A DNA stretch of 64,000 nucleotides, taken from positions 1,116,001 through 1,180,000 of the forward strand of contig NZ_AP026671.1 of the NCBI RefSeq assembly GCF_027946175.1. Direction: 5' to 3'. The stretch comes from Nitratiruptor tergarcus DSM 16512 (GTDB lineage: Bacteria; Campylobacterota; Campylobacteria; Campylobacterales; Nitratiruptoraceae). The notes under the pieces were generated by a model. That model worked only from the letters and a program-made list of their open reading frames with translations. It was not told the DNA's origin and did no database searches. Below, one piece after another: positions 1-64,000 of the stretch; position 1 is the stretch's first letter; every line of letters begins with the position of its first letter. A program made the position numbers and the translations under genes.

Positions 1-118
1 ACCGGGCGTAGGCTATGGTCGCTACGCTCCCATAAACGCTCGCCGTGCGAGCCTGAAAAAGCCAAGCAGTTGGCTTTTTCTTTACGGCTCTCCCCTATTA
101 GACCCGATTAATAAGTTT
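1..118. repeat. Degenerate dispersed intergenic repeat, copy 1
   Basis: No gene is visible here. The block CATAAACGCTCGCC-GTGCGAGCCT (31-54, containing the small palindrome GCTCGC-CGT-GCGAGC) recurs with few changes at 58335-58359, and CCTATTAGACCCGATTA (93-110) recurs as CCTATTAGAGCCGATTTTA near 58270-58290, in the opposite order. The opening ACCGGGCGTAGGCTATG (1-17) resembles ACCTGGCGTAGGTTATG near 640-656. These matches indicate a decayed repeat family between genes; no function can be assigned. Confidence 0.5.
56..79 (+). terminator. Perfect 10-bp hairpin, likely intrinsic terminator
   Basis: AAAAAGCCAA (56-65), loop GCAG, TTGGCTTTTT (70-79) form a perfect stem whose 3' arm ends in a T run. 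This is the usual form of a rho-independent terminator and could act in both directions because the 5' arm is an A run. The gene it would terminate lies left of the window. Confidence 0.55.
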
Positions 119-263
119 GTGGTTAAGATAGATCCTTCGCTTGTGTTCAGGATGACGAAGAGAAAAGCTCAGGATGGTAAGACGTCTATTTTTAAAAATA
201 TATCTTATAGACAATTTATGACGCTTTCAAGATGTATCCTTTCAAAAAAAGAAAGGATACAAA

Positions 264-509
264 ATGCGAGAATTTCTCTATTTGTTAGGAGGCGCCAGCG
301 CTTTTGTGGCAATGTTTGTCTGGAGAACTTTTTTCTTCGTGAGTGCCATTGTGATGGCTTATGCTTTTATCAATAAAAGTTTGGATATAGGTGATGCGAT
401 CATGATGGTTTTGGGATATGCTTTAGTGGGTTTCGCGTGTATAATCATTGGAGGCTTGGCTATGATGTGGGCAGAAAACATGAAAGGTGGAGACCATTTT
501 AGTCATTGA
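264..509 (+). CDS. Small hypothetical membrane protein
   Basis: An 81-residue protein that I do not recognise. The start is supported by AAAGGA (252-257) about six bases before the ATG. The chain is mostly hydrophobic: residues about 5-37 and 45-68 can form two or three membrane helices, with a short polar C-terminal tail ending near GGDHFSH. It stands alone between repeat-rich non-coding stretches, and a palindrome-rich gap follows it. It is most likely an inner-membrane protein of unknown role; the composition and ribosome binding site favour a real gene, but there is no family-level evidence. Confidence 0.5.
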   Translation: MREFLYLLGGASAFVAMFVWRTFFFVSAIVMAYAFINKSLDIGDAIMMVLGYALVGFACIIIGGLAMMWAENMKGGDHFSH

Positions 510-564
510 GAATTTTGGGTATATATATGAACTTTCATACGCCTTTGGATCTATGTGGCGATTA

Positions 565-745
565 TGTTCTCTTGACATACTCCCCATGTATTTTTTTTGG
601 GGGGTTCAGGTAATAACAGCCTATGGCATAGGCTATAAACCTGGCGTAGGTTATGCAAACAAGCTTGCATATACGCCCATATTGGATCTTTTAAAAAGTA
701 GTCAGCTACCCCACGCCTAAAGGCGGGGGAGTAGCTGACCCAAAT
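565..745. repeat. Palindromes resembling IS200/IS605-type ends (relic)
   Basis: Two structured segments lie in an otherwise empty gap. The first, CTTGACATACTCCCC (570-584) followed by a T run and GGGGGGTTC, resembles the TTGACATACTCCCC...GGGG form common at ends of IS200/IS605 or TnpB elements. The second is a strong hairpin: GTCAGCTAC (701-709) with GTAGCTGAC (731-739), and inside it CCCC/GGGG and CGCCT-AA-AGGCG. Between them AGCCTAT-GGC-ATAGGCT (619-635) is a third small palindrome. No transposase is present, so this would be a non-autonomous or decayed element; the 701-739 hairpin may also serve as a two-way terminator between the convergent genes. The family assignment is from memory of such ends. 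Confidence 0.4.
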
Positions 746-753
746 ATTCATTG

Positions 754-1323
754 CTAACGATTTTTAAAATCCATTCTACATCCAAATTCACTATCAAGTA
801 AAAGATTCACTTTTTTCATTTTTTTATCAAACCCTCGGATTTTGACTTCTATTTGCCCATTTTTTAATAGCTCTTTTGCATCTTTTTTGGTTAGCATTTT
901 GCCTCCAAATTTTTTGATACTATCTTTAAATATAGCAAACTCGCACCCCTCTTCCCATTTACTACATCCGTAACTTAGTGGATACTCCACTATATCCGCT
1001 CCACACACTGGGCAACTCCCAAGTGATTCTGCTGCAATACCTGCTGTAAAATCGACTTGTGGTAAAAATTTGCTAGCTTTTTGCACAAGCTCCACCCAAA
1101 AGAGACGCTCAATGCCACTACTTATTTTAAAAGAGAGTTGGACTGAACCCTTCAATAGTGCTCGCATCTCTTTGGGAGTGATAGTTGGGTGTCCAAGATG
1201 AGACAGGGAGCTTTTGCCGATGCTAAAGTCACACCCTTTTACAAATCCAGCGCACCCATAAAAGCTTCCTCTATCTACAACAGCCTTACCGCACTTTGGA
1301 CACTTTCCAACTTTAGATTGCAT
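754..1323 (-). CDS. Protein with two topoisomerase-type C4 zinc fingers
   Basis: About 189 residues, carrying two zinc-ribbon modules of the kind found at the C-terminus of type IA topoisomerases: CPKCGKAVVDRG...GCAGFVKGC near residues 8-33 and CPVCGADIVEY...GCSKWEEGC near 104-129. Each is followed by a segment resembling the topoisomerase C-terminal repeat (for example KKDAKELLKNGQIEVKIRGF). No catalytic topoisomerase domain is present, so it is a stand-alone nucleic-acid-binding protein rather than an enzyme. The ATG at 1323 is preferred; a TTG three bases upstream is also possible. It overlaps the 3' end of the HIT gene by 11 bases and is probably cotranscribed with it. Confidence 0.7.
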   Translation of the reverse strand: MQSKVGKCPKCGKAVVDRGSFYGCAGFVKGCDFSIGKSSLSHLGHPTITPKEMRALLKGSVQLSFKISSGIERLFWVELVQKASKFLPQVDFTAGIAAESLGSCPVCGADIVEYPLSYGCSKWEEGCEFAIFKDSIKKFGGKMLTKKDAKELLKNGQIEVKIRGFDKKMKKVNLLLDSEFGCRMDFKNR

Positions 1324-1678
1324 CAAGTTTTGCTCTTAACCTCTTAATAAACTCTTCCATCGAAGGGATCTGCACATTGCCTTCTCGCTGCTTCTTGCCC
1401 CAAAGAGGCTCTGGGAAGAAGCTGTCATTTTCAAATCTTGCCTGTATGTGCCAGTGGACTTGCGGCACATAGTTGCCAAAGGAGGCGATATTAATTTTAT
1501 CTGGCTTAAAATAGTCTATCATCTCTTTTTCTACAATCTCTAAAGCTTTGTAGATTGCCTCTTTAGTCTTCTCATCGCACTCGCTCATCTCTTTGCATCT
1601 TTTTTTGGCGAAAATTTTCAGCCACGGAACTTCACCAGGCTCACTTTCAATAGTGATATACTCATTTTCATAAATCAT
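1313..1678 (-). CDS. HIT family protein
   Basis: A histidine-triad nucleotide hydrolase/transferase-like protein. The HIT signature appears as VPQVHWHIQARF, that is H-W-H-I-Q, so the third histidine is Gln as in GalT-like members; the upstream NYVP and downstream FPEPLWG are typical of small bacterial HIT proteins. The frame is open further upstream (to 1759), but AGAGGAG lies five bases before the ATG at 1678, and the family's N-terminus aligns with the resulting MIYENEYITIE, so I place the start there (121 residues). The substrate is unknown; nucleoside phosphates are the family norm. It lies upstream of the zinc-finger gene and overlaps it. Confidence 0.75.
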   Translation of the reverse strand: MIYENEYITIESEPGEVPWLKIFAKKRCKEMSECDEKTKEAIYKALEIVEKEMIDYFKPDKINIASFGNYVPQVHWHIQARFENDSFFPEPLWGKKQREGNVQIPSMEEFIKRLRAKLDAI

Positions 1679-1850
1679 CCAAACTCCTCTTTTCAACAAT
1701 CTCTTCGCTTTTACTTTCTCCATAGGGAGCAAAAAGTTTTTAAAAATTAAATATAACATTTTTTCTTTTTAATATCTTTTTAAGTAATATCTATTACACT
1801 TTTTATTGTAACATGAACCCTAATTACAATCTTAGCTACAAAGGAAAAAA

Positions 1851-2246
1851 ATGAGAAAAATATTGATACTTATATTAGCATCTCTTACACTTTTTGCCTC
1901 TATCAATTGGTATACAGATTTCAATAAAGCATACCAAGAATCACTTGCAACCAACAAACCTCTTTTTGTCTTTATTGAACGACTCAATCCCCCCTGTCAG
2001 TGGTGTCATAAAATGAAAACTACAACACTTAAAGATCCAAAAATCATCGATTTTATCAAGAAATATTTCATAGCTGTCAAACTTGATCGCGACACTAGCG
2101 ACTATCCTGATAAACTCTATCCAAGATATGTACCAACAATTTACATCATTCAAAAAGAAAAGGTCATTAAACGTATCATTGGCTACTGGTCCAAAGAGGA
2201 TTTTTGGAGTGATTTAAAAGATATTGAGCGAACTTTGCATAAATGA
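1851..2246 (+). CDS. Periplasmic thioredoxin-like protein
   Basis: A 131-residue secreted thioredoxin-fold protein. Residues 1-17 form a signal peptide (short basic start, then an Ile/Leu-rich core). The redox motif is C49-Q-W-C52, followed by HKM, as in the thioredoxin_7/DUF255-like group; VPTIYII near residue 100 supplies the cis-proline segment. Such proteins reduce or isomerise disulfides in the periplasm. AAGGA precedes the ATG. The stop overlaps the start of the histidine kinase by four bases (ATGA), so the two are translationally coupled, suggesting a link between envelope redox state and the sensor, which is inference. Confidence 0.75.
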   Translation: MRKILILILASLTLFASINWYTDFNKAYQESLATNKPLFVFIERLNPPCQWCHKMKTTTLKDPKIIDFIKKYFIAVKLDRDTSDYPDKLYPRYVPTIYIIQKEKVIKRIIGYWSKEDFWSDLKDIERTLHK

Positions 2247-3844
2247 TTAAGAGGATCAGTTTTAAAAGTATAAAGCTCTTTACACTTGGTCTTTTTATTC
2301 TTTTTGTTACACTTTTTACTGCATTGATTGTATATGAAGAGTACAATGAATTTAAAAAGGAGATTGCTCTTTTTGAAAAAAATTTCATCAATAAACAAAA
2401 AGAGCTCGTCAAAAAAGAGACGCTTCGCGCCCTTCGCTATATATCTTACAAACACCATGAAGCTCCAAACAAACCCCTCGCACAACTCCAAAAGGAGATA
2501 ATCGATGCTATAGAGTATATGAGAAACGAAAGAGATGGCACAGGATATATATTTATCTATACATTTGACGGAATAAATGTTGCAGATCCAATTTTAAAAC
2601 AAAATAAAGGTAAAAATCTCATCAACTTTACTGATCCTACTGGGAAAAAAGTGATAAAAGAGCTTATTGAAGTCTCAAAAAAGCCTGATGGGGGATTTGT
2701 ACAGTACTACTGGAACAAACCAACCACAAATACTCTTGCTCCAAAGATAAGCTATGCAAAAGCATATAAACCATTTAATTGGATGGTAGGTTCCGGTGTA
2801 TATCTCGATGAAATTGAAAAGATGATTCGCCAAAAAAAGCTAGCCTACCGAGACAAAATGGTGAAGTACATCATCAACATTCTCACACTCTCTTTTATGC
2901 TCTTTTTTGCTACATTCGTAATTTTACGCTACACCTCCAATCTCATTGAGCGCTCACTGCAAAAGATTAAAATACGAACACAGGATGCTGCTAACCATGG
3001 AACCTATATCTATGCCCAAGATCTTTTATTTAATGAATTTAAAGAGATAGCAGGCTATACCAACAAAATGATAAAAATCATCAAAGATAGAACAAAAAAG
3101 CTGCAAGAGCTCAATAGAACACTTGAACTCAAAGTCTTACAAAAGACACAAAAACTCAACCAACAAAACGAAGAGCTTAAAAGAAGTAAAGAGTTTACAG
3201 AAAAGCTCCTTCACGATCAAGATCGTTTCTTAAAAACCGCCATTCATGAGATCAATACACCTTTAAGCATCATTCTTACAAATATCGATCTTTTAAAAAT
3301 GGAAAATATCAAAAACCAAGAGCTTACCAATATTGAATCTGGTATCAAAATCATCCACAATATCTATAATGATCTGGCATATCTACTGAAAAAAGATAGA
3401 GTCGAATATAAAAAGGGCTTCATTGATGTCTCATCATTTTTAGAGCAACGAGTGGAGTTTTTTACTGAAGTTGCCAAAGGGAATCATCTACGCTTTATCA
3501 CTAAGATTGAGCCAGATATCACTCTTTTTATTAACGAGATAGAGTTACAACGCATCATAGACAACAATCTCTCCAATGCTATCAAATACTCCCATATCAA
3601 TACAGCTATTACTATCAAACTCTATAAAAAAGATACAATAGTACTCGAGTTTTGGACTGAGTCAAAAAAAATAGAAGATAAAGAGGCTATCTTTAAGCAG
3701 TTTTACAGAGAAGATAGAGCTAAAGGTGGATTTGGACTAGGCTTAGCCCTTGTTAAAGAGATCTGCGATAAAAACGGTTGCACCATTGAAGTAGACAATG
3801 ATGGAAAATATAATATATTTCGCTATATTTGGAAGAGACAATGA
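2243..3844 (+). CDS. Cache-domain sensor histidine kinase
   Basis: A 533-residue membrane sensor kinase. Order: TM1 about 12-31, a periplasmic Cache-type domain about 40-195 (RDGTGYIFIYTFDG is characteristic), TM2 about 208-228, a coiled-coil linker about 270-325, the dimerisation/phosphoacceptor helix with H335 in KTAIHEINTPLSI, and the ATPase domain with the N box NNLSNAIKYS and G box GGFGLGLALVKEI. The kinase should autophosphorylate at H335 and pass phosphate to the regulator encoded next, whose ATG overlaps this gene's TGA. Cache domains of this form often bind small organic acids, but the ligand cannot be read from the sequence. Confidence 0.85.
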   Translation: MIKRISFKSIKLFTLGLFILFVTLFTALIVYEEYNEFKKEIALFEKNFINKQKELVKKETLRALRYISYKHHEAPNKPLAQLQKEIIDAIEYMRNERDGTGYIFIYTFDGINVADPILKQNKGKNLINFTDPTGKKVIKELIEVSKKPDGGFVQYYWNKPTTNTLAPKISYAKAYKPFNWMVGSGVYLDEIEKMIRQKKLAYRDKMVKYIINILTLSFMLFFATFVILRYTSNLIERSLQKIKIRTQDAANHGTYIYAQDLLFNEFKEIAGYTNKMIKIIKDRTKKLQELNRTLELKVLQKTQKLNQQNEELKRSKEFTEKLLHDQDRFLKTAIHEINTPLSIILTNIDLLKMENIKNQELTNIESGIKIIHNIYNDLAYLLKKDRVEYKKGFIDVSSFLEQRVEFFTEVAKGNHLRFITKIEPDITLFINEIELQRIIDNNLSNAIKYSHINTAITIKLYKKDTIVLEFWTESKKIEDKEAIFKQFYREDRAKGGFGLGLALVKEICDKNGCTIEVDNDGKYNIFRYIWKRQ

Positions 3845-4485
3845 AAATACTTTTGATGGAAGATGAGATAATTTTGTGCGATTCGATAGAGCGCTACCTT
3901 GAAAAGATCGGACACCAGGTCACAACTGCATACGATGGACAGCAGGCATTCGATCTTATTCAACACAATTCTTATGATCTTTTAATCCTTGATATCAACG
4001 TTCCCGATATCGATGGATTTACTTTGATGGAGCTTTTGAAAGAACACAAGCGCTATACTCCAGTTATTTTCATCTCTTCTCTCACAGATATTGAAGATAT
4101 TACAAAAGGTTTTGAACTTGGATGCAAAGACTACATCAAAAAGCCCTTTCATCTCAAAGAGTTGGAGCTTCGCATAGAAAAGCTTGCCATCCAAGACAAA
4201 TCCCATGTCGTTCTTTCAAAAAGCTACAGCTACTCTTTTGAGCAAAAAACGCTCTTTTTCAATAATACCCCTGTAACCCTTTCCAAAAGACAGCAGCAAA
4301 TCATCGAACTCTTAGCAAAAAATAGAGGCATCGTGGTCAATTACGATATGTTTCGCGAATATGTATATACAGAGGAGTTTGTGGATAATCCCACAATTAG
4401 AGCAGAAATCAGTAGACTCAAAAAACAGCTCAAGGAAGATTTTATTATTAATGTACGAGGACTTGGATACAAAATAGATAAATAG
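3841..4485 (+). CDS. OmpR-family response regulator
   Basis: A two-domain DNA-binding regulator of about 214 residues. The receiver domain (1-115) has the acidic pair in MEDE, phosphoacceptor D51 in LLILDINVPD and the conserved Lys in YIKKPF; the C-terminal half is a winged helix (KRQQQIIELLAKNRGIVVNY, RAEISRLKKQL, VRGLGYKI). The frame is open to an ATG at 3829, but the ATG at 3841 makes the usual ATGA overlap with the kinase and has GGAAGAG just upstream. It is the partner of that kinase; the target genes are unknown. Confidence 0.87.
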   Translation: MKILLMEDEIILCDSIERYLEKIGHQVTTAYDGQQAFDLIQHNSYDLLILDINVPDIDGFTLMELLKEHKRYTPVIFISSLTDIEDITKGFELGCKDYIKKPFHLKELELRIEKLAIQDKSHVVLSKSYSYSFEQKTLFFNNTPVTLSKRQQQIIELLAKNRGIVVNYDMFREYVYTEEFVDNPTIRAEISRLKKQLKEDFIINVRGLGYKIDK

Positions 4486-4548
4486 TTTGAGATATTAGAT
4501 ATTCAATGACAAAAACTTATGAACGATTTCTTATACTCCATTAACAAA

Positions 4549-6726
4549 TTACATAAAACTTGCAAATCCTTGTATTTTCAATTTATAAAGCATTTCTAAT
4601 AATTTTTGGACTGTATGTTTATAACGAATTTCTTTTATCTGCGGGATTCCTTCTTTGATTTTTTCTTCAGGACTCTCAATTTCGAATTGTTTTAATAAAC
4701 TAATAATTGGTTTTTCTAACTTTTGCCTAGTTCCATGGAGTTTTGGCAGCACTTTCATTTTTACAGCTAAATCAAAAGCTTCCTCTGGGTTATCAAATTT
4801 AAATTGTGAATCTTGAGAGTTATATAAAAACATTATGATTTCATCAAAGACACGATATCCAAAGTGAAGGTTATATTTCCTCAAAGTATTATTCATTTTT
4901 TCTAGAATTTCTAAATATTTTCTATTTTCTTCTCTTTCCAAAAACTCTCTTATCTTTTGCTTGTCAACAACAGCAAATTCGCCATTATTTATAAAATCTT
5001 CTTTGAGATTTCCGATTGTAACTGAGTTTTTATTATCAAAATTTTCTTGTAAAAATTCTAAATAATCCTCAAAACTTCCAACGTTAAACTCTATTGTAAA
5101 TGCTCTATCTAAAACTTTTGGAGAAAACATGTGGGTAGTTTCATCAATATTTACAGTTCCAACGAAATAAAGGTTTGGTGGTAAAAACAACTCTTTTGGA
5201 GTGTCATTTATATCTTCATTATGAAGCTTTATACTTTGAGATGTAAAGTTATAGTTTTCTTCATTTAAAGAGGAAGTATTTTTTCCCAAAGTAACTAAAA
5301 ATTTTTGAAAACTATGATTTCTCTGCGTTTCATTTTCATTATCAAATCTTTTAACTTCTAATACTGACAAAAAGTCTGCAAAATAATACTCAACTTTTGC
5401 CAAATTCATCTCATCAAATAATACAAAAAATGGGTCTGCATTTTTGCCTTTTTCTAAATAATTCTTCGAAGCTACTACAATAAAATCTAATAAAGGGGTA
5501 GAATGGTATTGATTTTTTAGTGGGTTATAAAATCCAAGTAGCGATTTTGTATCTTTAAAATCAGGGCGAATGGGGAAGAATAAATTATTTTCTGCATTTG
5601 GAAAACAGTTCACAAACTCTTCGAATATTTTTGTTTTTCCTGTTCCAGAAAGCCCTGCAAGGATTACAAAGCCTTTTGTTTTCAAAGAGTTATAAAAAGA
5701 GTTTTTAATATAAGGGTCAAGCTTTAGATTTGAATTTTCAAAGCAATTTATTTCATTTGTTGGTGAAGGTGGTTTTGATGAAAATGTAGCAATGTATGAT
5801 TTTATTATTTCATCTAAATTATTCAACACATCTTCTAATTGTTCTTCTTTTAATTTACCATCTTCTAATTTATAACATTTTTTCAAATAAGAATTAGGAT
5901 ATTTTTCTTTTATTTTTGATAAATTGCATTCACAAGTTGTTTCTTTGATTTGTTTATAATTATTAATTATTTCATCTGGCCACTTTATTTCTGAATTTTC
6001 TGTTTCAGATACGCCATAAGCTAAAACTAAGCAATCTTTTCTATTAAATAAAATTACGGGATATATTCCTTTCGATACTGTCTGATTAAATCTTAAGAAT
6101 GCCATCCAAGATATATCAGCTTGTTGTCCTTGTCCAAAACTAACTTTAGTTTCTAATCCTTCATAATAGGTTTTATAATTTTTGGTTCCTAAAGTATTTT
6201 TTTCAATAGATTCTTTTATAAATTTTTTTATTAATTGTTTCATATTATTTTTTGAAAAGAGAGGTTCATAAATATATAAAAAACTACCTACTAATCTATT
6301 TGTACTAACAGGTTGGTTACAAAAACTTATTAAATCATCTATTGATATTTCATTTTCTAATTTTTCGATTTTATCAATTAAGAACCAAGTTTTAAAGATT
6401 TCACTTCTTTTTCCAGATAATCTTTTTTTCTTTGCCCACGTTTTATTTAATAAATATTTCTCCCATTCTTGTGGACATTCTATTCCTTCATCACCTTCTT
6501 TTGTCTTAAAATCTATAACTCTATATCTTGCTTTTAAACTTTTATCTTGATATAAATAAAACCAAAAAGGCTTTTCTTTCTCATAATCCTCTTTACAATG
6601 TTTTATTGGATAACTCCACCAAAGAGATATTTTTTTATTTTTATTTAAAAATTCATCGATTTCTTTTATCATTTCATTAATGGATGATTCTTTTTCAACA
6701 GCTCCACCTAATGCAATTCTGCTCAT
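4549..6726 (-). CDS. McrB-like AAA+ restriction GTPase subunit
   Basis: A 725-residue protein with the layout of a modification-dependent restriction motor. Residues about 35-150 look like a PUA/EVE-type reader domain (tentative), and about 205-260 match the MrcB_N-type domain (ISWMAFLRFNQ, KGIYPVILFN). The AAA+ motor has Walker A GLSGTGKT at 358-365, Walker B FFVLFDEMN near 433-441 and the sensor segment VGTVNIDETTHMFSPKVLDR, typical of McrB relatives. It would translocate DNA or activate the nuclease encoded immediately upstream (18-base gap). The gene is much more AT-rich than its neighbours (bases 6181-6240 hold only 9 G/C), suggesting horizontal transfer. The recognised base modification is unknown. 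Confidence 0.82.
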   Translation of the reverse strand: MSRIALGGAVEKESSINEMIKEIDEFLNKNKKISLWWSYPIKHCKEDYEKEKPFWFYLYQDKSLKARYRVIDFKTKEGDEGIECPQEWEKYLLNKTWAKKKRLSGKRSEIFKTWFLIDKIEKLENEISIDDLISFCNQPVSTNRLVGSFLYIYEPLFSKNNMKQLIKKFIKESIEKNTLGTKNYKTYYEGLETKVSFGQGQQADISWMAFLRFNQTVSKGIYPVILFNRKDCLVLAYGVSETENSEIKWPDEIINNYKQIKETTCECNLSKIKEKYPNSYLKKCYKLEDGKLKEEQLEDVLNNLDEIIKSYIATFSSKPPSPTNEINCFENSNLKLDPYIKNSFYNSLKTKGFVILAGLSGTGKTKIFEEFVNCFPNAENNLFFPIRPDFKDTKSLLGFYNPLKNQYHSTPLLDFIVVASKNYLEKGKNADPFFVLFDEMNLAKVEYYFADFLSVLEVKRFDNENETQRNHSFQKFLVTLGKNTSSLNEENYNFTSQSIKLHNEDINDTPKELFLPPNLYFVGTVNIDETTHMFSPKVLDRAFTIEFNVGSFEDYLEFLQENFDNKNSVTIGNLKEDFINNGEFAVVDKQKIREFLEREENRKYLEILEKMNNTLRKYNLHFGYRVFDEIIMFLYNSQDSQFKFDNPEEAFDLAVKMKVLPKLHGTRQKLEKPIISLLKQFEIESPEEKIKEGIPQIKEIRYKHTVQKLLEMLYKLKIQGFASFM

Positions 6727-6744
6727 ATTCTATCCTTAAGCTTA

Positions 6745-8199
6745 TTATTTCATCTCTAACTTTAAATCTAAATACCCAATACCTTCTAATTTTTCTTTAT
6801 TTTCTTTTATAAATTCAAAAAAAGAATTTATTAGTTTTTTATCTTTGTTTACTTTCCAAAATTTTCCTTCTTTGTTCTTTTTTCCTAAACAAACAGCAAT
6901 AGCAAACTGTGTTTTTATTCCATCTTTATAATAATGCATATTTTGTAAAATATCTTTTTTATTATCTTCAAAAAATCTAAATTTAGCATCAAAAATACAT
7001 CTATGTTCTTTATACTCTATATAGATATCCGGTCTAAATTTAAGATTCGAATAACTCCATTTGGTTGGTTGATATTGCAAAATTAATCCATTATTAAACT
7101 TAAATTTTGCATACTCATAAATAGTTCCTTGTTCTATCTTTTCTTCAAAATTGATTTCAACTTCATAACCTCCAAAATTGTCTTTAAATTCTTTTAAGAT
7201 CGTAGTTAAAACATAATACTCCCATAAAGTTGCCATATCTTTTAAAGAAAATGCCATGTCTAAATCTTCAAAGATTTTTGGAACAAATGATAAATGCAAT
7301 AATCTATAAATCTGGAAAACTTCTCTGTATCCTGATCTTTTCATTAACACCTGTGAATTTGAAGGAAAATAGTTCAGCTCTCCAACATCTGAAAATATAT
7401 CTGATAGAAGTGCATATTCTATGTCGTTTTTTAGTTCTCGTATTTCTGATAAAAACATAAACTCCTTTAAATCTGTGGATAACACAAACTCTAATTCTTT
7501 TAAAAAGTATTTAATAAATCTATTTTCTATTGTGTCAAAAGTTTCTTCTGTTTCATATTGTAAAACTGCCATAGGAGAATATTTTTTATTTTTATATTCA
7601 ATTATTCCGTTTTCAGTTTCGTATAACCTTTCTGGATTTTGAGCTATATTGACAATTACATCCGGATCTATACAGCTTACTTCATTTAGATTTTTATAAG
7701 TTTCATATACAAATAATTTTCTGTGTGGATTCGACAAAATCAAATGTAAAGAACTAATTAACTCTTCTTTCTTTTCCAAAAGTAAAAGCAGTTTGAAAAT
7801 TTTGCTTTCATTCAGATAACTTTCTTCTACTGAAAAATGAGATAAGCTTAATGTATAAAATAAGTTTTCTTTAGAAAGCTCTTTTAGGATGTATTTCAAG
7901 AATTTTTCAAATTGTTTATAATATTTATCTTCGAAATTAGGTACAGGTTCTTTAGTCTCATCTATTAATCCAAAATGCTCAATTAATTTTTCTGGAATAA
8001 TAAGATATTTTTCACCATTTACTTCAAAAATCCCTGTGAAATTTTTAAAAATTATAAAATTTCCATAGATTTCAATATGCTCTTTTTGTTGTAAGAAATT
8101 TAATTTATCTTCTATTTTAATTTCATTTTTTTTTATTTCAAGTTGTTTTTCTGCAAAATGAATTTTCATATCGTTAAATTCGTCTTTAAGTGGAAACAA
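6745..8199 (-). CDS. McrC-like PD-(D/E)XK nuclease (DUF2357-type)
   Basis: The nuclease partner of the McrB-like motor, 484 residues from the TTG at 8199. The central segment LWEYYVLTTIL (325-335) is typical of DUF2357/McrC-related proteins, and the C-terminal nuclease core is visible as FRPDIYIEY (388-396) and IFDAKFRF (402-409), giving P390-D391 and D404-x-K406. Gene order is nuclease first, motor second, the reverse of classical mcrBC. The start is uncertain: the frame runs open back to 8283 with no ATG, and a strong AAGGAGGT (8221-8228) is spaced for an out-of-frame TTG at 8206 whose 15-codon frame ends at ATGA overlapping an in-frame ATG at 8169. Start at 8169 by reinitiation is therefore possible. 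Confidence 0.78.
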   Translation of the reverse strand: MFPLKDEFNDMKIHFAEKQLEIKKNEIKIEDKLNFLQQKEHIEIYGNFIIFKNFTGIFEVNGEKYLIIPEKLIEHFGLIDETKEPVPNFEDKYYKQFEKFLKYILKELSKENLFYTLSLSHFSVEESYLNESKIFKLLLLLEKKEELISSLHLILSNPHRKLFVYETYKNLNEVSCIDPDVIVNIAQNPERLYETENGIIEYKNKKYSPMAVLQYETEETFDTIENRFIKYFLKELEFVLSTDLKEFMFLSEIRELKNDIEYALLSDIFSDVGELNYFPSNSQVLMKRSGYREVFQIYRLLHLSFVPKIFEDLDMAFSLKDMATLWEYYVLTTILKEFKDNFGGYEVEINFEEKIEQGTIYEYAKFKFNNGLILQYQPTKWSYSNLKFRPDIYIEYKEHRCIFDAKFRFFEDNKKDILQNMHYYKDGIKTQFAIAVCLGKKNKEGKFWKVNKDKKLINSFFEFIKENKEKLEGIGYLDLKLEMK

Positions 8200-8317
8200 T
8201 ATTTCTTGTTCAAAGTGATACCTCCTTACGCAAATTTTATTTTTTACCTTGTGAAGTCCTATTTCTATTATAATATTAGAAATTTAAAATCTCAACCTAT
8301 CATTATCTCGTAAATTT

Positions 8318-8350
8318 TGCTACGTTTATGCTACGTTTGCTCCTTACAAT
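8318..8350 (+). promoter_or_regulatory. Promoter region of the acetate operon with direct repeats
   Basis: TGCTACGTTT occurs at 8318-8327 and again at 8329-8338, an 11-base period that places both copies on one face of the helix, as expected for an activator binding in tandem. TACAAT (8345-8350) is a plausible -10 element immediately downstream. The ribosome binding site AAGGAGC (8370-8376) precedes the porin ATG at 8381. The activator is not known; binding is inference. Confidence 0.4.
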
Positions 8351-8380
8351 ATAGTTTGAACTACTTCTCAAGGAGCAGAT

Positions 8381-9742
8381 ATGAAAAAAATTGCACTCTC
8401 ATTTGTTGCAAGCTCACTGCTTACTCTTAGCTATGCTAGTGAGGCTACAACACTACAAGAAGCCTTCACAAATGGCAACTTCAAAGGCCATATACGTCTC
8501 TTCTATATAGATAGACACTGGCAAGGAAGCATTTCAAAAAAAAATATAGACGCTTTTGCTACAGGTCTTGATCTTCACTACGAAACTGCTTCATTTAAGG
8601 GAGTTAGTTTAGGAGTTGGGCTCTACAGTGACAGTGACTTTGGACTCAATCACTCATTTTCAAGCGGCAAACTCAATACTTCCATTCTTGGCGATAAGGG
8701 TGAGGGATACGCTTTTGTAGGAGAAGCTTATCTCAAATACCAAATTGGCAAAACCACATTCAAAGTAGGAAGGCAAAAACTCAATACTCCTCTTGCAGCA
8801 GCTGATGATGCAAGAATGATTCCAAGCCTCTTTGAAGCCTATGTACTAACAAATACCGATTTGCCAGACACTACGCTCGTTGCTGCCCATGTAACAAAAG
8901 AGGCGCCTGGAACATTTTACAATCAGTATCGTATCCCAACACTACCTGCTTTGGCTCTTACAGCGGGGTATGGTGCAGGATATCTCAATCCTACGCAAAC
9001 AGGTGTAGTAGGACACTTTTTGGATATGGGTCGCTACGCAATTGGACAAGATACAGATGGAGTCACTGCAGCAGCAATTATTTATAAAGGAATACAAAAC
9101 CTTAGCCTTCAAGTCTGGGACTACTATGCACATGACATTCTCAATGCACTCTATATCCAAGCTGACTACAAAATAGCTCTTGAAGGTGATATAAAACCTT
9201 TTATCGCAGCACAATATATCAATGAGCAAGAGGTAGGCGACGAGCTTGCCGGTAAAGTAGACAGCAACTACTTTGCAATCAAGGCTGGTTTAGTATATGG
9301 TACACTCAGTGCATATGCAGCCTACTCTACCACAGATGATAGCACTAATGCAGCTCTCAATGGTGGAATCATTACTCCTTGGGGAGGTATGCCGGCATTT
9401 ACGCAAGGCATGGTAACAAGACATCAATTCTTTGCCGATACCGATGCTTGGAAAGTTGCAGCCGCATATAAATGGAGTGAGTATGGAGTCAATCTCAAAA
9501 CTGCCTTTTACTACACCTCTTTTGATGTAGGTAAAAACAACTCACTTGCAACTGATTCAGCAGCTTATGCACACAGCTGGACTGCAACAGAAGCGGGATT
9601 TGATTTTATCTACTATCCTGAAGCTGTAAAGAACCTTCAACTTCGATTTCGAGGCAATTTCCCAAGAAAATTCCTTGAAAAGAGTGATGGCAACGATCTT
9701 GGCTGGAACGAATACCGTTTCATCGTCAACTACACATTCTAA
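8381..9742 (+). CDS. OprD-family outer membrane porin
   Basis: A 453-residue outer membrane protein with a signal peptide (about 1-19, ending at SYA-SEA). The body alternates short polar and amphipathic strands with many Tyr and Gly residues, contains KVGRQKLNTPLAAADDARMI, a segment characteristic of Campylobacterota OprD-like porins, and ends in an aromatic residue (VNYTF), the usual signal for outer membrane insertion. Such channels admit small organic acids and amino acids. It is the first gene of a run that continues with DUF485, ActP and acetyl-CoA synthetase, so acetate or similar anions are the likely substrate (inference). Confidence 0.82.
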   Translation: MKKIALSFVASSLLTLSYASEATTLQEAFTNGNFKGHIRLFYIDRHWQGSISKKNIDAFATGLDLHYETASFKGVSLGVGLYSDSDFGLNHSFSSGKLNTSILGDKGEGYAFVGEAYLKYQIGKTTFKVGRQKLNTPLAAADDARMIPSLFEAYVLTNTDLPDTTLVAAHVTKEAPGTFYNQYRIPTLPALALTAGYGAGYLNPTQTGVVGHFLDMGRYAIGQDTDGVTAAAIIYKGIQNLSLQVWDYYAHDILNALYIQADYKIALEGDIKPFIAAQYINEQEVGDELAGKVDSNYFAIKAGLVYGTLSAYAAYSTTDDSTNAALNGGIITPWGGMPAFTQGMVTRHQFFADTDAWKVAAAYKWSEYGVNLKTAFYYTSFDVGKNNSLATDSAAYAHSWTATEAGFDFIYYPEAVKNLQLRFRGNFPRKFLEKSDGNDLGWNEYRFIVNYTF

Positions 9743-9751
9743 GGAGCAGAC

Positions 9752-10069
9752 ATGAAAACAGAAGTTTTAGAAAAACTCAAATCCAATCCAAGACTTTGGG
9801 AGCTTGTAGAAAAACGTGAGAAGTTTTCCTGGACTATGGCAATTATCATGCTCATAGTCTACTACGCATTTATTCTCACCATCGCTTTTGATCCTTCATT
9901 GTTGGGAAAACCTCTCAGTGAAGGAAGCATCACTACAATCGGTATTCCTATCGGTATAGGAATTATTGTTTTTGCGTTTATCTTAACAGGAATTTACGTC
10001 AACAAAGCAAACAAAGAGTTTGACACTATCACAAAAGAACTCAAAGAGTCGATTAAGGAGCTGTTATGA
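9752..10069 (+). CDS. DUF485 inner-membrane protein
   Basis: A 105-residue protein with two membrane helices (about 28-48 and 66-88) and charged ends, matching the DUF485 family (E. coli YjcH). Members are nearly always encoded just before an ActP-type symporter, as here: the stop overlaps the actP ATG by four bases. The ribosome binding site AAGGAGC is the same as that of the porin gene. The family is thought to support the symporter, but its biochemical role is not established. Confidence 0.85.
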
Positions 10070-11709
10070 AAAAGTGGCTACTTCCATTTATCTTTTCTCT
10101 CTCGGCATATGCAGCAGGTGCAGCAGAGGTAAGCGGTAAAAGAGATCTCAATGTCTCTGCTGTGGTAATGTTTTTGCTCTTTGTTGCATTGACACTTTTC
10201 ATCACATACTGGGCAGCTAAGAGAACACGCACAGCAAAAGATTTCTATACTGCAGGTGGAGGAATTACCGGATTTCAAAACGGTCTTGCGATGGCAGGGG
10301 ACTACATGAGTGCTGCCTCTTTTTTGGGGATTTCGGGGCTTGTGTATCTCAAAGGATATGATGGGCTTATCTACTCCATCGGATTTTTGGTTGGCTGGCC
10401 TATTGTGCTTTTCTTGATAGCTGAGAAGCTCAGAAACCTTGGTAAATACACATTTGCCGATGTCGTCTCTTTTCGCCTAAAACCGGGACCCACAAGAACA
10501 TTGGCAGCTTTTGGATCTATTGCAACAGTGCTTTTATACCTCATCGCACAGATGGTTGGTTCAGGAAAACTGATTCAAGTACTTTTTGGACTTGACTATG
10601 CCTTTGCAGTCATCATTGTTGGGGTCTTGATGATTTTATACGTTACATTCGGAGGAATGCTTGCTACTACATGGGTGCAGATTATCAAAGCAGTGCTTCT
10701 TTTAGCTGGTGCTACCTTTATGGCTTTGGCAGTTATGGCACATTTTGGATTTAGCCTTGAAGATCTTTTCAAAAAAGCAGTTGCAACACACCCTGATGGC
10801 TTAAAAATCATGTCTCCAGGAGGATTGGTCAAAGATCCAATATCTGCAATCTCCCTTGGTATGGCTTTGATGTTTGGGCTTGCTGGTCTTCCACACATCT
10901 TAATGCGATTCTTCACTGTTGCCGATGCAAAAGAGGCACGCAAATCGGTCTTCTATGCAACAGGATTTATCGGGTATTTTTATATGCTTACATTCATCAT
11001 CGGTTTTGGTGCAATTGTGTTTGTCATGACAAATCCAGAGTATCTTGGTCCTGATGGGAAAATCTTTGGTGGAAACAACATGGCTGCTATCCACTTAGCG
11101 CATGCAGTTGGCGGCAACTTCTTCTTAGGATTTATCTCTGCGGTGGCATTTGCAACGATTTTGGCAGTTGTATCAGGTCTGACACTTGCAGGAGCTTCAG
11201 CCATCAGTCACGACCTTTATGCAAGTGTTTTTAAAAGAGGACAAGTAGATGAGATTACAGAGATGAAAGTCTCTAAAATTGCCACACTTGCAATCGGCAT
11301 TTTGGCAATTTTGCTAGGAATTGCATTTGAAAAACAAAACATCGCTTTCATGGTGGGTCTTGCATTTGCAATTGCAGCAAGTGCCAACTTTCCGGTACTT
11401 TTTTTGTCAATGTACTGGAAAGGTCTCACAACAAAAGGAGCATTTCGAGGAGGTCTTCTTGGACTCGTTACTGCAATCGTATTGGTGATTTTGGGACCTA
11501 CTGTGTGGGTAAGTGTTCTTGGCAATCCTGAGCCAATCTTCCCATATAAATACCCGGCACTTTTTAGTGTGACAGTAGCGTTTATTGGTATCTGGTTTTT
11601 CAGCAAAATCGACAACTCCCCAGAAGCGCAGGAAGAGAGAGAAAAATTTGAAGCGCAATTTATCAGAGCACAAACTGGTATCGGTGCCGAAGGTGCATCA
11701 GCTCATTAA
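10066..11709 (+). CDS. actP: Cation/acetate symporter ActP
   Basis: A 547-residue sodium:solute symporter with about 13 membrane helices. The N-terminal signal-like segment, then [20 protein letters not shown] and [20 protein letters not shown], are close to E. coli ActP, and the [19 protein letters not shown] segment is also typical. It imports acetate and related short carboxylates with a cation. It is coupled to DUF485 upstream, and acs lies three genes downstream, so imported acetate would be converted to acetyl-CoA. In an organism that is probably autotrophic this would allow mixotrophic growth; that is inference. Confidence 0.88.
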
Positions 11710-11712
11710 GTC

Positions 11713-11731
11713 CAGCCGCTTTTTGCGGCTG
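11713..11731 (+). terminator. Stem-loop between actP and the DUF294 gene
   Basis: CAGCCGC (11713-11719), loop TTTTT, GCGGCTG (11725-11731) form a perfect 7-bp GC-rich stem just after the actP stop. It is followed by CAAAAAGG rather than a T run, so it may be a weak terminator or an RNA-stabilising element separating the abundant transporter message from the downstream genes. Confidence 0.4.
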
Positions 11732-11745
11732 CAAAAAGGATAGTA

Positions 11746-13506
11746 ATGGAAGAAGTAAAAAATTTTTTGAGTACAATCCACCCTTTTGATACTCTTACTC
11801 CACAACAGCTCAATTTGCTCGTTTCTCATACCGATATAGGTTATTATCAAGAGGGTGAGGAGATTGTACTCAATAGATTTTTTATTATTTTCAAAGGAAG
11901 CGTCCAAGAGATACAAGAAGATGATGTAGTTGAAATCTATCATGAAAAAGATTTTTTCGATATTCAAGCACTGCTTGGAAAGAAAGATGCACGCTTTGTG
12001 GCAGTGGAAGAGACACTTTTATATGAGATAGATAAAGAGACCTTTTTAGACGTTTTTCACAAAAACAGTACATTCAAACAATATTTTTTTCAAACAATTT
12101 CTCAAAAAATTGATAAACTCAAAGAGCAAAGAACTCTTTCACAAGTAGGTGAACTGCTCTCAGCCAAGCTAGAAGATATTCCTCTTACACCTCTTTGCAA
12201 AGTGGACGCTTCCACTCCCATCAAAGATGCAGTGAAAAATATGCAACACCTTCTGCTTGTACAAAAAGGAAATCTCGAAGGAGTGGTAACGTCTAGCGAT
12301 CTTAAAAAAGTTATTCTTCATGCAATCGATTTTTCCTCACCAATAGAGTCAATTGCAACGTTTCCTGCCATAACTATTCAATATGATGACTTTTTATTCA
12401 ATGCCCTTTTGCTCATGACGAGTAAAAATATCAAACACCTCATCGTTAAAAAAGAGAATATTACAATAGGAAGTATTGAAATTGGAGATCTTTTAAGCTT
12501 CTTTTCCAACCAATCCTATCTTTTGGCACGTAAAATCGAGCAGGCAGACTCCATAGAAGATCTCAAAAATGTTACAGATAAGTTTATCCAAATGGTAGAG
12601 ATCTTGTACCATAAAGGCATTAAAACACGCTATTTAGCAAAACTTGTAAGCGAGCTTAATGAAAAAGTGTATAAAAAGGTCTATGATCTGACATTTTGTA
12701 TAGATGGTACATTTTTGCTCCTTGGCAGCCAAGGAAGAGGTGAACAGCTTCTTAGAACTGACCAAGACAACGCCTTTATAGTAAAAAATCTGGCAGACAA
12801 ACAAATTGCACTCAAAAAAGCCGAAGAGTTTATAGCTGCTCTGAAGCTTCTTGGCTATCCACGCTGCAAAGGCAATATTATGCTCAATACTCCGCTATGG
12901 AATAAAACTTCCAAAGAGTGGGAAGAGACTATACTTAGCTGGATCGAAGATCCAAATGAGACCCATTTGATGTATATGAGCATTTTTCTCGATGCCAAAG
13001 CAGTCTATGGAAATCATAAGCAACTTGAAAATCTCAAAAAGATAATTTTTGATCATGTAAGCGATAATTTAGCATTTCTAGCGCAAATGGCGCGACCTGT
13101 TATGCAGTTTGAAAATCCACTCAATATGTTTGGTTTTTTTCGCAAAACGCAACATATCGATCTTAAAAAAGGTGGGGTTTTTGCAGTTGTTCATGGAGCT
13201 AGAATCTTAGCATTGCAATACCATATCCACAATACAAATACAGTTGAGCGACTTAAAGAGATCAGCAATCTTGGCATTTTGGAAAAGAGCTTTGTTACCG
13301 ATCTCATTGAAAGCTATGAGACACTCAACTCCTTTAGACTCAGAGCTTCACTGCACAATATACAAAAAGGATTAGATGCTACCAATAGCATCGATGTTAC
13401 AACACTCAATAAACTAGAGCGAGATATATTGAAAGAGAGCTTTAAGACAATCGAAAAATTCAAAGAGTTTTTATCATACCACTATAAACTATCGATGGTG
13501 AGCTGA
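11746..13506 (+). CDS. cNMP-binding/CBS/DUF294 nucleotidyltransferase-like protein
   Basis: A 586-residue cytoplasmic signalling protein. Order: a cyclic-nucleotide-binding-like domain (about 12-120), a CBS pair (about 150-255), the DUF294 nucleotidyltransferase domain with GSQGRGEQLLRTDQDNAF (about 328-345), which retains the GlnD-like G-S-x-G-R...D-x-D pattern, and the DUF294 C-terminal helical domain (about 440-580). Proteins with this layout commonly sit beside actP and acs and are thought to control enzyme activity or secretion in response to nucleotides. AAAAAGGATAGTA precedes the ATG; the stop overlaps the exonuclease ATG. The exact reaction is unknown. Confidence 0.82.
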   Translation: MEEVKNFLSTIHPFDTLTPQQLNLLVSHTDIGYYQEGEEIVLNRFFIIFKGSVQEIQEDDVVEIYHEKDFFDIQALLGKKDARFVAVEETLLYEIDKETFLDVFHKNSTFKQYFFQTISQKIDKLKEQRTLSQVGELLSAKLEDIPLTPLCKVDASTPIKDAVKNMQHLLLVQKGNLEGVVTSSDLKKVILHAIDFSSPIESIATFPAITIQYDDFLFNALLLMTSKNIKHLIVKKENITIGSIEIGDLLSFFSNQSYLLARKIEQADSIEDLKNVTDKFIQMVEILYHKGIKTRYLAKLVSELNEKVYKKVYDLTFCIDGTFLLLGSQGRGEQLLRTDQDNAFIVKNLADKQIALKKAEEFIAALKLLGYPRCKGNIMLNTPLWNKTSKEWEETILSWIEDPNETHLMYMSIFLDAKAVYGNHKQLENLKKIIFDHVSDNLAFLAQMARPVMQFENPLNMFGFFRKTQHIDLKKGGVFAVVHGARILALQYHIHNTNTVERLKEISNLGILEKSFVTDLIESYETLNSFRLRASLHNIQKGLDATNSIDVTTLNKLERDILKESFKTIEKFKEFLSYHYKLSMVS

Positions 13507-14090
13507 TGTTTTGGCAAAAGTGGCTATATAGAGGTGATTTTAGGTTTCTTTTTGAACCATACAGTGGTGATGAAGTGATTTTTATCGATTGTGAAACAAC
13601 TGGACTCGATCCCAAAAAAGATGAGATTGTTTCTATTGCATGTTTGCCTGTCAAAAAAGATAAGATACTTCTCTCGAAAGCACTCTACCTTGAAGTCAAA
13701 CCACAGCATGATATCAGCGCCCAAAGTATCAAGATCCATCACTTAAGAGCTTGCGATCTGCAAGGTGCGATGGTTCCAAAAGAGGCAATTGAGAGAGTTT
13801 TATACTTCATCAAAAATCGCCCAGTAGCGGGGTATTATGTGGAGTTTGATGTGAAGATGATAAGTAAATATACCAAAAAGTTTTTTGGATTCACTCTTCC
13901 CAATAAACAGATAGAGGTTTCGGGACTCTACTACGACTATAAACAAAAAGCGATACCGCAAGGGTTTATTGATTTGAAGTTTGATACAATACTTAAAAGT
14001 TTGAATTTACCAAAATTCAAAGCACACAACGCCCTCAATGACACTATAATGGGTGCAATGATTTATCTTAAACTTACAAAAAGGAGATAG
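13506..14090 (+). CDS. DnaQ-like 3'-5' exonuclease
   Basis: A 194-residue DEDDh exonuclease. Motifs: [20 protein letters not shown] (D and E of Exo I), [14 protein letters not shown] (Exo II Asp), and [17 protein letters not shown] (the His and Asp of Exo III). It resembles the epsilon subunit of DNA polymerase III but lacks the polymerase-binding tail, so it may process DNA or RNA on its own. It sits between the DUF294 and acs genes with one-base gaps or overlaps, an arrangement seen in other proteobacteria; the functional link with acetate metabolism is unexplained. Confidence 0.82.
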
Positions 14091-14091
14091 C

Positions 14092-16044
14092 ATGGAAAAA
14101 GTACCTGTTTTTGACCCCACACCAAGGATTAAGGAGCGAGCTCGCATTAATTCTATGGATCAATATTGGCAAATGGTAAAAGAGGCTGAGAGTGATTATG
14201 AGGGATTTTGGGATAAACTCGCAAAAGAAAAAATCAACTGGCGTGAGCCTTATACAAAAGTGCTTGATGAAAGTGAAGCACCATTTTACAAATGGTTTGT
14301 AGGTGGAAAGCTCAACGTCACTGAACAGTGTATCGATAGACACTTAGAAACGAAAAAGAATAAAGCTGCAATCATCTGGGAAGGCGAGCCGGGAGACAAA
14401 AGAGTTATCACTTACTTAGAGCTCTACTATGAAGTGAACCGCTTTGCAAACTTACTGAAAAGCAAATTTGGGATTAAAAAAGGTGATAGAGTCGTTATCT
14501 ATATGCCAATGATCCCTGAAGCCGCTTTTGCAATGCTTGCATGTGCACGTATTGGTGCAATTCATTCAGTGGTTTTTGGTGGATTTAGTGCTGAGGCATT
14601 GAGAGATAGAATCCAAGATGCTCAGGCAAAACTTGTCATCACTGCTGATGGTGCTTATAGACGAGGTAAGCCATATATGCTCAAACCCGTTGTGGATGTA
14701 GCGCTGGCAAAGGATTGCGAAAGCGTAGAAGCAGTTTTGGTTGTTAGAAGAAACAACGAAGAGATCAAATGGCATGACCATAGAGACTATGACTATAATG
14801 AGCTTATTAAAGATATGCCAGCACGCTGCGAACCAGAAATCATGGATAGCGAAGATCCACTCTTTTTGCTCTATACTTCTGGCTCTACAGGTAAACCAAA
14901 AGGGGTGCAGCACTCACAAGCTGGATATATCCTCTGGGCGCAACTTACGATGGAGTGGGTATTTGATATCAAAGATACCGACACCTACTGGTGTACAGCA
15001 GATGTTGGCTGGATTACAGGTCACACCTACATTGTCTATGGACCGCTTGCAGCGGGAGCAACAACCATGATGTATGAAGGAGTTCCAGTCTATCCAGATG
15101 CTGGGAGATGGTGGAGAATGATTGAAGAGTATAGAGTCAATCAGTTCTACACTGCTCCTACTGCCATCAGACTCCTTCATAAACTTGGAGCGGATGAGCC
15201 GGATAAGTATGATTTAAGCAGCCTCTATATCCTTGGAACCGTTGGAGAGCCTATCAACCCAGATGCTTGGATGTGGTATTTTGAAAAAGTGGGACGAGGG
15301 CAGTGCCCAATCGTTGATACATGGTGGCAGACTGAAACAGGAGGTCACATGATTAGTCCACTCCCAGGTGCAACTCCAATTAAACCGGGATCTGCAACAT
15401 TCCCTCTTCCAGGAATCTTTGCTGAAATTATTGATACTGATGGCAACAAAAAAGAGCCAAACGAAAAAGGGTATCTTTGTATCACAAAACCTTGGCCTAG
15501 TATGATTCGAACCATCTGGGGAGATCCAGATAGATTTGTCAAAAGCTACTTTGGCACATGTAAAAAAGATGGAAAGCCAGTCTATTTTAGTGGTGATGGC
15601 GCAATATATGATGAAGAAGGGTATATCTGGATCACCGGACGTATGGATGATGTAATTAATGTAAGTGGTCACCGCTTAGGAACTGCTGAGATTGAAGCGG
15701 CTATCGGTCACCATCCAAGGGTTGCTGAGTGTGCAGTAGTTGGAAAGCCGCATGAGGTAAAAGGCGAAAGTGTTTTTGCATTTGTGGTACTCAAAGATGA
15801 TGAAGGCGTAGCTGATGAGATGGAGCTCATTAAAGAGATCAATGAAGTAATCACTAAAGATATCGGACCACTTGCAAAATGTGATGAGATAGCATTTGTT
15901 CCAGGACTTCCAAAAACAAGAAGCGGTAAGATCATGCGAAGAATCCTCAGAAGCATTGCCAAAGGCGAAGAGATCAAACAAGATACCTCAACTCTTGAAG
16001 ATCCTAGCGTAGTAGAAAAGATTATTCAAATTGTTCAAGGATAA
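14092..16044 (+). CDS. acs: Acetyl-CoA synthetase
   Basis: A 650-residue AMP-forming ligase that activates acetate to acetyl-CoA through acetyl-AMP. The phosphate-binding loop [15 protein letters not shown], the WWQTETGG segment, and the C-terminal [15 protein letters not shown] with the catalytic, acetylatable Lys are all present, and the length is standard for the family. AAAAGGAG lies before the ATG. Together with ActP and the porin it completes an acetate assimilation pathway. Any control through lysine acetylation is a family property; a sirtuin is encoded at 27.3 kb, but a link is only a suggestion. Confidence 0.93.
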
Positions 16045-16062
16045 GAGAGTTTTCTCTTATCC
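16039..16062 (+). terminator. Hairpin terminator between convergent genes
   Basis: GGATAAGAGA (16039-16048), loop GTTT, TCTCTTATCC (16053-16062) form a perfect 10-bp stem that begins within the acs stop region and ends next to the stop of the convergent small gene. It probably ends transcription from both sides, though no long T run follows. Confidence 0.5.
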
Positions 16063-16329
16063 TTACAATCCACAACTCCCATTACTGCAACTCCCACCAC
16101 CTAGATTAAAATCCTCTTCATAGCCACAGGCACTACATTTATACACTACATTGGATGTGCCGCTGCACCCTCCCTTTTTGGAGTTTTTTACATAGATTGC
16201 AGGCTCTTCACACTCTGGACAGATGCCTTGCTGCAGTTTTGAGAGATGTTCCCCTTTATGTTTGATATAAAGGTAATAGGCTAACGCACTTAATGCTATT
16301 AAGATTGTCACCACAATAAACATATACAT
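16063..16329 (-). CDS. Small membrane protein with zinc-ribbon-like tail
   Basis: An 88-residue protein with one N-terminal membrane helix (about 3-22) and a soluble tail containing CPEC and CSAC pairs (near 37-40 and 65-68) that could bind zinc as a ribbon, followed by a Gly/Ser/Cys-rich end (GGGSCSNGSCGL). I do not recognise a characterised family. It lies three bases after the Sel1-repeat gene and is probably the last gene of the mutS operon. Confidence 0.55.
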   Translation of the reverse strand: MYMFIVVTILIALSALAYYLYIKHKGEHLSKLQQGICPECEEPAIYVKNSKKGGCSGTSNVVYKCSACGYEEDFNLGGGSCSNGSCGL

Positions 16330-16331
16330 AA

Positions 16332-16589
16332 CTACTCTCTTGCAAAGACACTAGAAGTAGAGCAGATAGTTTGGAGCATATATTTTGCATCAAGATTTCC
16401 TCTACGATTTGCTTTTTTCCACCACTCAACCGCCTTGTTTTGATCTTTTTCTACTCCCCACCCTTCATAGTACATCATCCCAAGATAGTACATCGCTTCA
16501 CCATCACCATTTTTAGCCAACTCTTTAAAAAGTGGCAACGCTTCATCAAATTTATCAGCTTCAAAAAGTGCTACTGCTTTTTGTAACAT
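16332..16589 (-). CDS. Sel1-like/TPR repeat protein
   Basis: An 85-residue helical repeat protein with one clear Sel1-type unit: GEAMYYLGMMYYEGWGVEKD then NKAVEWWKKANRRGNLDAKY. No signal peptide is evident. The GGAGGG ribosome binding site lies inside the last codons of the MutS7 gene, and its ATG directly follows that stop, so translation is coupled. Such repeats mediate protein contacts; the partner is unknown. Confidence 0.68.
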   Translation of the reverse strand: MLQKAVALFEADKFDEALPLFKELAKNGDGEAMYYLGMMYYEGWGVEKDQNKAVEWWKKANRRGNLDAKYMLQTICSTSSVFARE

Positions 16590-19511
16590 CTACCCTCCTT
16601 CTATCTCATGAAAATGGAGTTTCAACCCCTCTTGCATCATCACAAATCCACTAATGATTATTTTGCCCTCATGCACCATTTTATGGTGTTTTGCACAAAG
16701 GGGGATAAGATTATATTTGTGATTTGCTTTGAAATGATCGATAAAACCAGCTTTTGCTTTTGCCTTTGGGGCAATGTGGTGTACTTCCTCTACCGGTGCA
16801 TTGCAAATAGCACACTTTGTTAAGTATACCTTCTTATTATAGCGGCTCTTTCTTTTTTGCTTCAAAAGCTCCGCTTCACTTTTTTCACCTGTGAGATTTT
16901 TGCGAATACTATATGCATACTCTAAAAATTTCCTATCCATATGAAGCGCTTTTGCAAACTCTAGCCCATACATAGTGCTTCCACTTCCAATTTGTAGCTT
17001 CCTATCATACACAAGCCTATCTTTCTCCTCATCATAGTACACACCAAGGTGCAAAAAGACAATATTTGAAAGCTCTGCAATAGCTTTAATGGAAGTGAGT
17101 TGGTGCAGATGTGTAGCAAAGATAAAGTAGCTTCCAATTTCACTAAGCCGCTTAATCGCTGCACTCACTATGGAGAGTGCTGAGTAAGTCTCTGTCCCAT
17201 GGCTTATCTCATCTCCGAGTACTAGGGAATTTGCTGTAGCACGGTTAAAGATATTTTTGAGCTCCAACATCTCTATAGCAAAAGTAGAAAGCCCTTTGTA
17301 GAGATTATCTTTTGAGACTATTCTTGTAAAAATCTTATCTACCAAACCAAAGCGCATAGCAGCAGCTGGTACAAAAAAGCCAGCTTGCGCCATCACTACT
17401 GCAATCCCAACACTCTTCATGAGCGAGCTCTTGCCACTTGAGTTTATTCCATAAAGGAGCACTCCCCTTACCTCTTTGCCACTACTTGCCAAGGTAGTAA
17501 TATGCTCATGCTCACTTGAAGGCTCACCTAGCAAAAGATCGTTTGGAACATAGATACCATTTTCTTCCCGTGACTCTATGATTGGATGGCGCAAGGCGAT
17601 GAATTCGAGCTTTTGCTCTTTCGTAATCGTTGGTCTTGCATAGTTGTAGAGTTTGGCAACCTTTGCCCCACTAATTGCAAAGTCAAGCTCACCTATATAG
17701 CTAATGAGGCGCTCAAGCAGCGCACTGTAGCGTAGCTCAATCTCTTCAAGAGCCTCTTCATAACTCTTCTTCACTAGAGCAATGAGTTTTGCTTGCAGTG
17801 CGATATACTCTTGCGAGAGGTTATCAATATAGCTATTTGTAAGTTTAACGCTATTTTTCAATCGCTTAATGTGAAAATCTTTAAAAAAGTAGTGCTTCCC
17901 ATCTATTGTGACAAAACTATTAAGGAGTTTTTCTTCAATAAGCTTATAGCGATTTTTAGTAAGGTTTATAAAAAAACCTTCACTCTCTAACCAACCTAAG
18001 GTTACAAAAGATTCATCTTTATCAAAAAAACTTTTTACATGCTGCGTGAAGTGCTCTAATTTTGTAAAAATATGCGCAATCTGCTCTTCAATGCGATCGA
18101 TAAAGATATTAACACCTTCATTGAAAATATTTGCTTCAATTTGGTCGCGGCGAAATTTTGCAGTCTCTTCAAGATTGAAAATATGCTCTAACTCTGTGCG
18201 AAAACTATGGAGTTCTGCAAAATCAAACTGGGCAAGATCTTGGAGGCTCTCTTCAAGATCTCTATAAATTTTCTCTATCGCATAGAGCGAAGCATGCAGG
18301 TAGTTTATCTCAAAAGGATGGAGCTTTTTTAGCTTTATACGGCGCAAGATGCGCTCTATATCATAGACTTGTTTGAGAAGCTTTTCAAATTTTTCGTACC
18401 GCTCCAAAAATGTCTCTATAAGATCGTAGCGTCTTTGCAGCTCATTTGCATCTTGAATAGGATTGAGCAGACGCTCTTTAAGAAGCCTCTTTCCAATCGG
18501 TGTAGAGGTGTGATCAATGAGTTTGAGCAGCGTCATCTCTTCAGGATCGCGTGAGATGATATTGAGCTGCTCTAAAGCGTTGTTACCAAGGTAAACATAG
18601 TGTTTATTGCCCAAAAATATTGGACGCATAAGCTTTTGTACTAAAGCAGGATCATGCTCGATAATAAAATCGATTAAAATCGCCAGCGCTTCACTGCTAT
18701 AGGGATAGCGCTCAAGATCGAGATACTCTATAGGTGAGAGAATGGAGTTAATGGAAAAAATCGAAGCAAAGAGAGAGTTTTGATAATCTATTTTGAGTCG
18801 TGAGCGATTGATATTGCAGGTATAGTGCTCAAGTTCAAGATAGTTTTGCACAAATTCTTGATCTACATTCCCATCATAAGTAATAACAATTTCATTTGTT
18901 TGATAGGTTTGCAAAAGTGTAAAAATCTCATCAAGTGCAAAAGTTTTGTCATCTTTTGTGGAGTAGAGTTGGTTGACATAGCATTTGCCAATAGTTACAT
19001 CTACAGCTGCATAGCCAGCATAGTAACTTCCTCTATTTTGACCAATAATGAGTGAGACAATGAAGTTCTCATTTGGCTCAGCCTGATAGTCAAAATTGGT
19101 ACCGGGAGAGATAATATTGGCAATATAGCGCTTGACATTTGGAGGCGCTCCCTTTTGGCGTATAAGGACGATTGTATATTTTTTGCTCTGCACGAGGCGA
19201 CTAAGATAGCGATCAAGCGCAAAATTTGGCACTCCCGCCATCAAAGGGTTGGCTATAGAGTTTTCTATGATTGATTTATTTTTGCGAGTAAGTTGGATAT
19301 TGAGAAACTCTGCTATCTCTTTAGCTTTTCCTATTTTTATCTCATCATTGTTGACCTCATACACTTCAAAAAAAGATCCTATCTCCATCAACACAACGGT
19401 ATTGCTTCCATACTTTTGCTCAAAAAAGCGCTGCAGCTCAAAATATATTTCAGTTAAAAGACGCTTTTTGTCGTTTAGGATCTCATGGAGTCTTGCGAGG
19501 TCTTTTTCCAA
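16590..19511 (-). CDS. MutS7-type mismatch repair ATPase with HNH domain
   Basis: A 973-residue MutS relative. The N-terminal mismatch-binding domain keeps the Phe-x-Glu motif in [11 protein letters not shown] (about 42-52). The C-terminal ABC ATPase has Walker [15 protein letters not shown] and a Walker B region [13 protein letters not shown]. After the ATPase comes an HNH nuclease domain: [13 protein letters not shown] ... [14 protein letters not shown]. This layout defines the MutS7 group reported from Campylobacterota, giant viruses and octocoral mitochondria, which is thought to combine mismatch sensing and DNA cutting in one chain, avoiding a separate MutL or MutH. The start appears to be TTG at 19511 with AAGGG upstream. 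It is divergent from pyrF. Confidence 0.88.
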
Positions 19512-19527
19512 CTATACCCTTTTTTTG

Positions 19528-19533
19528 TATAAT
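19528..19533 (+). promoter_or_regulatory. -10 element of pyrF
   Basis: TATAAT lies 21 bases before the pyrF ATG and is preceded by a T-rich run, the usual Campylobacterota promoter form without a strong -35. The 42-base gap between mutS and pyrF must also hold the mutS promoter on the other strand. Confidence 0.5.
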
Positions 19534-19553
19534 TTTAGCAAAAAAGGCACATA

Positions 19554-20237
19554 ATGGAGCTTTGTGTAGCACTCGATCTCCCCTTGCGTGAACAAAATCT
19601 CACTCTTGCCAAAGAAATCAAAGAGTTCCCTGTCTGGCTTAAAGTTGGACTGCGCAGTTATATACGCGATGGCAAAGAGTTTATACAAGATCTCAAAGCA
19701 ATTAATCCTGAGTTTAAAATCTTTGCAGATCTCAAACTCTACGATATTCCCAATACGATGGCAGATGCAGCCGAAGAGCTTGCAAAAATTGGCGTTGAGA
19801 TGTTTAATATTCATGCAAGTGCTGGCAAAGAAGCTATGCAAACAGTTATGCAACGATTGGAGCAGTTTTCAAAGAGGCCTCTTGTACTTGCAGTCACAGT
19901 GCTTACATCTTTTAATGAAGAGCAGTTTCGCACTATCTACAACGCTTCTATCGATGAAAAGGCAACGCAATTTGCAAAAGATGCCTTTGATGCAGGCTTA
20001 GATGGAGTAGTTTGCAGTGTATATGAGAGCAAAAAAATAAAGCAGATTACTGCTCATAATTTTATTACTCTCACTCCTGGCATTCGCCCTTTTGGCGAAG
20101 ATGCAGGAGATCAAAAGCGAGTTGCAGATATACCTATAGCAAAAGAGAACCGTAGTGACATCATTGTAGTTGGTCGTCCTATCTATAAAGCTAAAAATCC
20201 AAAAGAGGTTGTCCAAAAAATATTGACAAAATTGTGA
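19554..20237 (+). CDS. pyrF: Orotidine 5'-phosphate decarboxylase
   Basis: A 227-residue TIM-barrel enzyme catalysing the last step of UMP synthesis. The catalytic block FADLKLYDIPNTM (Asp/Lys pairs), GLDGVVCSVYE and the phosphate-binding LTPGIRPFGEDAGDQKR and IVVGRPIYKAKNP are intact and the length is normal. It is transcribed on its own; pyrC lies about 23 kb away in another operon. A tRNA gene follows 27 bases after its stop. Confidence 0.92.
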   Translation: MELCVALDLPLREQNLTLAKEIKEFPVWLKVGLRSYIRDGKEFIQDLKAINPEFKIFADLKLYDIPNTMADAAEELAKIGVEMFNIHASAGKEAMQTVMQRLEQFSKRPLVLAVTVLTSFNEEQFRTIYNASIDEKATQFAKDAFDAGLDGVVCSVYESKKIKQITAHNFITLTPGIRPFGEDAGDQKRVADIPIAKENRSDIIVVGRPIYKAKNPKEVVQKILTKL

Positions 20238-20245
20238 ATTTTTTC

Positions 20246-20251
20246 TATAAT
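20246..20251 (+). promoter_or_regulatory. -10 element of the tRNA-Ser gene
   Basis: TATAAT ends 13 bases before the first base of the tRNA. With TTGACA at 20223-20228 the spacing is 17 bases, an almost ideal sigma-70 promoter, so the tRNA need not depend on pyrF read-through. Confidence 0.6.
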
Positions 20252-20264
20252 GCCAACTCCACAA

Positions 20265-20356
20265 GGACAGGTGGGTGAGCTGGCTGAAACCACCTCCCTG
20301 CTAAGGAGGCGTACCCATTGCGGGTACCGAGGGTTCGAATCCCTCCCTGTCCGCCA
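20265..20356 (+). tRNA. tRNA-Ser (GCT anticodon)
   Basis: A 92-base class II tRNA. The acceptor arms GGACAGG (20265-20271) and CCTGTCC (20346-20352) pair fully, followed by G and an encoded CCA. The anticodon arm CTCC-CTGCTAA-GGAG gives anticodon GCT, reading AGC/AGU serine codons. The long variable arm (GTACCCATTGCGGGTAC) and the T loop GGTTCGAATCC are typical of serine tRNAs. Confidence 0.95.
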
Positions 20357-20825
20357 CGACTTCAAAAATCCCGTAAAACTGGCTTTTTAACGGTTCAAAT
20401 TAAAAAGTGTCAATTACTTTTGCAAAGCTATTGTTGTAATTCTGCTAAACTTTAATATGAGGATAAATTTTATATACTCTTCGCTATTCCCTCATATTTA
20501 TCTATCCTATCACTTTGCTTAACCAGCTAAATATTTCAAAAATGAGCAAATATTAGAATTAAACCATTCTCAATGATTCTTTTTAGATAATCCTCTTTTT
20601 AAACTATAGCATCTTGGATAATCAACTTAGAGAATCTTTATACTTCTCAATGCAAAAGTAGCAAAAATTTGAATAAATTCAATAATGAAACCAGAATAAA
20701 AATATATTCTATGTTTTTCAGCAATGATTTCTTATCTTCAAATAAGTTAAATTGTTATTAAGTTTTTATTCAATATTATTTAAATATACTTTTTGAAATT
20801 TATAGTAATAATAAAGGAAAATATC
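20357..20825. other. AT-rich non-coding stretch before the propeller gene
   Basis: I find no open frame, tRNA or clear repeat in these 469 bases. The sequence is strongly AT-rich, with several in-frame stops in all frames. Its end supplies AAAGGA (20813-20818) ahead of the propeller gene. A tRNA 3' end followed by an accessory gene cluster is a usual integration setting, but I see no attachment-site duplication of the tRNA end. Confidence 0.4.
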
Positions 20826-22166
20826 ATGAAAAGAGATCTTTTAAAAATGATCTTTTTTGGTTTAGTGATATCACTATTTTTTGGTATAGCAAATCCAGCA
20901 AAAGCAGATCATTGGATAAAAGCATATGGTCTGGATAGTTTTGATGAGTTCAATTCTATCATAAAAACAGATAACGGATATATTGCTGCTGGAAGGGTAG
21001 GAGGTAATGCATGGATAATGAAATTGGATGACAATGGAAATATAACTTGGCAAAAAAGTTATGGTGAGGATGATTCTGATTGGTTAAATTCTATCATAAA
21101 AACAGATAATGGATATATCGCTGCTGGAAGAAAAAGAGGTAATGCATGGATAGTGAAATTTGATGAAAATGGAAATATAACTTGGCAAAAAAGTTATGGT
21201 GGGGATAGTTCTGATGAGTTCAACTCTATCATAAAAGCAGATAACGGATATATTGCTGCTGGATATACATATTCTTTTTCTATTGAGGTAGGATATGCTG
21301 ATGCATGGATAATGAAGATAAATGAAGATGGAACTATTGCTTGGCAAAAAAGGTATGGTGGAAGTAATGATGATAGGATCAATTCCATCGTAAAAATAGA
21401 TGATGGATATATTGCTGCTGGAGATAGTAGTGGTGATGGATGGATAATGAAAATAAATGAAGATGGAACTATTGCCTGGCAAAAAAGTTATGGTGGAAGT
21501 AATAATGATAGGATCAATTCCATCGTAAAAATAGATGATGGATATATTGCTGCTGGAGATAGTAGTGGTGATGGATGGATAATGAAAATAAATGAAGATG
21601 GAACTATTGCCTGGCAAAAAAGTTATGGTGGAAGTAATGGTTATTGGATCAATTCTATCGTAAAAATAGATAATGGATATATCGCTGCTGGAAGTACATA
21701 TTCTTTTGGAACAGGAAATGGAGATGCATGGATAATGAAATTGGATGACAATGGAAATATAATTTGGCAAAAAAGGTATGGTGAGGATGGTTCTGATTGG
21801 ATCAATTCTATCATAAAAACAGATAATGGATATATCACTGCTGGAAGAACATCTTTGGGAGCAGGAAATGGTGATGGATTTGTTCTTAATCTTGATCAAG
21901 ATGGAAATGTAAATAATTGTGAAATCATAAAAACTTCTTATGCAGAGATAGAAGACACAACTGTACAACCTGTAGATACAGCAATTGTTCCAGTTGATAC
22001 AGATGCAAATCCAGTTGATACACTTGTAACACTTCATGAAACTAATATAAGTATATATACAATATGCAAATCTGTTGCCACTGTAGCTGTACCTCTTTTT
22101 GGACCTTTTGGTTATCTTGTCTTAATAACTCTACTAGGTTTCTTTGGATATAGAAAATCAAGATAA
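20826..22166 (+). CDS. Secreted seven-repeat propeller protein with sorting-like tail
   Basis: 446 residues from the ATG at 20826, chosen because AAAGGA precedes it and the product then begins with a clean signal peptide (MKRDLLK..., cut near NPAKA-DHW). The mature part has seven copies of a 40-50-residue unit of the form NSIIKTDNGYIAAG...DAWIMKLDDNGNITWQK-YG, which fits a seven-bladed beta-propeller. After a Pro/Val/Thr-rich linker the chain ends in a conserved motif, a hydrophobic helix GPFGYLVLITLLGFFGYR and a basic end (KSR), the three-part plan of CTERM-type sorting signals. No sortase is visible nearby. A close paralogue follows at 22.8 kb. Surface display is inferred; the ligand is unknown. 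Confidence 0.72.
   Translation: MKRDLLKMIFFGLVISLFFGIANPAKADHWIKAYGLDSFDEFNSIIKTDNGYIAAGRVGGNAWIMKLDDNGNITWQKSYGEDDSDWLNSIIKTDNGYIAAGRKRGNAWIVKFDENGNITWQKSYGGDSSDEFNSIIKADNGYIAAGYTYSFSIEVGYADAWIMKINEDGTIAWQKRYGGSNDDRINSIVKIDDGYIAAGDSSGDGWIMKINEDGTIAWQKSYGGSNNDRINSIVKIDDGYIAAGDSSGDGWIMKINEDGTIAWQKSYGGSNGYWINSIVKIDNGYIAAGSTYSFGTGNGDAWIMKLDDNGNIIWQKRYGEDGSDWINSIIKTDNGYITAGRTSLGAGNGDGFVLNLDQDGNVNNCEIIKTSYAEIEDTTVQPVDTAIVPVDTDANPVDTLVTLHETNISIYTICKSVATVAVPLFGPFGYLVLITLLGFFGYRKSR
21375..21644 (+). repeat. Tandem 135-bp repeat inside the propeller gene
   Basis: Two adjacent 135-base units (21375-21509 and 21510-21644) are identical except for the last few bases (AATAATGAT versus AATGGTTAT). Each encodes one 45-residue propeller repeat. 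Such near-identity points to recent unit duplication and allows copy number to change by recombination without breaking the frame. Confidence 0.8.
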
Positions 22167-22191
22167 AAGTGGGGGGGTTTTCCCGCTTTTT
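22164..22191 (+). terminator. Terminator of the first propeller gene
   Basis: AAAAGTGGG and CCCGCTTTT flank a G/T-rich loop and a T run follows directly, giving an intrinsic terminator that begins within the stop codon. The second paralogue has the same structure at 24194-24218. Confidence 0.7.
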
Positions 22192-22246
22192 AAAAGGTGG
22201 AATTCAAATTTTTAGTATTCCCTATATTTGCTAAAAATACACAATC

Positions 22247-22531
22247 TAAAAGCTCCATGGTGTAGAAATAGAAGAGTTTTTTGTTCCAAGAATAGAAAAG
22301 ATACAACTTCATCAAATTAAACCTTTTCATTTACATATGCTTTTTACTGTTGAAAAAGGGTCTAATGAAAATAGAGTAAAAGAGCATGTTATCAAAGAAT
22401 TAAAAAATATTCTTAAATTTTTATCATTGGAAAATATTGTTAAAGTTACAGCACAAAAAGTAGAAGATATTCCACTTGATAAAAAAACAGGAAAATTTAA
22501 AATAATATATCCTTATAAAGAGAAAAAATAA
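22247..22531 (+). pseudogene. C-terminal relic, possibly of a CapK/phenylacetate-CoA ligase-like protein
   Basis: An open frame runs from after a stop at 22244 to 22531, but it has no credible start or ribosome binding site; the only internal ATG is at 22337. The encoded end, including ENIVKVTAQKVEDIPLDKKT and GKFKIIYPY, resembles the C-terminus of AMP-forming ligases of the phenylacetate-CoA ligase/CapK type. It is most likely the tail of a deleted gene. The assignment is weak. Confidence 0.35.
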
Positions 22532-22729
22532 TAGTCGTTACGTCAGAAAAGACAAAAAGAAGATGTAACACCAAGTACTTTGGTTACCTTGCTATGAAAT
22601 ATAACTTGAAATGTTTCTTAGTACCTTAAATATGCAGAAAAAGAGTTCTCTACTACTCTTTTTAGATAACTTAGTTAGGTATCGAAAATATCACACAGAA
22701 TTAATTGACATAGATACATTTCTAATAAA

Positions 22730-22752
22730 ACTTGATTAATATTTAATCAAGT
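22730..22752. promoter_or_regulatory. Perfect palindrome upstream of the second propeller gene
   Basis: ACTTGATTAA (22730-22739), TAT, TTAATCAAGT (22743-22752) is a perfect inverted repeat of 10-bp arms, 46 bases before the ATG at 22799. Its form fits a binding site for a dimeric repressor; it could also be a hairpin in the 5' leader. No equivalent is seen before the first paralogue. Confidence 0.45.
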
Positions 22753-22798
22753 CGTTATTTGATAATATTTATAGAAAATGAATGAAAAAGGAGAGGAA

Positions 22799-24195
22799 AT
22801 GAAAAGAGATCTTTTGAAAACGATCTTTTTTGGTTTAGTGGTATCAGTTTTTTTATAGCAAATCCAGCAAAAGCGGATCATTGGATAAAAGCTTATGGTG
22901 GGGATCAAAATGATGAGATCAATTCCATCATAAAAACGGATGGTGGATATGTTGCTGCTGGATATACAGAATTTTTTGGAGCAAGAGGGACTGCTGCATG
23001 GATAATGAAGCTAAATGAGGATGGAACGATTGCTTGGCAAAAAGGTTATAAAGCTGTTCCTGGTGCTTATCTCCTTTCTATCATAAAAACGGATGGTGGA
23101 TATGTTGCTGCTGGAGATATAATAAGTGATCCGCCTAGTGGATGGATAATAAAGATAAATGAAGATGGAAGTATTGCTTGGCAAAAAACATATTGGGATG
23201 GTTTCTATTTCTACTCTATCATAAAAACAGATAACGGATATATTGCTGCTGGATATAGTAGTGGTCCTGGATATAGTAGTGGTGATGGATGGATAATGAA
23301 AATAAATGAAGATGGAACTATTGCTTGGCAAAAAAGATATGGTGGGAATAAGAAGGATAAGATCAATTCTATCATAAAAACAGATGATGGATATATTGCT
23401 GCTGGATATACAGAATCTTTTGGAGCAGGAAAGTCTGATGCATGGATAATAAAGCTTAATGGAGATGGAAGCATAGCCTGGCAAAAAAGGTTTGGCGGAG
23501 ATGAGGATGATTTTATCAATTCTATCATAAAAACAGATGATGGATATGTTGCTGCTGGATATACAGAATCTTTTGGGGCAGGAGAGGATTATGATGCATG
23601 GATAACGAAGTTAAATGAAGATGGAGATATCGTTTGGCAATATAGATATGGTGGGGACAAGAAGGATAGGATCAATTCTATCATAAAAACAGATGATGGA
23701 TATATTGGAGCAGGAGTAATAGATTCTACAATGGTAGAAAGTGGAGATGCGTGGATAATGAAGATAAATGAAGATGGAGACATAATTTGGCAAAAAAGGT
23801 ATGGCGAAGATAATAAAGATGAGATTAATTCTATCATAAAAACAGATGATGGATATGTTGCCGCTGGAGGAACAGTTTCTTTTGGAGCAGGAAATATGGA
23901 TGGATTTGTTCTCAATCTTGATCAAGATGGAGATGTAAATGGTTGTGAAATCATAAAAACTTCTAATGCAGCAAGATATCCAACAACTGCACAAACTAAC
24001 AATATAGTTCAAGATCCCGTAGATTTTGATGTAAACCATGTGTCTGATTCAGATGCAACAATTAGTGATCTAGACGTAAATATATATACAATATGCAAAT
24101 CTGTTGCCACTGTAGCTGTACCTCTTTTGGGACCTTTTGGCTATCTTGTTTTAATAACTCTATTAGGTTTCTTTGGATATAGAAGATCAAGATAA
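22799..24195 (+). pseudogene. Second propeller paralogue, frameshifted in its signal peptide (possibly phase-variable)
   Basis: This copy starts with ATG at 22799 after AAGGAGAGG, and its first codons match the first paralogue, but the frame hits TAG at 22856. A run of seven T (22848-22854) sits just before; one extra T would give VVSVFFIANPAKADHW and join the frame to 24195. The downstream frame has seven propeller repeats and the same tail, GPFGYLVLITLLGFFGYR plus RSR, and no other in-frame start exists before an internal ATG at 23005. So as written no secreted product is made. It may be a pseudogene, a slip-switchable gene or a base-calling error in the T run. It shares the terminator and about 40 downstream bases with the first copy. 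Confidence 0.7.
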
Positions 24196-24218
24196 AAGCG
24201 GGAATTTTCCCGCCTTTT
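24194..24218 (+). terminator. Terminator of the second propeller gene
   Basis: AAAAGCGGGAA and TTCCCGCCTTTT form a stem around TT and end in a T run. The same arrangement and the following GGAATTCAAATTT are shared with the first paralogue, showing that the duplication included the terminator. Confidence 0.7.
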
Positions 24219-24497
24219 AAAGGATGGAATTCAAATTTAGTATTCTTTTTATTTGCAACCCAAAAGCTTCAATCACTTCATACAAAATAATCATATATCC
24301 TGTTGGCTGATCAAAAAATATGAAAGAACAAGAGCAATAATGGCACTAATGATTCCAAAGATCAAAAAGCGGAGTCATCTACCTTTACACCAAAGCTGAA
24401 AAACAATGTATAAAAAGGCTTTTAATCAAGTTTTGTGGCAGAGCAAATAAAGCCTAATTTACTAAAAAACTCCAAATATTTTAAGCTAAAATAACAA
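24219..24497. other. Non-coding stretch with decayed membrane-protein fragments
   Basis: No intact gene is seen. On the minus strand between about 24380 and 24291 a short frame reads FLIFGIISAIIALVLSYFL, a typical membrane helix, but it lacks a start and is preceded by a stop. With the frameshifted frame next to it, this suggests one or more decayed membrane-protein genes downstream of the NYN gene. Confidence 0.35.
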
Positions 24498-24684
24498 TTA
24501 CACTAGCCATTGCCTAAAATCTTTTTGTTTAGAGACAAAAGAAATGAGAAACTCTTCCGAAAAAGCAAACATAAATAGAAACATAATCTGATATTTGCCA
24601 TCAAAGAAAGCAATGAGCAGCTATTATAAGCAATATACCTAATACTCGACTCTTTTTGCAAAAGAACGGCAATTTTTTGGCCAT
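24498..24684 (-). pseudogene. Frameshifted small membrane-protein gene behind the NYN gene
   Basis: An ATG at 24684 follows the NYN stop directly, with AGAGG as ribosome binding site, and encodes MAKKLPFFCKKSRVLGILL... before meeting TGA after 27 codons. Shifting frame by one base there continues as FFDGKYQIMFLFMFAFSEEF and ends with TAA at 24498-24500. Together they would give a two-helix membrane protein of about 61 residues. The single shift suggests a recent inactivation, although a genuine 27-codon gene cannot be excluded. Confidence 0.35.
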
Positions 24685-24686
24685 AG

Positions 24687-25415
24687 CTATTTCCTCTTAT
24701 TTCTTACATAAATTGCTTTTGGTCCGTTGAAGCTTTTACGCTCATCTATTTCAAAAAGTCCTGTAGCTTTGACTAATTCACTAAGTTTTTTATAACCATA
24801 GTTTCTTGGATCAAATTGTGGTGACTGCTTAGCAATATAGTTTCCCAATGCTCCTAGATGTGCCCAACCACTCTCATCACTTGTTGCATCAGCAGCCTCT
24901 TGCAAAAGACGTATCAGTTTTTTATCACGCCTAAGCTCCTGCGTACTCCATCTCTTTTGGTTCTCTTCACTCTGTTCATCGGCTCTTAAAACCTCTGTAT
25001 AGATAAATTTGTCACAGGCTGCTACAAACGGTAGTGGAGTCTTCTTTTCCCCAAATCCATATACCATCAAACCAGACTCTCTGATTCTTGATGCAAGCTT
25101 TGTAAAGTCGCTATCACTACTTACGATACAAAAACCATCAAAATTTCCTGAATAGAGAAGATCCATAGCATCAATAATCATGGCACTATCTGTAGCATTT
25201 TTGCCTGTAGTATAACCAAACTGTTGTATAGGCTGAATAGAGTGGGTAAGCAGCACTTCCTTCCAGCCTTTGAGTTTTGGACTTGTCCAATCACCATATA
25301 TTCTTTTCACATAGGCTGTACCATATTTTGCGATCTCTGCCAATAGCGCATCAATAATAGAAGGCTGTGCGTTGTCTGCATCGATGAGGACTGCTAGTTT
25401 TTGAGGTTTTTCCAT
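24687..25415 (-). CDS. NYN-domain RNase-like protein with OST-HTH/LOTUS domain
   Basis: A 242-residue protein with an N-terminal NYN (PIN-like) nuclease domain: LIDADNAQPS, KNATDSAMIIDAMDLLYSG and IVSSDSDFTKLA provide the acidic metal-binding residues. Residues about 165-235 form an OST-HTH/LOTUS module (GWAHLGALGNYIAKQ, YGYKKLSELVKATGLFEI), an RNA-binding fold. This combination is widespread in bacteria and predicted to act in RNA cleavage or quality control. It is divergent from yaiI with a 40-base gap and is followed by a broken small gene. Confidence 0.85.
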   Translation of the reverse strand: MEKPQKLAVLIDADNAQPSIIDALLAEIAKYGTAYVKRIYGDWTSPKLKGWKEVLLTHSIQPIQQFGYTTGKNATDSAMIIDAMDLLYSGNFDGFCIVSSDSDFTKLASRIRESGLMVYGFGEKKTPLPFVAACDKFIYTEVLRADEQSEENQKRWSTQELRRDKKLIRLLQEAADATSDESGWAHLGALGNYIAKQSPQFDPRNYGYKKLSELVKATGLFEIDERKSFNGPKAIYVRNKRK

Positions 25416-25455
25416 ACTGCTACTTTTTTACTATAATTATACAAAAAGACTTAGA

Positions 25456-25908
25456 ATGCGACTCTTTATCGATGCTGATGCACTCCCTAATATGCTGAAG
25501 CCTCTTTTGCTCAAAGCAATAACAAGATACACAATTCCCACATATATTGTTTCTAATAAGCCTGTATCTATCGGATCTTCACCCTTTATCCAGTCAATTA
25601 TTGTAGACCAAGGTATTGATAAAGCAGATCTATGGATCATTGAGCAAGTAGAGCCAGAAGATCTCGTCATTACAGCAGATATTCCTCTAGCTGATAAAGT
25701 AGTTGCAAAAGGAGCTTGGGCATTAGATCACAGAGGAATACTCTACGATCCTGAGAATATCAAACACTATCTTGCACTGCGCAATCTCATGCAAACAATA
25801 CGAGATACTGGAGAAAAAACGAAAGGGCCTGCATCTTTTAGTCCAAAAGATAAACAGGCCTTTGCAAATGCTCTGAGTAAATTTTTAGCTAAACACATTA
25901 CACATTAG
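25456..25908 (+). CDS. YaiI/YqxD family protein (DUF188)
   Basis: A 150-residue member of the YaiI/YqxD family, with the typical FIDADALPN start, [13 protein letters not shown] and [22 protein letters not shown]. The Asp-rich layout is PIN-like, so nuclease activity has been suggested for the family but the function is unknown. The stop overlaps the stop of the convergent trpB. Confidence 0.87.
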
Positions 25909-27113
25909 ATAGTATCTGGAATTGGATAGTTTTCAACAACAAAATCGATATCTTTATCCCCACGTCCACTTAAATTCACCAAAATTGCTTCATCCTTATG
26001 CTCTTTTGCATGTTTCATCGCATAGGCTACAGCATGGGCAGATTCAAGAGCAGGAATAATTCCTTCAAGTCTTGAAAGTTTATAAAATGCATCAATTGCC
26101 TCATCATCGCTAATAGTTTTTACCTGAGTTCTTCCAATCTCTTTGAGATAAGCATGTTCAGGTCCTACCGATGGATAATCCACTCCGCTTCCAATAGAGT
26201 GCACCGGTGCAGGGTTGCCTTTTTCGTCTTTGAGCATAATAGAGTTAAACCCATGTAAAATCCCCTCTTCCCCATACGTCAAAGAGGCAGCATGTTCACC
26301 AAGTTTCTCCCCTTTTCCCAAAGGCTCTACCGCATAAAGCTCAACTGGATCTTCAATAAATGCACTAAAAAGTCCCATGGCATTACTTCCACCACCTACC
26401 ACAGCAGCGCAAGCATCCGGAAGTCTCCCCGTCATCTCATAAAACTGCTCTTTTGCCTCAAATCCTACAACAGATTGAAAATCACGTACCATTTTTGGAA
26501 AAGGGTGAGGCCCAACAACAGAACCAATTGCGTACATAGCAGTATCAGCTTGCTTGAGATAACTCTCAAAGCAGCTATCGACTGCCTCTTTAAGCGTTCT
26601 AAGACCATGTTTTACAGGAACTACTTTGGCTCCTAAAATTTGCATGCGCACTACATTTGGCCTCTCTTTTTCCATATCAACTTCACCCATATGGATCTCA
26701 CACTCTAGTCCAAAGTACGCAGCAGCCGTAGCCAATGCTACCCCATGCTGTCCTGCTCCAGTTTCTGCCATAATCTTCTTTTTTCCAAGATATTTGGCAA
26801 GTAACGCTTCAGCCATACAGTGGTTAAGTTTATGTGCTCCTGTGTGATTGAGATCTTCTCTTTTAAGATAGATCTGCCCTCCACCGATATACTCACTGAG
26901 CCTATGACAGTAATAGACTGGAGTAGGCCTTCCCTGAAAATGCTTTCTGATTCTTCGCAGCTCATCGAGATACTCAAAACTTTTAGAGAGTTTTTCATAC
27001 GCCTCATTTATCTCTTTAAAAGCTTTTTCAAGCTCAGGAGGAATGAAAGCTCCACCATATTTTCCAAAATATCCCTTTTTATCTGGCACTCTCTCAAGAT
27101 ATGGACGCTGCAT
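25905..27113 (-). CDS. trpB: Tryptophan synthase beta chain
   Basis: A 402-residue PLP enzyme joining indole and serine to tryptophan. The PLP lysine lies in [18 protein letters not shown], the phosphate-binding Gly loop in GGGSNAMG and the [13 protein letters not shown] start is typical of the TrpB1 type. AAGGATTTGAC precedes the ATG. trpA is not adjacent; the gene is separate from other trp genes in this window. Confidence 0.93.
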
Positions 27114-27190
27114 GTCAAATCCTTTTTTGTTTTATGATAATATTTTTTGTCTTAAAGTCTCCATTACCTCTTTGCAAAACTTCTTTTCAT

Positions 27191-27325
27191 CTATACTCTT
27201 TTGATAGAGCTATTATAAAGCCTAATATAATGCAAGACTATATGTTCAACTTCATCAAGCGTAATGTCACTGCTGGCAATATTATTGGAAATAATAGTTG
27301 CTAAGAGTTTTGGATCTGTTATCAT
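27191..27325 (-). CDS. Short hypothetical protein coupled to the sirtuin gene
   Basis: A 44-codon frame whose ATG overlaps the sirtuin stop as ATGA. It encodes MITDPKLLATIISNNIASSD and continues ITLDEVEHIVLHYIRLYNSS, an acidic helical peptide. In another frame just downstream, about 20 more codons (YQKSIDEKKFCKEVMETLRQ...) run to a stop at 27132, so the gene may originally have been about 65 residues and be frameshifted. I do not recognise it. Confidence 0.4.
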   Translation of the reverse strand: MITDPKLLATIISNNIASSDITLDEVEHIVLHYIRLYNSSIKRV

Positions 27326-28125
27326 ACATATTGCCCAATTTTCTCTATCGCCTCTTTTGCTCCCATCGCCAAAGAGATATCTGCCCCCTCACTCTCTCTT
27401 GGATTGATACGAATAAGTGTAGCATCAAAGCTTTGAGCAATACGCTCTCCCATAATACGAATTGTTGGCACAGCGGTACCTGCACCAAACTCTAAAATCG
27501 TAAGTTTTCCATCTACTTTTTGCAAAAAGGTTTCTAAACGTTTGCGCTGTTCCTCCTCACGAGACTCTATCCATCTCCAATCACCAAACATCAAAATATT
27601 TGGTCTTGCAATAGCTTGACATTGTGGGCATCTTGGTAATGGATCTTTTGCTAAAAAATGCTCTTCATCGATAACTATCTCTACATTTTCAGCACTCCAA
27701 ATAACCTGATTGCAAGGAACGCTACACTGCATATAGTGAATACTTCCATGTACCTCATCGATCTTTTCTTCATCAAATCCGGCTTTTTGAAACTGCCCAT
27801 CTACATTGGAAGTAAGAACAAAATAGTCTTTTTTGCTTTTAGCAATTGCTAGAAGTTTTGCAAATCCGCTATGAGGAGTAGTATCACGATAGAGATGGAG
27901 TCTATGCCCATAGAAAGCCCATGCAAGGTGAGGATCTTCTTCAAACCATCTGGGATTTGCCAGCTCTTCAAAGCGCAGTCCAAGCCTTTTTGCTACTGGA
28001 TAGGCTCTCCAAAACCCTTCAACTCCTCTAAAATCAGGAAGCCCGCTATCAACCCCCATCCCAGCTCCAGCTGTAATGAGAAGATACTCAGCATCTTTTA
28101 TAGCTTTTGCAGCTTCAGCAATCAT
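27322..28125 (-). CDS. Sir2-family NAD-dependent deacylase-like protein
   Basis: A 267-residue sirtuin-type protein. NAD-binding motifs are GAGMGVDSGLPDFRG and TSNVDGQFQKAG; the catalytic His is in EVHGSIHYMQC; the zinc site is formed by the Cys of MQCSVPC and RCPQC. The first motif departs from the canonical GAGxSxxSGIPDFRG, and the TxNxD motif reads SNVDG, so it belongs to a divergent branch. It would remove acyl groups from lysines or act as an ADP-ribosyltransferase. GGGAGAAAATC supports the start. Confidence 0.85.
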   Translation of the reverse strand: MIAEAAKAIKDAEYLLITAGAGMGVDSGLPDFRGVEGFWRAYPVAKRLGLRFEELANPRWFEEDPHLAWAFYGHRLHLYRDTTPHSGFAKLLAIAKSKKDYFVLTSNVDGQFQKAGFDEEKIDEVHGSIHYMQCSVPCNQVIWSAENVEIVIDEEHFLAKDPLPRCPQCQAIARPNILMFGDWRWIESREEEQRKRLETFLQKVDGKLTILEFGAGTAVPTIRIMGERIAQSFDATLIRINPRESEGADISLAMGAKEAIEKIGQYV

Positions 28126-28298
28126 GATTTTCTCCCACGCTTTTTATTATTGTATAACATTTTGAAGTACAACTGTGAGACTAATATAAATTATTATGTA
28201 AAAAAATGAAAGACAAATAGCAAAATAAAATGAATTAAATAATTTGATATTTAACACACTTGTAGATAGAGATCGGATATGAAGGATTTGAAGAGTTA

Positions 28299-28375
28299 TG
28301 GTAGCTGGGGGGAGACTTGAACTCCCGACCTCCGGCTTATGAGACCAGCGCTCTCACCAGCTGAGCTACCCAGCC
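28299..28375 (-). tRNA. tRNA-Met (CAT anticodon)
   Basis: A 77-base tRNA with an encoded CCA. The acceptor GGCTGGG pairs with CCCAGCT (one G-T pair), and the anticodon loop CTCATAA gives CAT. With a fully paired acceptor end and no run of three G-C pairs in the anticodon stem, it fits an elongator methionine tRNA more than an initiator. The T loop is GTTCAAGTC. Confidence 0.93.
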
Positions 28376-28387
28376 AAAGCGAGTGAA

Positions 28388-28416
28388 ATTATACTTCAAT
28401 TTCGCTTTTATGTCAA
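28388..28416 (-). promoter_or_regulatory. Sigma-70 promoter of tRNA-Met
   Basis: On the minus strand TTGACA (28411-28416) and TATAAT (28388-28393) are separated by exactly 17 bases, with the tRNA beginning 12 bases after the -10. The insertion sequence duplicated AATTA immediately upstream of the -35 element, so the promoter core survived. Confidence 0.75.
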
Positions 28417-29471
28417 TAATTTGTATAAGTCCAATACATATGGCACTCATAATGATTTTCAAGAAGGTATTGTACCGGAGATTTAAAATTAAGAGAAGAG
28501 TGTGGTATTTTGGTATTGTAATCGATGAGCCATTTTGCTAATTTTTTATTGAATTCATCCAAATCTGTAAAGAGTAAATCTTCATAGTATTGAATAAATT
28601 GTTCTTGAATTGTTCTATTGAATCTTTCATTGTGTGCATTCATTTTAGGGCTCCTTGGATATGTCCAGTAGTGTGTAAAGCCTTTTTGTTCAAGCAGAGC
28701 GTCAAACTCTTTTTTAAATTCACTGCCATTATCTGAAAGAATTGCAAGTTTACGTTTTTGTTTGATGGAGGTTATTCCATCAATTAAAGCTTCAAGAGCA
28801 TATGCAGTATGTCTTGCTCTTTTGGATGGAATTGCTACTGCGAATGCAATACGTGTGAGTGGGTCAATCATAGTAAGGATATATCGTTTTATACCGTTTG
28901 ATACTATTTGGATGGTATCGACTGCCCAGAGTTCAAATGGTTTAGATTTGAGGTTTTTTGGTTTTCTGTTTTTTTGTGTCTTCTTTTTTGGTTTCACTTT
29001 TCCTTTTGTATCGATGCGGTAGGGAAAAAGTCTCATTGTATCTGGTGCTTTTGCGATTATTCTTCCTATTGTGGATTCCGAGGGAGTTTTAAGTTCTTTT
29101 TCTTCACAAAAAGGTTTAAGCAGGTGGTAGAGTTTTGCTTTGCCGATGTTGGGATATGCTTTTCTTAATCGTTTTATCTCTTTAATAACTTCTATTGGAA
29201 CTTTTGACTCTCTTACTCTTTTTGGTCTTCGTGATTTTGGATTTAAGGCTTTTATATCGCCATCTGCATTATTGAAACTCTTTTTCCATCGAAAGAGTGT
29301 TCTTCTGCTTACTCCAAAAGCTTCAGTTGTTGCTGCTAGTCCATATTTTTCCCAAAACTCCAATATCTTTTTTCTTCTTTTTGCCTCTTCGCTTATCATA
29401 AGCGAATTGTAGTATATCCTCTCTAATCTTTTATATCCTTTGAGCCCTGGCAACGTGTATTTGATTTGCAC
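28413..29471 (-). CDS. DDE transposase, IS481-like
   Basis: A 352-residue transposase with an N-terminal helix-turn-helix (EAFGVSRRTLFRWKKSF, about 54-70) and an integrase core: first Asp in FELWAVDTIQIV, second Asp in LAILSDNGSEF, Glu in KMNAHNERFNRTIQE. Single-frame layout and motifs fit IS481-like elements. The start is taken as GTG at 29471; ATG at 29399 is also possible. The last three codons and the stop lie outside the element: the frame runs through the left inverted repeat and target duplication and ends at TGA inside the tRNA-Met -35 box. Confidence 0.85.
   Translation of the reverse strand: MQIKYTLPGLKGYKRLERIYYNSLMISEEAKRRKKILEFWEKYGLAATTEAFGVSRRTLFRWKKSFNNADGDIKALNPKSRRPKRVRESKVPIEVIKEIKRLRKAYPNIGKAKLYHLLKPFCEEKELKTPSESTIGRIIAKAPDTMRLFPYRIDTKGKVKPKKKTQKNRKPKNLKSKPFELWAVDTIQIVSNGIKRYILTMIDPLTRIAFAVAIPSKRARHTAYALEALIDGITSIKQKRKLAILSDNGSEFKKEFDALLEQKGFTHYWTYPRSPKMNAHNERFNRTIQEQFIQYYEDLLFTDLDEFNKKLAKWLIDYNTKIPHSSLNFKSPVQYLLENHYECHMYWTYTNY
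28417..28421. repeat. Target site duplication, left copy
   Basis: TAATT directly before the left inverted repeat matches TAATT at 29518-29522 directly after the right one, as expected for a 5-bp target duplication made on insertion. Confidence 0.75.
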
Positions 29472-29517
29472 TCCTCACTCTCCCTCTCGGAGTGCCATAT
29501 GTGTTTGAACTTATGCA
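28422..29517 (-). mobile_element. Complete insertion sequence (1096 bp, IS481-like)
   Basis: The ends are imperfect inverted repeats of about 27 bases: TGTATAAGTCC...TATGGCACTC (28422-28448) and GAGTGCCATATGTG...ACTTATGCA (29490-29517), sharing GAGTGCCATATGT and ACTTAT after complementing. The element starts with TG and ends with CA, is flanked by a 5-bp direct repeat TAATT, and carries one intact DDE transposase frame. Intact ends and duplication suggest a recent and possibly active insertion. No passenger gene is present. Confidence 0.85.
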
Positions 29518-29522
29518 TAATT
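29518..29522. repeat. Target site duplication, right copy
   Basis: TAATT directly after the right inverted repeat, matching the copy at 28417-28421. Confidence 0.75.
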
Positions 29523-29540
29523 ATATTTTTTCATTACAAA

Positions 29541-31040
29541 TCAAAAAAGATTCAACAACCCTTTTGCTGCTGGGGGAAGGTTCTTTTTCAACAGTTTATC
29601 TTGCAGTCTCTTTTTTAGCTCTTTTTTTACTCTGCCTTTTATAAACTCTTTTACATCAATTTTGATATCAGGATTTTGCGGATCTCCTTGCAGTTTTACA
29701 TATACAGGTCTCTTTTGAATCTCTATGCGAAGTTTTGCATCTATTTTTTGCTTATCAAGATCAATTTTTGCATTTTGAGCACTGATATGTGTCAGTCTAC
29801 TTTGCATATCAAGATTTGCAATAACTACCTTATCATTAATAGTACTATTGATTTCTGTGAGTTTATATATCTCTCTAGTTATATCGAAGTTTGCCATCTG
29901 TTTGAGCATAAAACTCATCTTATTTGGCAAGATCCTGCCATCATGTGCCTCGGCATGGAGCTTTCCTTTTTTGGTTACAAGATTATAATGCATATTCACA
30001 TCCATTGAAGAATCAAAGATTTTAGGATAGTAGAGCATATGGGTAAGTTTAACTACTTGGATACCTTTTAAAAATGCTTCTACTTTATTATTTAAAAGTT
30101 TGCCATTTATTATTCCGCCAAGGGTACTGCTATGGAGTGTTATTAAGAGATTTTTATCCTTTTTAATTTTTCCATTGAGTGTTATTTTTCCTCGCATTTT
30201 TTGCTTTGTCAAAAAGTAGAGTTTACCAAGATCTGGAACTTTTACAACATAATCTGCATCGACTGTGCCACTCTTAATAACAAATTTTGCTCCTTTTGTA
30301 TGAACATCTCCAATATTTGTAAAGAGATCTACATCACTAAAGACTATGCCATTTTTAATACTACTTTTATGTGAAGCATTGAAAGTAATGCGGGCTTTCT
30401 CAATCCCAAAATTTTGTTGCAACACTTTCGCATCTGTCTTTCCAGATTTGATCTGAGAAACGATATTGCCTGCTAAATGCTCTGGTTCAAGATTTGTTAG
30501 ATGAATATCTGCATCTATCAAAGCATCTGCATAGTGAGGCTGATAAAGCATATAGAGGATCTTTTCCAACTTTGCTTGACGAATCTTTGCATCTACTAAA
30601 GCTGGCTCAAACTCTTCTAATACTATACGATACTGCGTAGCTGAGCCTACCACATCTGCTTTTCCTGTAATATCAACTTTTTGTTTATCACCTTTTACGT
30701 CCCCACTTGTTATAAGTGGTCCTCGCAGTTTTTGCCCTGTAAGGGCTTGGAGATCTTCAAGTTTTGCAATATGTACATCATAGTGAATATCAAAACTTTG
30801 CGCAAAGGGATCAAGTTTGCCCCCAGCTTTGATGAGTGTACTTTTTCCCACTTGCAACTCAATATCTAGTGGAGAGATACGAAATTTTTTGAGTGAAGCT
30901 TTGACGGGAAGCTTTTTATTGAGATTTGTTTCTATAATTGGACGCAAAAAATTGTTACCGCTTGCTGTAAAGAGTACCCAATAAGTTGCTCCTAAGAGTA
31001 TCGCTATGATGAATATTATAAATAGTAGTAGCTTTTTCAT
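29541..31040 (-). CDS. AsmA-like envelope protein
   Basis: A 499-residue protein with one N-terminal membrane anchor (about 4-25) and a long beta-rich body of repeating short strands, as in AsmA-like and related lipid-transfer proteins. Recognisable parts are the KKFRISPLDIELQVG start of the body and MRGKITLNGKIKKDKNLL in the middle. The end is Lys-rich (GRVKKELKKRLQDKLLKKNL), a common feature of this group. Such proteins sit in the inner membrane facing the periplasm and are implicated in phospholipid transport and outer membrane assembly. The IS lies just downstream of its stop without disrupting it. Confidence 0.7.
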   Translation of the reverse strand: MKKLLLFIIFIIAILLGATYWVLFTASGNNFLRPIIETNLNKKLPVKASLKKFRISPLDIELQVGKSTLIKAGGKLDPFAQSFDIHYDVHIAKLEDLQALTGQKLRGPLITSGDVKGDKQKVDITGKADVVGSATQYRIVLEEFEPALVDAKIRQAKLEKILYMLYQPHYADALIDADIHLTNLEPEHLAGNIVSQIKSGKTDAKVLQQNFGIEKARITFNASHKSSIKNGIVFSDVDLFTNIGDVHTKGAKFVIKSGTVDADYVVKVPDLGKLYFLTKQKMRGKITLNGKIKKDKNLLITLHSSTLGGIINGKLLNNKVEAFLKGIQVVKLTHMLYYPKIFDSSMDVNMHYNLVTKKGKLHAEAHDGRILPNKMSFMLKQMANFDITREIYKLTEINSTINDKVVIANLDMQSRLTHISAQNAKIDLDKQKIDAKLRIEIQKRPVYVKLQGDPQNPDIKIDVKEFIKGRVKKELKKRLQDKLLKKNLPPAAKGLLNLF

Positions 31041-31207
31041 TGCTCGCCCCTTCTTCGATATAAACTATTATACATTAATTATTGTTCAATAAAGCAAAGA
31101 GAGGTTTATTGCATCAAAAATATTATGTTAGAAGATTTTTTAAGTGCTATATACTCAAATTTAATGATATTCATAGTTTAATTTAAGCTTATTTTAAGTT
31201 TTATTGC

Positions 31208-31215
31208 TATAAAAT
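31208..31215 (+). promoter_or_regulatory. -10 region of groES-groEL
   Basis: TATAAAAT sits 46 bases before the groES ATG, preceded by a long AT-rich stretch with T runs spaced about one helical turn apart, the usual Campylobacterota vegetative promoter. AGGAGG precedes the ATG at 31261. I see no convincing CIRCE-type inverted repeat. Confidence 0.5.
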
Positions 31216-31260
31216 TTTGGCACTGAAAATGACAGACTGACAAAGAAAAAGGAGGGTGCG

Positions 31261-31530
31261 ATGAATTTCAAACCACTTGGAAACAGAGTATTAGTAGAAA
31301 GAGTAGAAGAGCCTGAAAAAACTCCATCAGGAATCATTATCCCAGATAATGCAAAAGAGAAACCTCTTGAAGGAAACGTTTTGGCAATTGGTCCAGAAGT
31401 AGAAGAAGAGGGACATATTAAAGTTGGAGATAGAGTAGTTTTTGCTAAATATAGCGGAACAGATATTACACTTGAAGGAAAAGAGTATCTCATTTTACAA
31501 ACTGACGATATTCTTGGAATTTTGGAATAA
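31261..31530 (+). CDS. groES: Co-chaperonin GroES
   Basis: An 89-residue co-chaperonin. The N-terminal [19 protein letters not shown] and [12 protein letters not shown] (mobile loop) and the C-terminal [17 protein letters not shown] are standard. It caps the GroEL ring during folding. groEL follows after 14 bases with its own GGAGG. Confidence 0.95.
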
Positions 31531-31544
31531 GAAGGAGGTGATAG

Positions 31545-33188
<1,644 letters not shown>

Positions 33189-33197
33189 TCCCTTCCC

Positions 33198-34181
33198 TCA
33201 CCCAAACTTTTTTATTATCTCATCTACTTTCGATCTTTTAACTTTTTGCACTAAAACCACTTCATTTGTTAGCTTTTCTTCTTTATACTCATCAAATATG
33301 TAAAAATTATTATTGTATTTCTCTTTGAGAGTATGATAGGTATTGTCTTTTCGTGGATCTCTTTCAATGAGAAAGTGACCCTTTCCAAGCACTACTTTGC
33401 GAAGTAAAATATCATCTACCTCTTCAATAAGAAATTCTATTTTCTCTTTTTCTATAACACCACCCTCTTGGAGCCTTTTGCGCAGTTTCAGTAGCATTTT
33501 TGGATAATCGCTTGCTATAAGATCTGCACCTCTTTCATGCATGGCAATGGCAAGATCCTCTTCATTGACTGTCCACACTCCAACTTTGAGATGGATATTG
33601 TGTGCAAACCTGTTGGCTTTAGCTGTAGCTATTCGATAGTGAGGCAAGACAAGAGCACATCCAAGCTGCTTTGCATCTGGAATTTTGCCTGGAGGATAGC
33701 TATATACAAGACCTGTAGTAATAGTGCTATCAAGGCGTTTTACTTCACTTACAACCTCTTCATAAAAGCTTATAATACATACATCTTGCTGCATCTGATA
33801 CTCTTGCACAAGCTCTACTACCTTTTGACACGTATCAGGCTCTTTAATCTCCAAAAACATAGCAATTTTGCCTTTTGCGCTCTCAAGCGCTTCAGCCAAA
33901 GTGGCTACAGGCTCACTATCTTCAATGAGGATATTTTCTTTGATATATGCAAATTCAAGCTCTTTAGCCTCTTTTGCCACACCAGCCACCCTCTCAAAAT
34001 CGCTATCGTGCAAGAGTATCAACTCACCATCTTTGGTGCTGCGGATATCTACCTCTACAATATCGGCTTTGATACGAATAGCATGTTTTATGCCTTTGAT
34101 AGTGTTTTCAGGAACTTCTAATCCCCCACCTCTATGTGCTATAACACCAAAAGGCTTTTGATTGAGTGCTTTTTCAATCAT
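33198..34181 (-). CDS. Glycerophosphodiester phosphodiesterase family protein
   Basis: About 327 residues from the ATG at 34181, which overlaps the preceding reading frame in the usual way; a TTG at 34208 is the alternative. The N-terminal 225 residues form the GDPD barrel: AHRGGGLEVPENT, EVDIRSTKDGELILLHD with metal-binding Glu/Asp, and AMFLEIKEP. It hydrolyses glycerophosphodiesters to glycerol 3-phosphate and an alcohol. About 100 C-terminal residues, including LLRKVVLGKGHFLIER, do not belong to the usual domain and I do not recognise them. No signal peptide is seen. It is the last gene of the long minus-strand run. Confidence 0.82.
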   Translation of the reverse strand: MIEKALNQKPFGVIAHRGGGLEVPENTIKGIKHAIRIKADIVEVDIRSTKDGELILLHDSDFERVAGVAKEAKELEFAYIKENILIEDSEPVATLAEALESAKGKIAMFLEIKEPDTCQKVVELVQEYQMQQDVCIISFYEEVVSEVKRLDSTITTGLVYSYPPGKIPDAKQLGCALVLPHYRIATAKANRFAHNIHLKVGVWTVNEEDLAIAMHERGADLIASDYPKMLLKLRKRLQEGGVIEKEKIEFLIEEVDDILLRKVVLGKGHFLIERDPRKDNTYHTLKEKYNNNFYIFDEYKEEKLTNEVVLVQKVKRSKVDEIIKKFG

Positions 34182-34692
34182 TTTGAATCTTTTCTGTAAG
34201 AATTGCAAGAGCTCTCTCTTGCTCTTTTGGAGAGAGTTTTCCAGCTTTATAGAAAACTACTTTGCCCTCTTTATCAACAATGACAATATCTTGATTTTGA
34301 TCTGCTAATCCCCACTTTTTAACGAGGATCTTCTTATTATCTTTCACATAGATAGTTTATGGAAACTTCTTTTGCTTCTTTTTCAAAATTGCATTGAGTA
34401 AAAAGTTTGGCATCCAGGTAGCTGCCATATTGATAATAGCAACTGATCCATACTTGCTTCTATCAAAATTTTTTGCTTTGACTTTTTCAAAAAACTCCTC
34501 ATTGAGATCTCTTTTATCGGGATCGCTATACACAAGGAGGTAGACCTTGCCGCGAAGGGATGAGAGGTCAAATGCACCACCACTCACTAGTCCTCCATCT
34601 TTCTTATCAAGCACCACTTTTGGCACTATACTTCCTATCTCAATACCTAAGCTAAAGATAACCAACATTACAAGTAATGCTATCTTTTTCAT
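34174..34692 (-). pseudogene. YtfJ-like thioredoxin-fold protein interrupted by an in-frame stop
   Basis: The frame starts at ATG 34692 (overlapping the NosL stop as ATGA) with a signal peptide, then KVYLLVYSDPDKRDLNEEFF and VAIINMAATWMP as in the YtfJ family. It stops at TAA 34357-34359 after 111 codons. The same frame continues without a shift for 60 more codons (TIYVKDNKKILVKKWGLADQ, then IVIVDKEGKVVFYKAGKLSP) to TGA at 34174, supplying the missing C-terminal part of the fold. A single base change in one Lys codon (AAA to TAA) explains this. It may be a recent pseudogene, a readthrough case or a base-calling error; the truncated product would lack the last strands. Confidence 0.75.
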
Positions 34693-35159
34693 TTTTGCTC
34701 CAAAAATCGTTTTCTAATGGCAGGATTTGTCATATTCTCTCCTCTTGCCATCATTGCCAAAAACTCTTCAAATCCTACTGCACCAGCTACCTTTTTCTCA
34801 TAAGCACCAAAGCCATAATTCATTGGAGTTTTATCTCCTAATTTATACCAAGCCTTGCGTGCATCAATATAGCGGTGTGTATCATCAGTATAAATCCAAA
34901 GTTTTATTTTGTCTTTCTCTTTTTGGTTGAGATACCACTTTGCCAAGCATCCTGGATCATCAAAAAAATAGACTCTACCATTTGGCATAATAGCTTGGGC
35001 ACTATGGAGTTTCGTTTCAAGCTGCATAGTACACTCTACACACTGCACTTCACCCGGTTTAAAGATTACCGGCTTTCCATCTTTGCTTTTTTTATAGACT
35101 TCAATCTTCTCACATCCCACAAAAAAAAGAAAAAATAGTAATAAAAAAACTCTCTTCAT
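34689..35159 (-). CDS. nosL: NosL-family lipoprotein
   Basis: About 156 residues from the ATG at 35159, supported by AGGAGG just upstream. The signal peptide ends in a lipobox (LFFVGC), so it is a lipoprotein. The NosL-type metal site is CVECTMQL, followed by IMPNGRVYFFDDPGCLAKW; a second Cys follows as in other NosL proteins. NosL binds Cu(I) and helps load nitrous oxide reductase. Here it lies with an ABC transporter, a second NosL-like protein and a TonB system rather than beside nosZ, so the client is open. Confidence 0.78.
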   Translation of the reverse strand: MKRVFLLLFFLFFVGCEKIEVYKKSKDGKPVIFKPGEVQCVECTMQLETKLHSAQAIMPNGRVYFFDDPGCLAKWYLNQKEKDKIKLWIYTDDTHRYIDARKAWYKLGDKTPMNYGFGAYEKKVAGAVGFEEFLAMMARGENMTNPAIRKRFLEQK

Positions 35160-35167
35160 CTCTCCTC

Positions 35168-36118
35168 CTAAAAGAGCCATACACCATTTTTGAGATAGTA
35201 GCTTATGACATAATATGTAAGTATCAATGTAAAAACTATATCAAAAAGAAGCGCTAATTTTACTGAAGAGACAACTCCTAATGCCTTCTTGACCCCTACT
35301 GCGATACCTAAAAATGTCCCTAAAAAGAGCAGTGTATAGAGAACGTAGCCTATATAATAGTACTCCTTTTGCAAAATACAAAAGGGGCAGTGATGCGTAG
35401 GTAATTCATAGATATAAGGAGAGAAAAAGAAGATAATCGCCAAAATGGCAATGAAAATAAATGTCACACTCAAAAATGCAAAAATATAGATCCTCTTATA
35501 AAAAACTATTAACAGAGCAAGATTACCATAAAAAAGCCCTAAAAGCAGTTTTGGCGGAATATGGGATAAAATCCCTAAAGCGCTCTGTCCAACAGGATTA
35601 AAGAGCACTCCACAGCAACTTACAATCTTATTCACATCAAGGGCATGAAAATAGGCATATTCAAGCAATAGTTCAGCGACAATAAAAAGATAGAGCAGCA
35701 CAAACAAGCGAAATTTGAGCTTTGTATAGGCGTAATCGATGGTTTTCATATCAAGTGCGTTGATAACAAGCCAGATACCAAAGAGGTAGATATTAAGAAT
35801 TTTCACACCAAAAAGCCATACACCATAAGGATTTGCCGTAACAACACCAGCAGCGCACATTGCGCCAGGGATAATATTGGAGAGTTTATCAAGAGTGTAT
35901 ATAAAATAAAAAAGAAGAATGATTTTAAAAAAGAGAGCAAACTTAATAATCGTAGCGGCCAAATAACTTTGACGTAATAATGCATACTGTCTTGGCGTAT
36001 CGGCATTATAATCAAACCACAAAGAGATCTTTATACTAATTATCCATGCAATACTCAAAAAGATAAAAAGCAGCGTATCTAAAAAGAGATTGATAAAAAC
36101 CTCAGGAGAGAAAAACAT
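35168..36118 (-). CDS. Polytopic membrane protein with cysteine motifs
   Basis: A 316-residue protein with about eight membrane helices. I do not recognise a named family. Visible features are three cysteine sites that could bind metal or act in thiol chemistry: GAMCAAGVVTANPYG, VSCCGVLFNPVG and HHCPFCILQKEYYY (CPFC next to two His, placed after a membrane helix). It overlaps the ABC ATPase gene by 17 bases and is followed after 8 bases by the NosL lipoprotein. Context suggests a partner of the transporter or a metal/thiol carrier; this is inference. Confidence 0.6.
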   Translation of the reverse strand: MFFSPEVFINLFLDTLLFIFLSIAWIISIKISLWFDYNADTPRQYALLRQSYLAATIIKFALFFKIILLFYFIYTLDKLSNIIPGAMCAAGVVTANPYGVWLFGVKILNIYLFGIWLVINALDMKTIDYAYTKLKFRLFVLLYLFIVAELLLEYAYFHALDVNKIVSCCGVLFNPVGQSALGILSHIPPKLLLGLFYGNLALLIVFYKRIYIFAFLSVTFIFIAILAIIFFFSPYIYELPTHHCPFCILQKEYYYIGYVLYTLLFLGTFLGIAVGVKKALGVVSSVKLALLFDIVFTLILTYYVISYYLKNGVWLF

Positions 36119-36785
36119 TGCCCTCTCTCACTTCATAAATCTCATCTACAATTTCTAGATCGGCAAATCTGGGATCATGTGTGGCAATTACTATCGTCTT
36201 GCCCTCTTGCTTTAATTGGCCTAAAATCTGCAAAAACTGCTCAGTAAGAGCACTATCGAGATTTGCTGTGGGCTCATCTGCTAAAATAATAGGAGGATTG
36301 TCTATGAGTGCTCTTGCAATGGCACAACGCTGCTGCTCACCGCCGCTCAGTTTCCTTACAACCATATCCTTTTTGTGTGCAATTGCAAAGCGCTCCATAA
36401 CTGCACTAGCCATCAGCTCAAGCTCTTTTAGAGGAGTTGGAGTAGGAATTAATGGGACTATCACATTTTCAAAAACTGTGAGATCTTCTAAGAGATTAAA
36501 TTTTTGAAAAATAAAGCCTATCTTTTCTCTTCTATATACAGCTGCAAATCTATCTGGAAGCTTTGAGATAGTTTGCCCATCTACTACCACTTTTCCACTT
36601 GTAGGTCTAGTGAGTGCCGCAATGAGTGAAAGGAGCGTACTTTTGCCACTCCCACTTGGCCCCATAAGAAGCACAAGAGAGCTCCTTTTTATTTGCAAAC
36701 TTACATCTTTTAAAGCCACAACCTCTTTTGCAGTACCTAAATTGTAAATTTTACTCACTTTTTCCAAAGAAATAATAGCACTCAT
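36102..36785 (-). CDS. ABC transporter ATPase, MacB/LolD type
   Basis: A 227-residue ATPase with Walker A GPSGSGKST, signature LSGGEQQRCAIARAL and Walker B IILADEPTANLD. The closest group is the LolD/MacB/FtsE class that powers FtsX-like permeases acting on the periplasmic side. The permease is encoded directly upstream (four-base overlap). Confidence 0.85.
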   Translation of the reverse strand: MSAIISLEKVSKIYNLGTAKEVVALKDVSLQIKRSSLVLLMGPSGSGKSTLLSLIAALTRPTSGKVVVDGQTISKLPDRFAAVYRREKIGFIFQKFNLLEDLTVFENVIVPLIPTPTPLKELELMASAVMERFAIAHKKDMVVRKLSGGEQQRCAIARALIDNPPIILADEPTANLDSALTEQFLQILGQLKQEGKTIVIATHDPRFADLEIVDEIYEVREGNVFLS

Positions 36786-37939
36786 CGTATCGCCTCTTCT
36801 GGATCAATAACTGCCGCTCGCCAGCTTGGAACAATCGTTGCAGCTAAATAGAGAGGCACAAGAATTAAAAAGATGCTCACTGCAATGGAGGGCTCATACA
36901 CCACCATGAGATCTGCTTGGGGTTTGAGAGCTGAAAAGCCGCTAAAGAGATTGCGTAAAAGAGGCGCTTGTAAAGCAAAAACAAAGAAGTAGCTCCCAAT
37001 CACTCCTACCAAATAGGAGCTCCCTATCACAATCAAACTCTCTAATAACTTCAAAAACAAAACATCCTCTATGCGCCACCCTAAGGCTTTGAGAATACCA
37101 ATCTCTTTAATCTGCTCTTTTCCTACACTGCTAGCTTTTTCAAATACCAAGATAAAAAAGGCAAAGAGTGCTCCAATAAAAAGCGCCAAAAAGAGTCCAC
37201 TCTTATAATCAAAGAGGTTTTGATAGCTAGTTCGCAGATCCTCTTTTGTAATAACACGGGTATCGGGATAGAGTGTGCGTAGTTTAGCAGCGATGGTACG
37301 CATCTCTTTTGGATTTTGGAGTTTCACAACAATATCTGTAGCCTCATTTTTTGGAAGTGCAAAGATTTTTCTTGCTAACTGCATCGGAACCAATATCGTA
37401 TCACTCGCTTCTAGTGCACTTTGTGCTGGGAAGGTACCTGCAAGTTTAACCTTGATAAAATCGCCTTGGGGAGTGATAAAGTTGAAAAAATCTTTATAGT
37501 AGTGGTTTTGTAAAACTCTCTTTACCCCCTCTCCTACTACCATAAAATTACCTTCTGCTTCTGTGTTGGCAATAGCTTCATTGAAACTCTCTTTATAGCT
37601 TACATCATCAAAATCGATCCCCCCTACACTAAAATTGACTCCAGCAGGTGCGTAGTAGTAATACCCCCACACACGTGGCATTGCCCAGGCTATACCACTG
37701 ATATTTTCAATTTTTTCAACTCTTTGCATATCTATTGGAGCAAGTCTTCCAGCTGCTACCTTTTGCACATAAATATCAGGTAACGCATTAAGAGTAACAA
37801 AGAGCTCCTTTTTGAGCGAAGCTGCAATCAAAAAAACACTCATAACAGTAAAAATGAGCAGACTAAAAATTATAAAAAGACTCACATTTTTCCATACTCT
37901 TCGGCGCAATGATGCTAGCGCAAAGGCGAGCATTTTCAT
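36782..37939 (-). CDS. ABC transporter permease, MacB/FtsX type
   Basis: A 385-residue permease with one N-terminal helix (about 18-40), a large periplasmic domain (about 45-240) and three C-terminal helices forming the FtsX domain (KEIGILKALGWRIEDVLFLK near the cytoplasmic coupling loop). Such machines transmit ATP-driven motion to periplasmic lipoproteins rather than moving a substrate through the membrane. The neighbouring NosL proteins are natural partners; similar NosL-linked transporters exist near nos genes in related bacteria (general recollection). Confidence 0.8.
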   Translation of the reverse strand: MKMLAFALASLRRRVWKNVSLFIIFSLLIFTVMSVFLIAASLKKELFVTLNALPDIYVQKVAAGRLAPIDMQRVEKIENISGIAWAMPRVWGYYYYAPAGVNFSVGGIDFDDVSYKESFNEAIANTEAEGNFMVVGEGVKRVLQNHYYKDFFNFITPQGDFIKVKLAGTFPAQSALEASDTILVPMQLARKIFALPKNEATDIVVKLQNPKEMRTIAAKLRTLYPDTRVITKEDLRTSYQNLFDYKSGLFLALFIGALFAFFILVFEKASSVGKEQIKEIGILKALGWRIEDVLFLKLLESLIVIGSSYLVGVIGSYFFVFALQAPLLRNLFSGFSALKPQADLMVVYEPSIAVSIFLILVPLYLAATIVPSWRAAVIDPEEAIR

Positions 37940-38232
37940 TGAATTTGATCCTTTGCATTGAGATAGGGTGGAGGCGCATAGATAAAAGTACTTGGAAAAT
38001 AGGGAGAAAGCGAAGGACCATATCCAAAAACCTCAAAAAGATTTGTAAGAGACCTGTGGCGAATGCAGTGCGCTTCAGTACTCATTGCAAGATCTGGTAG
38101 CTGCAAGAGGTGCACTACTGCTCTTTTTTGCTGCACACTTCCATGCTGCTTATGCATAATCCAAGCAGTCTGCCCTCCCCAGAGTAAAATAAAAAGAATA
38201 AAAAAAACAAAAAGATAGAGATATCTATTCAA
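37936..38232 (-). CDS. Small anchored periplasmic protein
   Basis: A 98-residue protein with one N-terminal membrane helix (about 4-22) and a soluble tail likely in the periplasm. The tail contains EAHCIRHRSLTNLFEVFGYG (a Cys and His close together) and a Pro/Tyr-rich end. I do not recognise it. It overlaps genes on both sides by 4 to 8 bases in the ABC/NosL run, so it is probably a component of that system. Confidence 0.5.
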   Translation of the reverse strand: MNRYLYLFVFFILFILLWGGQTAWIMHKQHGSVQQKRAVVHLLQLPDLAMSTEAHCIRHRSLTNLFEVFGYGPSLSPYFPSTFIYAPPPYLNAKDQIQ

Positions 38233-39241
38233 GTTCTTGTAACACCTCTTTATTTATTTGTGAAAACCGTAAAATTTTCTTTCCTTTATGATCATTCAAA
38301 AAGCTCTTTGCATCTTGCAAAGATTTAAATGGAATCAACTCTTTACCCATAGGTCCATACACATCACTGCCTAAAACATAGTAAGCTTTTGTAGCATCTA
38401 CTGCTTCTCCACTGTAGTAGTCACTCACATAGGCTCGCTTAAATTTATGGTTTTGGAGATATTTCATCATATCTTTGACACCATCAAAGTAGAGCTTTCT
38501 CCCCTCTTCATCAACAATCATCGTAGCCCACCGAGGATGTTTTGCTACAAACATTCCACATACAGGACATTTTGCATCTTTTGGTACATGAATATGTTTT
38601 TTGTGCTGTTTTTGCCACAGATAGAGCGCCACTGCTTGGAGTTTTTTACCTTGGAGGTTACAAAGATGGTTTTTTACAATATGCTCTTTGAGTTTGGCTA
38701 AAGAGGCAAACTCTCCATCAACCTTTTTACAGTGCTTTTTATAAAGAATTTTACCCATCATTGCCATTTTTTTCTGCTTGTGAGCAATTTTTGCTTGCTC
38801 TTTTGCAAACATTTTTCGCTGCAAAGCAAAAGCCTCATCAAAGCGCATGATTTTTCCACCATACTTCTTTTGAAATGCTTTAGCATCATCTATCGAACTA
38901 AAGGCAATTTTACTTTGCATACTCATCGTCCCAGGTACACTGCTGCCTACTACATAGTAAGCATTTTGTACAGGGATGAACTTACCGCTTTTTGCATCGA
39001 CTACCATTATTTTTGCAATTTTATCTTTTATATGTGGATAAACTTGCGCTAAGCAGTGCATAGAGCATAGCTGCATCTGCTTGCCATCTTTGAGTACAAC
39101 AAGGTGATTTGTTTTATAAAATTTTGCAAGATTCATACCACACACACTGCACCATTTTTGATGAAGTTCTGGATGTAGCATCGACTTATTAAAAGCAAAG
39201 AGTGCAAGAACAAAAAACATTGGAAGCAGTAGTTTTCTCAT
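38225..39241 (-). CDS. Two-domain NosL-like protein
   Basis: A 338-residue exported protein with a signal peptide (about 1-20) and two NosL-type domains in tandem. The first has WCSVCGMNLAKFYK and LCSMHCLAQVYPH (CxxCGM plus a CxxHC pair); the second has CPVCGMFVAKHPRWATMIVD. Both end with a segment of the same type (AYYVVGSSVPG... and AYYVLGSDVYGPMGKELIPF). A Lys/His-rich linker with several Met joins them. Both sites look suited to soft metals such as Cu(I). Duplicated NosL domains in one chain could pass metal between sites; this is inference. Confidence 0.78.
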   Translation of the reverse strand: MRKLLLPMFFVLALFAFNKSMLHPELHQKWCSVCGMNLAKFYKTNHLVVLKDGKQMQLCSMHCLAQVYPHIKDKIAKIMVVDAKSGKFIPVQNAYYVVGSSVPGTMSMQSKIAFSSIDDAKAFQKKYGGKIMRFDEAFALQRKMFAKEQAKIAHKQKKMAMMGKILYKKHCKKVDGEFASLAKLKEHIVKNHLCNLQGKKLQAVALYLWQKQHKKHIHVPKDAKCPVCGMFVAKHPRWATMIVDEEGRKLYFDGVKDMMKYLQNHKFKRAYVSDYYSGEAVDATKAYYVLGSDVYGPMGKELIPFKSLQDAKSFLNDHKGKKILRFSQINKEVLQELE

Positions 39242-39282
39242 AAATCCCCCTTTGCTTTGATTATAGAGCAGAAGTGTTAAAT

Positions 39283-40098
39283 TTATCTTAATTTATACTC
39301 TATAGGAACTATAATCTTTACACACTCTTTTGGTGCTGGAAAATCGCGGCGAGCCTTATTTATTGTTTTGATTGCAGCCTTATCCAAGATTTTGTGTCCA
39401 CTCGATTGTAAAATCTCAATATTTTCTATCTCTTTTTGGGGAGTAAGCTCAAAACATACACGTACAATACCCTCTTTTTTTGTTCGTCTTGCCACTCTTG
39501 GATAGTATTTATGTTTTTGGATAGCCAAGCGGATCTTACTTGCAAAACGAGTGGTATATTGCTCTGCATAGGAAGGTTTGCGAGGAGGCTGAGGATGAGG
39601 CTTTTGGGTGCTACTCTTGTTTTTGTTTTGTGGTAGTGTTTTTTGCACAGAAGTTGTGTCTACCACCTTTTTCTCAATTTTTTTTACACTCTTTTTTGCA
39701 ACCACTTTTTTTAGCTGAGGTTTCTGTTTTGGCTTACTATGTTTTTTTGTTATTTTTCGAGGTTTTTTTATAGTTTTTTTGGGTTTTAATAGCTTTTTTG
39801 GTTTTTTTAGTGTTTTTTTTATTATTTTACGTGGATTATTTTTTGGTTTTATATTTGGTTTTTGCTTAAGAACCTCTTTTTTGGGAAATTGCGTTTTCTT
39901 TTTAGGAGGCCTTTTTATAGTTTTATGCATTTTACAATTTTTACAGGCACATTTTTTGCAACTGCACTCTTTTTTTATTTTTATATCACTAATAACCACT
40001 CTTTTTGGCAACTCTTTTGGCATGGAAAAATTAAATTGAGAAATAAGAGCAAAAAGAGCTGCATAGAAAGCTAGTGTTATAAAAAAGGATCGTTTCAT
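39283..40098 (-). CDS. tonB: TonB-type energy transducer with Cys-rich metal motif
   Basis: A 271-residue TonB protein: membrane anchor about 5-25, a long Pro/Lys-rich periplasmic spacer (about 60-170), and the C-terminal TonB domain (YPRVARRTKKEGIVRVCFEL, then EILQSSGHKILDKAAIKTI). Just after the membrane anchor lies ECSCKKCACKNCKMHK (residues 44-59), with C45, C47, C50, C52, C55, M57 and H58, a soft-metal-binding pattern that I do not know from ordinary TonB proteins. It is encoded with ExbB and ExbD, with a four-base overlap with exbD. The outer-membrane receptor it serves is not in this window. Confidence 0.82.
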   Translation of the reverse strand: MKRSFFITLAFYAALFALISQFNFSMPKELPKRVVISDIKIKKECSCKKCACKNCKMHKTIKRPPKKKTQFPKKEVLKQKPNIKPKNNPRKIIKKTLKKPKKLLKPKKTIKKPRKITKKHSKPKQKPQLKKVVAKKSVKKIEKKVVDTTSVQKTLPQNKNKSSTQKPHPQPPRKPSYAEQYTTRFASKIRLAIQKHKYYPRVARRTKKEGIVRVCFELTPQKEIENIEILQSSGHKILDKAAIKTINKARRDFPAPKECVKIIVPIEYKLR

Positions 40099-40469
40099 TT
40101 AACCGTTTCTACTGCAATATTTGTAAAACCTTCTGTTTTTAAAAGATCCAAAACCTCAATAAATACTTCAAACTTTGCATTTTTATCAGTACGAATGAGT
40201 ATATTGCTCTTTTTATTAAGAGAGAGGAGTTTATTCTTAAGTGTAGCTAAAGTTACAGGATCTTTAAAGTAAAAGATCTTGCCATCTTTTGTAATGGAGA
40301 GCTCTATTTTTTTTACTGGCAGATTCTTTGCAGAACCTGCTTTTGGGAGATCAAGAGGAATAGCACCTTTGGCAATAAAGGTTGCAGTTGTTAGTACTAT
40401 CACCAATAGCACCAACATAATATCGATAAAGGGGATAACATTAATTTGATCAAACTTTTTGAGCTGCAT
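40095..40469 (-). CDS. exbD: ExbD biopolymer transport protein
   Basis: A 124-residue ExbD/TolR protein with one membrane helix (about 10-33) containing the essential Asp (D16 in VIPFIDIMLVLLV) and a periplasmic domain (about 50-120). With ExbB it uses the proton gradient to energise TonB. It overlaps exbB by 20 bases and tonB by four. Confidence 0.87.
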   Translation of the reverse strand: MQLKKFDQINVIPFIDIMLVLLVIVLTTATFIAKGAIPLDLPKAGSAKNLPVKKIELSITKDGKIFYFKDPVTLATLKNKLLSLNKKSNILIRTDKNAKFEVFIEVLDLLKTEGFTNIAVETVK

Positions 40470-40884
40470 GTACTATATCCCATCGTGCAAGCAAGACTTC
40501 TACACGTCTTATCAAAAAGTTGTACATCATCGTTGCTGGAATTGCTACAACCAATCCCATTGCAGTGGCTTTGAGTGCAAGAGCAAGTCCAATCATAATC
40601 TCTTTTGTATTGACAATGCCATGCTGTCCCATTGTATAGAAAGTAAGCATAATTCCAAGCACCGTCCCAAGGAGGCCAATATAGGGAGCAGAAGAAGCAA
40701 TGGTGGCAATCAAAGAGAGATAATCGGTGAGTTTAACTTCTAACTCCTCTTTATTGCTAAACTCTTCAAGCTTGATACTTCTAAAATAGAGCAGTCTTTC
40801 AATAAAAAACCAGACACTCAAAAAACTCATAAAGATTAAAAAACCAATTATCCCATAGTCGATAAACTCTTTTAAGTGATTCAT
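40450..40884 (-). CDS. exbB: ExbB/TolQ-type proton channel protein
   Basis: A 144-residue ExbB protein with three membrane helices. The conserved core is IASSAPYIGLLGTVLGIMLTF and LALKATAMGLVVAIPATMMYN. It is shorter than the E. coli protein, as is usual in Campylobacterota TonB systems. It follows the histidine kinase with a four-base overlap. Confidence 0.87.
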   Translation of the reverse strand: MNHLKEFIDYGIIGFLIFMSFLSVWFFIERLLYFRSIKLEEFSNKEELEVKLTDYLSLIATIASSAPYIGLLGTVLGIMLTFYTMGQHGIVNTKEIMIGLALALKATAMGLVVAIPATMMYNFLIRRVEVLLARWDIVHAAQKV

Positions 40885-41717
40885 ACTTTTACCTTTGTAA
40901 GATCCAGAGTCACTTTCGTCCCCTTCCCTTTTTCTGCATCAATTGAAATCCTGATATTCTCTTCATCACAAAATCTTTTTACAATATTGAGCCCTATACC
41001 ATATCCTTCGTTTTTGTCTGTTGCGCGATAGTATCTATCAAAAACTCTCACAAGATCTGCATCGCTCATGCCGATGCCATTATCTTCTATCACAAGTTTT
41101 GCATCTTTGACAATGATTTTAATCAATCCATCTTCTGGCGTATACTTTATCGCATTGGATAAAATATTATCAAAACTTTTTATAAATCCAATTTTTGGAA
41201 GATTGACCTGCAAAGGCTGTAAATCTATGTAGACTCTTTTTTTTTGTAACAACTCTTTAAAAAACTCTACGCGATCTTTTACAACTTCAGCTACATCAAA
41301 ATGCTCTCTTGTATCTTTGTCTATCTCTTTTTTTATAAAAAAATCCACCTCTTTATAGAGTGCTAAGAGTTGTTCACTTGCTTTTGCTATGCGCTCAAGC
41401 CTCTTTTGCGATTTCTCATGGGGGCAGGATTTTTTGAGCATCGCTACATTGGCTTTAATGGTAGCTACTGGGATATTGAGCTCATGCAAGGTATCTTTGA
41501 GCAGATTATCAAGCTCACTATTTTGCTCTATCAGTGGAGAAAAGGCATATTTTGCAAAAAGATACCCAAGCATAACCACTAAAAGCGCTATAATCGCACC
41601 TAAAATCCACAAATAGTTCCAGCCAACATTATCGATCCACAAGTACCCCACAAATAGAAGCAAAAAAATAGAAACCCCATAGAGGAGCATAAAAGCAAAG
41701 ATATCTCTACTTTTCAA
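40881..41717 (-). CDS. Sensor histidine kinase with short periplasmic loop
   Basis: A 278-residue kinase with two adjacent helices (about 8-27 and 34-55) joined by a loop of only a few residues (WIDNVGWNY), so it has no separate periplasmic sensor domain and may sense within the membrane or through partners. The phosphoacceptor is H78 in DTLHELNIPVATIKAN; the ATPase has NILSNAIKYT, IEDNGIGMSDADL and EGYGIGLNIVKRF. It overlaps the response regulator upstream and exbB downstream, so it is likely to control this gene run. Confidence 0.84.
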   Translation of the reverse strand: MKSRDIFAFMLLYGVSIFLLLFVGYLWIDNVGWNYLWILGAIIALLVVMLGYLFAKYAFSPLIEQNSELDNLLKDTLHELNIPVATIKANVAMLKKSCPHEKSQKRLERIAKASEQLLALYKEVDFFIKKEIDKDTREHFDVAEVVKDRVEFFKELLQKKRVYIDLQPLQVNLPKIGFIKSFDNILSNAIKYTPEDGLIKIIVKDAKLVIEDNGIGMSDADLVRVFDRYYRATDKNEGYGIGLNIVKRFCDEENIRISIDAEKGKGTKVTLDLTKVKV

Positions 41718-42363
41718 ACTTATATCCCACGCCTCTTACATTTGTAATAGCATCCTTGCCAAAAATCTTCTTGAGTGTATTCACATAGACACGCAAAGCC
41801 CCATCACTTACCACTTCATCTGGTTTCCAAAGATACTCATAAATACGCTCTTTTGTAACAATCTTTTTGCGATTTTTTACAAAAAGCTCCAAAAGCTTCA
41901 TCTCTTTGGGATTGAGCTCTATGACTTCATCTCCCTTTTGCAATTTCATCTGCTTGATATCAAAAACATACTGATCTATTGCGATTTTTTCTGCACCATA
42001 GCTTCTGCGCAGTAAAGCTTTTATGCGAAGAGAGAGTTCGTCCAAGTCTACAGGCTTTGTCATATAATCATCAGCGCCGCGTAAAAACCCCTCTTTGATG
42101 TCCTCTTTTTGATTTTTGCTCGTAATAAAAATGGCTGGCGTCTCATCCCCACTCTTGCGCAACTCTTCTAAAAGCGTAAAGCCATCCATCCCTTCAAGCT
42201 TTACATCAAAGAGATAGAGATCATATTTGGTGTGATAGCAAAACTCTAAAGCCTCTTTTGCATTCACTGCCCAATCAACCCTATACCCCTCCTCTTGCAA
42301 AAACTCCTCTACTGTCTCCCCAAAGAGCTCATCATCTTCAAGCAGCAAAACTCTATATGCCAC
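41707..42363 (-). CDS. OmpR-family response regulator
   Basis: A 218-residue regulator with receiver domain (D53 in [13 protein letters not shown], Lys in [13 protein letters not shown]) and a winged-helix domain ([30 protein letters not shown]). It pairs with the kinase encoded next, overlapping by 11 bases, and overlaps pyrC by 11 bases. Its place between pyrC and the TonB/NosL genes suggests that it autoregulates the downstream part of the run. Confidence 0.86.
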
Positions 42364-43360
42364 CCGCTATCCTCCATGCTAAACTTTCGCCTGCAAACAT
42401 TGGCACTACATTGTTGTAACTTGAAGGAACTTCAAATGGCTCTTTTACAAGTTTGACCTCTTTTTTTGGTGGAGTGATACCATAAATATTTTGCGCATTA
42501 TCGCTCACAAACTTTTGCAGATTCTCTAGTACCCCTGCTGCTTCAAAGAGCTGGGCTAGAGCTGGGAGTGCAATAGGAGCAGTAAAGACCCCGGCAGCAC
42601 ATCCAGGAGCTTCCTTTTTATCTCTTGGATGGGGAGCGCTGTCACTCCCAAACATCACCTTCTCATGTGCCATGAGTGCTACTTTGCGCAAGGCCATGCG
42701 ATCTTCTGGTCTCTTTGCGATTGGTTTACAGAATAGATGTGGCTGCAAAAGTCCGCCTGCTACATCATCAAGAGTAATGTAGAGATGGTGCAGCGTAATA
42801 GTGGCGTAGAGATTTTCATACTTCATCAAAGCATCTACCGCATCTTTTGTCGTGATATGCTCCATTATTATTTTGAGATCTGGAAATCTTTTGGCTATGC
42901 GCTCATAGATAGGAATAAACTCAGCTTCTCTATCCATCACAAAGCCATTTGTCTCTCCGTGTACGCAAAGAGGAATACCCAGCTCACTCATAGCTTCTAA
43001 TGTTGGTGCTAGAGCCTCAACACTAAAATTATCTACACCATCTTCACTATTTGTGGTAATTCCAGCTGGATAGAGTTTTATAGCTAAAATCGAATCTTTT
43101 ATATCAGCTAAAAAGGCATAATCATACTCTGGTCTAAAAAAAAGCGTCATATATGGCTCAAAAACCTCATCGCCCATTGCCTCTTTGATACGCTCTTTGT
43201 AGCTTTGTACCATCTCTTTAGTTGTTACAGGTGGTACGAGATTTGGCATCACTAGAGCACCTGCAAAGCTTTTGGCACTTAAAGGGGCAACAGTTTGGAG
43301 CATCTGTCCATCGCGCAGATGCAGATGCATATCAAGTGGAGAGTGGAGCGTCAATTGCAT
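42353..43360 (-). CDS. pyrC: Dihydroorotase
   Basis: A 335-residue zinc hydrolase of the E. coli PyrC type, closing carbamoyl aspartate to dihydroorotate in pyrimidine synthesis. DMHLHLRDG gives the metal-binding H-x-H; AIKLYPAG holds the carboxylated Lys; [16 protein letters not shown] and FGSDSAPHP give the remaining ligands. Length is standard. It overlaps the phosphomannomutase gene by 29 bases. Confidence 0.92.
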
Positions 43361-44726
43361 GTGCTACCTTTCTAAGAAGTTCTATTGTTTTTTGTTGATA
43401 AAGCTTGGCAAGTTCAGGACTTTTTGCTTCAAAGCGCGTCACAAGTACTGGCGTAGTATTGGAAGCTCTCACAAGAGCCCATCCCTCATCAAAGACAATG
43501 CGCACACCATCTACATCGATAATCTCTTTGATAGGAGGAAAATCATCTGGTGGCATAGCAAGAGCCTCTTTAAGCTTTTCAATAATGGCAAATTTTGCCT
43601 CTTCGCTTGTATGGATCTTAATTTCTGGTGTATTATAGACCTTTGGAAGTGAGGCTACTTCTGCATCAAGATCAACTCCCCTATATACAAGTTCAAGTAC
43701 TCTTAGCATTGCATATATTGCATCATCATATCCAAAATAGCGATCATTAAAAAAGAGATGGCCGCTCACCTCCGCTGCAAAATCGGCATTAGTTTGGGCA
43801 ATTTTTACTTTAAGATTGCTATGGCCAGTTTTATACATAATCGCTTTGCCAATTTTGTTTATCTCATCATACATCACCTGAGAGCACTTTACTTCACCAA
43901 TGACTGTAGGATTATCAAGCTGTTTAGCAAAGATAATTGCAAGTTCATCTCCTTTGAAATTGTGCTGCTGTGTTAGTACTGCAATGCGATCTGCATCCCC
44001 ATCAAAAGCAAAACCCAAATCTATAGCTTTCTCTTTCATTGTTTTTTGCAAATCTTTGAGATTCTCCTCTTCACTTGGATCTGGATGGTGATTGGGAAAT
44101 GTTCCGTCTGGTTTGCAATAGAGACCTTCGTAAGAGATATCAAGCCCTTTTAGAATCGGCTCAGCAACAATGCCAGCTACGCCATTACCACAATCTATCG
44201 CTATTGTTTGCTCAAAATCTCTCAAATGTGAAAAATTTTCTAGCATATATGCGATGTAGCGCTCTTTTGCATCAATTGGATAGTATTTCTCATCATCTGC
44301 TATTACTATATCACTCGCTAGTACCTCCTCTCCAAGTGCATAGATATCTGCTCCAAAGAAGGGGTTCTTATCAACTGTAATCTTAAAGCCGTTATACTCA
44401 GGGGGATTATGCGATCCTGTAATCATCACTGAAGCACTAGGAGTTACCTTTTTACCATCTATCTCAAATGTTTGAAAATTACTAAAGTAGTTAACTCCCG
44501 TTGGCACCATGCCCATGCCAAGTACACGTTTACCTGCTGCATTGATGCCACTTGTAAGCCATTGAAAGAGTATTGGCGAGTGAGTACGTGCATCATACCC
44601 TACTGCAATATATTCACCAAGAATCCTTTTAGCTAAAAAGTAGCCTATTTTTTTTGTAGTTGTTTCATTAAGCTCTTTTTCAAATATTCCACGAATATCA
44701 TATTCACGAAAAATACTCTTTGCCAT
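43332..44726 (-). CDS. Phosphomannomutase/phosphoglucomutase
   Basis: A 464-residue alpha-D-phosphohexomutase of the AlgC type. The phosphoserine loop is [18 protein letters not shown], the magnesium loop [13 protein letters not shown], the sugar-binding motif near EVSGHLFF and the C-terminal phosphate loop [15 protein letters not shown]. It interconverts hexose 1- and 6-phosphates for surface polysaccharide and cell wall precursors. It is the first gene of the long minus-strand run and has its own promoter. Confidence 0.9.
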
Positions 44727-44747
44727 TTTACTCCTACTTTTTGCTCA

Positions 44748-44753
44748 ATTATA
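44748..44753 (-). promoter_or_regulatory. -10 element of the long minus-strand run
   Basis: TATAAT on the minus strand, 21 bases before the phosphomannomutase/phosphoglucomutase ATG, with TAGGAGT as ribosome binding site in between. It lies in the short gap after the ABC permease gene and likely starts transcription of the run down to 33.2 kb. Confidence 0.5.
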
Positions 44754-44764
44754 ACAAAGTAGTA

Positions 44765-45847
44765 CTAAAAGAGCTTACCTATTTTTTTAAATCCATAGTA
44801 GTAAAGCATGATGCCCAAGAGTGTAACTCCAGCAAAATATGGCCACAGATCTACAAATGGTGTACCACGGAAGAATATACTCTCCGTTCCTTCTATATAG
44901 TAGCGAAGAGGCGAAAAGAGTGAGAGCTTTTGCAAGATTGGATGCATCGCATAAATGGGTGTCCAGGCACCACTCAAAAATATAATTGGCATCATTATAA
45001 GTATTGAGAGCTGTGCTACTTGCATGATATCCCTTGCCACGGCAGCTATGAAGAGCCCGATTCCAGCGCTACTGAGAATATAGAAAAAACTAAGCAGCAC
45101 AAAAGCCCAAAAAGAGCCGTTTATTGGAGTGTCAAATGCCCAAAGGATCACAAACCCAACAGAAATGATCGTCCCTAAAAGATTGATAAATACCTGTGAG
45201 AGACTTTTTGCTAAGATTATCATCTTTGCATCCACTGGCATCAAGAGCATAAGATCCCATGTGCCATCTTCTTTCTCTTTCACAAAAACCATCGCTGTGA
45301 GAATGACACTCAACAGTGTTATCACAGAGAGAAGCTCAGCTAAAGAGATAAACATATGAGTATCTGCATTTTGATTGAAGAGTTTGTGGGTTTTGAGCTC
45401 AACAGGCAGGCTAAGTTTTTGAAAATCCAAGATAATATTTTGCAAATAACTAAGTGTAATAAAGCTTTGTGCAGCTGCAGTGGAGTCTACAAGCACATTG
45501 ATAGTTGCTTTTTTACCTTGAGCGTAATTTGTGGCAAATTCTCTATCAAAAATGATACCAACCATGATGTCTTTATTGAAGATCGCTTTGCGAAGGCTTT
45601 GCTCATCCAAAAAGGCTTTTGGTTTTTTAAACTCTGGGGCATGAAAGTGTGAAAGGATCTTTTGACTCACTCCACCTCCAGTATAGTCTACATATCCGAT
45701 TGTCACATTTCTTGGCTTCACTGCTATACCAGCCCCAGCAATATAGACATCAAGAGTATAAAAATAGAGCACAGCTAAAACCAAGAGGGGAAGGCGCAAA
45801 AAGGTGAGTATCTCTTTGAAAAAAGTAACGATAAAGGAGCGTATCAT
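44765..45847 (-). CDS. ABC-2 type permease (YbhR-like)
   Basis: A 360-residue permease with one N-terminal helix (about 15-38), a periplasmic domain (about 40-165) and about five C-terminal helices (MVFVKEKEDGTWDLMLLMPV is the typical cytoplasmic segment; FLSGAWTPIYAMHPILQKLS is near the end). It pairs with the neighbouring permease and the double ATPase as in E. coli YbhFSR exporters. Its ATG overlaps the preceding stop by four bases. Confidence 0.82.
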   Translation of the reverse strand: MIRSFIVTFFKEILTFLRLPLLVLAVLYFYTLDVYIAGAGIAVKPRNVTIGYVDYTGGGVSQKILSHFHAPEFKKPKAFLDEQSLRKAIFNKDIMVGIIFDREFATNYAQGKKATINVLVDSTAAAQSFITLSYLQNIILDFQKLSLPVELKTHKLFNQNADTHMFISLAELLSVITLLSVILTAMVFVKEKEDGTWDLMLLMPVDAKMIILAKSLSQVFINLLGTIISVGFVILWAFDTPINGSFWAFVLLSFFYILSSAGIGLFIAAVARDIMQVAQLSILIMMPIIFLSGAWTPIYAMHPILQKLSLFSPLRYYIEGTESIFFRGTPFVDLWPYFAGVTLLGIMLYYYGFKKIGKLF

Positions 45848-46959
45848 CGCATCTCCTTTTTCAGTAGCAGCGTACCTATTAGAAAATAGAGGAGGAAAAA
45901 TCCCACTAATATTGCAAGATAGAGGATATTTTTTTGCGATGCAAAGCCTTGCCCTATGAGAAATGTATCATAAATGATATGATTGTAATACATCACTGGA
46001 AAGAGATGCGCTTCGATATAGGACTCCCCTTTCATCGATGATATAGGCATCAAGATACCTGAATATAAAAATCCAGGAATCACTGTCACAATAACAGTAA
46101 GCACCACTGCTACAATCTGGCGCTTTGTAATGATAGAGATAAGAAGCCCAATTGAGAGACTTATGAGCACATAGAGCTCGCTTGCAACCCAATAGAGGAA
46201 GAAGCTTCCTCTAAAGGGAACTTCAAATATATAGAGTGCCAAAATGAAAAGCACAAAGATATTGATAGAGTGGAGCAAAAAAACTGGTATCAGTTTTGCT
46301 GCTAAAAATTCTGACTTTGAAAGAGGTGAAGCGTAGAAGTTAAAGATGGTACCTTTTTCTTTCTCTTTGACAATTAAAAGGGCTGAGAGAAGCGCTGGAG
46401 CTACGAGGAGCACGAGACCTATGAGACCTGGAACAATAGCATCCTCATCACGCATTGCCTGGTTAAAGAGTGTACGCTGATTGATCGCAATTTTTGGCTT
46501 CAGCCCCATCCTTGCTCCAATATCTTGGGCAGCTTTGAGGATAGTTCCTTCTAAATAGCTTTGAATGGTTAGCGCTCGCATAGGAAAAGAGCCATCTACA
46601 AAAATTCCCATCTCACTTATTTGGCCATGGAGCAAGCGCTTTTCAAAAGAGCTTGGGATGATCACAATTGCATCGATTTTTGCCTGCTTCATGAGGCGCA
46701 GTGCCTTTTGCTCACTCATGTGAGAGAGTGTAGGTGTGAAATATTTGGAGTGCTCAAATTTTCCTATCAGTTCAGCTGAGAGTTTGCTTGCATCATTATC
46801 TATTAAAAGTACTCTTGCATGGGTGACTTCTAGGCGAATGCCATAGCCAAAAAGAATCAAAATCATCGTTGGTATTAGATAAACGAGATAGATGAGCTTT
46901 GTTCTGACTAGTTCAGTAAACTCTTTTTTGATATAGGCTTGTACAGTCCTTATTTTCAT
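45844..46959 (-). CDS. ABC-2 type permease (YbhS-like)
   Basis: A 371-residue permease of the same plan as its neighbour: N-terminal helix (about 20-42), periplasmic domain, then a helical C-terminal half including LIVKEKEKGTIFNFYASPLS and PGFLYSGILMPISSM. The two permeases probably form a heterodimer. It overlaps the genes on each side by four bases. Confidence 0.82.
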   Translation of the reverse strand: MKIRTVQAYIKKEFTELVRTKLIYLVYLIPTMILILFGYGIRLEVTHARVLLIDNDASKLSAELIGKFEHSKYFTPTLSHMSEQKALRLMKQAKIDAIVIIPSSFEKRLLHGQISEMGIFVDGSFPMRALTIQSYLEGTILKAAQDIGARMGLKPKIAINQRTLFNQAMRDEDAIVPGLIGLVLLVAPALLSALLIVKEKEKGTIFNFYASPLSKSEFLAAKLIPVFLLHSINIFVLFILALYIFEVPFRGSFFLYWVASELYVLISLSIGLLISIITKRQIVAVVLTVIVTVIPGFLYSGILMPISSMKGESYIEAHLFPVMYYNHIIYDTFLIGQGFASQKNILYLAILVGFFLLYFLIGTLLLKKEMR

Positions 46960-48575
46960 CTGTTTACCTTGTAGTAGTAAAGGAAAATGTCCTCAAAGCT
47001 TTTAGCTTCAGGATGCTTTTTGTATAGATTATTAACAGTATCATCAACGATCTTTTTCCCCCGCTTAAGCACTACGACTCTATCGCAAAACTCCGCTTCA
47101 CTCATATAGTGTGTGGTAATAAGAATCGAAATGCCCCACTTCTTTTTTAGCTGCTTCAAAAGCTCCCAAAACTGCGCTCTTGCAATGGCATCTACTCCGC
47201 TTGTTGGCTCATCCAAAAAGAGCACCACAGGCTTATGCAAAAGTGCAGCTGCTACCGAAAAGCGCTGATTGACTCCGAGAGGCAAAGAAGTTGGAAAATC
47301 ATCCATATACTTCTCAAATCCCAGCTCATGGGCATAGCGCTCTATGCGTTCAAGCGCTTCAAGAGGAGGTATTTGGTGCATATTGGCAAAGTAGATGAGG
47401 TTTTCTCGCACTGTAAGATCATTATACAGAGCAAAGCGCTGCGATACATAGCCGATTTTTGCCTTGAGATCTTGTCTATCCTGTCCGTTTTTAATGGGTT
47501 TTCCTAAGAGATAAAGCTCTCCTTCATCAATTGGGTAAAGCCCCAAGAGCATCTTGATAAATGTTGTCTTACCAGCGCCATTTGCTCCAAGCAGTCCTAA
47601 AATCTCACCACGCCTGAGCACCATATCGATATGATCATCTGCTACAAAATCACCAAATCGCTTCGTCAGACCTCGTGCCTCCATCACTATTTCTGGAAGA
47701 TCAATTGCCACTTTACGCTCAGTTATCTCAATCTTTGGAGGGATTTTATTATGCTGTAAGGCGCTTACAAAAAATATATCTTCTAGAGTTGCTTCTTTGT
47801 GCTTTGCTGGCAAAGGTTTCAAAGAATAGGTTTTTCCATGAATTGTAAAGCACTCTTGACACTCTGTCGGCTCATAGACATACTCTTTGATAGCATCCAC
47901 AAGCTCTTCTGCCTTGCCACTTGCAATGATGCTACCCTCTTCAAAGAGCAGTACTTTATCCATTTTTTGCGCCTCTTGCATATAGGCTGTGCTTACTAGA
48001 GCGATAGTTCCTTCTTCTTTTCGGATGTTATCGAGAATCTCCCAAAGCTCAAGGCGGCTTAAGGGATCGACTCCAGTAGTAGGCTCATCAAGCAGTAGTA
48101 GCTTTGGGCGGTGCAAGAGGGTGCAAATAAGTGAGAGTTTTTGGCGCATACCACCACTTAAATTTCCAGCAAGCCTATCAGTAAACTCTGCAAGACCTGC
48201 CATTTCAAGAAGTCTTTGGCGATAGGCATAAAACTTCTCATCTTTTTTTAATGCTCTAATATCAGCAAAAAAATCGAGATGCTCACCGACACTCAGTGTA
48301 TCATAGAGTACGAGCCCTAGACCTTGTGGCATGAGGCCTATATCTTTTTTGATTATCTCAGCCTCTTTGGGTAAGTGGTACATAACACCACCAAAGCTTA
48401 CTTCCCCTTCAAAAGGTATCACTCCAGCAATTGCATGCATGAGCGAGCTCTTGCCAGCCCCATCTGCTCCAATAAATCCTACAATCTCTCCTCTTTGAGC
48501 TTCAAGGCTTGCATGTGCGATACCTATGCGCTTTTTGTAACGGACTGTGACGTCTCTAACCTCTAAGAGCGCCAT
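46956..48575 (-). CDS. Fused double ABC ATPase (YbhF-like)
   Basis: A 539-residue protein with two ATPase domains. The first has Walker A GADGAGKSS, signature LSGGMRQKL and Walker B LLLLDEPTTGVDP; the second has Walker A GANGAGKTT and Walker B VLFLDEPTSGVD but a degenerate signature, LPLGVNQRFSVA, as in YbhF-type proteins. A linker with a Cys pair (ECQECF) joins them. It powers the two ABC-2 permeases that follow. It overlaps the MFS gene by 20 bases. Confidence 0.85.
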   Translation of the reverse strand: MALLEVRDVTVRYKKRIGIAHASLEAQRGEIVGFIGADGAGKSSLMHAIAGVIPFEGEVSFGGVMYHLPKEAEIIKKDIGLMPQGLGLVLYDTLSVGEHLDFFADIRALKKDEKFYAYRQRLLEMAGLAEFTDRLAGNLSGGMRQKLSLICTLLHRPKLLLLDEPTTGVDPLSRLELWEILDNIRKEEGTIALVSTAYMQEAQKMDKVLLFEEGSIIASGKAEELVDAIKEYVYEPTECQECFTIHGKTYSLKPLPAKHKEATLEDIFFVSALQHNKIPPKIEITERKVAIDLPEIVMEARGLTKRFGDFVADDHIDMVLRRGEILGLLGANGAGKTTFIKMLLGLYPIDEGELYLLGKPIKNGQDRQDLKAKIGYVSQRFALYNDLTVRENLIYFANMHQIPPLEALERIERYAHELGFEKYMDDFPTSLPLGVNQRFSVAAALLHKPVVLFLDEPTSGVDAIARAQFWELLKQLKKKWGISILITTHYMSEAEFCDRVVVLKRGKKIVDDTVNNLYKKHPEAKSFEDIFLYYYKVNR

Positions 48576-49776
48576 AGTTTTTCCCTACTAATAGCAGCAA
48601 GAGTGTAGTAGTCCCAACAAGTGAGAAGACAAGTGCCGTATGCATACCAAAGTGCTCCCAAAGCAGCCCACACACATACGCACCAAGCGCTCCAAAAAGA
48701 GCGACTCCGGCATAAAAAACTCCATAGACTGAGCCTTTATTGTCACTTTGCATGGCGATATAGGCTCTTGTGGCATTGAGAGTTGCTACGGTGAAGAGTC
48801 CAAAAAAGGCAAAAGCTATCCATGTAAAGAGAGGCTTTTGCAAAAAAAGCAGCAAAAGTGAAGCTACTCCACTTATAAATCCAAAAGCCATGATCTTAAG
48901 CGCACCAACTCTATCGATAAATACTCCCAAAAGATAGCTTGTTAGTGTCTGGGTGCCCGTAGATATCGCAAAAAGAAGTGGAATAACCATCACTGCAATA
49001 CCCACACTCTTTGCTTGCATCGTCAAAAATGCATCACTCCACATGAAAAAGACAAAGAGAAAGTAAAAAAGAAGCATCCCAATGACACGTTTGTCTTTTA
49101 CAGTGAGACGAAATTTCTGTGATTTTGGCTTTTTGGGCACATCTTTGACAAAAAATATCACTAAAACTAAGCCAATGAGCCCAGGAATGATGGTAAAAAA
49201 GAAGATGGAGCGAAAAACCACTTCGCTCTCTCCAAGTTTCCACAATAAAAAAAATGCTAGAAGCGTTCCTGTAAGCTCTCCTGCGATATCAAGCGTCTTA
49301 TGAAAACCAAAAGTTTTGCCTGTACTCTGTTTCTTGCTGAAACTAGCTATCAAAACATCTTTTGGTGCACTCCGTAGCGCTTTACCTAAACGTTCCAATC
49401 CCCGTAAAGCTGCTACACTTTTGTAACTATGAGAAAAACCTATGAGAGGTTTACTCAAAGCCGAGAGCGCATATCCACTCACAACCAAAGGCTTGACAAT
49501 TCCATAGCGATCGCTAATGAAGCCAGAGAGTAGACGCAGGGCATACGAGACAAAGGTAGCAACTGCTACGATGATTCCAAGCTTATCTACTCCTTCATGA
49601 AGAGTAACGACAACAAAGATTGGCAAAATAGGATTGATCATCGCCGTTGCCATATCGGTAAAGAAACTCACCCAGCCAAGGATTACAACGTTTTTATCGA
49701 TTTTTTGGACATTAGACATTTGACATTCGACATTTGAAGTTTTTGATTCTTCTAAATCATCAAATTTATTTTTCAC
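48556..49776 (-). CDS. MFS transporter
   Basis: About 406 residues with 11-12 membrane helices and the MFS loop motif SGFISDRYGIVKPLV. The frame opens at 49812, but GGAGGAG seven bases before a GTG at 49776 marks the better start. Residues about 12-22 (SNVECQMSNVQ) are encoded by a GACATT-type simple repeat rather than by transporter sequence; the first helix starts near NVVILGWVSFF. It lies inside the YbhGFSR-like operon, an unusual insertion between adaptor and ATPase genes. Substrate unknown. Confidence 0.75.
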   Translation of the reverse strand: MKNKFDDLEESKTSNVECQMSNVQKIDKNVVILGWVSFFTDMATAMINPILPIFVVVTLHEGVDKLGIIVAVATFVSYALRLLSGFISDRYGIVKPLVVSGYALSALSKPLIGFSHSYKSVAALRGLERLGKALRSAPKDVLIASFSKKQSTGKTFGFHKTLDIAGELTGTLLAFFLLWKLGESEVVFRSIFFFTIIPGLIGLVLVIFFVKDVPKKPKSQKFRLTVKDKRVIGMLLFYFLFVFFMWSDAFLTMQAKSVGIAVMVIPLLFAISTGTQTLTSYLLGVFIDRVGALKIMAFGFISGVASLLLLFLQKPLFTWIAFAFFGLFTVATLNATRAYIAMQSDNKGSVYGVFYAGVALFGALGAYVCGLLWEHFGMHTALVFSLVGTTTLLLLLVGKNYGALRG

Positions 49777-49820
49777 AATTTTCTCCTCCAATGTCCAATA
49801 TCTAATGTCCAATGTCTAAA
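49709..49820. repeat. GACATT-type simple repeats in inverted pairs
   Basis: Four GACATT-like units (GACATTAGACATTTGACATT and on, 49711-49737) face a second cluster on the other strand (CCAATGTCCAATATCTAATG and on, 49792-49816). The first lies within the MFS N-terminal codons; the second covers the end of the adaptor gene and the MFS leader. Similar short-period repeats occur dispersed in unrelated genomes. The two clusters could pair in the transcript around the MFS start. Confidence 0.55.
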
Positions 49821-50973
49821 TCTGCGGTATCTCATGAAGACTCTTTGGAAGTCCCTTACCATCAATAGATATAACGCCAGTTGCTGGAAGGCCAAGTTTA
49901 AGCAAAGGATCTGGTTTAAGAGGCTTGAGGTGCACCGCATAGACTCGTTGTATCCTATCACTCCTTACCGCCACCTCTTTTGGCGTAAACTCCGCTTTTT
50001 GCGCTATGCGTACTACCTCGGCCGCGATAGGCTTATTGGGATATGCATCCAAAAAAATCACTGCTTTATCGTGCAGTTTGATTTTACCATTGGAGAGCGT
50101 ATCGACGTAGATTTTGAGATAGAGAGTGTTTGGATCGATAAGCGTAGCTACTGGCATACCAGCACCAAGAACCTCCCCACTATTTGCAATCTTTTCCACT
50201 ACATATCCATTGAGTGGACTTTTGAGAGTAAGCTCTGCGATGACTGCTTCGATCTGTTCCTTTTGGGCTTTGAGTGCTTCAATCCCTTTTTTGAGCGCTG
50301 CTACACCCTTACGCAAAGCGTCAAGACCCTTTTGTGCAGCCTTGGCATCTACTACATCGCTCCTAGCGATAGCTATGGCTTGGAGGAGTTGTGCTTTTTT
50401 GGCTTTGAGTGCTCGAAGCCTGTTTCTATCTGTTTTATATTTGAGTGTAATCTCTTCTAATTTATGTTTTTGAATGAGCCTTTTTTTATAGAGATCTTTG
50501 ATACGCAGATAGTCTTTTCTATCTTGAGTTACAACATCTCCTTGAGAGGCTATAGCGCTTTGAATCTCTTGAAGCTGCTTTTGCTTGGCTTTGAGAGCAG
50601 AGGTCGCTTTTGCAAGAATTTGTGGGATTTTTGTCTCATTTATATTTAGTTCTATCTCTTTAGCTTTGAGCTCTTCTTGTTTAGCTTCTATCTGCTTTTC
50701 GATTGCCTCTTTTTGCTTTGAAAACTCCTTGCTTTCTAAAACAGCAACCACATCACCTTTTTTGATCGCATCTCCATCATCGAAAAAGATCTTTGCAACT
50801 CTTCCAGGATATTTTGTATTGAGATTGACAAGATCGCCATCAAATCTCCCTACCCCTTCGATTAAGTTTGGTGGTAGCTTTTTTGGATGGAGTTTTATAT
50901 ATATAAGCGCTGCAGCTATTATAAAAAGAGCTAAAGCAAAAAAACCAACCCAATATTTTTGTACTATTTTCAT
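49816..50973 (-). CDS. HlyD-family periplasmic adaptor (YbhG-like)
   Basis: A 385-residue membrane-fusion protein: N-terminal anchor (about 9-29), a lipoyl-like half (VAKIFFDDGDAIKKGDVVAV), a long coiled-coil hairpin (about 85-235), the second lipoyl half (LTLKSPLNGYVVEKIANSGE) and a beta-barrel part. It links inner-membrane exporters to an outer-membrane channel. The ATG overlaps the patatin stop by four bases. It is the adaptor for the ABC exporter encoded downstream, with the MFS gene in between. Confidence 0.84.
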   Translation of the reverse strand: MKIVQKYWVGFFALALFIIAAALIYIKLHPKKLPPNLIEGVGRFDGDLVNLNTKYPGRVAKIFFDDGDAIKKGDVVAVLESKEFSKQKEAIEKQIEAKQEELKAKEIELNINETKIPQILAKATSALKAKQKQLQEIQSAIASQGDVVTQDRKDYLRIKDLYKKRLIQKHKLEEITLKYKTDRNRLRALKAKKAQLLQAIAIARSDVVDAKAAQKGLDALRKGVAALKKGIEALKAQKEQIEAVIAELTLKSPLNGYVVEKIANSGEVLGAGMPVATLIDPNTLYLKIYVDTLSNGKIKLHDKAVIFLDAYPNKPIAAEVVRIAQKAEFTPKEVAVRSDRIQRVYAVHLKPLKPDPLLKLGLPATGVISIDGKGLPKSLHEIPQI

Positions 50974-51836
50974 ACTAAATCCTTTAATACCTCAAGCGTC
51001 TTTTTTCGTCCAATCTCAATAATTTCATAAGCTTTATGAAAATCGAGTGTTCCTGCTATACTTTTGGGTATCTCTATCAATATATCTGGTGGATAGCCTC
51101 CAATACGATAATTAGAGAGTGTCTTTTGCATAGACTCAATAGCCATATCCACTATATCTATAAGATGATAGTCTTCTTGCTCATCTTTAAAAATCTGCCT
51201 TGCTTTATCTGTCACATTCGTAACAATTGTTTCAAGCTTCGAGACCTTCTGTTTTACATCTTTTGGAATTTTAATCTTAGGAGCCTTTCCCTCACCAAGA
51301 AGTGATATAGCAATGGTCAAATCACTAGGACTTGACATCGTAGGAGCCACTGGCAAAGGATTAAGGACACCGCCATCGATAAGGAGCATCCCATCCTTTT
51401 CTATAGGTGTAAAAAAAGATGGAATAGCAATAGATGCTCGAATAGCCTCTAAAAGATCTCCTTCTTGAAACCAAATTTCCCGATTGCGTTTGAGATCTGT
51501 AGCAACAGCAGTGTAATCATAAGGCAAGTTTTCAATTTTCACATTCCCCAAAATTTGGCGAAGCTTTTTCATAACCCGATCTCCACCAACAAGCCCCCGT
51601 TTATCAAAGGAAAAATCAAGCAATTTCATCACATCAAAGGCATCAAGTCCTAAAACCCACTCTTGATATTCCTTCAGTTTTCCAGCTGCATAGAGCCCAC
51701 CGATAAGAGCACCCATGGATGCACCACTAATTGCAACGATCTCAAAATGCTTCTCAATCTCCTCTATAGCTCCAATATGAGCATATCCTCTTGCACCACC
51801 ACTTCCAAGAACTAAAGAGATCTTCTTCTTTTTCAT
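50970..51836 (-). CDS. Patatin-like phospholipase
   Basis: A 288-residue patatin-like acyl hydrolase. Oxyanion loop GSGGARGYAH, nucleophile Ser in GASMG and catalytic Asp in LLIDGGVLNP form the Ser-Asp dyad. Only the N-terminal domain is present and no signal peptide is visible, so it is a cytoplasmic or membrane-associated lipase. It overlaps tetR upstream and the adaptor downstream, and so is regulated with the exporter; a role in adjusting membrane lipids is a guess. Confidence 0.85.
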   Translation of the reverse strand: MKKKKISLVLGSGGARGYAHIGAIEEIEKHFEIVAISGASMGALIGGLYAAGKLKEYQEWVLGLDAFDVMKLLDFSFDKRGLVGGDRVMKKLRQILGNVKIENLPYDYTAVATDLKRNREIWFQEGDLLEAIRASIAIPSFFTPIEKDGMLLIDGGVLNPLPVAPTMSSPSDLTIAISLLGEGKAPKIKIPKDVKQKVSKLETIVTNVTDKARQIFKDEQEDYHLIDIVDMAIESMQKTLSNYRIGGYPPDILIEIPKSIAGTLDFHKAYEIIEIGRKKTLEVLKDLV

Positions 51837-52417
51837 TTTCCTACGCCTTGCAAAAAGAGCTCCACTACTTGAGTAGGATTAAGATCTTTATTGTGTACAA
51901 TCCAGTACTCTACATAGCCATTTGTATAGGAGTTAAATAAAAATGCCAATTTTAAAAAATCATGTTCTCGAAGAGGAGTTTGAGCATGAAGTTTTTCAAA
52001 CCAAGAAGCAAGTAATGCAAGAATTGGCTCGATGAGCATATACTCCTTTTTACCCATTTTTAAAAAGAAAAGGGGATCTCCCATGAGTGGATCTTCTAAT
52101 GCTCTTCTTTTTTGTTTAAATACTTCAAATTTAAGATTGACATAGTGCTGCAAGCAAAGAAGTGGGTCATCTATATTATTTGTCTGTTCTTGCAGCATTG
52201 AATAAAACTTTTTTATCTCAAATTCAATATAGGCTAAAAGTAGATCCTCTTTTGAAGCGAAAATCTTATAAAGTGCTCCTATAGACATATCAAGATGCTT
52301 CGCAATATCTTGCATTTTAAGATCCGCAAACCCTTTTTGCTCAAAAAGTTCGGATATTACCTCTAGTAAAATCTCTTTTTTTGTCTCTTTGATCTTTTGC
52401 TTAATTGTTTCTTTCAT
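51833..52417 (-). CDS. TetR-family regulator
   Basis: About 194 residues from the ATG at 52417 (AAGAGG just upstream; ATGs at 52420 and 52453 are alternatives). The HTH is KMQDIAKHLDMSIGALYKIF followed by ASKEDLLLAY; the rest is the helical ligand domain. It is the first gene of the minus-strand export operon and divergent from the EmrA-like gene. E. coli CecR (YbiH) heads the ybhGFSR operon in the same way. The palindrome at 52481-52499 is its likely operator. Confidence 0.83.
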   Translation of the reverse strand: MKETIKQKIKETKKEILLEVISELFEQKGFADLKMQDIAKHLDMSIGALYKIFASKEDLLLAYIEFEIKKFYSMLQEQTNNIDDPLLCLQHYVNLKFEVFKQKRRALEDPLMGDPLFFLKMGKKEYMLIEPILALLASWFEKLHAQTPLREHDFLKLAFLFNSYTNGYVEYWIVHNKDLNPTQVVELFLQGVGK

Positions 52418-52480
52418 CATTACCTCTTCTTTAAAACCATTATAACTCAGCATATCTTAATGAAAAATTATATATCATTT

Positions 52481-52499
52481 TTGTGAATCTCGTTCACAA
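52481..52499. promoter_or_regulatory. Candidate TetR operator between divergent export operons
   Basis: TTGTGAA (52481-52487), TCTCG, TTCACAA (52493-52499) is a perfect 7-bp inverted repeat just upstream of and touching the AAGGA ribosome binding site of the EmrA-like gene, and about 65 bases before the TetR start. Its size fits a TetR dimer site, and binding would cover the likely transcription start for the plus-strand pump. Binding is inferred. Confidence 0.55.
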
Positions 52500-52507
52500 G
52501 GATAGAA

Positions 52508-53623
52508 ATGAGTAAAAAAATTGGCTCAGTAGTTATTATTCTCCTTATTATTTTATTTGGATATCTTGGATTTGATTATCTCCACTATAGAAAAGTCAAT
52601 GCTGTAAGCGACGCAGCCTTTATCAAAAGTGATGAACTAGCTATGCTTAGTTTTAAAGTAGGCGGTAAAGTAACGAAAATGACCAAAACAGAGCACCAAC
52701 CTATAAAAAAAGGTGAACTCTTAGCTATAATAGATGATACAGACTTTCGCAAAGCAAAAGAGAAATTAGAGCATAAAAAAGAGGCTTTGATAAAAAAAAT
52801 AGAAGCTTTGCAGCTAAAAAGAGAGAGACTCAAAAAAAATCTTACTTTGCAAAGTAAAATAGCAAGCCAAGAGATCGAAGCATTGCAAAAAGAGATAGAA
52901 GCAAATAAATCAAGAGTAAAAGCTTTTCAAGTAAAACTGCAAAAGCTGCAAAAAGATGAAAAACGCTTTAAATCCCTCCTGCAAAAAAGACTCATAGCAA
53001 AAGAGCAGTATGAAAATATACATACACAAAAAATTGCACTTCAAAAAGAGCTCCAAGCCATGCAAAAGGGTATAGAAGCACTACGCATCAAGCAACAAGA
53101 GCTACAAAATAGAGCAAAAATAGCAAAAAACCAAGAAAAGTCTATCTTGGAGCTCTCCAAAGAGATTGAGTCACTGGAAAAAGAGAGTGCTGCATTAAAA
53201 AGTACAATCGACGAGCTCAACCTCAAACTATCCTATACAAAGCTCTATGCTCCTTTTGATGGAATCATTGCTAAGAAATTCTTCGATACTCCAAAAATAG
53301 TTAAAAAAGGTAGCCCTGTCTATGCTATTACTGATCCTAAAAAACTCTATTGCGAAGTACTGCTTTCAGAAAAGAAAATGCACGGAGTAAAGCCTGGAAA
53401 TCGTGTTACAATAAATGTCGATGCAGTTCCAGACAAAATATACCATGGGATAGTAGAGTCAATTGCTCCTACATCTGCCTCCACTTTTAGCTTGGTCCCC
53501 AGGGATATAGCAAGTGGGGAATTTACCAAGCTTGATCAACGCTTCAAAGTTCGCATAAAGCTCAACAATATCGAAGGTCTTCGCGCCGGTATGGGTGCGA
53601 CTGTCGCTATAGAGAGGAAATAG
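52508..53623 (+). CDS. HlyD/EmrA-family periplasmic adaptor
   Basis: A 371-residue membrane-fusion protein: anchor helix about 6-25, first lipoyl half (GGKVTKMTKTEHQPIKKGE), a long coiled coil (about 75-245, rich in Lys/Glu/Gln), second lipoyl half (TKLYAPFDGIIAKKFFDTPK without further residues) and a barrel domain ending ERK. It joins the MFS pump encoded next (one-base gap) to the TolC-like channel after it. AAGGATAGAA precedes the ATG. Confidence 0.84.
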   Translation: MSKKIGSVVIILLIILFGYLGFDYLHYRKVNAVSDAAFIKSDELAMLSFKVGGKVTKMTKTEHQPIKKGELLAIIDDTDFRKAKEKLEHKKEALIKKIEALQLKRERLKKNLTLQSKIASQEIEALQKEIEANKSRVKAFQVKLQKLQKDEKRFKSLLQKRLIAKEQYENIHTQKIALQKELQAMQKGIEALRIKQQELQNRAKIAKNQEKSILELSKEIESLEKESAALKSTIDELNLKLSYTKLYAPFDGIIAKKFFDTPKIVKKGSPVYAITDPKKLYCEVLLSEKKMHGVKPGNRVTINVDAVPDKIYHGIVESIAPTSASTFSLVPRDIASGEFTKLDQRFKVRIKLNNIEGLRAGMGATVAIERK

Positions 53624-53624
53624 C

Positions 53625-55181
53625 ATGGCAACGCCAGCTGAAGATGTCGTATTAGAAGAGGGAAAAAAACCTTGGGATATAACCCCAACAGAGCGTGCAA
53701 TCTTCTCTATCATTGTGATGGTAGGGGCATTTATGGCAATTTTAGATACTACTGTTGTAGATGTCATCGTCCCAAAACTCACAGGTCCCCTCGCCACAGA
53801 TATGTATGGGGTACAGTGGATTATTACAAGCTATATGATAGCGGCAGCTATTGGCCTGCTTATTACTGAATGGCTCATTAAAACATACGGCTCGAAAGCC
53901 ATTTTTTTATCAGGTGTAGCTCTTTTTGGTGCAGCCTCCCTCGCATGTGGTATTGCAAACACTCTTGAAGAGATGATAATTTTTCGTATTATCCAAGGTG
54001 TAGGCGAAGCTTTTATCATGGTCACAAGTCATATCATGATCTTTAGCTACTTTCCACCCCATCAAAAGGGTTTGGCTATGGGGATCTTTGCATTAGGAGT
54101 CAGTTTTGCTCCAGCCCTTGGCCCAACTGTAGGAGGATATTTAACTGAATTTTATAACTGGCGTATGGTATTTTTCATCAATGTCCCAGTAGGTATTTTA
54201 CTTCTTATCTCCGGTATCATCTTCTTACCAAAAGAGCGTCTCTTTGAAAAACTGCGATTTAATTTTGTTAGCTTCATACTTCTTAGCTTTGCAACAGTCT
54301 CACTACTTGTCATGCTCTCAAAGGGACAGCAGTTTGGATGGTTTAACAGCTCTTTTATAGGAGTACTTCTTTTTTGCACCATTATTGGCTTTTTGCTCTA
54401 CGCTCTTGTGGAGTTTAACTCCAAATATAGGCTTATAGATTTCTCTTTGTTTAAAAATCCCGACTTTTTTAACGGCATGATGATCTACTTTTTCATCCTC
54501 GGCTTTTCTATGTATCAATATTTTTATCTACTACCTGTCTATTATGAGCGAATTAAAATGCTTCCAACTCTCAATGCCGGTATTGCCGTTTTTGCATTTG
54601 CAGTCTTCATAGGAATCTTCTCTCCACTTGCAGGTATGCTTGCAGATAAAATTGGAGCAAAAAAAACGGTTGCACTGGCAGCATTCGTCTATGTCGCCAC
54701 TTCTGTACTTTTATTGCCAAAACTCAACTACTATACCCCAATGCACCAGGCAATGCTTTTAACTATCCCTTTTGGTATTGGTATGGGACTCTTCTTTGCT
54801 CCTGTGACTGTTATGGTAATGCAAAGCGCGCCACCACATAAAGGTGAACTTGCCATTGTACTTATGGACTACTTTCGTTTCGTGGGAGGCAGTTTTGGTA
54901 CAGCACTTGCCACAAACAATATGGAATATTTTAAAAATATGCATTTTTTGCGGATGAATGAGCTGCAAAACTATGAATACTTAAACTATTTTCTTCATAA
55001 ACTACAAAATCTTCTCGGTCTAAGCTGGGAGCAAATAAAGATCATATTTGGTAGTTTTGAAGAGTTTATGAGCTTTAATTATGGCTTTTATAATACATTC
55101 ATGCATGCAGGCTACTGGGGAGTTTTTGGTACGATTTTTGTACTTTTACTCTTTTTGATAAAACCAAAGGAGAACCAATGA
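53625..55181 (+). CDS. DHA2-family MFS drug exporter (EmrB-like)
   Basis: A 518-residue, 14-helix proton antiporter. Motifs: MAILDTTVVDVIVPKL (helix 1, DHA2 motif), QWIITSYMIAAAIG, ALGPTVGGYLTEFYNWRMVF (motif C region) and FFINVPVGI. It expels hydrophobic compounds through the adaptor and TolC-like channel encoded on either side. The stop overlaps the next ATG by four bases. Confidence 0.87.
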   Translation: MATPAEDVVLEEGKKPWDITPTERAIFSIIVMVGAFMAILDTTVVDVIVPKLTGPLATDMYGVQWIITSYMIAAAIGLLITEWLIKTYGSKAIFLSGVALFGAASLACGIANTLEEMIIFRIIQGVGEAFIMVTSHIMIFSYFPPHQKGLAMGIFALGVSFAPALGPTVGGYLTEFYNWRMVFFINVPVGILLLISGIIFLPKERLFEKLRFNFVSFILLSFATVSLLVMLSKGQQFGWFNSSFIGVLLFCTIIGFLLYALVEFNSKYRLIDFSLFKNPDFFNGMMIYFFILGFSMYQYFYLLPVYYERIKMLPTLNAGIAVFAFAVFIGIFSPLAGMLADKIGAKKTVALAAFVYVATSVLLLPKLNYYTPMHQAMLLTIPFGIGMGLFFAPVTVMVMQSAPPHKGELAIVLMDYFRFVGGSFGTALATNNMEYFKNMHFLRMNELQNYEYLNYFLHKLQNLLGLSWEQIKIIFGSFEEFMSFNYGFYNTFMHAGYWGVFGTIFVLLLFLIKPKENQ

Positions 55182-56473
55182 AAAAAATCTTAGCCCTCTT
55201 ATCTCTTCTCTTACCCCTTTTTGCACAAAATTATACGCAGATATTGCAAAAAATAGATAATTCGCTGCTTTTACAACAAGCCCAAAAGCTAACTATTGCT
55301 TCAAAGAAGATGGCTGAGGCTGCAAAGGGCAAAAATCTACCATCACTCGATGTATCTTTACAAGCTATTCATCTCCAAGAGACTCCAACGATGTATTTGC
55401 ATATGCCTCAAATGCCTGTGGCGGGTCTTCCTATGGGTAAAAAAGAGCAGTGGCAAGGAGAACTGCGACTCACTTATCCACTCTTTAGCGGTTTTGCAAT
55501 TACAGCTGCTATCCACAAAGCCAAACTAGAGTATCAAAAAGCAAAGCTCAAAAAAGATGATCTCAAAAGAAATCTCTATATGCAAATAACTATGCTTTAT
55601 AGTTCAATCTTTGCATTAAAACAAAAACTGCGAGCTTTGCAAAAAGCACATGAAGCAATAAAACTGGCTTACAAAAAAGCAAAAGGCTTCTATGATAAAG
55701 GGCTATTAGCTCCAAGTGAGCTTTATAATCTCAAAGCCAAAAAGTATGCAATTACAGCAAATATAACACAAACAAAGGGGCAAATCAGCGCACTTTATAA
55801 TGATATTTCCCATATACTCAATACAAAAATCTCTACTATCGATGGTCTTGTATCGTTCCCAGAGCCGCAAAAAGCACGTATTCTTCAGACTGCTATGCAA
55901 CAAAGAGAAGATCTAAAAGCTTTGCAAAAGAGTTTAAGTATCAATGAAGAGGATGTTATTCTAGCTAAAAGCTCCTATTATCCTAAAATTGCACTCATTG
56001 CAGCACTCAAAAAGCATGGAGATAGCATAGCCCTCAATGGCGATGGATTTACAAATGCGGATCAAAGCTATGCAGGAGCAGTTTTACAGTGGAATCTCTT
56101 CTCAGGACTGAGTGATACGCGAACGGTAGAAGCTGCCAAAATTAAAAAAGCGGCAACCGCTTTACAAATAGCAGAATATAAAAAGAAGATTGCTACAAAT
56201 ATACAAAACGCTTTTATCAAGCTTACTGCACTCCAGCAAAAGCTTAAAAGTACGCAAGCTCAGGTAAAAGCACAAAAAGAATATTACAAACTAACCCAGG
56301 GAAGATTTGATAATCAGCTTACAAGTGCAGATGAACTGAGTCGTTCCATCGCAGATCTTGCAGCAGCAAAAGCGAGAAAAGCAGCTATAAAGGCAGAGAT
56401 TTTCAATCAAAAAGCTTATATCTATCTACTCAGTGGACTTAAAAACTTTGAAAAAGTTGCACTACAACGATAA
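55178..56473 (+). CDS. TolC-family outer membrane channel
   Basis: A 431-residue outer membrane efflux protein with a signal peptide (about 1-16) and two internally similar coiled-coil halves. Features are the GELRLTYPLFSGFAITAAIH and LQWNLFSGLSDTRTVEAAK pair marking the beta strands of each half. It completes the EmrAB-TolC-like pump and may also serve the divergent YbhG-type adaptor. A hairpin terminator overlaps its stop. Confidence 0.86.
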   Translation: MKKILALLSLLLPLFAQNYTQILQKIDNSLLLQQAQKLTIASKKMAEAAKGKNLPSLDVSLQAIHLQETPTMYLHMPQMPVAGLPMGKKEQWQGELRLTYPLFSGFAITAAIHKAKLEYQKAKLKKDDLKRNLYMQITMLYSSIFALKQKLRALQKAHEAIKLAYKKAKGFYDKGLLAPSELYNLKAKKYAITANITQTKGQISALYNDISHILNTKISTIDGLVSFPEPQKARILQTAMQQREDLKALQKSLSINEEDVILAKSSYYPKIALIAALKKHGDSIALNGDGFTNADQSYAGAVLQWNLFSGLSDTRTVEAAKIKKAATALQIAEYKKKIATNIQNAFIKLTALQQKLKSTQAQVKAQKEYYKLTQGRFDNQLTSADELSRSIADLAAAKARKAAIKAEIFNQKAYIYLLSGLKNFEKVALQR

Positions 56474-56491
56474 GAGGCAAAACCTCTTATC
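56469..56491 (+). terminator. Hairpin between the TolC-like gene and amtB
   Basis: GATAAGAGG (56469-56477), loop CAAAA, CCTCTTATC (56483-56491): a perfect 9-bp stem overlapping both stop codons of two convergent genes. It can end transcription from both sides. Confidence 0.55.
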
Positions 56492-57716
56492 AATGCTCTT
56501 TAATATAGGCTTTTTCTCCATGAATTGCTTCATCAAGCCCCTCTATCTCATCATCGCGGCTTACACGAAGTCCAATAGTTTTATCAACAATTTTGAATAT
56601 TACATAACTCAAAATTATAGTATAGATACCAACAACTAACAGTGCAAGCAACTCTTTGCCCAAAAGTCCAGCTCCACCGCCATACATTAGTCCATTTGCA
56701 CCACCAATATCTTCTTTGGCAAAAATTCCAAGCAAAATAGCACCTAGCATTCCCCCAACACCATGCACACCAAAAACATCAAGACTATCGTCATATTTGA
56801 ATCTATTTTTGAGATATACTACTGCCCAAAAACAGACAACTGCTGCAGCAACACCAATAACTATCCCACCAAAAACATCAACAAAGCCAGAAGCTGGAGT
56901 TATTGTAGCAAGTCCTGCAATTATCCCAGTAAAAAGACCAAGGCTTGTAGGTTTTTTAAACTTGATCCACTCTAACACCATCCAAACTATTCCTCCAACA
57001 ATTGCTGCAAGGGTTGTTACCAATGCTGCACTCACAGCTTGTGCATTCATCGCTAACGCACTTCCTCCATTAAATCCAAACCAACCAAACCACAAAAGCC
57101 CGGTACCAATAGCCACAAGAGGCAAAGATGAAGGAAGCATAATAGGCTCTTTACGCTTACCAAGAATGATTGCTCCCACCAATGCGGCAAGTCCACTTGT
57201 TTCATGAATGACAATACCGCCCGCAAAATCGAGCACACCAATATCACCTAGCCATCCACCGCCCCAGATCCAGTGAGCCACTGGAAAATAGACAATAGTT
57301 GACCAAAGAAGAGAAATGAGCATCCATGCACCAAACTTCATTCTCTCCACAAATGCTCCAGCCATAAGTGCTGTTGCAATTGCCGCAAATGTCATCTGAA
57401 AAAAGATAAAAAGGTAATGGTAAAGATTTGGTGCTGCAGGCGCTGCATCACTAGGTTTGATAGAGTTGAGGAAAAAATATTGTAAATTCCCAATAAAACC
57501 ACCAATATCTGGTGCAAAAACTAATGAATAGCCATATACAATCCATACCAAACTCACTATCCCAAATGCTACCATCACCATCATAATGGTATTGAGTATA
57601 CTTTTGACTTTGGTAAGTCCACCATAAAAGAGTGCTAACGCTGGGACACTCATGAGGAGTACAAAAGCTGTGGAAACTAGTATCCATACATTATCAGCAA
57701 CTACAATCTTGTCCAT
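56490..57716 (-). CDS. amtB: Ammonium transporter
   Basis: A 408-residue Amt channel with 11 helices. Family segments: ALFYGGLTKVKSILNTIMMV, GGIVIHETSGLAALVGAIIL, LLWFGWFGFNGGSALAMN and the pore-lining His region FGVHGVGGMLGAILLGIF. No cleavable leader is obvious. It follows the PII gene (28-base gap), the usual glnK-amtB pair; PII blocks the channel when nitrogen is plentiful. Confidence 0.93.
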   Translation of the reverse strand: MDKIVVADNVWILVSTAFVLLMSVPALALFYGGLTKVKSILNTIMMVMVAFGIVSLVWIVYGYSLVFAPDIGGFIGNLQYFFLNSIKPSDAAPAAPNLYHYLFIFFQMTFAAIATALMAGAFVERMKFGAWMLISLLWSTIVYFPVAHWIWGGGWLGDIGVLDFAGGIVIHETSGLAALVGAIILGKRKEPIMLPSSLPLVAIGTGLLWFGWFGFNGGSALAMNAQAVSAALVTTLAAIVGGIVWMVLEWIKFKKPTSLGLFTGIIAGLATITPASGFVDVFGGIVIGVAAAVVCFWAVVYLKNRFKYDDSLDVFGVHGVGGMLGAILLGIFAKEDIGGANGLMYGGGAGLLGKELLALLVVGIYTIILSYVIFKIVDKTIGLRVSRDDEIEGLDEAIHGEKAYIKEH

Positions 57717-57744
57717 ATTCTTCCTTTGATATAAAAATATTTAA

Positions 57745-58569
<825 letters not shown>

Positions 58570-58794
58570 CTACAACTTAAACTCCTCCTCTATATCTTTT
58601 GCCAAAGCAAAACCTTTGAAAGTTAAACTCTCATCATTTACATACTGCTCCTGCTTCAACTCCTTTAAAAGTCTTTTACCCTCTTTAAGAGTAAAAAGAT
58701 GTGAATTTTCTAGCATCAAAAGAATATCTTTGAAACTCTCATCCTCTTTTTTCTTAGCAAGTGCGAGAAGCAAAACTTTTTTGTTAATATCCAT
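58570..58794 (-). CDS. Small hypothetical cytoplasmic protein
   Basis: A 74-residue charged, helical protein (MDINKKVLLLALAKKKEDES and FKDILLMLENSHLF, ending SLTFKGFALAKDIEEEFKL). AAAGGAATTAAA precedes the ATG. I do not recognise the family; the last part looks like the wing of a small winged-helix domain, but no clear recognition helix can be named. It is divergent from gyrA with a 60-base gap. Confidence 0.6.
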   Translation of the reverse strand: MDINKKVLLLALAKKKEDESFKDILLMLENSHLFTLKEGKRLLKELKQEQYVNDESLTFKGFALAKDIEEEFKL

Positions 58795-58822
58795 TTTAAT
58801 TCCTTTATTATTGTAAAAAAGC

Positions 58823-58828
58823 TATAAT
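58823..58828 (+). promoter_or_regulatory. -10 element of gyrA
   Basis: TATAAT lies 27 bases before the gyrA ATG, which has AGAGGA as ribosome binding site. The expected leader is about 20 bases, and no -35 box is evident, as is common in this phylum. Confidence 0.55.
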
Positions 58829-58854
58829 ATCCAAAATTTTTTATAGAGGAAAAT

Positions 58855-61320
58855 ATGGCGGATCTGTTCGAAAATAATCAAGACATTCAAGAGATCGATA
58901 TAGAAGAATCGGTCAAGAGTAGCTACCTTGACTACTCTATGAGCGTCATCATAGGCCGTGCTCTGCCTGATGCAAGAGATGGCCTCAAACCGGTTCATAG
59001 ACGTATCCTCTATGCTATGAATGAACTTGGTCTCACAAGCCGCGCAGCATACAAAAAGAGTGCAAGAATCGTAGGGGATGTAATAGGTAAATACCATCCT
59101 CACGGCGATAGCGCAGTCTATGAAGCACTTGTGCGCATGGCGCAGCCTTTTTCTATGCGCTTACCACTTGTTGATGGTCAGGGAAACTTCGGCTCCATTG
59201 ATGGTGATAGCCCCGCTGCGATGCGTTATACAGAAGCGCGCATGACGAGCCTTGCTGAAGAGCTCTTGCGCGATATTGACAAAGATACGGTCGATTTCGT
59301 ACCAAACTACGATGATACGCTCACTGAGCCTGACGTACTTCCTACACGCGTACCAAATCTTTTGCTCAACGGCTCAAGTGGTATCGCAGTAGGTATGGCT
59401 ACAAACATCCCTCCCCATAGACTCGATGAACTTGTTGATGCCCTTTTAGTTATCTTAGATAATCCTCAAGCAGAACTTGCAGAAGTTATGGAGGTACTCC
59501 AGGGGCCAGATTTTCCTACAGGCGGTACTATTTTTGGAAAACAGGGTATTCTCAACTCCTATAAAACTGGCCGTGGTCGCATAAAGGTGCGTGCAAAGAC
59601 ACATATTGAAAAACTCAAATCTCGCGAAGTAATTGTTATTGATGAACTTCCTTATCAAGTCAACAAAGCACGCCTCATTGAGCAAATCGCTCAATTGGTG
59701 AAAGAAAAACAGATTGAAGGTATCAGTGAAATACGTGATGAGAGTGATAGAGAGGGTATTCGCGTAGTGATTGAGCTTAAAAAAGATGTTATGAGCGAAA
59801 TTGTGCTTAATAACCTTTTCAAATCCACACAGATGGAAGTAACTTTTGGAATCATTTTACTTGCAATTATCAATAAAGAGCCAAAAGTTTTCACACTTTT
59901 AGAGCTTTTACACCTTTTCCTCAATCACCGCCGTACCATCGTTATTCGCCGCACTATTTATGAGCTCGAAAAAGCAAAAGCTAGAGCCCATATCCTCGAA
60001 GGCCTTCTCAAAGCTCTCGATAACATCGATGAAGTAATCGCAACAATTAAAGCCAGTGAAGATACGCCAACAGCACGCGTAAATTTGGTAGAGAAATTTG
60101 ATCTCACTGAGATCCAAGCAAATGCTATTTTAGATATGAAACTCCAGCGCCTTACGGGGCTTGAGCGAGAAAAGCTTGAAAATGAATATAAAGAGCTTAT
60201 GGAGCGCATAGCATATTTGCAAAGTATTTTGCGCAGTGAAGAGAAGCTCAACGAAATTATCAAAGAGGAGCTTATTGAAGTTAAAGAGAAATTCTCTACT
60301 CCTCGCCTTACAGAAATTATCGAAGACTACAATGAAATTGATATCGAAGACTTAATTCCAAATGAGCCGATGGTTGTAACTATTACACATCGCGGCTATA
60401 TCAAACGCGTACCACTCAAACAGTATGAGAAACAAAAGCGAGGTGGCAAAGGAAAAACTGCTATAACAACATATGAAGATGATTTTATTGAAGACTTTTT
60501 CATCTCCAATACGCACGATACACTCATGTTTGTTACTGATCGTGGGCAGCTCTATTGGCTTAAAGTCTACAAGATCCCAGAAGCTGGTCGTACAGCTAAA
60601 GGTAAAGCAGTTGTCAACCTCTTGCAACTCGAGCCTGATGAGAAAATCATGGCAATTATCCCAACTACAGATTTCAGTGAAGATAAATCACTGGCGTTCT
60701 TTACCAAAAACGGTATCGTTAAGCGAACAAACTTAGCTGAATTTAGCAATATTAGAAGCAAAGGTGTACGAGCTATTACTCTTGATGACGATGATGAACT
60801 GGTTACCGCAAAAATTGTTAAACCTAAGACAAAATGGCTCTTTATCATTACAAAAAAAGGGATGTGCATCCGTTTTCCGGTAAATGATGTAAGGGAAATG
60901 GGACGAAGTGCAAGAGGTGTCACAGGTATTCGCTTCAAGTATGAAAGCGATTGTGTCGTTGGAGCAGAAACTATTCGTAGTGAAGAGCAAGAACTCTTGA
61001 CTGTGAGTGAAAGAGGTATCGGAAAGAGAACCGAGGCGAGTGAATATCGTGAGCAGAGCCGTGGTGGCAAGGGTGTGATTGCTATGAAGCTTACACCAAA
61101 AACAGGTGATGTTGTAGGTGTAGTCACAGTAGAAGCAAATAAAGATCTCATGGTACTCACATCTAGTGGCAAGATGATTCGTGTAGATATGGAAAGTATC
61201 CGCAAAGCTGGCCGCAATACAAGTGGTGTGATGATAGTACGCCTCGAAAAAGGCGATAAAGTAATAAGCATTGCAAAATGTCCTAAAGAGGAAGAGGAGG
61301 AAGAAATTGAGGAAATTTAA
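58855..61320 (+). CDS. gyrA: DNA gyrase subunit A
   Basis: An 821-residue type IIA topoisomerase subunit that cuts and rejoins DNA during negative supercoiling. The active Tyr region is [10 protein letters not shown]; the quinolone region reads [19 protein letters not shown], with Ser at the E. coli 83 position and Glu (not Asp) at 87. The GyrA box appears as QKRGGKG in the first blade of the C-terminal pinwheel, distinguishing it from ParC. The end is highly acidic ([12 protein letters not shown]). asd begins within its last codons. Confidence 0.95.
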
Positions 61321-62335
61321 TGTTGCAGTAGTAGGTGTTACAGGTGCAGTGGGCGAAGAGATGCTACGCGTTATGGAAGAGGTAGATTTTCCCGTAGCAA
61401 AGCTTGTACCACTAGCTAGCAAGCGTAGTGCTGGAAGCAGTGTAGAGTACAAAGGCAAAGAGTACACAGTACAAGAGCTTACAGAAGATATTTTTGAAAA
61501 AGAGGATATAGAAATCGCTCTTTTTAGTGCTGGTGGTAGCGTCTCAGCCCATTACGCTCCCTATGCGGCTGAAGCAGGCGCAGTAGTAATAGATAATACA
61601 AGCCATTTTCGTATGGACCCAGAAGTACCTCTTGTGGTACCTGAAGTAAACCCTGAAGATATTGCAGCATGGAAGACAAAAGGGATCATTGCAAATCCAA
61701 ACTGCTCAACTATTCAAATGGTACAAGCGCTCAAACCTTTAGATGAGAAATTTGGCATTACAAGAGTTGATGTTGCTACTTACCAAGCAACTAGTGGAGC
61801 TGGCAAGAGTGCAATGGATGAGATGGTCAACCAGATGAAAGATTTTTTCAATTTCAAGCTTGATGAGAGTGAGAAGAAAAAATTCCCTCACCAAATAGCT
61901 CTCAATGTCATCCCGCAAATTGATAAATTCTTGGATAATGGCTACACAAAAGAAGAGATGAAAATGGTCAATGAGACTAAAAAAATTATGCACAAAAACA
62001 TCGAAGTAAGTGCTACATGTGTACGCGTACCGGTGCTGCGTGGCCATAGTGAAGCTGTAACTGTATGGTGTGAAAAAGATATCACACCTGAAGCTGCAAA
62101 AGAAGCTCTCTATAATGGTAAAAATATTGTAGTTATGGATGAGCCGCAAAAGAGCATCTATCCTATGCCAATAACTGTCGTAGACAAAAATGAAACATAC
62201 GTTGGACGTATTCGCAAAGATGTCTATCGTGATAATGTATTGCATATGTGGGTAGTAGCTGATAACCTCCGAGTGGGTGCAGCAACAAACGCTGTGAGAA
62301 TCGCTCTTAAATGGATAGAGATGGAGAGTGCATGA
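61307..62335 (+). CDS. asd: Aspartate-semialdehyde dehydrogenase
   Basis: A 342-residue enzyme reducing aspartyl phosphate to the semialdehyde for lysine, threonine, methionine and diaminopimelate. NADP-binding [15 protein letters not shown], catalytic Cys in [10 protein letters not shown] and His in [14 protein letters not shown] are present. The frame is open to 61271, but GAGGAGG six bases before the TTG at 61307 and the family N-terminus ([10 protein letters not shown]) support the TTG start. It overlaps the gyrA end by 14 bases and the next ATG by four. Confidence 0.92.
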
Positions 62336-62850
62336 AGTATTTAGAAAATGCATTTGAATGGCTTTTATGGGAGGGAAGACTCTTTATTCTCCTCGCTGTC
62401 ATATTTGGGATGCTTGGAGCACTTATACTCTTTGTAGTGGCAAGTATCGATATTTACCATGTAGCTCACTATACCTATGAGGCACTGAGCAGTGCACACC
62501 ACCCGCCAAATTTTCATGAAAAGATTGTTGGCGAGATTATTGGTGCAGTCGATCTCTATCTTATTGCAGTAGTTATGCTTCTTTTTAGTTTTGGCTTGTA
62601 TGAGCTTTTTATCTCAAAAATAGATCCTGCTGAAGCAAGTGAGTCAAGTGGAATACTAAAAATAAAAAGCCTTGATCAACTTAAAGATAAACTTGCTAAA
62701 GTAATTGTTATGGTTCTTATAGTGAGTTTTTTTAAACGAGTTATCAATATGGAGTATCATGGAGCATTGGAGATGCTCTATTTTGCTCTCTCTATTCTTG
62801 CATTGGGATTAGCTCTTTACTTTATGCATAAAGGCGCAGAACAACACTAA
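62332..62850 (+). CDS. YqhA-family (UPF0114) membrane protein
   Basis: About 172 residues from the ATG at 62332 (GGAGAG upstream, ATGA overlap with asd). Three to four membrane helices and the segments KIVGEIIGAVDLYLIAVVML and FGLYELFISKIDPAE are typical of the YqhA/UPF0114 family, whose function is unknown. It sits between asd and hemE, probably in one operon. Confidence 0.8.
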   Translation: MKYLENAFEWLLWEGRLFILLAVIFGMLGALILFVVASIDIYHVAHYTYEALSSAHHPPNFHEKIVGEIIGAVDLYLIAVVMLLFSFGLYELFISKIDPAEASESSGILKIKSLDQLKDKLAKVIVMVLIVSFFKRVINMEYHGALEMLYFALSILALGLALYFMHKGAEQH

Positions 62851-62859
62851 GGATTATGT

Positions 62860-63882
62860 ATGGTTTTCATTGATGCATGTTTTCGTAAAAAAACCCCCTA
62901 CACTCCCATCTGGATGATGCGTCAAGCTGGACGCTATCTGCCAGAATATATGGAGGTACGCAACAAAGCTGGAAATTTTTTAACGCTTTGCAAAAATCCC
63001 GCAATGGCTGCTGAAGTAACCCTCCAGCCAGTTGAGATTTTAGATGTAGACGCTGCTATTTTATTTAGTGATATACTTGTTATTCCACTTGAAATGGGAA
63101 TGGATCTACGCTTTGAAAAAGGTGAAGGACCAATTTTTAGCGATCCTATACGTACACTAGAAGATCTTGAACGTCTCTACGACTATCCAGAAGAGAGACT
63201 TACATATGTGTATGATACGATTAAAATAGTGAGAGAAAAACTCCCAAAAGATAAAGCCCTCATCGGCTTTAGTGGAGCACCATGGACTTTGGCTACATAC
63301 ATGGTAGAAGGAAGCGGCTCCAAAACCTATGCCACTATCAAAAAGCTTATCTATACAGATCCAGAATTTATGCATGCCCTCATGATTAAAATTACAGAAG
63401 CTGTCAAAGCATATCTTGTCAAGCAGATTGAAGCCGGCGTTAATGCAGTGCAGGTCTTTGATAGTTGGGCAAGTGCACTGGAAAAAGAGAAATATTTTGA
63501 GTTTGGCTGGGACTATATGGTAGATATCGCAGAATTCCTCAAAGAGCGCTATCCCCATATCCCTGTGATTCTCTTTCCAAAAGGCATTGCAGGATATTTA
63601 GATGGTATTTATGGAAAGTTTGATGTCTTTGGTGTTGACTGGGGCACACCTATAGATTTAGCAAAAGAAAAACTTGGTGAAAAATATGTCCTCCAAGGCA
63701 ATATGGAGCCAACAAGACTCTACTCCAAAGAAGCCACAAAAGAGGGAGTAGAAAAGATCATAGAGGTAATGGGAGCCAAACCTGGTCATATCTTCAACCT
63801 CGGTCATGGAATGTTACCAGATCTTCCCGTAGAAAATGCCAAATATCTCGTAGAACTTGTTCACGATTTGACACGCAGATGA
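62860..63882 (+). CDS. hemE: Uroporphyrinogen decarboxylase
   Basis: A 340-residue enzyme converting uroporphyrinogen III to coproporphyrinogen III in haem synthesis. The N-terminal [15 protein letters not shown], catalytic Asp in [24 protein letters not shown] and [20 protein letters not shown] are all standard. Length is normal. The stop overlaps the next ATG by four bases. Confidence 0.95.
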
Positions 63883-64000
63883 GTATTATCTTTGGTCCTG
63901 TTAATTCCAGGAGATTTGGTCTCTCTCTTGGAATTGATCTCTCACCATCACAAAAGTCTTGCACTTTTGACTGTTTGTATTGCGAGCTAGAGCCTGCAAA
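63879..64000 (+). CDS. Radical SAM protein (partial, cut by window end)
   Basis: Only the first 40 codons are present. They read [20 protein letters not shown] and [10 protein letters not shown], the latter being a radical-SAM cluster motif (Cys, three residues, Cys, two residues, Cys). This opening is typical of radical SAM proteins of the FGPVxSRRxGxSLGID type, of poorly known function. The ATG overlaps the hemE stop by four bases. Confidence 0.75.

Follow-up and report, generated by a model that had tools for sequence, protein, structure and literature searches.

A conserved NosL–ABC cassette behind a TonB operon in Nitratiruptor tergarcus: a candidate for copper delivery to periplasmic reductases

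Most biological removal of nitrous oxide, a strong greenhouse gas, is by nitrous oxide reductase, and to our knowledge NosDFY-NosL is the sole machine for which the insertion of copper into this enzyme is understood. This machine pairs ABC components in the cytoplasmic membrane with the periplasmic chaperone NosL, which binds Cu(I) and serves CuZ, its CxM motif being the proposed Cu(I) site (PMC6530538). The locus described here lies in a window of 64,000 nucleotides of the N. tergarcus DSM 16512 genome (contig NZ_AP026671.1, positions 1,116,001 to 1,180,000). Its six-gene cassette likewise combines an ABC machine with NosL proteins, and the cassette lipoprotein shares the fold of NosL in the NosDFYL structure. 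The permease, however, is of the MacB/FtsX type, a second NosL is duplicated in tandem, there is an additional protein with eight transmembrane (TM) helices, and neither a NosD beta-helix gene nor a NosY-type partner was found between 39241 and 34689.

A second described system is the mcc cluster of Wolinella succinogenes, which encodes the haem-copper sulfite reductase MccA for respiratory sulfite reduction. Its accessory genes have reportedly been named up to mccL, and one of them is said to be NosL-like. The cassette lies inside the mcc cluster in nearly all genomes with a close MccA, whereas N. tergarcus has no MccA and carries the cassette behind tonB. We found no account of how MccA acquires its copper in the literature on mcc, nos and TonB. 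The ABC components also resemble the type VII systems LolCDE, MacB and FtsEX, though they score far below the equivalog cut-offs for these and their partners are NosL proteins and the eight-TM protein. Finally, copper import through NosA/OprC is energised by TonB-ExbB-ExbD (PMC7558416). Such a set adjoins the cassette here; the one receptor of this genome that scores best to the TonB-copper model, on the other hand, is encoded outside the operon and falls under the family cut-off. The only direct prior notice of the cassette family among the mcc-, nos- and TonB-related literature is a run of a hypothetical gene, an ABC permease, an ABC ATPase and two hypotheticals (PMC4794192). In gene order it matches the cassette in the nos cluster of one of our genomes (G217/L040). 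It was presented as unexplained genes of one species, with no link to mcc, TonB or other genera.

We put at roughly 0.6 the probability that 39241–34689 is a self-contained cassette that loads copper into periplasmic copper-containing reductases and is appended to a TonB-ExbB-ExbD operon that is older and regulated. By analogy with NosDFY-NosL it would be a periplasmic copper-delivery machine for cuproenzymes, and its conservation and its linkage to MccA and NosZ make it one testable candidate for the copper supply of both.

Two modules in one run of genes

Between 44726 and 33198 on the minus strand there are 15 genes, with a split ytfJ frame taken as one, and neighbours either overlap by 4–29 bp or are spaced by 8–41 bp. 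This confirms the tight packing described in an earlier note on the same DNA. The widest spacing, 41 bp, separates tonB from the tandem NosL gene. The start that had been placed at 44726 does not hold, since the directon extends to ABC-2 permease genes on the same strand that end 38 bp upstream. Scanning the run for promoters and terminators gave about what was obtained from shuffled sequence (35 versus 32.7 and 12 versus 9.4). By evolutionary conservation the run consists of two modules, a TonB operon and the NosL–ABC cassette; the inventory given earlier had the main parts right and left out the housekeeping genes at the ends, pgm, pyrC and a glycerophosphodiesterase.

The TonB operon, pgm-pyrC-RR-HK-exbB-exbD-tonB, is conserved across Nitratiruptor-like relatives. 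It begins with a pgm/manB-type phosphohexomutase gene (43332–44726), found at the same place in the relatives' operon, and the dihydroorotase gene pyrC (42353–43360), with 70–90% identity in four same-genus genomes; both are named from their sequences. These are followed by an OmpR-type response regulator (41707–42363), which matched many OmpR-type models, all under their equivalog cut-offs, and by a histidine kinase (40881–41717) for which two TM helices are predicted at the N-terminus, with hardly any periplasmic loop, and in which we read no sensor domain. The TonB-ExbB-ExbD set is complete and in order, as had been proposed: exbB (40450–40884) is assigned by sequence and synteny, exbD (40095–40469) matches PF02472 with 92.2 bits and tonB (39283–40098) matches TonB_C with 71 bits. 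Immediately behind its TM anchor TonB carries the cysteine-rich motif KKECSCKKCACKNCKMHKT.

The cassette opens with the tandem NosL (38225–39241), which contains two NosL domains (Pfam, E 3e-53; 179.9 bits in two stretches against a PF05573 cut-off of 24), each with a CxxCGM sequence whose CxM parts are C34-x-M36 and C228-x-M230. It closes with the NosL-fold lipoprotein (34689–35159), which has the lipobox FVGC and a CxxCTM sequence, the CTM of which fits the CxM motif. Of the two NosL-type proteins claimed earlier the tandem one is confirmed by Pfam, while the lipoprotein misses the PF05573 cut-off (20.9 versus 24 bits) and stands on its fold: its model matches the solved NosL folds 7osf_H, 7znq_L, 7osg_H, 7og7 and 7osj_H (E < 5e-4, probability 1.0), with 7osf, the NosL of the NosDFYL complex, as the best PDB match (E 9.7e-5).

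Between these lie a small protein with a single N-terminal TM anchor (37936–38232), which has no family match although a small gene occupies the equivalent place in most cassettes, the permease (36782–37939), the ATPase (36102–36785) and the eight-TM protein (35168–36118). The assignment to a MacB/FtsX-type permease with its ATPase was borne out, and the pair is of type VII: both domains of the permease exceed their Pfam gathering scores (the MacB core domain, MacB_PCD, 32.2 versus 27 bits; the FtsX C-terminal domain 29.1 versus 25.5), and the cognate ATPase alongside scores 125 bits to ABC_tran. The latter is FtsE/LolD-like, yet it reaches only 207.7 bits against the FtsE equivalog cut-off of 264.9. 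The NCBIfam equivalog cut-offs for LolCE (41 versus 362), LolD (193 versus 308) and MacB (185 versus 966) were likewise not reached.

Behind the cassette is a ytfJ-like gene (34174–34692) interrupted by one in-frame stop at 34357–34359. We rejected two separate small genes at 34357–34692 and 34174–34347, as both halves share one frame and therefore constitute a single interrupted gene; the model YtfJ_HI0045 matches both, and the frame is unbroken in four relatives. The directon ends with a glycerophosphodiester phosphodiesterase carrying a C-terminal DUF7132 (33198–34178; GDPD 93.3 bits, DUF7132 31.3 bits).

Linkage of the cassette to mccA and nosZ

The gene for the eight-TM protein is present in 106 of 298 Campylobacterota genomes, among them all 48 with a close MccA, and in 47 of these 48 it lies in one cluster with mccA at a distance of 9.3–13.4 kb. 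The mcc loci examined read mccA-FKBP-FeS-NrfD-CcsBA-Sel1-nosL2-small-ftsX-ATPase-poly-nosLp. In MccA-linked cassettes the second cysteine of the NosL lipoprotein is often gone. For nosZ, 16 of 52 pairs on the same contig are within 21 kb, where about one would be expected, and they come from several separate lineages; on the tree of the eight-TM protein the nos-linked copies require 13 label changes, at least 9 of them forced by supported branches. Co-occurrence with nosZ at the level of genera gave counts of 20/6/4/28 (p 7e-7), tests at the level of genomes being ones that ignore kinship. The linkage to nosZ and to the copper enzyme MccA supports the copper function proposed in the earlier note.

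The association has clear bounds. The cassette is absent from 21 genomes with nosZ, including same-genus ones, and is therefore not required for NosZ. Neither nosZ nor a close MccA occurs in 27 of the 106 genomes with the eight-TM gene, and many cassettes adjoin unrelated housekeeping genes. Nor does the cassette discriminate copper from non-copper MccA: a second MccA-like subfamily retains both putative copper-ligand cysteines, which are non-haem, and only 5 of its 37 members have the cassette.

In N. tergarcus itself the absence of nosZ and of a receptor that had been noted holds for the operon; elsewhere the genome does encode a full nos cluster of its own, with nosZ 558 kb from the cassette, and four TonB-dependent receptors. 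Physical linkage of the cassette to nosZ is seen in other genomes and not in this one. MccA was sought in the genome and not found, which, with nosZ present, makes NosZ the probable client in N. tergarcus.

The TonB operon and its relation to the cassette

The TonB of this operon has the pattern CxCxxCxCxxC, which matches Metallothio_11 with an E of 7e-4. The CxC is found in 16 of 19 orthologues against none of nine paralogues, and was not found in about 22 TonB proteins from other Campylobacterota. It is also seen where the cassette is missing (5/7). Read from sequence, the motif hints at a role of this TonB in handling a soft metal, and it points to TonB proteins whose motifs resemble metal-binding ones.

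How the two modules belong together can be judged from relatives. A search of the kind proposed earlier showed a conserved gene order within the family: the stretch from pgm to the lipoprotein gene keeps its order in many Nitratiruptoraceae. The TonB operon is nevertheless kept without the cassette in same-genus genomes, in one of which the cassette is cleanly missing between tonB and ytfJ, and in most lineages no TonB genes lie beside the cassette. Its loss in relatives is a simpler account than recent foreign insertion, though this is not proven; the G+C content is unremarkable (35–40% versus 37% for the window) and the tree of the eight-TM protein groups the window with its own family.

That the modules can be separated within the genus would also be expected if they were chance neighbours, co-transcribed without a shared function, with the TonB set serving as general energiser of all TonB-dependent receptors; only two TonB-type sets were found in this genome, the operon's ExbD-TonB being one of them, against four receptors. 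We regard this as a serious possibility, if one short of even odds, as the adjacency has recurred in lineages f4 and f7 and the cysteine motif is specific to the TonB of this operon.

The opposite arrangement is the single regulated uptake system of the earlier note. In it TonB-ExbBD would drive an outer-membrane receptor, copper would be captured by the NosL proteins and then imported or delivered by the ABC machine, and the kinase–regulator pair would control the whole. It would account for the conserved order, for the cysteine-rich TonB and for two genomes (G255 and G057) in which a regulator-exbBD-tonB set adjoins the cassette, G057 having in addition a receptor that scores best to TonB-copper and a nos cluster close by. 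G057 apart, the large genes next to cassettes in other families appeared by eye to be chemoreceptor-like or housekeeping rather than receptor genes. We find such integration rather doubtful: the TonB operon persists without the cassette, most cassettes have no TonB genes near them, and no outer-membrane receptor is encoded in 33198–44726. The nearest copper-type receptor, at C1:1848205 beside ccoN, is about 693 kb away and reaches 204 bits where the cut-off is 472. In the arrangement that we prefer, a cassette riding on an older operon, the cysteine-rich TonB would probably supply the energy for taking up a soft metal, plausibly copper, by way of one of the TonB-dependent receptors in this genome.

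A possible route for copper and the eight-TM protein

In the delivery route that we infer for the cassette, Cu(I) would be held by the tandem NosL, at its CxxCGM sites, and by the NosL lipoprotein, while the FtsE/LolD-like ATPase would power the permease. The permease may shift periplasmic parts, and transport of copper across the membrane would not be needed. The eight-TM protein could then relay Cu(I) or swap thiols, and the end step would be transfer to an apo-enzyme with cysteine thiolates in its copper site, presumably MccA or NosZ in relatives and probably the distant NosZ in N. tergarcus.

The eight-TM protein is a widespread membrane protein of an undescribed family. Its five invariant cysteines, in M87-C88, C168-C169 and H242-x-C244-P-x-C247, are the same in all 38 sequences and face the periplasm, on the side away from the K/R-rich loops, together with conserved Met and His residues. 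The protein matches nothing in Pfam or among PDB sequences and folds; a fold search with the predicted model (pLDDT 90) gave nothing with an E below 1. The CPFC motif had suggested a DsbB-like identity, which neither fold nor profile searches supported.

With its CPxC and CC invariant in all members, the protein could instead be a DsbB/CcdA-like electron or disulfide relay, in a cassette that maintains the reduced state and proper pairing of the copper-site cysteines of its clients (CuA of NosZ, the Cu site of MccA) and leaves copper to nos and other chaperones. Cysteine copper ligands in both enzymes and the thioredoxin-like ytfJ beside the cassette in several relatives would suit such a thiol-redox machine. 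No DsbB/VKOR-type fold was matched among solved PDB structures, however, and the presence of two NosL proteins whose Cu(I) motifs are of the CxM type argues for metal, so that we think it unlikely. Detoxification, with the ABC machine clearing the periplasm of NosL lipoproteins loaded with metal, or of metal complexes, is very improbable: MacB relatives are exporters and one cassette (in G124) adjoins a CusA/CzcA-size RND, fusion and outer-membrane factor set with an RR-HK pair, but this is adjacency only and the dominant context is enzyme maturation (mcc, nos), not efflux.

One may speculate, with little confidence, that the eight-TM protein founds a new membrane fold which, at the periplasmic face, moves Cu(I) or thiols. 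Together with the tandem NosL and a MacB-type ABC motor it might make up a further class of machine for copper insertion, a mobile one, second to the known class and serving MccA and NosZ, coupled in Nitratiruptoraceae to a TonB that binds metal through its metallothionein-like motif.

The surroundings of the cassette are themselves varied: in relatives it is tied to two different copper enzymes of respiration, one acting on laughing gas and the other on sulfite, and here to an operon that energises nutrient uptake.

Organisation of the operon and its two modules

Within the 1.94 Mb genome, the earlier note had described 15 tightly packed minus-strand reading frames between 44726 and 33198. 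This packing is present as described when the interrupted ytfJ is counted once; neighbouring genes either overlap, by 4-29 bp, or leave 8-41 bp between them. Family searches backed the proposed NosL (two domains within one protein), MacB/FtsX, ATPase and TonB identities as well as that of the glycerophosphodiesterase (gdpd), and gave no match for the eight-helix membrane protein (8-TM; 35168-36118) or the small anchored protein. As the directon runs on upstream into ABC-2 transporter genes, 38 bp from 44726, this position is no proven transcription start. The ytfJ-like gene, intact in four relatives, is split by an in-frame stop at 34357-34359, which reflects either a genuine nonsense mutation or a sequencing artefact. 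The glycerophosphodiesterase (33198-34178) has a C-terminal match to DUF7132 of 31.3 bits, over its cut-off.

G030, the nearest genome of the genus among those examined, has a pyrC 90% identical to that of the window and the order pgm-pyrC-RR-HK-exbB-exbD-tonB-ytfJ-gdpd-groEL (RR, response regulator; HK, histidine kinase), and the six genes from the tandem NosL to the NosL lipoprotein, the cassette (39241-34689 in the window), are absent exactly between tonB and ytfJ. Three further genomes of the genus lack the 8-TM gene but retain the regulator-exbBD part. Among 22 genomes of the family, the tandem NosL gene follows 12 of the 19 operon tonB genes with a readable flank; the full order occurs in three family members from other genera (L051-L053) and in environmental genomes (L134-L136, L139). 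On the 8-TM tree the window copy lies inside the clade of its own family (support 95), with Nitratiruptor sp. S143_81 as nearest relative (61-63% identity). This pattern is most simply explained by a cassette that was ancestral in the family and was lost repeatedly; it may instead have been gained there.

Distribution and linkage to two copper enzymes

A search with the 8-TM protein of 298 Campylobacterota genomes, sampled evenly, found 125 loci in 106 genomes from 26 of 58 genera, counts that take no account of phylogeny. A scan of the whole collection gave 381 related loci, Campylobacterota making up most of the best 80 listed. Forty neighbourhoods, with genes called as simple ORF picks, have the order tandem NosL, small protein, FtsX, ATPase, 8-TM and NosL lipoprotein, with variable ends. 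Very divergent or reduced cassettes occur at L074 (G166; ftsX-ATPase-8-TM without tandem NosL) and L061 (G176; ATPase-8-TM without recognisable ftsX). Assemblies labelled Ignavibacteriales, Acidobacteria, Proteobacteria and Neomarinimicrobiota (L151, L168, L183, L207) also contain cassette genes, which may reflect transfer or mis-binning. At L091 (G124) a cassette with its own RR-HK pair adjoins a set of RND efflux genes that match CusCBA/CzcCBA in size.

The 8-TM gene is present in 67 of 88 genomes with nosZ compared with 39 of 210 without. By genus, 20 have both, 6 the cassette only, 4 nosZ only and 28 neither (p 7e-7, though genera are not independent). The 8-TM gene and nosZ share a contig in 52 pairs, and 16 of these lie less than 21 kb apart, against an expectation of about one; in one of the 16 (G208:C1:1589806) mccA is nearer still. 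The nos-linked copies are scattered on the 8-TM tree and require 13 changes. Supported branches force at least 9; losses may be among these changes. In G217 (L040) nosF and nosY flank the cassette, and the same five-gene insertion was drawn, and left unexplained, for Sulfurospirillum cavolei (PMC4794192). The nosZ gene seems split at G237:C15:19581-21372 (overlapping two-piece frame, internal stop) and G166:C1:870653-873755 (halves separated by a 1.3 kb gap).

The second link is to MccA, a haem c-copper enzyme (Hermann 2015, cited in PMC7558416). At eight fetched loci an octahaem cytochrome cluster precedes the cassette, with mccA, an FKBP-type isomerase, an FeS protein, an NrfD-like protein, a CcsBA-type haem lyase and a Sel1 protein; the mcc names are those used in Wolinella. 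The first gene, where read, encodes seven CXXCH and one CX15CH motif and matches MccA (PDB 4rkm) with 1355 bits. The 8-TM gene is present in each of the 48 genomes that have this MccA; it lies 9.3-13.4 kb from mccA in 47, and in the other mccA is at a contig edge. The MccA-linked 8-TM copies form one clade (support 99). Neither nosZ nor this MccA was found in 27 of the 106 genomes with the 8-TM gene. In a second MccA-like subfamily, with 46-52% identity and found in 37 genomes, two non-haem cysteines that we take to be the copper ligands are retained, 96 residues apart. Only five of the 37 genomes have the cassette, so it is no general need of such enzymes. At L100-L112 this octahaem subfamily is followed by another multihaem protein, with the NosL-ABC cassette absent; the L103 cluster contains a Sco-like protein gene.

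Cassette proteins and a proposed mechanism

The tandem NosL keeps CxxCGM in both domains. CxxCTM is kept in most NosL lipoproteins, the second cysteine often being lost in MccA-linked ones; the Cu(I) motif published for NosL is CxM (PMC6530538). The lipoprotein model (pLDDT 93.7) matches NosL of the NosDFYL structures. For the 8-TM protein (pLDDT 90.4, pTM 0.87) a fold search gave nothing below E 1 in PDB or viral models, there was no PDB sequence match, and Pfam gave no family for 38 members, bar one marginal match. Loops 2, 4 and 6 hold its invariant residues, M87-C88, C168-C169 and H242-x-C244-P-x-C247; since loops 3, 5 and 7 are K/R-rich, the cysteines face the periplasm by the positive-inside rule.

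The ABC motor of the cassette is of the type of MacB, LolCDE and FtsEX, which acts on periplasmic partners. From this motor type, the NosL fold and motifs, the periplasm-side cysteines, the conserved gene set and its recurrent proximity to the genes of two copper enzymes, we infer that the cassette transfers Cu(I) to an apo-enzyme. It would pass Cu(I) between the NosL sites and the apo-enzyme, powered by ATP after the manner of NosDFY-NosL. The main rival is a thiol-redox role of the cassette. Under Cu(I) transfer, NosZ is the likely client here, because MccA is absent from the window's genome.

TonB and receptors

The operon TonB (39283-40098) carries, directly after its anchor, the metallothionein-like, cysteine-rich motif KKECSCKKCACKNCKMHKT (39925-39966). 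Of 19 operon TonB orthologues in the family 16 have CxC, whereas nine paralogous TonBs and a sample of about 22 TonBs from other Campylobacterota all lack it. As the motif is present whether the cassette is there (11/12) or not (5/7), it belongs to the TonB operon. About 22 kb of G057 (L090:3157-19664, L048) contain the nos cluster, a response regulator, exbD, tonB, a copper-type TonB-dependent receptor and the cassette. Given the cysteine motif and adjacency in three lineages, the TonB module may bring in external copper. The window's genome has four TonB-dependent receptors, one of which, of the same type as that in G057, scores best against the TonB-copper model, yet under its cut-off, and adjoins ccoN. 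At that locus (L087:7053-14001) the neighbours of the receptor gene are regulator genes, ccoN/ccoO and a gene for a small membrane protein, and a protein similar by eye to one encoded at L087 adjoins the cassettes at L040, L069 and L132.
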